From a virus: 26,988 nucleotides of DNA. The DNA is taken from IMG/VR virus record IMGVR_UViG_3300009158_000171, positions 1-26,988 of that record. One strand, given 5' to 3'. The translations under genes and the position numbers were made by a program. This document shows positions 1 to 26,988 of the stretch, in pieces (within the stretch, counting starts at the first letter, position 1; the number at the start of each line of letters is the position of its first letter). The notes beneath the pieces were generated by a model. The model made no database searches, was not told the origin of the DNA, and saw only the letters and a list, made by a program, of their open reading frames with translations.

Positions 1-384
1 CCCCATTCCTCCTGAAGAGCCTGATGTGCCTCTAGATCCTGATGAACCAGCAGTTCCGTTACCAGAAGATCCCGAAGAACCAGCTGATCCAGATAATCCT
101 GATGACCCCATTCCTCCTGAAGATCCACTTGTTCCACCTGAACCAGAAGATCCTAATATACCATCAGCACCCGAAGATCCTGATGTCGCATATCCGGAAC
201 TTCCTAAAATAACATTTCCTGTAAAGGTAATAGTATCACTAGATACCGTCATTGGTATCGGATTTCCAAATCCGTCTGTCACAACAAATCCACTGGAACC
301 GCTAGTTCCTAATAATCCATCCGGCCCTATATTTAGTAGACCGCCATAGGTTTCGTCAATGAATGTATTAAATAAATTACTCAT
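1..384 (-). CDS. Collagen-like tail fibre, N-terminal part (runs off the left edge)
   Basis: An open frame starts at the ATG 384-382 and stays open for 128 codons to base 1. The first 60 or so residues form a non-repetitive head (MSNLFNTFIDETYGGLLNI...), presumably the part that attaches to the tail. From about residue 64 the chain becomes Gly-X-Y triplets rich in Ser, Thr and Ala (GSSG, GTSG, GMG), the pattern of collagen-like phage fibres that form trimeric rods. The start lies 3 bases after the stop of the upstream structural gene, so the two are probably co-transcribed. It is probably the front of the fibre gene whose remainder enters from the other edge (24663-26988); both are on the minus strand and use the same triplets. 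The proline-rich plus-strand frame over this stretch is only its antisense shadow. Confidence 0.75.
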   Translation of the reverse strand, partial: MSNLFNTFIDETYGGLLNIGPDGLLGTSGSSGFVVTDGFGNPIPMTVSSDTITFTGNVILGSSGYATSGSSGADGILGSSGSGGTSGSSGGMGSSGLSGSAGSSGSSGNGTAGSSGSRGTSGSSGGMG

Positions 385-387
385 ATG

Positions 388-1035
388 TTATGCTTTATCC
401 CATTTTATATTAGCAACATTCCAACGAATATGGGTAGTGTTCCAAACTCTTTTCTTAGAACCTGCATAATAGATAACAGTTTTTAAAGGTTCGTTGTCTG
501 AAAGATAAGCTACCGAATTCTTTAACGAATCAGTAATTGCTTGATATGCAGATGCTTCTGAAACCTCATTATTCGATATATAACTTATCGAGTTCTTTAA
601 TGAATCACTAGCTGCTTGGTAGAGTATAGTAGATAAGGTATCGTTAGAACTTGTAAAATTCTTAGCTTTAGCAAAATTCTCTTGATTGTAATTATTTGCG
701 TCGAAAAGAGTAGCTTGACCCCTATCTATTAGGTCACCGGTAGATGGATCTAATGTTGCTGTATCAGTATTCCAAATTTTATAATCAAAATTACCTGCAG
801 GTTCTAAAGTAACTATAGCATTTAATTGATCTTCCGAAAGTAAATTTAATGTAATCTCAAATTCTATAAATCTTTTGTTTCTAGTTATAATTGTAGGTAC
901 TACAAAAGTCCATATTTTAGTAAACCCGCTTAGAAATCCTATCAAATAATAATCTCCAAAGGTTTGATTAACATTTGTTATGGTGTTAGAATAGACTATA
1001 AATTTATTGGTTGCTGATTGATTTAACTGTATCAT
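388..1035 (-). CDS. Putative phage structural (tail/fibre-associated) protein with internal repeats
   Basis: This encodes 215 residues starting at the ATG 1035-1033. The N-terminal half looks like a compact beta domain (IGFLSGFTKIWTFVVP; LEPAGNFDYKIWNTDT), resembling small structural proteins common in Bacteroidota phages. Residues about 135-195 contain a 25-residue repeat: YQAASDSLKNSISYISNNEV is followed by YQAITDSLKNSVAYLSDNEP, then a third partial copy (VIYYAG). The C-terminus is Trp/Lys rich (VWNTTHIRWNVANIKWDKA). It sits between the tail tube region and the fibre start, so a role in linking the fibre to the virion is an inference from position. No enzymatic motif is visible. Its promoter presumably lies in the 115-bp gap it shares with the divergent lipoprotein gene. 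Confidence 0.6.
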   Translation of the reverse strand: MIQLNQSATNKFIVYSNTITNVNQTFGDYYLIGFLSGFTKIWTFVVPTIITRNKRFIEFEITLNLLSEDQLNAIVTLEPAGNFDYKIWNTDTATLDPSTGDLIDRGQATLFDANNYNQENFAKAKNFTSSNDTLSTILYQAASDSLKNSISYISNNEVSEASAYQAITDSLKNSVAYLSDNEPLKTVIYYAGSKKRVWNTTHIRWNVANIKWDKA

Positions 1036-1116
1036 TCTAATGTATAAGTTTAAATATGAAAGATCCGAAAATTGACATTAATATACTCTGCATTTTTTAT
1101 TATCAGAAGTAATAAT

Positions 1117-1124
1117 TACATTTG
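1117..1124 (+). promoter_or_regulatory. Putative Bacteroidota-type -7 box for the lipoprotein gene
   Basis: TACATTTG matches the Bacteroidota -7 consensus TAnnTTTG and lies 26 bases before the plus-strand ATG at 1151, a plausible leader length. A clear TTTG element about 19-21 bp further upstream is not visible. A TTGACA at 1072-1077 is too far away to pair with it, so the call is tentative. Confidence 0.35.
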
Positions 1125-1150
1125 AGGTATATATTAAACCAAATTATATC

Positions 1151-1444
1151 ATGAAATTAATCACATTAACGATAATATTTACACTTCTATTATCCTGTTC
1201 AAAGAAAACTGACTGTTACGAATTTGACTGGGTAATCGAAACAACTACTAAGTCATATCATCAAGATCCTTATAAACAACCTCCAGTGATGATAACAACC
1301 TATACAAAATCTAAAACGGAAACCTTTGTTCAAAGATGTGGTTTGACCCCAAAAGAATCCAAAGATTTTTCCTCCAGCCTTACTTATATAGTGATAGATG
1401 CTAATACCACTAATGTATCATCTTGCACTTATAAGATAAAATAA
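1151..1444 (+). CDS. Small secreted lipoprotein, only plus-strand gene
   Basis: The product has 97 residues. The N-terminus is a short lipoprotein signal peptide: MK, a hydrophobic stretch, then a lipobox LLSC with the lipidated cysteine at residue 16. The mature part of about 80 residues is polar, Thr/Lys rich, with three further cysteines (C22, C62, C92), suggesting one or more disulfides in the periplasm. No known family was recognised. It is the only gene on the plus strand, lies in the gap between the tail tube gene and the next structural gene, and has its own candidate promoter, as expected of a moron expressed independently of the lytic programme. Phage lipoproteins of this size are known to block superinfection by shielding receptors (for example T5 Llp), but that role here is inference only. 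Confidence 0.7.
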   Translation: MKLITLTIIFTLLLSCSKKTDCYEFDWVIETTTKSYHQDPYKQPPVMITTYTKSKTETFVQRCGLTPKESKDFSSSLTYIVIDANTTNVSSCTYKIK

Positions 1445-1453
1445 CGCACACAC

Positions 1454-1477
1454 AAAAAAGGACAGCCTGAGCTATCC
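1454..1477 (-). terminator. Rho-independent terminator after the tail tube gene
   Basis: On the minus strand GGATAGC-TCAG-GCTGTCC folds into a 7-bp stem with one G-U pair and a 4-base loop, followed directly by six T (plus-strand A run 1454-1459). It lies 39 bp after the stop of the gene at 1516-2040. The plus-strand orientation lacks a T run, so it would serve the convergent lipoprotein gene poorly. Confidence 0.7.
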
Positions 1478-1515
1478 CTAAAATACCTAGATTAGTATTT
1501 TTTACTTCTTAGCGA

Positions 1516-2040
1516 TTACGCATTGGTTATGGTGAACCCATGTAAGGCTGCAAGGCCTTCTACTTCGAAAGCTAGATTAGGTTCGTTTGCTGTTATTGTA
1601 AGGCTATATTGGTTCGCATCCCCTGGCGCAGTTCCCGTAACTGCAGTTCCTGCAGTAACTGTACCACCTCGAGTTAATCCCATTAGCCAGAATGAACCGT
1701 TATTATCTTCAAATAAGACCTTGATATCTCTATTACGAGCTAATAGTAAAAGCTCGTTTCTCTTATCTGAACTCAGTTTCTGAAGATTCATAGTCAATGC
1801 TTGAGCAGCAAAGAAAGTTCCATTAGTTTCTGAAACATTAAATGTTTCTGTATATGATGCGGTATCTTTTGGTAATTCGTATTCGAAGAATGTACCAGTT
1901 CCCGTAGCACCAGTAATTAAATTATCGGTTGCATAGGTTACTGTAGTGAATACGGCATTAACAGATACGTAAGCTGCTTTTATTCCGCCTAGACTATCAA
2001 TACAATCTAATGCTAAGCCGGATGTTATTAAACAAGACAT
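1516..2040 (-). CDS. Putative major tail tube protein
   Basis: The product has 174 residues and starts at the ATG 2040-2038. The protein is beta-rich with Thr, Gly and Ala stretches and includes FFEYELPKDTASYTETFNVS, a Lys/Arg-rich helix around residues 90-105 (KLSSDKRNELLLLARNRDI) and a closing strand segment YSLTITANEPNLAFEVEG. This layout (beta sandwich, one amphipathic helix, a strand with a conserved E-P) is what I associate with siphovirus tail tube subunits of Bacteroidota phages. It follows the major capsid gene, separated by a terminator hairpin that would set its expression relative to capsid, and ends before a second terminator. The assignment rests on composition, length and position, not on a diagnostic motif. 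Confidence 0.55.
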   Translation of the reverse strand: MSCLITSGLALDCIDSLGGIKAAYVSVNAVFTTVTYATDNLITGATGTGTFFEYELPKDTASYTETFNVSETNGTFFAAQALTMNLQKLSSDKRNELLLLARNRDIKVLFEDNNGSFWLMGLTRGGTVTAGTAVTGTAPGDANQYSLTITANEPNLAFEVEGLAALHGFTITNA

Positions 2041-2068
2041 AGTGTGTGTTTTTTATTATATTATTTTT

Positions 2069-2097
2069 AAAAGGGGAGCAAGTTTTCCTCGCTCCCC
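2069..2097 (-). terminator. Terminator or attenuator hairpin between capsid and tail tube genes
   Basis: On the minus strand GGGGAGCGAG and CTTGCTCCCC pair in a 10-bp stem (one G-U) around a GAAAA loop, followed by four T. It begins 10 bp after the capsid stop. It is GC-rich in an AT-rich background. It probably stops most capsid transcripts and protects their 3' ends while letting some pass into the tail tube gene. Confidence 0.7.
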
Positions 2098-2106
2098 GTG
2101 GTTTAT

Positions 2107-2994
2107 TTATGCTAAGTCGTTAGTAGCAAATTCCTCTACAACTACCCCTACACCCATTGTGAATTTAGAGAGTAATCTCATTTCTTGATTGTCACGTGAC
2201 CACCAAGCATCAATTCTTTCAGTATCGTTAGCAAGACCGCAAATCATGATGATATGTTTAGCTGGTCCGCAAATTACTCTTTTAGAAGTACCGAATCCAC
2301 CAACTGGAATAGCAACTACGTTAGTTCCAGGGATGATAACTTTTTGACCAAGACCTGTGCCAGTGGTTTCACCAGTTGAATAGTGGAACAAGTTTTTAGC
2401 AACGATATTAGTTTGAAGGTATCTAAAGTTAGCATAAGACATGAACATTGTTAAATCTTCTCTGTTTGCTACATCTAAAGGAAGTGTATCTATTAAAGCA
2501 ATAGCATTATCATATGCAGTGGTACTAGACCATGCTGCAGTTGCACCTAAAGCTGCTCCGTTAGCGCTAGTAACCTGAGTGATTATTTGACCACCAATTA
2601 CGCTTTCAGCATATTTCTTAGTTTGAAGAACCATTTGATCTGAGATAACTTGTTCGAATGGTAAAGTTTCCCCAAATGCTGATGGATTCAATTGGCTAGA
2701 CATCCAATACGCTCTTAGGTCTTCTAAACAAAGACTCATTTTCCACGATTTTGCAACGTTAGTAATTGTAATTTGATCAAAAACAACGTTTCCGTCATTA
2801 TCGCTCCAACCACAACTTGCTCCTGTAAAACCTTGAGTCAAATCTAAAAGATTGATTGCTACTGTTGCTTCTGGATATCCAGGGCGAACATCGATGTAAG
2901 AAGCTAAATCCGCTCCTAATACTGCTTTGGAAATTAAAATTCCGGAATCTTCTAATGTAAAAGTAGATAGATTGCCTAATGAAAATTCTGACAT
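2107..2994 (-). CDS. Major capsid protein (HK97-fold type)
   Basis: The product has 295 residues. It follows a maturation protease (3709-5028) and a scaffold-like gene (3012-3644), the standard protease-scaffold-capsid order. Features fitting a Bacteroidota phage capsid subunit are a helical stretch with ALIDTLPLDVANREDLTMFM and YANFRYLQTN (helix and P-domain region around residues 170-200), then a beta-rich end with GTNVVAIPVGGFG, an ICGPAKHIIMICGL strand and a C-terminal WWSRDNQEMRLLSKFTMGVG segment. It has no separate N-terminal delta domain, in keeping with scaffolding by the upstream protein. It ends just before a strong hairpin terminator, which fits the most abundant virion protein. 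The start at 2994-2992 follows an A-rich, SD-less leader. Confidence 0.75.
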   Translation of the reverse strand: MSEFSLGNLSTFTLEDSGILISKAVLGADLASYIDVRPGYPEATVAINLLDLTQGFTGASCGWSDNDGNVVFDQITITNVAKSWKMSLCLEDLRAYWMSSQLNPSAFGETLPFEQVISDQMVLQTKKYAESVIGGQIITQVTSANGAALGATAAWSSTTAYDNAIALIDTLPLDVANREDLTMFMSYANFRYLQTNIVAKNLFHYSTGETTGTGLGQKVIIPGTNVVAIPVGGFGTSKRVICGPAKHIIMICGLANDTERIDAWWSRDNQEMRLLSKFTMGVGVVVEEFATNDLA

Positions 2995-3011
2995 TTTATT
3001 TATTTGTTATA

Positions 3012-3644
3012 TTATTTTTGTGCTCTGAAAAAGTTTTGTTGACGCATTTTTTGTAGAGCTTCAACTTTAGCGTCTAATGAATTTGTTGATAATACTGATT
3101 CATCTACAGTAATAGTAGGAATTTTATTTCCTCCTGGTAATTTAGAAAACTTTGCATACTTTTCTTTCATTTCTGTCATTTCAGTTTGCATAGTTCCCAT
3201 TTTTGTGCATAAATCTTCTACTGCGAAAACTACTTGTGAGAGAGCTTCTAAGATAGCAGTATTATCTGTTTGTGCAGGTGCATCCACCTCTGGTGCTGCT
3301 GGATCAATTGGATCTTCTGGGGTTTCTGGAGTTTCTATTGCTGCCATTTCTACTTCAACCTCTTCAGCTGCTTCAACAGCAACTTCAGTTTCAACCTCCT
3401 CTGATTTAGCTTCAACAGAAACGATCTTGCCCTCAGCATCTACTTCAATTACTAGTCCTGATGCAGTTTCGTATGTTCCAGGGGTAGCAGGGGTTTGTGT
3501 GCCGTCATCCGCTTTCGTAAAAACTGGATACCCAACTTCAAATTTCTCTGCTGATATTGCCGAACCATCTGTTAACTGTTCATCCGCTAGCTTAACCTCC
3601 ATTCCTAAAAGGATACGGATTTGGTTTAGTTTTTCTTTGAACAT
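3012..3644 (-). CDS. Capsid assembly/scaffolding protein
   Basis: The product has 210 residues. Residues about 19-80 form a small beta domain (LTDGSAISAEKFEVGYPVF, GTYETASGLVIEVDAEGKI) found ahead of capsid genes in Bacteroidota phages. Residues about 80-130 are a very acidic low-complexity linker of Glu, Val, Ala and Pro. Residues about 130-210 are helical and coiled-coil-like (ILEALSQVVFAVEDLCTKM..., MQTEMTEMKEKYAKF), ending in a basic tail (MRQQNFFRAQK), as in scaffolds whose C-terminus binds the capsid subunit. It sits 17 bp upstream of the capsid gene and downstream of the protease. A decoration-protein role for the beta domain is an alternative. Confidence 0.65.
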   Translation of the reverse strand: MFKEKLNQIRILLGMEVKLADEQLTDGSAISAEKFEVGYPVFTKADDGTQTPATPGTYETASGLVIEVDAEGKIVSVEAKSEEVETEVAVEAAEEVEVEMAAIETPETPEDPIDPAAPEVDAPAQTDNTAILEALSQVVFAVEDLCTKMGTMQTEMTEMKEKYAKFSKLPGGNKIPTITVDESVLSTNSLDAKVEALQKMRQQNFFRAQK

Positions 3645-3708
3645 ATTCTATCGATTATATGTGGTAAATATGAAAGGTTTTATATCTGACATTTCCTAAC
3701 TTAAATTT

Positions 3709-5028
3709 TTACTTGAATCTACCAACAAGGGTTCTTAAATCCTCGAACATCTTTTTATCTTTCATGTATGAGTTTGCTTCCTCTTGGGTTACGAAATTTC
3801 CTTGAAGAGAAAACCCTCTAAGCTTACCGGATTTAACTAAATCCCAGGTTGATTCGTTAGTTACCCTCATCTTAACTGCCCAGGATCCTACTGGAGCATC
3901 GAGCTTATAAATGCTGTTTGCTTTATCTGTCTTAGAATCTTCCACGATCCAGCTTTCATAGATATAAGATCCTGCATCTAATCCATCATTATGCATAACA
4001 TTATTGTCGGCAAGTCTATTTTCTCTCATGAACTTCTCTGCACAGCGCTGAATAACATCTTTGGAGAATCGAACATAGTAGATTTCTTTAGTGTCATCAT
4101 CAATCCTTGGGATTTCCATATCAGGAATTGCTACTAATCCAACTATCTCGTGTTTGCTTTCGTCAGCAAATGCAAATTTATTAAAAGCATATCCATTATG
4201 AGGCATGTCTTCGGGTTTTACACCAGGGGTATTTGGAGCTGGACCTTTATCCTGAAATGTCCCTGTAGGTGTTATGTAATATTTTTGCCATCTGTGTTTG
4301 CAGTTTGGGCCTCCTTTATATTTCCATATTGAATAATTGTCTGCTCCACCTAATCCAAATCCAGGGTTCGGATTATTCGCTGATAGCTGTTGTATCTCGT
4401 CGAACGTATAAAATTTATTAAGGCTAACCATGTGCTGACAAAAATCTCTAGAATCTGTTGTGGTATCACCCTCGTATTTGTATGCACTATAACCAGCAAA
4501 TTCAAAATGATCGTTTTCATCAACCATATTAAATTCAAAACCAGATTCAAATTCGTCCTGCCCAATTCCAAGATTTTTAGCTCTCTCGAGAATTAAATCA
4601 TAATTGATACCATTAAACTTCATACCAACTGATCCTAATTTAGATATAACGTCTCCGTTATTATCTATATGTGTCTTGATACCCAGATTTTTTACCTTTT
4701 GTACCTTATTTTCATTAGAACCGGTTGCAAAGATTTTTGATTCTGGGATTCCTAGTTCTTTTGCACGATCAAGCATATCTTGTCCTATACTATCCCTTGC
4801 TGAAATGATGTATAACGTATCGCCAGCAGCTTTATACTTCTCTGCTAATAGTAAACCATCCTTCGTTGATAAGGTACCGTCAAAATCAAAAGAGATCTTT
4901 GAGAATTCTTGTTTCTTGAAGAATACCCAATCATGTTCGATTGCAGGTTCGTCAACTAAAGCAATTGCATCAATGCCACTACCAACCATATCATCAATGA
5001 TTGCTAAGTCTATTATTTTCTTTTCCAT
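3709..5028 (-). CDS. XkdF-type prohead protease with a nested HAD-like domain
   Basis: The product has 439 residues. Residues 1-40 carry the opening of XkdF-type head proteins (GIDAIALVDEPAIEHDW). A HAD-like domain follows at about 42-140: DFDGTL at 48-53 with both aspartates, ISAR at 75-78, a lysine near 108 and HIDNNGD at 120-126. Residues about 190-265 hold FCQHMV and YSIWKYKGGPNCKHRW, a segment seen in Mu gpF/capsid morphogenesis-type proteins. From about 280 the XkdF protease body resumes (VGLVAIPDMEIPRID, YYVRFSKDVIQRCAEKFM, MHNDG, GSWAVKMRV, LRGFSLQG). It would cleave scaffold and capsid during head maturation. Its place upstream of scaffold and capsid supports this. The HAD insertion is intact in its main residues, so it could be an active phosphatase or nucleotidase, or be structural only. 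Confidence 0.75.
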   Translation of the reverse strand: MEKKIIDLAIIDDMVGSGIDAIALVDEPAIEHDWVFFKKQEFSKISFDFDGTLSTKDGLLLAEKYKAAGDTLYIISARDSIGQDMLDRAKELGIPESKIFATGSNENKVQKVKNLGIKTHIDNNGDVISKLGSVGMKFNGINYDLILERAKNLGIGQDEFESGFEFNMVDENDHFEFAGYSAYKYEGDTTTDSRDFCQHMVSLNKFYTFDEIQQLSANNPNPGFGLGGADNYSIWKYKGGPNCKHRWQKYYITPTGTFQDKGPAPNTPGVKPEDMPHNGYAFNKFAFADESKHEIVGLVAIPDMEIPRIDDDTKEIYYVRFSKDVIQRCAEKFMRENRLADNNVMHNDGLDAGSYIYESWIVEDSKTDKANSIYKLDAPVGSWAVKMRVTNESTWDLVKSGKLRGFSLQGNFVTQEEANSYMKDKKMFEDLRTLVGRFK

Positions 5029-5046
5029 GTTATTATATATATTTAT

Positions 5047-7326
5047 TTACAGTCTGGCAATATTTCTTATTGCAAATTCCTTTTGCTGCTCACTTGTCAT
5101 ATCACTAGCAACTACATATGTTTTAAATATAGGTGTTGAATTATTGGTAACCACTTCATTTATCATATTAGCATTACCAGCAGCATTCATTTTCTCTAGT
5201 AAAGGTAAGAACGATTTACTTGAGTATCTATTCATTACAAATTCTCCACCTTCAACTTCGCCATAAGCAGTTTTTATACCACCTTGTAAATGACTTGGTC
5301 CGTCTAGTAATCCCCCTTTTGCAAATTTACTAGGTCCTCCTCCCCCACCTTTAGTTGGAGGTGTTCCTGGTTCATAATTTGTAGAAAGTATCTTTGCAAG
5401 ATTAGCAATACCTGCCGTTGTTGCAAGAATCAAAGATGCAATACCGATTGGGTTAGGAGCTGGTCCATAAGCGACAGGAGACATAGCTAATGATGAAATA
5501 ATTGCTTTAGCGGAATCCATTACAGCAAGAGCTACTAACATTTTTTTATTACTTTCAAATCCCTTCTTCTTAATCTCCTCCATTGCATTATATTTCTCAA
5601 GCTCTATTTGATATACAGCTTCAGCATTACCAGCAGCAGCACTTATCTTAGCTGCATACTCAACATCTATAGCAGTTAATGCTTCTGAATCCCTTTGTTT
5701 TCTGATATCATTAATAGTGGATAGGATAAGTTCAACCTCATTTATACCATCGATTATTAATTTTGTTGATTCTTCTCTTTTTTCCTTCTCGTATTTGATT
5801 GTTGCGGCTGCATATTTCTTTCTTATTTCGGCTTTAGCCTCTTCAGAAATATTCACATCAGCTAATTCAGTTTCATATCTTTCTTTATCGATCTGATATT
5901 GGACTTTATAATATTGACTTGATTGATCAGTTCTATGGTCGTAATATTTTTCATATGCTGCTAATACCTCCGACTGAAGTTCTTTAATATCGTCTAATTC
6001 TTTTTTCCTTCTAGCTACTTCTTCGTCCTCTAATTTTTTACGTTCCTCCTGATTGAACGACATTTGGTCTAGATACCATTTATTCTGATCCTCAATAGCT
6101 TTCTTTTCAGCTTCTCTAGCTTTATCATTAAGTGCTTTAGCTTTTTCACTAGCTTCCTTTGCTTTCACCTCAGCTTTTTCACTAGCTTCCTTTGCTTTCA
6201 CCTCAGCTTCTTTTCTATATTTTTCGTCGACATAGATTAATTCCTCAGATTCTGCTTTTTTTGCAGCAGTTCGGATAGCGTTACTGTCATTATATAATCT
6301 TTTATCTAGATCGTCATAAAATTTAACTATTTCAGCACTTTTTGCTCTTGAAGCATCGGTTTCAATCAGTAGATCCTTGTCAAATTTCTTCAATTCCTTG
6401 AACTTCTCGTTCTGGTTTTTGGATCGAGCATCAATCTCATCCCTGTCCCTTTTACCTTGTTCAGAAAAATATTTAATACTAATTGCTTCCTGTTCGGCCT
6501 CTTTTTCAGTCTTTTCTCCTCTTAAAACTGCTATCTTATTTTCAAAATCAATTGTTATATCGTTATATTTTTTTTGAAGTAACAATCTGTCCTCGAACGT
6601 CTTATTCAAATCTTCAGACTTCTCTTTAGCCTCAAACAACTTAGATACTAATGCACCCAATCCTACAACAACAGCTCCGATACCGCTGGTTATTAAAGCA
6701 GTTTTAAATAATCTCATAGCTCCGGTGGATGCACCAATAGCTGCTGTATAAAGACTCTGGAAGAAAGTTGCAGTTTTAGTGGCTATGCTAGCAAGATCGA
6801 AAGATTTAGTAAAATCTTTAATACCCTGTATACCTTGTGAAAATGCTATAGCACCCTGTAACTTGACCATGGTGGCTTGAACATCCTTAGATTCTGCACC
6901 AAACATTGCCATCGCCCCTTGAGCAGTTGCAAATGCACCTGCAATCCCTTGACCAATGGTTGCTAATCTACCAAATGTATCAGGATTGTAAGCTTTTGTT
7001 TTATCATTAATCTCTCCTATAGTATCAGATATGTGGGCAAATCTTTGAGCAGCCGCATTTGCTTGGGTACTATTCTCCCCAAACTTCGTGGTCATTAAAC
7101 CAAGTTCATCTCTAGCTTCCCTTAATTGTTGCTTTAGACCTTTTACTTTAACACCAGTATTGTCGAAGGAAGCTCCAGCACCTTTACCGGTCTTTCCTGC
7201 TTCTGTATTAAAATTATCAACAGCTTTAGTAGAATCGTTAACAGCTGTTGTTAAACCTTTGACACTATTTGTTGCTTTATCTACACCGTCTACCTTTAGT
7301 GTAAAACCAATTACTTCGTCTGCCAT
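5047..7326 (-). CDS. Tail tape measure protein
   Basis: The product has 759 residues. The N-terminal region (1-130) is a Thr/Lys/Asn-rich helical segment (FTLKVDGVDKATNSVKGLTT) typical of tape measures. Hydrophobic, Gly/Ala-rich segments lie at about 125-235 (including TSGIGAVVVGLGALVSKLF) and about 600-650, and would sit in the tail lumen or insert in the host membrane. Between them is a long charged coiled coil rich in Lys and Glu, with a perfect 11-residue tandem repeat. The C-terminus (GLLDGPSHLQGGI, EVEGGEFVMNRYSS) is common in Bacteroidota phage tape measures. At roughly 1.5 angstrom per residue of helix the length implies a tail of about 110 nm. Unusually it lies downstream of two large tail proteins rather than directly after the chaperone. 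Confidence 0.85.
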   Translation of the reverse strand: MADEVIGFTLKVDGVDKATNSVKGLTTAVNDSTKAVDNFNTEAGKTGKGAGASFDNTGVKVKGLKQQLREARDELGLMTTKFGENSTQANAAAQRFAHISDTIGEINDKTKAYNPDTFGRLATIGQGIAGAFATAQGAMAMFGAESKDVQATMVKLQGAIAFSQGIQGIKDFTKSFDLASIATKTATFFQSLYTAAIGASTGAMRLFKTALITSGIGAVVVGLGALVSKLFEAKEKSEDLNKTFEDRLLLQKKYNDITIDFENKIAVLRGEKTEKEAEQEAISIKYFSEQGKRDRDEIDARSKNQNEKFKELKKFDKDLLIETDASRAKSAEIVKFYDDLDKRLYNDSNAIRTAAKKAESEELIYVDEKYRKEAEVKAKEASEKAEVKAKEASEKAKALNDKAREAEKKAIEDQNKWYLDQMSFNQEERKKLEDEEVARRKKELDDIKELQSEVLAAYEKYYDHRTDQSSQYYKVQYQIDKERYETELADVNISEEAKAEIRKKYAAATIKYEKEKREESTKLIIDGINEVELILSTINDIRKQRDSEALTAIDVEYAAKISAAAGNAEAVYQIELEKYNAMEEIKKKGFESNKKMLVALAVMDSAKAIISSLAMSPVAYGPAPNPIGIASLILATTAGIANLAKILSTNYEPGTPPTKGGGGGPSKFAKGGLLDGPSHLQGGIKTAYGEVEGGEFVMNRYSSKSFLPLLEKMNAAGNANMINEVVTNNSTPIFKTYVVASDMTSEQQKEFAIRNIARL
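6141..6206. repeat. Perfect 33-bp tandem duplication in the tape measure gene
   Basis: Two identical 33-bp units (6141-6173 and 6174-6206) encode the repeated peptide KAKEASEKAEV in the coiled coil. The lack of any substitution points to a recent in-frame duplication that lengthens the ruler by 11 residues. Confidence 0.9.
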
Positions 7327-7332
7327 TTTTTA

Positions 7333-9498
7333 TTAAATTATTATTCCTGGATCTATTATTTTAATTAGGTTAACCTTAGTAAGTCCATTTGCCCCTATTT
7401 CGAAATCGCTTATTTTTGAAGCATACCACCAAGTTCCCTTAACAAATACTCTCTCATTAAAGTTGAATTGAAATATATCATAATCATTCAAGTTGAACCA
7501 ACCCTCTGCTGTTTTAGCACTTGCATCATAATACATATTTGTCCAAGCCTGCCAGTATTCGCTATATTGTGTTACACTAGTTTTCCCTACAAAGGCATTA
7601 ACTAATGTACTGAATACAGGATCCTCGTTTTTCCAATTCAAATCAAATGTTGTTACCGTCGGTGGCCATGCTTCAAAATTACTTAAAAGCGGATATGTCG
7701 TTTGAACTATTGATGAACCAAAATCATCATTCATATACCAATTAATTGGTGCAGACTGTATTCCATTATAAAATAGAAGTCTAGGTTTTGGTTGTATAGG
7801 TTCTCTCTTACCCAGATTATCCTTCGGACTATTATCTTTTGCGATATGTGGTATAAAAAATGATGCACAAGCTGCTAGACTAGTTGAGGAAGGAATATAG
7901 TCAATAGGTGTAGGTGCAAAAACCCCCTTTATTTCATTCGTATCTCTTATTAGCTGAATACCTGAGTCTAATCTTAATTGACCGTAAGGTTTCTTATAAT
8001 CTTGTTGAAAGAAGAAGTTAGGATAATCCGTATCTTCCTGGTCATTAAATAGTAATTCCTTCTTTTGCGTATAAAATAATGGGCTAATCTTAAACTCTTT
8101 ACTCTCATCCAGTTTTTTTGACCAATCGAGATTTTCACCAACCCCTGAACTGATCCATTGATTCCATGGTTCTATATTTAATATCTTATTACCAGATCTA
8201 TCCGGAGTTAAGACTAATTTGAATCTATCTATAATACTCTTTAGAAAATCTGCTTGCTTATAATTAGCCGGCATTACTGATGTCATATTTAGTTCGGCAG
8301 GAGCTGTCAGAACGGTATATGATCCCCAATCATATTCTAAAATATTTCTATTATCCCCGAACCATATTGCTCTTGTACAAATTCTTTGTCCAGCTGCTAA
8401 AAGAATGGTAGCAGGTATAAGACCAAGTGTCTCTACCCATGTTCCAACAGGATGTGGTATGCTATCCACTGTTATTAAGGTAGCACCAGTATCATAATCA
8501 AACAATTCAAATCTTACAAATGGTTCTGTAAATGGAATTATATGCGATATGATTATTCTAAATTTAGTATATCCCCCAATTTGATAGGATCCTGTAATAG
8601 GAGCAGTATAAATCCCAGTTGCCGCATTAATATTATTTCCTTGATCGTAGAATATAGTCGGGGAATTTGAGAATTCTATAACTACCTCAGGTGCTACAGT
8701 TCCACTCGGAACTGGTAAAGAGCTAACTTGAGCTGTATTAGTTGGTGTAAATCCCCCGCGACTTACAGAATCAGATACTAAATATAGATTTCTAAATCTA
8801 TCACTATCAAGAAATGCACTATTGTACGAATATCCAGCTGCACTTAGAATTTTATCGAAAATAACTTTAGCTCTAATACACGGTTTAAATACTGCTAGAT
8901 CTAAAGGATTTGCCACGCTACTAAATGACTTGGTAAATCCTTCAGATATAGTTGAAACTGTAGGATTTCCGTTGATATCATAATAATATCCCCATTCGAT
9001 TAATGGATAGAGTATGTCTCCATTTAACAGACCCGCACCACCAACAGTTGCATTCCATGAATTCTTTATAGCTGAATATTTTTTAGTATGGTTATATTCT
9101 GTAAGATCTAGGTCAGATAATAATTTCTCACCAATTAAAGCACTCATATTACTAATATCCCCCATGAATACTATTTCGTAATCAATCTCATTATCCTTTC
9201 CCATTAGGTATATGTTAATGAGTCTTATATTTCCACTCATAAAATATAAACCACTACTAACAATATAGCCTTCTACCATCTTAGTAGCATCGAACGTAAT
9301 ACTATCAGCATTAAATGCTCCTTTGAAAAAAGTATTGTTTCTTTTTGTTTGTGGAAGTCTAAACGTCTTTGTGAAGTCACTATTGCTCGATACAAGCGGA
9401 TTTGGATCCTCAACACTCATTGTTACTTTAATAGGATCAGCATCATAAAGATCCAATTCTAAAGTTTCACCATTTACTATTACATATAATTGAACCAT
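7333..9498 (-). CDS. Large tail protein, putative distal tail/hub component
   Basis: The product has 721 residues. The N-terminal part (LYVIVNGETLELDLYDADPI, then NSDFTKTFRLPQTKRNN around residues 40-55) belongs to a protein type widely present in Bacteroidota phages and prophages, in which a short self-description of fields and a strand-turn pair precede a hub-like body. The middle (about 255-400) has a beta-sandwich segment (NNINAATGIYTAPITGSYQIGG) resembling a C1q/TNF-like jelly roll. The last third is rich in Trp, Tyr and Phe and ends FVKGTWWYASKISDFEIG. It would form part of the tail tip. It follows the 479-residue tail protein with a 3-bp gap and precedes the tape measure gene by 6 bp, so the three are co-expressed. 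The exact counterpart (Dit or Tal) cannot be decided from sequence reading. Confidence 0.6.
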   Translation of the reverse strand: MVQLYVIVNGETLELDLYDADPIKVTMSVEDPNPLVSSNSDFTKTFRLPQTKRNNTFFKGAFNADSITFDATKMVEGYIVSSGLYFMSGNIRLINIYLMGKDNEIDYEIVFMGDISNMSALIGEKLLSDLDLTEYNHTKKYSAIKNSWNATVGGAGLLNGDILYPLIEWGYYYDINGNPTVSTISEGFTKSFSSVANPLDLAVFKPCIRAKVIFDKILSAAGYSYNSAFLDSDRFRNLYLVSDSVSRGGFTPTNTAQVSSLPVPSGTVAPEVVIEFSNSPTIFYDQGNNINAATGIYTAPITGSYQIGGYTKFRIIISHIIPFTEPFVRFELFDYDTGATLITVDSIPHPVGTWVETLGLIPATILLAAGQRICTRAIWFGDNRNILEYDWGSYTVLTAPAELNMTSVMPANYKQADFLKSIIDRFKLVLTPDRSGNKILNIEPWNQWISSGVGENLDWSKKLDESKEFKISPLFYTQKKELLFNDQEDTDYPNFFFQQDYKKPYGQLRLDSGIQLIRDTNEIKGVFAPTPIDYIPSSTSLAACASFFIPHIAKDNSPKDNLGKREPIQPKPRLLFYNGIQSAPINWYMNDDFGSSIVQTTYPLLSNFEAWPPTVTTFDLNWKNEDPVFSTLVNAFVGKTSVTQYSEYWQAWTNMYYDASAKTAEGWFNLNDYDIFQFNFNERVFVKGTWWYASKISDFEIGANGLTKVNLIKIIDPGIII

Positions 9499-9501
9499 AT
9501 C

Positions 9502-10941
9502 TTATAAGAATTGTGCATTTATTGGTTGACCTGCTGTAAATTCAAGAGTATAATTGAACATTTTTTGTCTATTATACTTTTGTGTAGCATAGGTGGTTGT
9601 TGTGATGTTTACTAATTGCGGAATACTACTTCCTGGTGCATAAGCTAAGACGTGGGTAGACATGAAAAGACCCCTTAAATATTCTGAATCTTGCTCAGTT
9701 ACCCAGTCAGTTTCTGCAGTATATTTTGTTTCTATAGTATTTCTAGCAGGTACATTACCAAATCTATTAGGTGCAATATTACCTGCAGTATAAGTAGATG
9801 CCCAGGCAGGCTCAGTTCTACTGTAATTAATTTTAGTTGAGGTATCGTTTTGTGTATTGACCTTTGTAAAATTATACCAGTCTCTTCCACCTAATGAATT
9901 TAACCACGAAAATCTCCAGTGCTCATTAGTCCAACAGTCTTCTTCTACGAATTGTATTGTTATTTCTTCTGATATTGCAAATCCTAATGTTTGAGTTCCT
10001 AGATTTCCTATATTATAAAGTTGAATAGTATAGTGTGTACAAGTAGGATCGATAACTGCTATATTTTTTTCGATATCTGCAGGTCCGATAGCTAACTGGC
10101 CTATCATATATGCTGGACCTAAACCAGATCCCAATGTTGCACCTGCATTTGCTCTTGGTCCTCCACCGTCTACTAGTGTATTATACATTTCAATAACTTC
10201 ATAAGGACTAGTACCATAAGATGGCTTGTAAAAATTAAGTTTAGCAGCATACACATATCTGTCTTCCCCCGCTTCATCAGTATAATTCCAGAAACTAAGA
10301 CTTGCAAAATCCCCTCTAATCAATTCCATTGTCCTTTTCTCAGAATCCCCAGTGGTGTTTGGTAATTTAGTTAAAAATAAGCCCAAATGATTCGGTGACG
10401 AACTCCAAGACATTGAATAGGGATAATCAGTTAATATAGGATTTACTTCAAATAGATAATTATCCATCGAACTTTTATAACCTGCTGTAAATCTAACTCT
10501 AGTTGTATCTGTTATTCCTGTAATAAGTCTACCATCAACTCTAGGGTATAAGAAATAACTAGGATCCCCAACAGCATCAGAAACCCCATTATAGATAAGA
10601 AGCGTATCCGTTGGGCCAGATAATCTGTACTGCTCTCCAACGAGGCAATGTACCTGACCACCTAAAGTTGTTCCGATACCCCAGTCATCACTATAGGTTG
10701 GATCTTCTACAAGTCCTTTAGAAATATCTAGATATCCTGCACAGAATGGGCCTACATCTATAATTCCATTACCTGTTGGATTTGGTCTCTGCAATATTCT
10801 TGTGAAAAATACACCATTAATATAGACATCAAAAACATATTTGAAGTCATAACTTGCTATCTTATCCGATGTAATGTCCCATACTATATTGGAAAATGAC
10901 GGTGACCATACAAATGGCGAATGGTTAACTGATGTTATCAT
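9502..10941 (-). CDS. Tail structural protein of the Bacteroidota phage type
   Basis: The product has 479 residues. The N-terminus (SPSFSNIVWDITSDK, YVFDVYINGVFFTRILQRPNPTGNG) matches a pattern common in Bacteroidota phages: a fibronectin-like strand set, then a Pro-Asn-Pro-Thr-Gly turn and an Ile-Asp-Val-Gly segment. Beyond residue about 300 there are Trp- and Tyr-rich beta segments (FVEEDCWTNEHWRFSWLNSLGGRDWYNF) that resemble receptor or hub-binding domains. Its ATG (10941-10939) overlaps the TGA of the -1 frame of the tail chaperone in an ATGA, so translation is probably coupled to the frameshifted product. It acts in the tail by inference from its neighbours; no catalytic motif is visible. 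Confidence 0.55.
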   Translation of the reverse strand: MITSVNHSPFVWSPSFSNIVWDITSDKIASYDFKYVFDVYINGVFFTRILQRPNPTGNGIIDVGPFCAGYLDISKGLVEDPTYSDDWGIGTTLGGQVHCLVGEQYRLSGPTDTLLIYNGVSDAVGDPSYFLYPRVDGRLITGITDTTRVRFTAGYKSSMDNYLFEVNPILTDYPYSMSWSSSPNHLGLFLTKLPNTTGDSEKRTMELIRGDFASLSFWNYTDEAGEDRYVYAAKLNFYKPSYGTSPYEVIEMYNTLVDGGGPRANAGATLGSGLGPAYMIGQLAIGPADIEKNIAVIDPTCTHYTIQLYNIGNLGTQTLGFAISEEITIQFVEEDCWTNEHWRFSWLNSLGGRDWYNFTKVNTQNDTSTKINYSRTEPAWASTYTAGNIAPNRFGNVPARNTIETKYTAETDWVTEQDSEYLRGLFMSTHVLAYAPGSSIPQLVNITTTTYATQKYNRQKMFNYTLEFTAGQPINAQFL

Positions 10942-11225
10942 TTATTTCTTATCTTATTTAATTGTTTCTGATGCTCTTCCCTATCTTTTTTGAACTTATC
11001 TTTTCTTCTTGCAAGAAAGTTAAAAGCTGTTTTGATTCCAATTTCAGTTGCTCTATCATATTCAAGAGGGTTTCCCCCTGCAATTGCGTCAATGATGTTG
11101 TTCCATCCCCTAGCAATTTCAATAACCGGATTTGTATTTCTAGTAATTTTACTTCCTCCAGGGATTCGTTTGTCTTCGATATCTCCACCCTCGCTTTCAA
11201 AGAGTCCAGAGTAAGACTTATAAGT
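10938..11225 (-). CDS. Tail assembly chaperone C-terminal extension, reached by -1 frameshift (gpT-like)
   Basis: Under the 3' end of the 266-residue chaperone, the -1 frame is open for 95 codons between a TAA at 11228-11226 and a TGA at 10940-10938. It has no ATG, GTG or TTG, so ribosomes can hardly start in it. The translation is protein-like (GNPLEYDRATEIGIKTAFNF, FLARRKDKFKKD) and its TGA overlaps the ATG of the next gene as ATGA. In lambda, gpG and the frameshifted gpGT coat the tape measure before tail assembly; the same arrangement is inferred here. The slip site is not certain. A AAA TT at 11150-11147, just after a GGAGG at 11159-11155, is the best candidate; T TTG AAA at 11201-11195 is another. 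An alternative is initiation at the ATT 11147-11145 using that GGAGG. Confidence 0.75.
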   Translation of the reverse strand, partial: TYKSYSGLFESEGGDIEDKRIPGGSKITRNTNPVIEIARGWNNIIDAIAGGNPLEYDRATEIGIKTAFNFLARRKDKFKKDREEHQKQLNKIRNK

Positions 11226-11758
11226 TTATTTGATATAGCTAAAAAAAAAAGTGTGGCACCCTTAGCAACATTAATAGGTAACTCTAGGAATTCATTAGCT
11301 CTCTGAGAACATTTAACTGCATCATATTTTTCTATCTGAAAATGTTCCTTATAACGGGATACTACAGGTCTGTAGATTATTGCCATTAATTTATGAGTCA
11401 TTGTTTCAATATTAGGATCTGCAAGAATCATTTCAGCATCAGCAAACTCACCAACTGATACTTGGTTTAGATCTACTATACCATATTCAACACCATTGAT
11501 CGTTACTTCTCTCTGAAATCTCCTAGATTCATCACTGAATTCATTGAACAGATCATTAATAGTAGACCATAATTCATTAAATTGAGTTGTTGTTAATTCC
11601 TCTATTAATTCTATCTTGCATCCACTAAGTTGTGCAATGATATTAATCTTAGAATCTAAGTTATCTATTGCCCATCCATTAGAATTTATAGCATAAACAT
11701 CCTTTAGTTTAATGTTTTCTATCTTAAAATTCTCCTTACCTATTGTAAATTCTATCAT
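10958..11758 (-). CDS. Tail assembly chaperone (gpG-like), unshifted product
   Basis: The product has 266 residues. The first 90 or so contain a small alpha/beta domain (MIEFTIGKENFKIENIKLKD). Residues about 97-175 (LNQVSVGEFADAEMILADPN, HKLMAIIYRPVV, GATLFFLAISNKLI) are typical of tail tape measure chaperones in Bacteroidota phages. The C-terminal 80 residues are Leu/Glu/Lys-rich and helical. The coding DNA contains a run of ten T (plus 11241-11250), but both other frames close soon after it. The last 268 bases are also read in the -1 frame (see 10938-11225), so both products probably share the first about 200 residues. It lies one base after the gp10-like gene. It is predicted to hold the tape measure protein soluble until the tube polymerises around it. 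Confidence 0.7.
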   Translation of the reverse strand: MIEFTIGKENFKIENIKLKDVYAINSNGWAIDNLDSKINIIAQLSGCKIELIEELTTTQFNELWSTINDLFNEFSDESRRFQREVTINGVEYGIVDLNQVSVGEFADAEMILADPNIETMTHKLMAIIYRPVVSRYKEHFQIEKYDAVKCSQRANEFLELPINVAKGATLFFLAISNKLISLTLDSLKARVEISKTNESLEEVKLLEIQIRLLKLLGDGTTSLTQLQGETLLNMIEQLKLESKQLLTFLQEEKISSKKIGKSIRNN

Positions 11759-11759
11759 A

Positions 11760-12134
11760 TTATTTGATTCTTTGTCTTTTAAATCTTAGTTTAATACTAT
11801 CAGATATTGCTTTCTGTAGCATTTTCTTTATATTTTTAGTGGTTGAACCTTCTAATGAAGTCCAGAATCTTGCTTTTATACCTCCTTTCCCCTTACCTGG
11901 TTTAGAATTCCATGCTTCTCTCTTCGTTGTTTTGTATGGACCAGTTCCTAAATCTACATATTTACCATATTTTAAATACTTACCTTGGAATGTTATTGTT
12001 CCGTTACTATCAGAAACATATCTTACACTAACACTTTTCTTAAGAGCACCAGTTCTTACCGGGGACTGACGTCTTAATTGGTTACTAATTAATCTAGAAA
12101 CAGTATTTAATGCTTGTGTTAGTTCTGGTTCCAT
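11760..12134 (-). CDS. HK97 gp10-like head-tail connector/tail completion protein
   Basis: The product has 124 residues. It has the hallmark of the HK97 gp10-like family near the N-terminus, SPVRTGALKKSV at about residues 24-35, followed by a strand region and YGKYVDLGTGPY at about 57-68, where the YVDLGT motif is characteristic. The C-terminal third is basic and helical (TTKNIKKMLQKAISDSIKLRF). Members join the head completion ring to the tail. It starts 2 bp after the stop of the preceding gene and is followed by the chaperone gene after one base, so it is part of the neck-to-tail cluster. Confidence 0.75.
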   Translation of the reverse strand: MEPELTQALNTVSRLISNQLRRQSPVRTGALKKSVSVRYVSDSNGTITFQGKYLKYGKYVDLGTGPYKTTKREAWNSKPGKGKGGIKARFWTSLEGSTTKNIKKMLQKAISDSIKLRFKRQRIK

Positions 12135-12136
12135 AA

Positions 12137-12610
12137 TTAACTAAGTGGAATATCACATACTGTAAATGGACTTTTAATAAAAACATTTAACTCAGCAGTC
12201 CATCCAGCTAAGTTATGATCGAATCTTTCTATAAATGGAATTGCATTAACTGGTGTTTCAACCATCATATCCACTACAGCATAATCTGTTAAGATAAGTT
12301 GGGATAGTAAATCCTGCATTATCATGAATGTATTATTGTGGGTATTTACTTCTAAATCCTCCTTATCCTTAGCAATGTCAGCAACTATCATAGAAAATCC
12401 TAGTGTTACCTTTCCAAAACGATCTAATGACGATTGTTGGGGGATCAAAAACACCAATGGATATTTTGTTGGGGTCTTATCCTGTGTCTGAATGTCTATA
12501 TCCGATAGTTCACCAACACCAAATTGATGTACTGCTAAATGACTTGAACAGAGTGATCTAAAATATTCTATTACTTCCTTGTAACTAGTGATTGGCCCTG
12601 ATGGATTCAT
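12137..12610 (-). CDS. Putative tail terminator/neck protein
   Basis: The product has 157 residues. An N-terminal helix (ITSYKEVIEYFRSLCSSHLAV) leads into strands (TKYPLVFLIPQQSS, FGKVTLGFSMIVADI), a long helix (NTFMIMQDLLSQLILTDYAV) and a final strand pair (AGWTAELNVFIKSPFTVCDI). This helix-strand-helix-strand layout and the position between terminase and the gp10-like gene fit the tail terminator or tail completion proteins of Bacteroidota phages. No short diagnostic motif supports it, so the exact role is inferred from size and gene order. Confidence 0.55.
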   Translation of the reverse strand: MNPSGPITSYKEVIEYFRSLCSSHLAVHQFGVGELSDIDIQTQDKTPTKYPLVFLIPQQSSLDRFGKVTLGFSMIVADIAKDKEDLEVNTHNNTFMIMQDLLSQLILTDYAVVDMMVETPVNAIPFIERFDHNLAGWTAELNVFIKSPFTVCDIPLS

Positions 12611-12668
12611 TATTATCTTTTTTATTAAATATGTATCTAAGTAATTTTATCGAGGTTATTTGTATGAA

Positions 12669-13952
12669 TTATCTACTGTCCTTGTATAAATCGTTCAGCT
12701 TATGCCCAGTAGATCTACCAGATTGTACTGCATAGGTTCCTTTAGACTTTCCTTTCTTGCGATGCCAATCGCAAAATGCTAATGACATTACTATATCATC
12801 ATTTCCCCCGGATGGAGCAGAGTATGCTATTTTTCCAGAAGGCAGAAGCTTGTAAGTAAACATAGAGAGTTCTGAGTGCATAGCAGGAGCTACTTCTTTA
12901 ATAGGAATATTAATAAGCGAACCGATAAAAGATAGCTTAAGAGATTCTATAATGTCCTGTTTTGTGTCCTGCGTAGTAGTGAATGGTGTTATGAGTCCTG
13001 GACACGCTTTTGTAAGCTGCTCTACTATTACAGATCCTATACTGTTCTTTTCCACTAACGTCTGGCATCTCCATTTTTTTATTCTTTCGATAACTCTATT
13101 TAGTATAATTTCCCAAGAGGAACGATTTTCTCTATACATATCTACAACATTTCCGTCTTTATCCATGATAGTCAATACTGTATAGTCTCCAGAAATTGCT
13201 AAGTCAAGTCCAGCATAATAGAATTGTTTAGGATCTGGAATTGGCTGAAACCCTAATAAGGTTGCTGTATGTTCATAGTTGAATAAAGATCCACCGCCAG
13301 ATACGAAGATACCTAAGAATTCTTGTTGAAAAGCTTTTTCTGGAATACTCATTCTCGCAAGTTCAAGCTCCTGTTGATTAACAAAAGGATTATCAGATGA
13401 ACTTATCCGATAAGATTCCCAATCCTTCATCTCTGGTGACTCACCCCAATCATAAATCTTCTTGAACCAATTAAATGAATTAGGTGTACTGATGAATAGA
13501 ACTTTCTTCCCTCTGATCATAACAGTAGGTCTGAGAATTGAATTCCAGACATCCTCATCAATATAAGCAGATTCGTCTAAGACTAGAAAAGTTGCCGTAA
13601 AACCTCTTAAGTTTTCTCTAGATTCTGCCGAGACCATTCTAATTACTGAACCGTTATTAAATGTTAGAATAAGATCTGAAGAATTTATAGACTTAACAAG
13701 CGGATTTGAAATTCCACAAGCTTTTGCTAGATCCATAAAAGATTTCTTCGACTGACCGTAAATAGGAGATACTAAAACACAATATTGATCTGGCCAATTA
13801 ATGCTATAGTATAGCAAAAGATTTAAAGCCATTAAGGTCTTTCCTACCTGCCTGCTCGCAACTAAAACGTGGTGTTTGGCAGAGGAATTAATTATGCTGT
13901 GAATTATCTCATCTTGCTTTTTATATGGTAGGAAATTGGACTCTATATTCAA
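12669..13952 (-). CDS. terL: Terminase large subunit
   Basis: The product has 427 residues and contains both activities of the DNA-packaging motor. The ATPase has a Walker A-like SRQVGKT at 33-39, preceded by the adenine-binding KKQDEIIH, and a Walker B with catalytic glutamate in LVLDESAY at 123-130. Coupling motif FISTPNS is near 154-160. The nuclease of RNase H fold has AGLDLAISGDYT around 247-258 (Asp250, Asp256) and GGNDD near 386. The start is a TTG at 13952-13950, since a TAG closes the frame 18 bases upstream and residues from here on are typical of the family. It cuts concatemers or unit genomes and drives DNA into proheads through the portal, which here is encoded about 8.5 kb away (23562-22435). 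Confidence 0.95.
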   Translation of the reverse strand: MNIESNFLPYKKQDEIIHSIINSSAKHHVLVASRQVGKTLMALNLLLYYSINWPDQYCVLVSPIYGQSKKSFMDLAKACGISNPLVKSINSSDLILTFNNGSVIRMVSAESRENLRGFTATFLVLDESAYIDEDVWNSILRPTVMIRGKKVLFISTPNSFNWFKKIYDWGESPEMKDWESYRISSSDNPFVNQQELELARMSIPEKAFQQEFLGIFVSGGGSLFNYEHTATLLGFQPIPDPKQFYYAGLDLAISGDYTVLTIMDKDGNVVDMYRENRSSWEIILNRVIERIKKWRCQTLVEKNSIGSVIVEQLTKACPGLITPFTTTQDTKQDIIESLKLSFIGSLINIPIKEVAPAMHSELSMFTYKLLPSGKIAYSAPSGGNDDIVMSLAFCDWHRKKGKSKGTYAVQSGRSTGHKLNDLYKDSR

Positions 13953-13985
13953 AGATTTTTTTATATTCTATCGACAGATTTGTAT

Positions 13986-13997
13986 GCGTACGTACGC
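13986..13997. repeat. GC-rich 12-bp palindrome upstream of terL
   Basis: GCGTACGTACGC is a perfect palindrome in the 65-bp gap between the terL start and the preceding small gene. It lies in a GC-rich stretch (13985-14018) that stands out from the AT-rich surroundings. Near terminase genes such elements can be packaging (cos or pac) signals or protein-binding sites. Which one applies cannot be told from sequence. Confidence 0.5.
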
Positions 13998-14017
13998 GGA
14001 CGTGCGGAGGAGGCCCG

Positions 14018-14329
14018 TCACCTGCTATTAAACCTATCCAAAATTGCTTGATGTTCCTCAGGAGTCCTTTCAATAGGCGGGGTAACACCCATATTATATC
14101 GAGAATGTTTTGGATTTGTAGGATCGGTTGGATCTATAGGAACAGCTGTAATGAATCTACCGTTCATTGTATATTTGCTCCAATACTTTGCTCTATTGTA
14201 CCTTTTCTCAGCATAAAACGCATCTATCCGAAATTTCTCAATATCTTCCATCACTTTGTTCTTTTCGTGTGTTATACGTTGATTACGTTGTTGGATCTTC
14301 TGGTTGTGTACTTTCTTCGATTTGCCCAT
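14018..14329 (-). CDS. Small basic protein between the terminase genes, unknown function
   Basis: The best start is the ATG 14329-14327, giving 103 residues (MGKSKKVHNQKIQQRNQRI...). A longer frame exists upstream, but it would lie wholly inside the preceding terminase small subunit gene, so I reject it. The product is very basic and Gln/Arg/Tyr-rich, helical in the first 60 residues and Pro-rich at the end (AVPIDPTDPTNP). It overlaps the 3' end of the small terminase gene by 47 bp. No family was recognised. A DNA-binding accessory of the terminase or a capsid-internal protein would suit the charge and position, but that is inference. Confidence 0.55.
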   Translation of the reverse strand: MGKSKKVHNQKIQQRNQRITHEKNKVMEDIEKFRIDAFYAEKRYNRAKYWSKYTMNGRFITAVPIDPTDPTNPKHSRYNMGVTPPIERTPEEHQAILDRFNSR

Positions 14330-14627
14330 TTTGTTCGTTATTATCGTTTGCAGTGCTAAAAGTAAATTTGACCCCCTTGAATAACCCTTCACCATCATTA
14401 CCAGTAACCTCAGTACGTGCAAGTTTGGGTATGAGATATTCACTTAATCTAAGCATAAGATCAATAGCTCTTGCTGGATCCTTAGTAGCTATTTTAGCTA
14501 ACCATTCATTCATACTATCTAGATTATCCTCCAGGAGTTTCTGGTATGCTTCTTTTATCTTAACATGTGACTTATTTTGTGCCCCTAAGGGTCTTCCACC
14601 TTTTGGTGGGTTTTCTTTCGTAAACAT
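14283..14627 (-). CDS. Putative terminase small subunit (DUF5681-like)
   Basis: The product has 114 residues. The opening KENPPKGGRPLGAQNKSH, with a Gly-Arg-Pro-x-Gly-x-x-Asn-K motif, is typical of DUF5681-type proteins that act as small terminase subunits in many phages. A helical region follows (IKEAYQKLLEDN..., WLAKIATKDPARAIDLMLRL, EYLIPKLART), and the C-terminal 45 residues are acidic and low in complexity. It lies upstream of terL, with one small overlapping gene between. The role, recognising the packaging start site on the genome, is inferred from the family and position. Confidence 0.65.
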   Translation of the reverse strand: MFTKENPPKGGRPLGAQNKSHVKIKEAYQKLLEDNLDSMNEWLAKIATKDPARAIDLMLRLSEYLIPKLARTEVTGNDGEGLFKGVKFTFSTANDNNEQNGQIEESTQPEDPTT

Positions 14628-14643
14628 TTCTATTCTATTTTAT

Positions 14644-15333
14644 TTAATCGATTCCTTTTTCTCTTCCATGATCTGAGCTCATTACGCGATACGTCCAACC
14701 GGGAGAGCTGCATTTACCATATTTCTTAGTTTTTCTCATAATTTGTTGGACAAGTCTAAAGTCATGTCCATATTTATTATCCTGAGGATTGAGACTTCTA
14801 TAAAACTCAGTCTTTATGCATAACGAACTGTGCCCGATTTCACCTGCGATTAACTGACTATCTTGTACTCTATCCCTAGGGGTGTCATAATAGTTATAAT
14901 ACATCCAATCGTTATCTGTTACACTTATATGACTATATAAAAATTTAAGATGGGTTTTCTCTACAATGTCATCCGAATCTACAAACGTAATATATTTACC
15001 AGCAGCCAAAAACATACTAAAATTTCTAGCAGCATATCCCCATCCACCAAAATGAAAGGGTAAATTGATGGTATAAAAGTACTTTTCATCTATAGCTAAT
15101 CTATTACAATACATTTGCCAAGTAGGATCGAGGATCTTTTCTTCAAAATTTGGACAACAATCACCAATGAAATATACTTCATAGTTCTTGAAATCTTGTT
15201 CCGCGAGACATTTTATTAACCTTTCAAGTCTTGCAGGTCTTTGATAAACAGGTACAACTACTGTTATTAAAGGATTTTCTCCTTGATTAACTTTTGCCAT
15301 TTTCGAAATACGTACGTTGTTGTTGATTTTCAT
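14644..15333 (-). CDS. GT2 family glycosyltransferase
   Basis: The product has 229 residues with a GT-A fold of family 2. PLITVVVPVYQRPARLERLI (21-40) is the nucleotide-sugar binding start, AARNFSMFLAAGKYITFVDSDD (101-122) holds the metal-binding DSDD at 119-122, and GHDFRLVQQI near 190 fits the acceptor loop with the acidic base. There is no membrane anchor. ATG 15333 gives a basic leader; the Met at 15300 is an alternative start directly before the conserved domain. It lies 16 bp upstream of the terminase small subunit gene. Possible targets are a virion protein such as the Ser/Thr-rich fibre, modified DNA bases, or host surface glycans. None can be chosen from sequence. Confidence 0.8.
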   Translation of the reverse strand: MKINNNVRISKMAKVNQGENPLITVVVPVYQRPARLERLIKCLAEQDFKNYEVYFIGDCCPNFEEKILDPTWQMYCNRLAIDEKYFYTINLPFHFGGWGYAARNFSMFLAAGKYITFVDSDDIVEKTHLKFLYSHISVTDNDWMYYNYYDTPRDRVQDSQLIAGEIGHSSLCIKTEFYRSLNPQDNKYGHDFRLVQQIMRKTKKYGKCSSPGWTYRVMSSDHGREKGID

Positions 15334-15340
15334 ATTTATT

Positions 15341-15556
15341 TTAGTCTATTTTTACTAAATTCACCCATTGATCATATACATATTTAATAGTTTCTCTAAT
15401 ACAGCTTTTGCATCCCGTGTTAATCAGATTTTCCCCGGCAATTTTATTATAGATAATGAATATTATCTTAAGATCTTCGGGTTGCCACTTAGTCTTCTTA
15501 AATTGATTGAAGTCCTCACCTGCCTTAAGTAATTCCTTTTTAAGTTCTTCTTCCAT
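15341..15556 (-). CDS. Small conserved phage protein with a CxxC motif, unknown function
   Basis: The product has 71 residues: a charged helix (MEEELKKELLKAGEDFNQFK), a central strand/helix (LKIIFIIYNKIAGENL) and NTGCKSCIRETIKYVYDQW, with a CxxC pair near residues 49-52. Similar short proteins with a Gly-Cys-x-x-Cys-Ile-Arg motif occur in Bacteroidota phages, but I know no function for them. Its ATG overlaps the stop of the upstream gene as TAATG at 15558-15554, showing translational coupling. It lies 7 bp before the GT2 gene. Confidence 0.6.
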   Translation of the reverse strand: MEEELKKELLKAGEDFNQFKKTKWQPEDLKIIFIIYNKIAGENLINTGCKSCIRETIKYVYDQWVNLVKID

Positions 15557-15813
15557 TAGAATAGTTGATTTGATTTTTTTTCAAAATGATCGGCTAATAT
15601 ACCTGTGGATAAACTGATCAATACTATCATTACTAATGGGTTATGAAAATAACTCAACTGAAGAATTAACTGAACCCATATTCCTAAACAGAGAGCGCAA
15701 TTAAAGGGTTTTCGATTTAGTCTTACTTTTTTTAGTATTGCTTGATACACGGGGTTCACTAATAGTCTGGCTACTGATAAACTCACTAATAGTAGTTGCA
15801 GGATTATCTCCAT
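15556..15813 (-). CDS. Small membrane protein, DUF1360-like
   Basis: The product has 85 residues. A hydrophobic helix at about 3-19 (IILQLLLVSLSVARLLV) is followed by a basic stretch, then PFNCALCLGIW (37-47) with a CxxC, and a second membrane segment at about 48-75. This layout, including the Ser-Val-Ala-Arg-Leu helix and the Pro-Phe-x-Cys-x-x-Cys-x-x-x-Trp motif, is typical of DUF1360-like proteins. Function is unknown. A holin-like role is possible for a two-helix protein but nothing specific supports it. Its first 113 bases overlap the end of the preceding gene in another frame, and its stop overlaps the next start. Confidence 0.65.
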   Translation of the reverse strand: MEIILQLLLVSLSVARLLVNPVYQAILKKVRLNRKPFNCALCLGIWVQLILQLSYFHNPLVMIVLISLSTGILADHFEKKSNQLF

Positions 15814-16018
15814 CGGATTCGATTATTTTTATTTTTTTTGGCAGGGGATTTGGTAATTGATCCAATGGAGTATCTTCTATGATAGACCAAGAGGCATCCC
15901 ACGTCAAGCCCAGTATTTGTTTCCATCTCTCCACATTTTTTAACAAATTCTGTTCTGAACACGCGATGATATTCTCTCTCCAAAGGAATTTGAATTTTAC
16001 TATTTTCTTATTTTCCAT
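15701..16018 (-). CDS. Small protein of unknown function overlapping the membrane protein gene
   Basis: The product has 105 residues and starts at ATG 16018-16016. Residues 1-60 look ordered (VKFKFLWRENIIACSEQNLL, WKQILGLTWDASWSIIEDTP). The remainder is a low-complexity Ser/Thr/Lys tail (EPRVSSNTKKSKTKSKTL), which is exactly the part encoded in the 113-bp overlap with the DUF1360-like gene. The tail may therefore be constrained by the other frame. It lies 16 bp after the sigma-like gene, in the same operon. No family was recognised. Confidence 0.5.
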   Translation of the reverse strand: MENKKIVKFKFLWRENIIACSEQNLLKNVERWKQILGLTWDASWSIIEDTPLDQLPNPLPKKIKIIESDGDNPATTISEFISSQTISEPRVSSNTKKSKTKSKTL

Positions 16019-16034
16019 ATTGCTTATATATATT

Positions 16035-16535
16035 TTATACTAAATTTTGACGTTTTAATTCTTTAATAACATACTTTCTTGTACGATTAACAGATAAACT
16101 TATCGAGGTCCTCGGTATATTAGTCTGTCGGCTTAAACTGGATATCGTTTGGGTCTCATCTACTAGTATTTTAATAAGACTTTGATCATACCAAGCTAAA
16201 TTGCCAAGTATCTTTTCAATTTCATTAGCTATTTCTTCTTCAGTCTCTACATATTCGTTATCTGGTATGTCTGCTAAATCTTCAATATTTCCGGAAGGCT
16301 CTCTGTAAGTCCTATAAAATCTCGAAGTGGTGGAACGCCAATTATTAAGAAGCATTCTCACAATATAAAAAGTACAGCCACCAGAATCTACAATTTCCTG
16401 AAGATTGTTCTTCTGAACCAGGTCGAATAAGCATTCATGAAGCAATTCTTCTGAAAGATGATCATAGTTAGTTATCTTCTTACTTGCAAGAATCAGGTTG
16501 TTATACTCTTCTGAAATAAATTGATCGAATGTCAA
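16035..16535 (-). CDS. Sigma-70-like transcription factor
   Basis: The product has 166 residues and resembles a short ECF-type sigma factor. The N-terminal half matches region 2 (LILASKKITNYDHLSEELLHECLFDLVQK, then TFYIVRMLLNNWRS as the promoter-melting helix), followed by an acidic linker (NIEDLADIPDNEYVETEEE). A C-terminal helix-turn-helix resembles region 4 (LAWYDQSLIKILVDETQTISSLSRQTNIPRTSISLSVNRTRK). No ATG precedes the domain: the frame is closed by TAA at 16565-16563, so TTG 16535-16533 is the likely start. Phage sigma-like proteins of this type redirect host RNA polymerase to middle or late genes; the late operons follow downstream. Confidence 0.7.
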   Translation of the reverse strand: MTFDQFISEEYNNLILASKKITNYDHLSEELLHECLFDLVQKNNLQEIVDSGGCTFYIVRMLLNNWRSTTSRFYRTYREPSGNIEDLADIPDNEYVETEEEIANEIEKILGNLAWYDQSLIKILVDETQTISSLSRQTNIPRTSISLSVNRTRKYVIKELKRQNLV

Positions 16536-16577
16536 GTTGTTTGGTTTATAACTATATATCCATTATAGATTATATGT

Positions 16578-17783
16578 CTATTTTTTATTCCTTAAGGATT
16601 CATTATGTTGTTTCATTAAAAGCTTCATATCAGGTGATAGATGCTTATTAATAGTGGGTCTAGATAATCCGGTATATTCACTAATAACTTCTTTAGTTAC
16701 TTTCTTTTCTAAGCTTGCTAGCGTGTCACCAAAGAACTCTTCTATCTTAGATAAAGTATATTCTCTTCTGAATTTCCCTAATAAAGATAGTTTATTACCT
16801 GCTGAAGGATCCACCCAATAATACTTTATTGTAGCTTTTATAGGTTTTAGGTTGTCTATTCTTCTCATCCGGGGATTAACCATATCTTCAATTTCCCATT
16901 TTTCTAGCGGAATGCTACACGAGGTTTTATTAATACTCATCATAAGATTTGTAAATTGTTCTGAAGATTTGTTAGGATTTAGAATTATTAGGTTATTCAG
17001 AAAGCAAGAAAGTGTATATTGTCTGCTGCCTTCTTGTATCTTCTTAGGTAATCCTTTTTCATCGAACGGCAAGAAGCACGAGAAGTATGGTTTTCCCTCC
17101 GGGAAGTACATAACTTGCCTAGGATATTCTGGTAGTGTTAACTTGAATCTAAAGCTTGCCTCAGAAAAACGTAAACCTCCTAGTAACATCTCTCCATCTA
17201 GTCTATCTAAGATAATACTAGGAGGTTTACGTTTTGTATATTTCTCTAAGTTTAGTACACTTAAGCTTTCCCAAGAATCTTTAAATCTTGCAAGTTTATC
17301 AGAACTAATTATTAAACAAGCAGATAGAAAACATACCTTCCTATCGCTAACTATATCGTATTCTTGTTCTAAGCGATCTAAATATGCTTTATGATATAAC
17401 ACAAAGGTTTTGATTGTAAGTCCGTCTAATGAAGCTATAGCATGTATACCTTTACCAGAAACTGAAGTCCAGACTCCAACAATTTCTGGCAGACTAAATA
17501 ATAGGTCCTTGGTTTGGTTTAGATCTGCAGGATTGTCAATATCAATAATAATTAAACCAGAAAGTGTTTTAATATTAAGATCTTTCTTAGCTCCAAGAAA
17601 TGTTCCATGAGGTGATATGACCGGTAAGGCTGATTTAACAACAGAAAAATCAGCCTGACCAGATCTTGCAAGATCTATTAGATCTTGGTTTGGGTTATTA
17701 AGAATTGTTTGTTTTAGAAAATCAAGATTGTGATTTCCAAGATTTACTGTGCCTTTGACAGTCTGATAGTATGTTAAGTTCAT
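16578..17783 (-). CDS. Primase, BT4734/VirE N-terminal type (AEP superfamily)
   Basis: The product has 401 residues. The N-terminal 180 match the BT4734-like primase domain of Bacteroidota phages and mobile elements: a metal-binding IIIDIDNP at 78-85 (Asp81, Asp83) and VSGKGIHAI at 108-116 (the S-G-x-G nucleotide motif with a conserved His114), then a region with DRKVCFLSACL near 147-157. Residues about 215-340 are a linker and helical domain. The C-terminus has a winged-helix-like end (TKEVISEYTGLSRPTINKHL). It would synthesise primers at the phage origin. It is preceded by a structured leader with a 17-bp inverted repeat and follows the origin-like repeat block. No helicase or DNA polymerase is encoded, so the phage probably recruits host replication proteins. 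Confidence 0.75.
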   Translation of the reverse strand: MNLTYYQTVKGTVNLGNHNLDFLKQTILNNPNQDLIDLARSGQADFSVVKSALPVISPHGTFLGAKKDLNIKTLSGLIIIDIDNPADLNQTKDLLFSLPEIVGVWTSVSGKGIHAIASLDGLTIKTFVLYHKAYLDRLEQEYDIVSDRKVCFLSACLIISSDKLARFKDSWESLSVLNLEKYTKRKPPSIILDRLDGEMLLGGLRFSEASFRFKLTLPEYPRQVMYFPEGKPYFSCFLPFDEKGLPKKIQEGSRQYTLSCFLNNLIILNPNKSSEQFTNLMMSINKTSCSIPLEKWEIEDMVNPRMRRIDNLKPIKATIKYYWVDPSAGNKLSLLGKFRREYTLSKIEEFFGDTLASLEKKVTKEVISEYTGLSRPTINKHLSPDMKLLMKQHNESLRNKK

Positions 17784-17823
17784 TGATATGATTATATTTT
17801 ACATATTGTGCTAACAACATGGG

Positions 17824-17893
17824 AGATTCTTAGGTTAGTGTAGCACCCGTCACATCGGTTGAATAACCTTTTTCGGCACTAACCTAAGAATCT
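17824..17893 (-). promoter_or_regulatory. Perfect 17-bp inverted repeat in the leader of the primase gene
   Basis: AGATTCTTAGGTTAGTG at 17824-17840 and its exact complement at 17877-17893 flank 36 bases. The inner part can form a small stem (GGTTATTCAACC), and TAGTGCC can alternatively pair with GGTGCTA, so two folds compete. It lies 41 bp upstream of the primase ATG and just downstream of an AT-rich GATATATAG motif resembling those before other operons in this window. No T run follows either arm, so a simple terminator is unlikely. An RNA switch, a protein-binding operator or a replication-origin hairpin are all possible. Confidence 0.65.
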
Positions 17894-17937
17894 TCAAATA
17901 CTATATATCTAATTTGATAATAGTTTCCTAAATTATT

Positions 17938-18273
17938 TTACACACCGAACATTTGGAATGTTGTTTTTTCTTTTAAGATATTATGATCAATATCTACGTC
18001 GCAAAGGTACTTATTATGGCCCAGTATTAACATTTTACCAAAGAACATTATATCATTTATAATGAAACAAGGTTTTTCTTCTAATGAAATAGGATAGGAA
18101 TCATAGAACATAGTATGTTTATCATCTAGATCTATATTTCCTATTGAAGGGGATCCTATTGTTTCTACCAACATATTATTAAAATCTTCTTGTGGATAGG
18201 TATTAATTTTCTTATCAGAGTATAATATTGTCTGGTCTGCGGCGTCTATTATGATTACTTTATATGTTTGCAT
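17938..18273 (-). CDS. Protein of unknown function, 111 residues
   Basis: The protein starts at ATG 18273-18271 with a strand-rich opening (QTYKVIIIDAADQTILYSDK), continues with an acidic segment (SIGNIDLDDKHTMFYDSYPI) and has two further strand pairs (PCFIINDIMFFGKMLILGH, YLCDVDIDHNILKEKTTFQM). No motif or family was recognised. It lies between the origin-like repeats and the primase leader, so it may take part in replication or its control. A cytoplasmic location is likely as there is no signal or membrane segment. Confidence 0.5.
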   Translation of the reverse strand: MQTYKVIIIDAADQTILYSDKKINTYPQEDFNNMLVETIGSPSIGNIDLDDKHTMFYDSYPISLEEKPCFIINDIMFFGKMLILGHNKYLCDVDIDHNILKEKTTFQMFGV

Positions 18274-18282
18274 GTTTTATGT

Positions 18283-18528
18283 TTATTTGTTGCTCGTCGT
18301 CTGCTCATTTGTCTGCTCGTTTGTCTGCTCATTTGTTTGCTCATTTGTCTGCTCGTTTGTCTGCTCGTTTTTCTGGTACTGATCGTATAGAACTATTGTC
18401 AGCATTGTGTATTTGTTTGTCGTTTGCTTGATCACTTGCTTGCTCAATATTAGCTTGTCAATTTCGCGTCTGGCGTTTGTCTGGCGATTGTCTGGCGAGT
18501 GTCTGGCGATTCGTTTGATATTGGTCAT
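18283..18528 (-). CDS. Putative replisome-organiser linker fragment with NEQT repeats
   Basis: An ATG at 18528 opens 81 residues: a basic segment, then a stretch KYTMLTIVLYDQYQ followed by six or seven NEQT tetrapeptides and a short tail. The order strand (T-I-V-x-Y-x-x-Y-Q) then Gln/Thr/Asn-rich repeats is typical of the linker in phage replisome organisers, where it joins an N-terminal winged helix to a C-terminal loader-binding domain. Here neither end domain is in the frame; the helix-turn-helix is in the separate gene at 18597-18881. The 12-bp repeats that encode NEQT may equally be origin iterons. Whether the frame is translated is uncertain; it could be a remnant whose DNA is kept for the origin. 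Confidence 0.4.
   Translation of the reverse strand: MTNIKRIARHSPDNRQTNARREIDKLILSKQVIKQTTNKYTMLTIVLYDQYQKNEQTNEQTNEQTNEQTNEQTNEQTTSNK
18299..18370. repeat. 12-bp iteron-like array, six copies
   Basis: Six consecutive copies of GTCTGCTCRTTT (R is A or G, one copy GTTTGCTCATTT) start at 18299, 18311, 18323, 18335, 18347 and 18359. A partial copy precedes them and a decayed one follows. Direct repeats of this size close to replication genes are typical of initiator-binding iterons. Read on the minus strand they encode NEQT tetrapeptides. Confidence 0.9.
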
Positions 18529-18577
18529 ACGAAACAATTGTTAGCATTGTGTATTGGCTTGTCGTTTGCTTGGCGAT
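18377..18577. repeat. Duplicated ~58-bp core flanking the second array
   Basis: Segments 18377-18433 and 18519-18577 are diverged copies of one sequence. They share AGCATTGTGTATT and TTGTCGTTTGCTTG exactly and differ by scattered substitutions plus a small indel. On the minus strand each copy encodes the strand motif YTMLTIV-YDQYQ, but in different frames, and each is followed by its own short-repeat array (12-bp or 11-bp). The block therefore arose by duplication of a core-plus-array unit. Confidence 0.8.
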
Positions 18578-18592
18578 CTCTTTGGCGGTCAA
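18458..18592 (-). pseudogene. Second, frame-displaced copy of the replication-linker segment
   Basis: From TTG 18592 a frame of 44 codons reads TAKEIAKQTTSQYTMLTIVS then YDQYQTNRQT and stops at TGA 18460-18458. It is homologous to the linker in the neighbouring frame at 18283-18528 but lacks the regular NEQT tail, because its short repeats have an 11-bp period that does not keep frame. No ATG serves it, and the helix-turn-helix gene just upstream ends at 18597 in yet another frame. It looks like a decayed duplicate, or the broken continuation of that upstream gene. Confidence 0.45.
18468..18511. repeat. 11-bp iteron-like array, four copies
   Basis: Four consecutive copies of GTCTGGCGNNT start at 18468, 18479, 18490 and 18501. 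The unit is related to the 12-bp unit of the other array (GTCTGCTC against GTCTGGCG), but with a period of 11, close to one helical turn. Period 11 cannot maintain a coding repeat, which argues for a role as DNA. Confidence 0.85.
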
Positions 18593-18596
18593 TTAT

Positions 18597-18881
18597 TTAT
18601 TTTAATCTTATTACTTGATAATACATCTGTCCGTTAACGATTTCGTTATGGGTAATATTTAGCATCCTTAGTTCCTCGAGATATTCTAAGTCTTTTTTGA
18701 TAACCCTCTCTGTACAATTGAGGAGTTTTGCAAGTGTTTTGTTAGACGTATAACAGAACCCCTCAGTTTGCAAACTTGAGATTATGCCAAGCAAAAGCAT
18801 TTGTCTAGCATTTAATTTTTCGTCGCCTAATATAAAAGACGATACTACTGCAAATATCTGGTTGTTACTCGGCGTTTTCAT
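18597..18881 (-). CDS. Helix-turn-helix replication-initiation-type protein
   Basis: The product has 94 residues. Nearly all of it is one winged helix-turn-helix of the HTH_36 kind: LNARQMLLLGIISSL, then FCYTSNKTLAKLLNCTERVI (positioning and recognition helices, residues 42-61), LEYLEELRMLNI and a wing strand (MYYQVIRL). In phage replisome organisers such a domain forms the N-terminus and binds origin iterons. Here the frame ends directly before the iteron block, so the origin may lie at its 3' side, or the gene has lost its linker and C-terminal domain. It overlaps the ribbon-helix-helix gene by 17 bp, so the two are co-translated. Confidence 0.65.
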   Translation of the reverse strand: MKTPSNNQIFAVVSSFILGDEKLNARQMLLLGIISSLQTEGFCYTSNKTLAKLLNCTERVIKKDLEYLEELRMLNITHNEIVNGQMYYQVIRLK

Positions 18882-19050
18882 TTTCTTTTAATATTTTTCT
18901 AATTCCTTTAATAATAAGTTGATTCATAGATTTACCCTGCGTAACTGCATAAATCTTAAATTCTCGTAGAAGATCTTTCTCGATGCTAATGTTCATCTGA
19001 GCTGGTTTCTTGTGGTTTGGCTGCCTGAAGTCTTTTGGTATTGGGTTCAT
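18865..19050 (-). CDS. Ribbon-helix-helix DNA-binding protein
   Basis: With the start at ATG 19050-19048 the product has 61 residues; the longer frame upstream would read through a promoter-like region. Residues about 18-55 form a ribbon-helix-helix fold: strand PAQMNISIEK, helix A DLLREFKIYAVTQ, turn GKSM, helix B NQLIIKGIRKIL. Such proteins act as dimers that bind operators through the strand. It is the first gene of the operon with the HTH replication protein and may autoregulate it through the AT-rich repeats at its promoter. The N-terminus (NPIPKDFRQPNHKK) is a flexible basic arm. Confidence 0.75.
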   Translation of the reverse strand: MNPIPKDFRQPNHKKPAQMNISIEKDLLREFKIYAVTQGKSMNQLIIKGIRKILKENENAE

Positions 19051-19054
19051 ATTC

Positions 19055-19090
19055 GAAATATATTTATATCTTATATATCTATAACACAAA
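19055..19090 (-). promoter_or_regulatory. AT-rich promoter-like region before the ribbon-helix-helix gene
   Basis: On the minus strand TATATTTC (19062-19055) resembles the Bacteroidota -7 box TAnnTTTG and lies 4 bases before the ATG, which would give a nearly leaderless mRNA. A TTTG (19090-19087) is present, but 24 rather than about 19 bases upstream. The block GATATATAAG...ATATAAATATAT is shared with the region before the HNH gene at 20828. It follows a terminator, as expected of a new transcription unit. Confidence 0.45.
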
Positions 19091-19101
19091 AAGTTTCTTA
19101 G

Positions 19102-19120
19102 AAAAACTAGGGAAACCCTA
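19102..19120 (-). terminator. Short rho-independent terminator after the zinc-ribbon gene
   Basis: On the minus strand TAGGG-TTT-CCCTA forms a 5-bp stem with a 3-base loop, and after one G comes a run of five T (plus A run 19102-19106). It is 18 bp downstream of the stop at 19139. The short stem makes it a weak terminator. Confidence 0.5.
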
Positions 19121-19138
19121 AATGTTTTTGATTTATTA

Positions 19139-19321
19139 TTACTTTATTCCTAACTGTTTTGAATACTTTCTGATATGTACAAAAAATTCAGCATCTTGTT
19201 TGGTTACAAATTTTATGTGGCCGAAGCAGTCTTTGCAATAACATTCAAAGTGCATTCCATTAATACGTACAGCATGTTCCGTAGATTTACATGTTGGACA
19301 AATAATTGTTGTAGGTTTCAT
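19139..19321 (-). CDS. Small zinc-ribbon protein
   Basis: The product has 60 residues. CPTC (Cys8, Cys11) and CYCKDC (Cys27, Cys29, Cys32) supply four or five ligands for one zinc ion in a ribbon fold, with strands HAVRINGMHFEC between. A charged C-terminal helix follows (DAEFFVHIRKYSKQLG). Such proteins are frequent in phages and often bind nucleic acid or host polymerase, but the partner here is unknown. It starts 22 bp after the GT25 gene and ends before a terminator. Confidence 0.65.
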   Translation of the reverse strand: MKPTTIICPTCKSTEHAVRINGMHFECYCKDCFGHIKFVTKQDAEFFVHIRKYSKQLGIK

Positions 19322-19343
19322 TTTGTTGGTTTTTTATTATATA

Positions 19344-19949
19344 TTATTTTAGAAATGTATAGTTTTGGAAACTCTGTTGGATGTCAGAGTAACCTGCTTT
19401 TTGAAATACTAATGGAGGTTGAAATGCATAGCAACGATTTTTCGCTTGTATTTGTGCAAGGCTAACATCAACCTGTCTTTCCATAGACAGATTAAGAAGT
19501 GTTGGAATAATCTCAGCAGAGACTGAATACGCATGTAATGCTAATACATTCTCTGCAAGTATTGTTGTACCGTTTATGAATGTACTTTTTTGGTGTTTTG
19601 AATTACACCCGAGGTATAGAAGATCGTACGTTGAAGGGATCTTCTCATACATTTTAGGGAATAGAAAATTAAAGTCCGGGTGGAATTCAAAGTCATCTTC
19701 CACAATCAAAGCATTTGATATATTCTCTTTTAGAACAATCTCCCAAACCTTACGATGTGAGAGATAACACCCTTGTTCTGGTCCGGTCATATAATTATTT
19801 CCTTTCAGATCTTTTCCATCGATTGCATCGATGAACTCCGCTGTAAAGTTGTGAAGTTTCATTTGCTCTTCACAATGTTGTTTTCTGTCAGTTCTTTTTT
19901 CGAGATTTATAATAAAAATTCTATCGAAATAATTGTTAAGTTTATACAT
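19344..19949 (-). CDS. Glycosyltransferase family 25 (LPS-type)
   Basis: The product has 201 residues. It shows the family's signature segments in order: IFIINLEKRTDRK at 11-23 (nucleotide-sugar binding), EQGCYLSHRKVWEIV at 58-72, and ALIVEDDFEF at 80-89 with the metal-binding acidic cluster at 84-86. The C-terminal half includes LLYLGCN and AYSVSAEIIPTLL, as in the family, though the protein is shorter than the usual 250 or so residues. Members add galactose or similar sugars to lipopolysaccharide cores. A phage copy could alter the host surface after infection and so exclude competitors, or decorate a virion protein. It is unlinked to other sugar genes. Confidence 0.8.
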   Translation of the reverse strand: MYKLNNYFDRIFIINLEKRTDRKQHCEEQMKLHNFTAEFIDAIDGKDLKGNNYMTGPEQGCYLSHRKVWEIVLKENISNALIVEDDFEFHPDFNFLFPKMYEKIPSTYDLLYLGCNSKHQKSTFINGTTILAENVLALHAYSVSAEIIPTLLNLSMERQVDVSLAQIQAKNRCYAFQPPLVFQKAGYSDIQQSFQNYTFLK

Positions 19950-19977
19950 ATCTATTGGTTGTTTTATTGTTCTCGTA

Positions 19978-20289
19978 TTAAAGATCTAAAATGAATTCCG
20001 ATAGAGGATCTGCCTCGATACAGTTTGGATCATCATAAAGATAAAGTATTCTAGCTGTCCCATTGTGCTGTACTCTGATTAGTTTAGATTTCTTCATAGT
20101 TATTAATAGTTCTTCAACTTCTCCGAAAGAATCCATGCAAAGCATTGTTTGTAAAAACTCGTTTGAAACGAAACAACATTTTCCATCGACTGTCCATGAA
20201 TAGATGTATGAAGCTAAATATTTTTGTTGGATCGTTTTATACTTGGGATCCTCAAGAATTGCTGGGTAGAGTTTTAATATCTTGTACAT
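19978..20289 (-). CDS. Putative winged-helix DNA-binding protein
   Basis: The product has 103 residues. KYLASYIYSWTVDGKCCFVSNEFLQTML, then FGEVEELLITMKKSKLIRVQ and a strand pair (TARILYLYDD), has the same helix pattern as the HTH replication gene at 18597-18881 (a segment after Gly-Lys/Phe-Cys, a recognition helix, then a long helix and a wing), so the two may be distant relatives. The C-terminus is acidic (NCIEADPLSEFILDL). It lies 14 bp after the HNH gene. The function is inferred only from the fold pattern. Confidence 0.45.
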   Translation of the reverse strand: MYKILKLYPAILEDPKYKTIQQKYLASYIYSWTVDGKCCFVSNEFLQTMLCMDSFGEVEELLITMKKSKLIRVQHNGTARILYLYDDPNCIEADPLSEFILDL

Positions 20290-20303
20290 TTTATTTGGTG
20301 ATA

Positions 20304-20828
20304 TTATTTTTTGAATGTTCCGTTATTGATCTGAGATAAAGCTGTTTGGTATGCAGAATATGCTTCAATTTCTGTCTTGAAATACCCAACATGAAAGAGC
20401 TTCTTATCAAACATTATATGTGCTAACCAACTTCCTTTACGTTTCTTATCCCAAGAAACCCCAGCAAATTTACTACTCTTCCCTTTATTTAAAGCTTTTG
20501 CTTTAGTAACATTAGCACGAGCGGATATTATTTGTAAATTATCTGCTCTATTGTTTAATTTATTATTATCAATATGATCAGTATTGATTCTTCTGTTAAT
20601 ACTTCTGTGTCCTAGCCAAGCCATTGCTACTAATAAATGTACTGTAATTGAAAAGGTCTTTCCGTTTTTCATAGGTGCTAGTCTTAAATAGCCGTCATGG
20701 TCCATAGATGGTTTGAGAATTCTACCTTTACTACTTTGTTTAAAAGACATAATCCTACCAAGGTTTGATGCTTGATATCCAGGAAATTCTGGAATGTCTT
20801 TAAAGATCTCTTGTTGTTGGGTTTCCAT
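20304..20828 (-). CDS. HNH homing-type endonuclease with NUMOD4 and AP2 domains
   Basis: The product has 174 residues. Domains in order: NUMOD4 (EIFKDIPEFPGYQASNLGRI, 7-26), a central HNH nuclease with VHLLVAMAWLG (His64), TDHIDNNKLNNRADNLQII (Asp84, His85, Asn93, Asn97), and an AP2-like DNA-binding domain (SSKFAGVSWDKKRKGSWLAH... YSAYQTAL, about 118-162). All catalytic positions look intact. Free-standing enzymes of this type cut at a specific phage site and spread between genomes. It sits in its own transcription unit, with a promoter and a terminator in front, which fits insertion as a mobile gene. Confidence 0.9.
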   Translation of the reverse strand: METQQQEIFKDIPEFPGYQASNLGRIMSFKQSSKGRILKPSMDHDGYLRLAPMKNGKTFSITVHLLVAMAWLGHRSINRRINTDHIDNNKLNNRADNLQIISARANVTKAKALNKGKSSKFAGVSWDKKRKGSWLAHIMFDKKLFHVGYFKTEIEAYSAYQTALSQINNGTFKK

Positions 20829-20832
20829 TTGC

Positions 20833-20863
20833 GATATATATTTATATTAACTTATATATCAAA
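20833..20863 (-). promoter_or_regulatory. Bacteroidota-type promoter of the HNH gene
   Basis: On the minus strand TTTG (20863-20860) and TATATATC (20840-20833) are separated by 19 bases, matching the TTTG-N19-TAnnTTTG pattern of Bacteroidota in spacing and in most positions. The -7 box ends 4 bases before the ATG at 20828, so the transcript would be almost leaderless. Confidence 0.55.
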
Positions 20864-20869
20864 GTTTCA

Positions 20870-20906
20870 GTTAGATTTAATGAAATCTAACGATTACTAA
20901 CGATTA
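20870..20906. promoter_or_regulatory. Hairpin and direct repeats upstream of the HNH promoter (possible operator)
   Basis: GTTAGATTT (20870-20878) and AAATCTAAC (20883-20891) form a perfect 9-bp inverted repeat around a 4-base loop. Next to it CTAACGATTA occurs twice in tandem (about 20887-20906). The position just upstream of the -33 box suits a regulator-binding site. No T run follows, so it is not a terminator. Confidence 0.45.
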
Positions 20907-20934
20907 GTGAGGGCTCGGCGAATCTAGCACACAC

Positions 20935-20959
20935 AAAAATAGGAGTCAAAACTCCTATT
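20935..20959 (-). terminator. Rho-independent terminator
   Basis: On the minus strand AATAGGAGT-TTTG-ACTCCTATT forms a 9-bp perfect stem with a 4-base loop, whose end runs into five T and then GTGTGTGC. It ends the transcript of the genes above 21021. The tail TTTTTGTGTGTGC is also found after the terminator at 1454-1477. Confidence 0.75.
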
Positions 20960-21020
20960 CTATGAAAAACCAACTTATGAAAGAAGCTACACTAATATAT
21001 GGCGTTACCGTGCGTAGCAT

Positions 21021-21557
21021 CTATTTTACTTTCTTAATCTTTTTTTGTTTCAATTTTTCCCAAGCCAAAATATAAGTTTTTGGAATGCCTAGTAATTGGA
21101 AGTAAATTAATGAATCCTCCTTCCATGCTCTTTCTCTTATGAACATTTCTTGAACTGTATTGTTAATAAAGAGACTTCTAAGTTCTTTCCATTTTCTGTC
21201 TTGTGAAAGGGGAACGAGATTTTCCTTGGTGTTATCCAATGGATTGAAATTCTTATGCGTGATAAATAAACGACTATTAAGTGTGCAGTTATTATAACAT
21301 TCAAAAGCACATCTCGTAGTAAAGGATGCGTTACGATCCCACTTTTCCATAAACGATTTAGTTGATCTGATCCTAATAAGACCAACAGAATTACATTCTA
21401 GATCATTTATAGGATGTGGATACCATATTTCTTCTCTTGGATATCTAGGAAATTCACAATCAAAGTAACTGTTTATCCCTATCAACTCCATCAATTCTAT
21501 CTGTAATTGTTCCCCCTTTACCCCTGTTTTTGAGATATGCCTGTAATTTTCTCGCAT
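21021..21557 (-). CDS. Degenerate HNH-like endonuclease or unknown protein
   Basis: The frame from ATG 21557 gives 178 residues; ATG 21491 (MELIGINSYFDCEF...) is an alternative that reduces the overlap with the upstream small gene from 98 to 32 bp. A stretch around residues 95-125 (LFITHKNFNPLDNTKENLVPL) resembles the HNH core in which His, Asn, Asp-Asn and Asn-Leu recur, and an upstream piece (YPHPINDLECNSVGLIRI) resembles a NUMOD4-type segment, but the first histidine of the nuclease and the Asp-His pair are not convincing. The C-terminus is basic (KLKQKKIKKVK). It may be a diverged or inactive homing endonuclease. It ends before a strong terminator. Confidence 0.45.
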   Translation of the reverse strand: MRENYRHISKTGVKGEQLQIELMELIGINSYFDCEFPRYPREEIWYPHPINDLECNSVGLIRIRSTKSFMEKWDRNASFTTRCAFECYNNCTLNSRLFITHKNFNPLDNTKENLVPLSQDRKWKELRSLFINNTVQEMFIRERAWKEDSLIYFQLLGIPKTYILAWEKLKQKKIKKVK

Positions 21558-21621
21558 TTGTTGTTGAAGATTTATAGTCCTTGGATAATTTAATTGTAAT
21601 ATGTATCTGTTTTTTATTCAT
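21460..21621 (-). CDS. Small basic protein downstream of the holin-like gene
   Basis: The product has 53 residues from ATG 21621-21619, which lies inside the end of the holin-like gene (ATGAATAA). The sequence (MNKKQIHITIKLSKDYKSST..., RKLQAYLKNRGKGG) starts with a strand and continues as a basic helix. No family was recognised. Its 3' end overlaps the next gene in another frame, so it could be a truncated gene cut by insertion of the HNH-like neighbour. The longer frame starting at 21675 would lie inside the holin-like gene and is rejected. Confidence 0.45.
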   Translation of the reverse strand: MNKKQIHITIKLSKDYKSSTTNARKLQAYLKNRGKGGTITDRIDGVDRDKQLL

Positions 21622-21781
21622 CTTTAGATTTTTTATTAGAAAGCTCCTTATAAATTTTAACCAATCCCCACACAATACTTATCCCAAAGGCAGTTATACT
21701 AAACATAATATTTACTTCTTCTAGAGTTAATCCCCCTATCCAAATAATAAGTGGTGCTATTGTTGATATTTTGTCTTTCAT
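21614..21781 (-). CDS. Two-helix membrane protein, holin-like
   Basis: The product has 55 residues, starts at ATG 21781-21779 and ends with TAA 21616-21614. The first hydrophobic segment is ISTIAPLIIWIGG, a short turn LTLEEVN follows, and the second segment is IMFSITAFGISIVWGLV, ending in a charged tail (KIYKELSNKKSKDE). Size, a hairpin of two membrane helices and a cationic C-terminus are what small phage holins look like. It lies 24 bp after the connector gene and its stop is overlapped by the next start. No endolysin was recognised next to it, so the lysis role remains an inference from topology. Confidence 0.5.
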   Translation of the reverse strand: MKDKISTIAPLIIWIGGLTLEEVNIMFSITAFGISIVWGLVKIYKELSNKKSKDE

Positions 21782-21805
21782 TAGTTTTTTAGTTAGTTTT
21801 TATTA

Positions 21806-22417
21806 TTAGTTTGTTGGTCCTTCGTAACAGTCAAAGTATATTGAATCATTACCCCCATTATTTAGTCGTTTTCTTGCTCGTTGGCGGGCTGAATACGGTT
21901 GATGAGGTATAACTAATCCAGCAGTATATGGATTGCCCTTATCAGCTATAATGCCGTCCTTATAATTTTGAGTTATGTATTCAGGATAATCTGATGGATG
22001 ATTTTGCATCCAAAGAATCATTTGCTTTGTGTATGACTCAGCTACTTGTTTTACCTGATTCATTATAAACGTAAGCTCTTGAAAGTTTGTTTCTGCAGAA
22101 CTTTCACTTGTAGGATTCATTACACTTTTATTAAGAATCTTATACTTCAAGAACGGAAGTGCCATATAAAGTGTAAAATTAACAAGTGCATTTCCTATAT
22201 AATTATCCAATAAACTTTGATCTGCTACTGTTAGTGTATTAGCAAGAATACGTGTCTGTAGCGCATGATAATAGGTTGCTCCGATATAATTCTGAAGGTA
22301 TACATCTTGCGCTTGTAGGACGAAGGGTTGTAAGTCAGCTGGACTTACATTATAATTGATCGAAGTAAAACTTTTAAGTTTTTCTTCAGATACGAAAAGT
22401 ACTATTGGGTTTGCCAT
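21806..22417 (-). CDS. Head-tail connector protein (DUF6712-like)
   Basis: The product has 203 residues and is helical. LFVSEEKLKSFTSINYNVSP, then LQPFVLQAQDVYLQNYIGATYYHAL, LLDNYIGNALVNFTLYMALPFLKYKI and NFQELTFIMNQVKQVAESY are typical of the DUF6712-type gp6-like connector of Bacteroidota phages. The C-terminus carries a Tyr/Pro/Arg-rich extension (HQPYSARQRARKRL). It would form the ring below the portal. It follows the portal gene after 17 bp, the usual portal-connector order. Confidence 0.7.
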   Translation of the reverse strand: MANPIVLFVSEEKLKSFTSINYNVSPADLQPFVLQAQDVYLQNYIGATYYHALQTRILANTLTVADQSLLDNYIGNALVNFTLYMALPFLKYKILNKSVMNPTSESSAETNFQELTFIMNQVKQVAESYTKQMILWMQNHPSDYPEYITQNYKDGIIADKGNPYTAGLVIPHQPYSARQRARKRLNNGGNDSIYFDCYEGPTN

Positions 22418-22434
22418 TGTTTGTGTTTTTTAAT

Positions 22435-23562
22435 TTATACTATTGCAGTTTCTACTGTTTTATCAAATAATGCTAGAGGTTCAACATAAAGTTTAGTAGT
22501 ATAACCACTATATTTCATCAATTTGTCGAATGGTTTAATAACTGCTTTAATATCTGGACGAAGTACAGTATTTTTAAAGTGTTCATATGCTACCATAATT
22601 TCATCCTTATTAGACCCTAGACCTCCTGATCCCTCGTGATATAAACCCAATAACATGGGTGATGTTATTCCGTGCGATGAAAGTATTCTAGTTGTAATTC
22701 TTGTTTCCAAATTCACATAGTAATCATCATTTGCTGATGGTAATGGAGTTATCTCAGGGGAGTTTTCCTTAGATTCTGAAAATGTTGCAAAAAACTTACC
22801 TGCATTCTCAACTCCACTATATGCACTTGCAATTTCTTGATAAAGATCCTGCTGAGCATTTGAATCTGGAACACCGTTATTAAAGTTAATCCATAAACTT
22901 GGGCTAAGACCATTTGCAAGATTACTTAAATGAAATGTTGATACCTCGATATCTATTTGAATATCTGAACATCCACCAGCATAACTTGGGAGAGGGTAAA
23001 ATCTACTTCCTGGTTGATAATCCATGAAATAAAGGATTTGTGTTGGAAGTTCTATTGCTTTAGCTGGATCAAATGCTTGGTATTGTATAGGTTTATGAAT
23101 CTTATACTTGTTCCAATCCGAAGAATAGTAGTATTTCTCTACTCTATCGGATTTTAAATCAAAATCCCCACTTCTTACATCTTGAAATTGAATGTGATAG
23201 AAAGATTCTATCTTGTCCCCCGTAGCATTCCAAACAATATTCAATGCAAATCCGCTATAGATTTCATAGTCTAACACTACTTTTTCAAATACATCATTCC
23301 ATGATTCATTATCATTTGCTCTTTCTAATGCTATTTCTTGATTAGGATCGATAGTTTTTAAACCGTTTCCGAATACACCCAAAAATTTGGACTGTAAACA
23401 TCTACGATTAATAGCAGATTTGTTATACAATTCAGTAATGTATTGTGGATATAAATTATCCGAGCCATATCTGAACCATGGTTGTCCCCTATCTTTGTAG
23501 ATAACCGGAACTGTTGGATCAGGTACTACGTTTGTGTTGAATTTATAAATTTTAGGTGTCAT
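22435..23562 (-). CDS. Portal protein
   Basis: The product has 375 residues. It resembles the small portal proteins of Bacteroidota phages: WFRYGSDNLYPQYITELYNKSAINRRCLQSK at 29-59, FGNGL at about 65, a beta-rich wing region to about 175, FMDYQPGSRFYPLPSY near 180-195, then the clip and stem helices (EVSTFHLSNLANGLSP, NAQQDLYQEIASAYSG) and the crown/tail with SHGITSPMLLGLYHEGSGGLGSN. It is shorter than the usual 450-500 residues, mostly at the C-terminus. Twelve copies would form the ring through which TerL pumps DNA. Here it is next to the fibre genes and far from terminase and protease, unlike the usual terminase-portal-protease order. Confidence 0.8.
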   Translation of the reverse strand: MTPKIYKFNTNVVPDPTVPVIYKDRGQPWFRYGSDNLYPQYITELYNKSAINRRCLQSKFLGVFGNGLKTIDPNQEIALERANDNESWNDVFEKVVLDYEIYSGFALNIVWNATGDKIESFYHIQFQDVRSGDFDLKSDRVEKYYYSSDWNKYKIHKPIQYQAFDPAKAIELPTQILYFMDYQPGSRFYPLPSYAGGCSDIQIDIEVSTFHLSNLANGLSPSLWINFNNGVPDSNAQQDLYQEIASAYSGVENAGKFFATFSESKENSPEITPLPSANDDYYVNLETRITTRILSSHGITSPMLLGLYHEGSGGLGSNKDEIMVAYEHFKNTVLRPDIKAVIKPFDKLMKYSGYTTKLYVEPLALFDKTVETAIV

Positions 23563-23592
23563 ATGTTCTATTTATCTTATTAATTATTCTGG

Positions 23593-23784
23593 TTATTTTA
23601 CTAAATTTAAGTCTATTTCATCACCTATTTGTGTATTCATATCTAGTTTATATTTATTACTTATGAAAATGAAGGTATTATCATAGTATAATTTCCAATA
23701 TGGCAAATAATCAAGTGCACATGCATTTTCATTATATTCAATATACTTAGCTGGTATTAATTCTAGGTTTGTTACTGTTTTCAT
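23593..23784 (-). CDS. Small protein of unknown function before the portal gene
   Basis: The product has 63 residues from ATG 23784-23782, one base after the stop of the Gly-rich adhesin gene, so translation is probably coupled; the TTG at 23793 lies inside that gene and is less likely. The sequence is beta-rich with many Tyr and Asn (PAKYIEYNENACALDYLPYW, DNTFIFISNKYKLDM). No family was recognised. The position suggests a chaperone or accessory of the adhesin, but no feature supports it directly. Confidence 0.5.
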   Translation of the reverse strand: MKTVTNLELIPAKYIEYNENACALDYLPYWKLYYDNTFIFISNKYKLDMNTQIGDEIDLNLVK

Positions 23785-23785
23785 A

Positions 23786-24652
23786 TTATACAAATGTTAA
23801 TGTTCCGCTTGATGTAAATGTGTGTATTGTGTATGCACCATCTGTTGTTATTGTTCCTCCTGTACAAGTTCCAAATAAAGATGTTTGATATCTAACTATT
23901 ACTACACCACTACCTCCTTTTCCACTTTTTATGTTTAATCCAAGACCTACATTTGTATAATACAAATCTGGATGTCCACCTCCACCTCCACCAAGTCCAT
24001 CAGTTCCTGGATATCCATCAGTTGGTGTAGTTGCTCCATCTAGATAATTTATACCATTACCGCCTCCACCCAGACCACCACTTGGTGCTGTTCCTACAAT
24101 AACACCACCTCCTCCACCACCTGCATAATATGTTGCTACACCGGAAATTGAACTTGTTAATCCAAATCCCCCAATACCAAATCCAGCACTTTGTCCATTA
24201 TGTCCAGAAGCACCAGCACCACCACCTCCACCACCTGCATAATCAGGAGCACCCGACCATCCTAATCCTCCATTATTTCCTTGTCCTGTTACACCTATAC
24301 CACCAACACCTACATTATATTGAGCTCCACCACCAGATCCACCATCACCAGGAGACATATTATAACTTGCTCCACCTCCACCTCCATATCCGGTTAGTCC
24401 AAATGCTGTAGTATCCCCCCCAAGACCACCCTGCGTATAAGCGGAATTTGTAGCAGCTCCACCAGTTCCAATTGTGATCGTATAAGCAGTTTTTGTTACT
24501 ACTACCGAGTCTTGTAATAAACCACCAGCTCCTCCACCTCCACCAGCACCATAACCACCTCCTCCACCTCCACCCCCTACTATTAAGTATTGGACTGATA
24601 ATGGTTGTGTAGCTCTACTGCTACCAATTATTCCTAAAATTCCTGGTTTCAT
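23786..24652 (-). CDS. Glycine-rich tail adhesin
   Basis: The product has 288 residues. After a short head (MKPGILGIIGSSRATQP) comes SVQYLIVGGGGGGGGYG (about 19-35), the entry to a polyglycine domain with at least eight poly-Gly runs separated by Asn/Ser/Tyr-rich turns and one motif GSGVVIVRY at about 245. The C-terminal tail GAYTIHTFTSSGTLTFV is a strand pair often seen at the end of such glycine-rich domains. The fold of polyglycine II helices known from T-even gp38-type adhesins is expected: loops between helices contact the host receptor. It lies 10 bp after the collagen-like fibre gene, so fibre and adhesin probably form one receptor-binding unit. Poly-Gly runs tend to vary by slippage. 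Confidence 0.75.
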   Translation of the reverse strand: MKPGILGIIGSSRATQPLSVQYLIVGGGGGGGGYGAGGGGGAGGLLQDSVVVTKTAYTITIGTGGAATNSAYTQGGLGGDTTAFGLTGYGGGGGASYNMSPGDGGSGGGAQYNVGVGGIGVTGQGNNGGLGWSGAPDYAGGGGGGAGASGHNGQSAGFGIGGFGLTSSISGVATYYAGGGGGGVIVGTAPSGGLGGGGNGINYLDGATTPTDGYPGTDGLGGGGGGHPDLYYTNVGLGLNIKSGKGGSGVVIVRYQTSLFGTCTGGTITTDGAYTIHTFTSSGTLTFV

Positions 24653-24662
24653 ATTATATTGT

Positions 24663-26988
24663 TTATGTCCATTGACCTATTGATACTGTTGTTGTTGCAC
24701 CAATTCTATTACATATAAAGTAACTACCTGCAGTAGTAACTGCCGTTCCCACAGAAGTTGTTTGTGCTACTGAGGGTATTAATGTTCCTGCTACAGTAAC
24801 TTCAAAACTACCTTTAACAAACACCGTAGTAACTGTAGCTGTTGATGCTGTTGCAATATTTGTTACCGTTTGTGTAGATACTATTTGTGAAATCATTGAA
24901 GGAGCTGTTAAAGTATTATTAGCTGCGTCAATTGCTTGTGTAAGATATAAAATACCAGCAAGAGTAGCTCCTCCAGCACCTCCAAGCGAGAATTTAATAT
25001 TACCCGATGTTGCCGAGGTTACAGAGATTTGAAATATTGTTTCAAATACGTAAGATCCTATTTCTAGAGTTATTGTTCCTCCAGGAGATCCATCAAATAG
25101 AGCTTGTTGAGCAGTACCTGTAGCAAAAGCAGCTCTATTATTATGCTGTCTTATTAAGTGATTATTTTGTACTAACCCTCTATTACCTGCATCTGATGTA
25201 GCATAGAATCCATTAGTATCCATTTCCCAACCTCCGACAATTGGTGTAGTATTAAGAGTACCTGGTGTAAATATAATAGGTGTTAAAGTTGTTGTTGGGG
25301 CAGCAAGCGTTAAACTCTTACTTAATATATTATTTATATCATCCTTCATGTAAGGATTAGCGTCCCAAGTTCCTGTGGATGTAGCAGTAGATGTACATAT
25401 TACTAGTATATCATTGCCTGTTTTTGCAACTCTTAGAGTAGCACCACCGTTTGTTTTTATAGTAACATCAAGAGTACTATCATTATCAATAAGCCAACCC
25501 TGACCTAATGTTAATGTTGTTGCGTCGGGTAATATACAATCCTGTGTACTTGTTCCCGTAAAGAATTGGTGTCTTTTACTTGAAACTGTTAAAGTTGTTG
25601 TTCCAGTTGCTGTTAAAACAAAAACACTATCACCTACAACGTTATTACCAGTTAAGTTACCATTAATATCTGTTGCTGTTCCACTTGATCCTGCAGTTCC
25701 ACTTGACCCTGCAGATCCAGAAGATCCTGTTAATCCTGAAGAACCTGCAGTTCCTGTTAATCCTGAAGAACCTGATGAACCATTAGCACCTGAAGATCCA
25801 GCGGTTCCGTTTATTCCATTAGCACCTGAAGAACCTGATGTTCCATTAAGGGAAAGTCCTGATGAACCAGCGGTTCCATTACCTGAAGTACCTGAAGAAC
25901 CTGAAGAACCTGCAGTTCCCTTATTTCCAGTTGATACTAACCATAGATCTGAACTTTGACGTAATAATACAATTAATGAATACTGCCCATTAGTTATTAG
26001 TGCTTGCCCCTCAACGGTCACACCTGAACCACCAACTATCGTAACCACCCCTGTTCCTGCTTGTTCAACAACTATTTGTTCACCACCTACCCAAGTAACT
26101 GATGATTGAGGCGGTATAGTTAAATTATGAGCAGCAGCTGAGCTCATTTTTACCCCAGTATACGCATCACCTAAAACTAATGTATAATCTGTATTTGTTT
26201 GTGTGTTCCAATTTAACGCGCTATCACCTGAGGATCCAGCAGATCCTGAAGATCCAGCAGTTCCATTTATTCCATTAGCACCTGAAGATCCAGCAGTTCC
26301 TGCAGATCCTGAAGATCCAGCAGTTCCATTAGAACCAGTTGCACCTGAAGATCCAGCAGTTCCATTTATTCCATTAGCACCCGAGGATCCAGCAGTTCCA
26401 TTTATTCCATTAGCACCCGAGGATCCAGCAGTTCCATTTCCCGAAGATCCAGAAGATCCAGTAGTTCCATTAGCACCAGTTGCACCAGAAGATCCAGCAG
26501 TTCCATTTATTCCATTAGCACCAGCAGATCCACTTGTTCCTGTAGATCCCGAAGATCCAGCAGATCCAGCAGATCCAGCAGATCCAGCAGATCCAGAAGA
26601 TCCTGATGAACCACTTGTTCCTGCAGACCCTGAGGACCCAGCAGTTCCATTAGCACCAGCTGCCCCTGAAGATCCAGCAGTTCCGTTACCAGAAGATCCT
26701 GCAGTTCCATTTATTCCATTAGCTCCTGAAGATCCAGCAGTTCCTGCAGATCCTGAAGATCCAGCAGTTCCATTAGCACCAGTTGCACCTGAAGATCCAG
26801 CAGTTCCATTTATTCCATTAGCACCTGAAGATCCAGCAGTTCCATTTATTCCATTAGCACCCGAGGATCCAGCAGTCCCACTAACACCAGTTGCACCAGA
26901 GGATCCACTTGTTCCTGCAGACCCTGAAGATCCAGCAGTTCCTGATGAACCACTTGTTCCTGCAGACCCTGAGGACCCGGCAGTTCCA
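24663..26988 (-). CDS. Collagen-like tail fibre, C-terminal part (enters from the right edge)
   Basis: The frame ending at 24663 stays open without interruption to 26987 (775 codons); the Met at 26147 is internal. Layout from the edge: about 255 residues of Gly-X-Y triplets (GTAGSSGANGINGTAGSSG...), a non-repetitive domain (DSALNWNTQTNTDYTLVLGD, IPPQSSVTWVGGEQIVVEQ), a second triplet block of about 75 residues, and a C-terminal region of about 350 residues with TVSSKRHQFFTGTSTQDCIL (a carbohydrate-binding-like strand region), a beta-sandwich (GSYVFETIFQISVTSATSGN) and the final VGTAVTTAGSYFICNRIGAT. Collagen-like rods make long flexible trimers; the last domains probably bind the host. The antisense and shifted frames in the repeats are artefacts. 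It is probably the same gene as the piece at 1-384. Confidence 0.85.
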   Translation of the reverse strand, partial: GTAGSSGSAGTSGSSGTAGSSGSAGTSGSSGATGVSGTAGSSGANGINGTAGSSGANGINGTAGSSGATGANGTAGSSGSAGTAGSSGANGINGTAGSSGNGTAGSSGAAGANGTAGSSGSAGTSGSSGSSGSAGSAGSAGSAGSSGSTGTSGSAGANGINGTAGSSGATGANGTTGSSGSSGNGTAGSSGANGINGTAGSSGANGINGTAGSSGATGSNGTAGSSGSAGTAGSSGANGINGTAGSSGSAGSSGDSALNWNTQTNTDYTLVLGDAYTGVKMSSAAAHNLTIPPQSSVTWVGGEQIVVEQAGTGVVTIVGGSGVTVEGQALITNGQYSLIVLLRQSSDLWLVSTGNKGTAGSSGSSGTSGNGTAGSSGLSLNGTSGSSGANGINGTAGSSGANGSSGSSGLTGTAGSSGLTGSSGSAGSSGTAGSSGTATDINGNLTGNNVVGDSVFVLTATGTTTLTVSSKRHQFFTGTSTQDCILPDATTLTLGQGWLIDNDSTLDVTIKTNGGATLRVAKTGNDILVICTSTATSTGTWDANPYMKDDINNILSKSLTLAAPTTTLTPIIFTPGTLNTTPIVGGWEMDTNGFYATSDAGNRGLVQNNHLIRQHNNRAAFATGTAQQALFDGSPGGTITLEIGSYVFETIFQISVTSATSGNIKFSLGGAGGATLAGILYLTQAIDAANNTLTAPSMISQIVSTQTVTNIATASTATVTTVFVKGSFEVTVAGTLIPSVAQTTSVGTAVTTAGSYFICNRIGATTTVSIGQWT
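25690..25915. repeat. Collagen-type triplet repeat block, second block of the fibre gene
   Basis: The 9-bp pattern of Gly-Ser-Ser and Gly-Thr-Ala codons recurs many times with synonymous changes. It separates two globular domains of the fibre. Copy number is likely to vary by recombination. Confidence 0.8.
26220..26988. repeat. Long collagen-type triplet repeat block at the right edge
   Basis: Triplet repeats continue to the edge. Higher-order units recur, for example a 36-bp unit (GTAGSSGANGIN) present many times, several copies identical over 30 or more bases. Such stretches collapse in short-read assemblies, which explains why the sequence stops here and restarts at base 1 with the same kind of repeats. 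Confidence 0.85.

Follow-up and report, generated by a model that had tools for sequence, protein, structure and literature searches.

How is a second reading frame expressed when it lies beneath the end of a putative tail assembly chaperone gene, shifted by -1, and has no start codon of its own? The locus that raises this question is carried by a viral DNA of 26,988 nucleotides, hereafter the window, by which we mean the whole stretch analysed. A sequence-only reading of the window had proposed a programmed -1 frameshift of the lambda G/GT type, and the elements that it described are indeed present: for 268 bases neither of the two frames contains a stop, frame 0 running to 10958 and the -1 frame from 11225 to 10938; the 95 codons of the -1 frame include no ATG, GTG or TTG; and its TGA (10940-10938) forms ATGA with the start codon of the next gene. 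That reading had not noted a run of ten Ts, which lies just upstream of the TAA that opens its interval. The features of the locus are as follows.

11758-10958, minus strand: frame-0 gene for a putative G-like tail assembly chaperone of 266 aa (matches to phrog_32199 and P12024S gp38)
Residues 170-266 of frame 0, minus strand: the part that starts at the T run and overlaps the T region
11250-11241, minus strand: T10 run, read in frame 0 as CTT TTT TTT TTA (LFFL), the candidate slip site
11228-11226, minus strand: TAA that closes the -1 frame five codons past the T10 run (FFFSYIK, then stop)
11225-10938, minus strand: -1 frame with the T-like domain, 95 codons plus TGA (open frame, conservation in relatives, helical model)
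11225-10958, minus strand: double-coded segment of 268 bases with both frames open
11159-11155, minus strand: GGAGG within Pro-Gly-Gly codons of the -1 frame; a role as a signal is not supported
10941-9502, minus strand: next gene, a virion-module protein of 479 aa, whose ATG (10941-10939) overlaps the TGA of the -1 frame (10940-10938)

The window is 65% A+T, and the T10 run is the sole run of at least seven Ts on the minus strand of these 27 kb. The gene order, the chaperone and then the 479-aa gene, is the same in three relatives (L005, L007 and L010).

Direct searches with the window proteins found no viral relatives, whereas searches with TerL and with frame-0 profiles gathered about 150 viral loci. 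A genome scan yielded five further loci in MAGs: two Winogradskyella, one Flavobacteriaceae, one Bacteroidetes and one labelled Pseudooceanicola. Because the search patterns targeted TerL or the G domain, which precedes the run, nearly all loci were found independently of the run and were not picked for it. With the window included, 135 viral loci have a frame-0 match, and 103 of these are non-duplicates that reach the run; a non-duplicate here differs in the 250 bases around the run, many loci are close kin, and the 103 should not be counted as independent events. Outside the 103, two loci end before the run, and frame 0 of L075 is broken by an upstream indel. In this last locus (548-1030) frame 0 ends just before the T9 run, the indel being apparent against the closely similar L036-L039, and either an error or a mutation may be responsible. 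The MAG labelled Pseudooceanicola carries its family member at 4001-4612 (L159); the label is alphaproteobacterial, whereas the family is otherwise associated with Bacteroidota, and this is probably a binning error. A seemingly missing TerL start codon, which looked odd at first, was discarded as a candidate peculiarity, since the loci that were checked do have a GTG, TTG or ATG.

In all loci of sufficient length and without a break, the window excepted, the -1 frame past the run can be read without a stop into one and the same T domain. The -1 protein of the window aligns with some 55 relatives, reaching E about 1e-12 against L005 and L007. The T-like domain follows the pattern FxFRxxIxxxYxxLF, then a variable linker, WGWY, LAxxD and a helical end, and its structure prediction is a helical model (pLDDT 74). 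No relative examined had a shuffled or stopped -1 frame, and in none does an ATG open the conserved -1 coding, which is continuous with the run. That the open frame is an effect of chance or composition, yielding no product, is scarcely credible. The frame is start-less, long open frames can arise by chance, and permuting the window's own synonymous codons keeps frame 0 open in 8.5% of trials, but the protein is conserved among relatives and both frames show a strong coding pattern. On this comparative evidence the -1 frame is genuinely coding and conserved among relatives. The arrangement by which the lambda type is recognised, a G-like domain in the upstream frame and a conserved T domain without its own start in the second, is found here. 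Thus the proposed -1 shift from a G-like protein to a conserved T-like domain holds up; the position given for the slip does not, and the T10 run upstream of the interval takes its place.

The switch of frames falls at the T9/T10 run in every intact relative when the loci are aligned. The run occupies the same protein position (xFFx) in 103 of the 103 non-duplicate loci that reach it, with nine Ts in 100 and ten in three (the window, L034 and L106), and neither T7 nor T8 occurs at this position in any of the 103. The five MAG loci share the layout of the viral ones, four having T9 and one T10. The codon phase in which the run starts is free to vary (phase 1 in 59 loci, phase 2 in 34 and phase 0 in 10), and at least eight changes of phase are required on the tree. 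Phe is written TTC in 29% of cases elsewhere in the same gene and never inside the run. Relatives keep both the net -1 relation and the slip-prone junction sequence; the TAA closes the -1 frame past the run in the window. These alignments demonstrate that the run, both frames and the relation between them are conserved.

We consider it likely that the G-like protein and the -1-frame T-like domain are joined by a slip at the T9/T10 run, most likely by RNA polymerase adding one U. In the proposed scheme, the G-like protein would be read in frame 0 to 10958 and the T-like domain in the -1 frame to 10938; throughout the family the two would be joined by a net -1 change of frame at the run, just past the conserved G domain. 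Only some transcripts would receive the extra U from RNA polymerase, which would allow G to be made from frame 0 and G-T as the fusion. Bacterial RNA polymerase slips at runs of at least seven Ts, preferring T over A (PMC6260861), and a 9T run conserved across homologues is a published criterion for purposeful transcriptional slippage (PMC1088944). Here the run length of nine Ts is conserved across homologues and is indifferent to codon phase. Folding upstream and downstream of the run gave no signal against shuffled sequence (mean z 0.06 and 0.03, respectively; 101 loci; pseudoknots not in the model), as expected for a bare homopolymer. A downstream stem-loop that could stimulate a shift in the manner of dnaX was likewise not found in these 101 loci (mean folding z 0.03), nor was a conserved upstream stimulator resembling a Shine-Dalgarno sequence at the shift site; the GGAGG sits downstream of the run and is missing from most members of the window's clade. 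A run length kept whatever the codon phase, together with the lack of an RNA structure signal, favours slippage of RNA polymerase over a ribosomal heptamer.

The ribosomal route would be a -1 frameshift in which two tRNAs slip jointly at a stretch inside the run, T TTT TTT (or T TTT TTA/TTG), as happens on other viral slippery heptamers. An in-frame T TTT TTT is available in every phase of T9, and -1 ribosomal shifts are used by lambda G/GT and many phages (PMC5009743). The earlier statement that the locus has no classic heptamer proved mistaken, since two in-frame heptamers, T TTT TTT and T TTT TTA, lie within the T10 run. However, such a heptamer requires just seven Ts counted from the third base of a codon, whereas T9/T10 is kept in three phases, including bases outside the heptamer. 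Seven or eight Ts would satisfy T TTT TTT in two of the phases, but no run shorter than nine exists among the 103 loci, and a downstream structure signal is lacking. A ribosomal shift is accordingly a possibility that we treat as rather doubtful, and the slip is probably due to stuttering of RNA polymerase. We infer from these patterns that the fusion is made, that it would serve in tail assembly much as lambda gpG/gpGT does, and that the slip would be transcriptional.

The slip had been placed instead at A AAA TT (11150-11147), aided by the GGAGG just before it, with a GGAGG-driven ATT start near 11147 as the alternative. The spacing between GGAGG and ATT is plausible for a Shine-Dalgarno sequence, and a site downstream of the TAA would avoid the stop. 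Against both forms of this proposal, the -1 peptide upstream of the GGAGG is conserved (mean z 4.1), which speaks against a slip there, and a start near 11147 cannot account for the conserved residues between the TAA and the GGAGG. Nor does the GGAGG stand out as a signal: the coding strand has 42 copies, mostly in Gly codons, most relatives lack it, and gene starts in the window are without Shine-Dalgarno sequences. In addition, A AAA TTA offers no re-pairing in the A site. We therefore regard a local shift or start at this place as highly improbable.

The TAA at 11228-11226 is the feature that sets the window apart; among the 103 non-duplicate loci it occurs in the window alone and is absent from every relative. 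TAA is the ordinary stop in this genome, being used by 23 of the 25 genes checked. A slip by one in either direction at the T10 run meets a stop within about 7 codons, and with the TAA standing between the run and the T domain, the window as assembled cannot yield the fusion by simple slippage. The 21 residues between the TAA and the GGAGG resemble the -1 frame of the relatives (z 8.1 with L010; mean z 4.1), so the -1 reading must start further upstream. Through most of the history of the lineage, the -1 frame would thus have been translated from upstream of the TAA. A 20-mer taken from just past the TAA matched no near strain. The TAA may be a consensus or sequence error, may mark a defective genome, or may be a real recent change with a bypass; given how well the T domain beyond it is conserved, we take it as a sequence error or a recently damaged copy.

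If the TAA is instead real and the lineage has changed, a slip at T10 in either direction would only truncate G, giving a short form beside the long one, and the T domain would be being lost or made separately, for example from a non-standard start. In agreement with this, each shifted frame of the assembled sequence meets a stop within about 7 codons past the run, two forms made by slippage into stops are known for Thermus dnaX (PMC5009743), and the window sits on a long branch of the tree. However, the T domain and the peptide right after the TAA are conserved as well as they are in relatives, the frame is without a canonical start, and no other locus is alike. We judge a real, established stop unlikely.

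The earlier reading had remarked on an unusually long double-coded segment, and this turns out to be genuine. In the window's clade (for example L005, L010, L012, L015, L032, L076-L078, L080, L082, L085, L086, L090, L094 and L099), frame 0 spans the T region for 85-100 codons and does not stop before roughly the last 50 nt of the T frame. When the -1 protein was held fixed and its synonymous codons were resampled, frame 0 of the window stayed open this far in about 0.1% of trials, and the same resampling at each clade locus's own codon usage left it open in 0.03-1.2%. Permuting the codons within the segment left frame 0 open in 1.5-66% of trials across the clade. Openness of frame 0 is by itself suggestive evidence of double coding; the divergence is decisive. 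At third positions of the -1 frame the divergence is 0.274 in the double-coded stretches, compared with 0.500 for the third positions that precede the run (six clade pairs, p = 3e-18). For loci outside the clade, -1 third positions gave 0.134 in double-coded T stretches and 0.272 in single-coded T stretches from the same genes (16 pairs, p = 1e-9). The lower -1 third-position divergence indicates that both frames of the double-coded segment are under selection, as judged from substitution patterns. Since frame 0 continues across the whole T region, G and G-T of the window's clade would be about equal in length and would differ in their C-terminal ends.

What the gene product does is suggested by several lines of evidence. 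The frame-0 protein matches phrog_32199 (E 1.4e-13) and gp38 of Nonlabens phage P12024S. Matches to Phage_TAC_7 are weak and under the Pfam cut-off, with E 0.003-0.004 in 3 of 56 proteins (E 0.004 for frame 0 of the window). Foldseek matched a viral protein annotated as a tail assembly chaperone (E 2e-3); the viral proteins matched in this way are annotated but have no solved structures. Against the PDB, sequence and fold searches with the G model gave no significant match, and a fold search with the T model gave low-Z matches only; the structure models were built from alignments without one row from the phage record collection. The chaperone gene follows a Neck1/HK97-gp10-like gene and is separated by two genes (479 and 721 aa) from a 759-aa tape-measure candidate, whose own match is weak (phrog_3336, E 0.029). 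The downstream genes in relatives matched no tape measure family. A role in tail assembly as a chaperone is the likeliest reading, given the G/T layout, the place after the Neck1/HK97-gp10-like gene, the weak Phage_TAC_7 matches and the fold match.

Few cases of recoding are better known than tail chaperone frameshifting, which is regarded as ribosomal; Xu, Hendrix and Duda reportedly described in 2004 that the frameshift is conserved. The locus resembles lambda gpG/gpGT in having an overlapping frame pair in the virion-assembly block, a -1 relation, a start-less second frame and a conserved C-terminal domain in the -1 frame. It differs in that the family has no detectable sequence relation to solved chaperones, in that the slip site is a phase-independent T9/T10 run, and in that frame 0 of the window's clade crosses the entire T region, whereas the lambda G/T overlap is short. 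Lambda gpG/gpGT and the conserved frameshift of tail assembly chaperones are summarised in PMC5009743. Shigella mxiE and spa13 and the bacterial IS transposases, which slip on 9T/9A (PMC1088944, PMC5009743), share with the family a 9T conserved in homologues and conserved coding in the new frame past the run; the present case differs in being a gene of a phage structural module known from DNA sequence. Thermus thermophilus dnaX, where slippage on 9A leads into stops in both other frames (PMC5009743, PMC1088944), is like the window's T10 as assembled, where either shifted frame ends within about 7 codons, but here the -1 frame is open and conserved in every intact relative.

Among isolated phages, gp38-gp39 of the Nonlabens (Persicivirga) phages P12024S and P12024L have a homologous G gene, T9 and a T region in the -1 frame, but they are annotated as two separate hypothetical genes and overlap by just 86 nt from the run. 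In P12024S (L002, 5336-5587) the annotation gives the T half a hypothetical gene of its own with an ATG start, gp39; the frame is open from the T9 run and this is likely a misannotation. In Flavobacterium phage 6H (L160, KC959568), a structural relative of the G protein at 10352-10927 on the minus strand ends with CFFYSTR and a stop after TGTTTTTTC (T6). Its -1 frame hits a TAG two codons later, followed by a 105-codon open frame (10044-10361, minus strand), much like the window; the homopolymer length in this record may be doubtful.

On balance, we think it somewhat probable that a Bacteroidota phage family makes the G/G-T pair via slippage of RNA polymerase at an exactly conserved T9 (rarely T10), not by ribosomal frameshifting, and that one clade has fully overlaid C-terminal domains, with 85-100 codons encoding two conserved ends. 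The literature searched, in which few subscription journals were covered, yielded no account of phage tail chaperones using T9 slippage, which is weak evidence of novelty. If true, a layout tied to a fixed homopolymer length in any codon phase would move control from the ribosome to RNA polymerase. The fully overlaid C-termini would be an instance of double coding, in a virion-assembly gene of a phage, that is unusually long and open to measurement. Annotation can split genes of this kind into two unrelated hypothetical proteins or overlook the T half.

Two features elsewhere in the window may be mentioned. A long array of tandem repeats of 9, 18 and 36 bases occupies 25674-26907 and may belong to a collagen-like or repeat protein encoded on the minus strand. 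Within positions 1-130, CTTCAGGAGGAATGGGG occurs on the minus strand at about 12 and again at about 117, so the end of the contig falls in or near a repeat.
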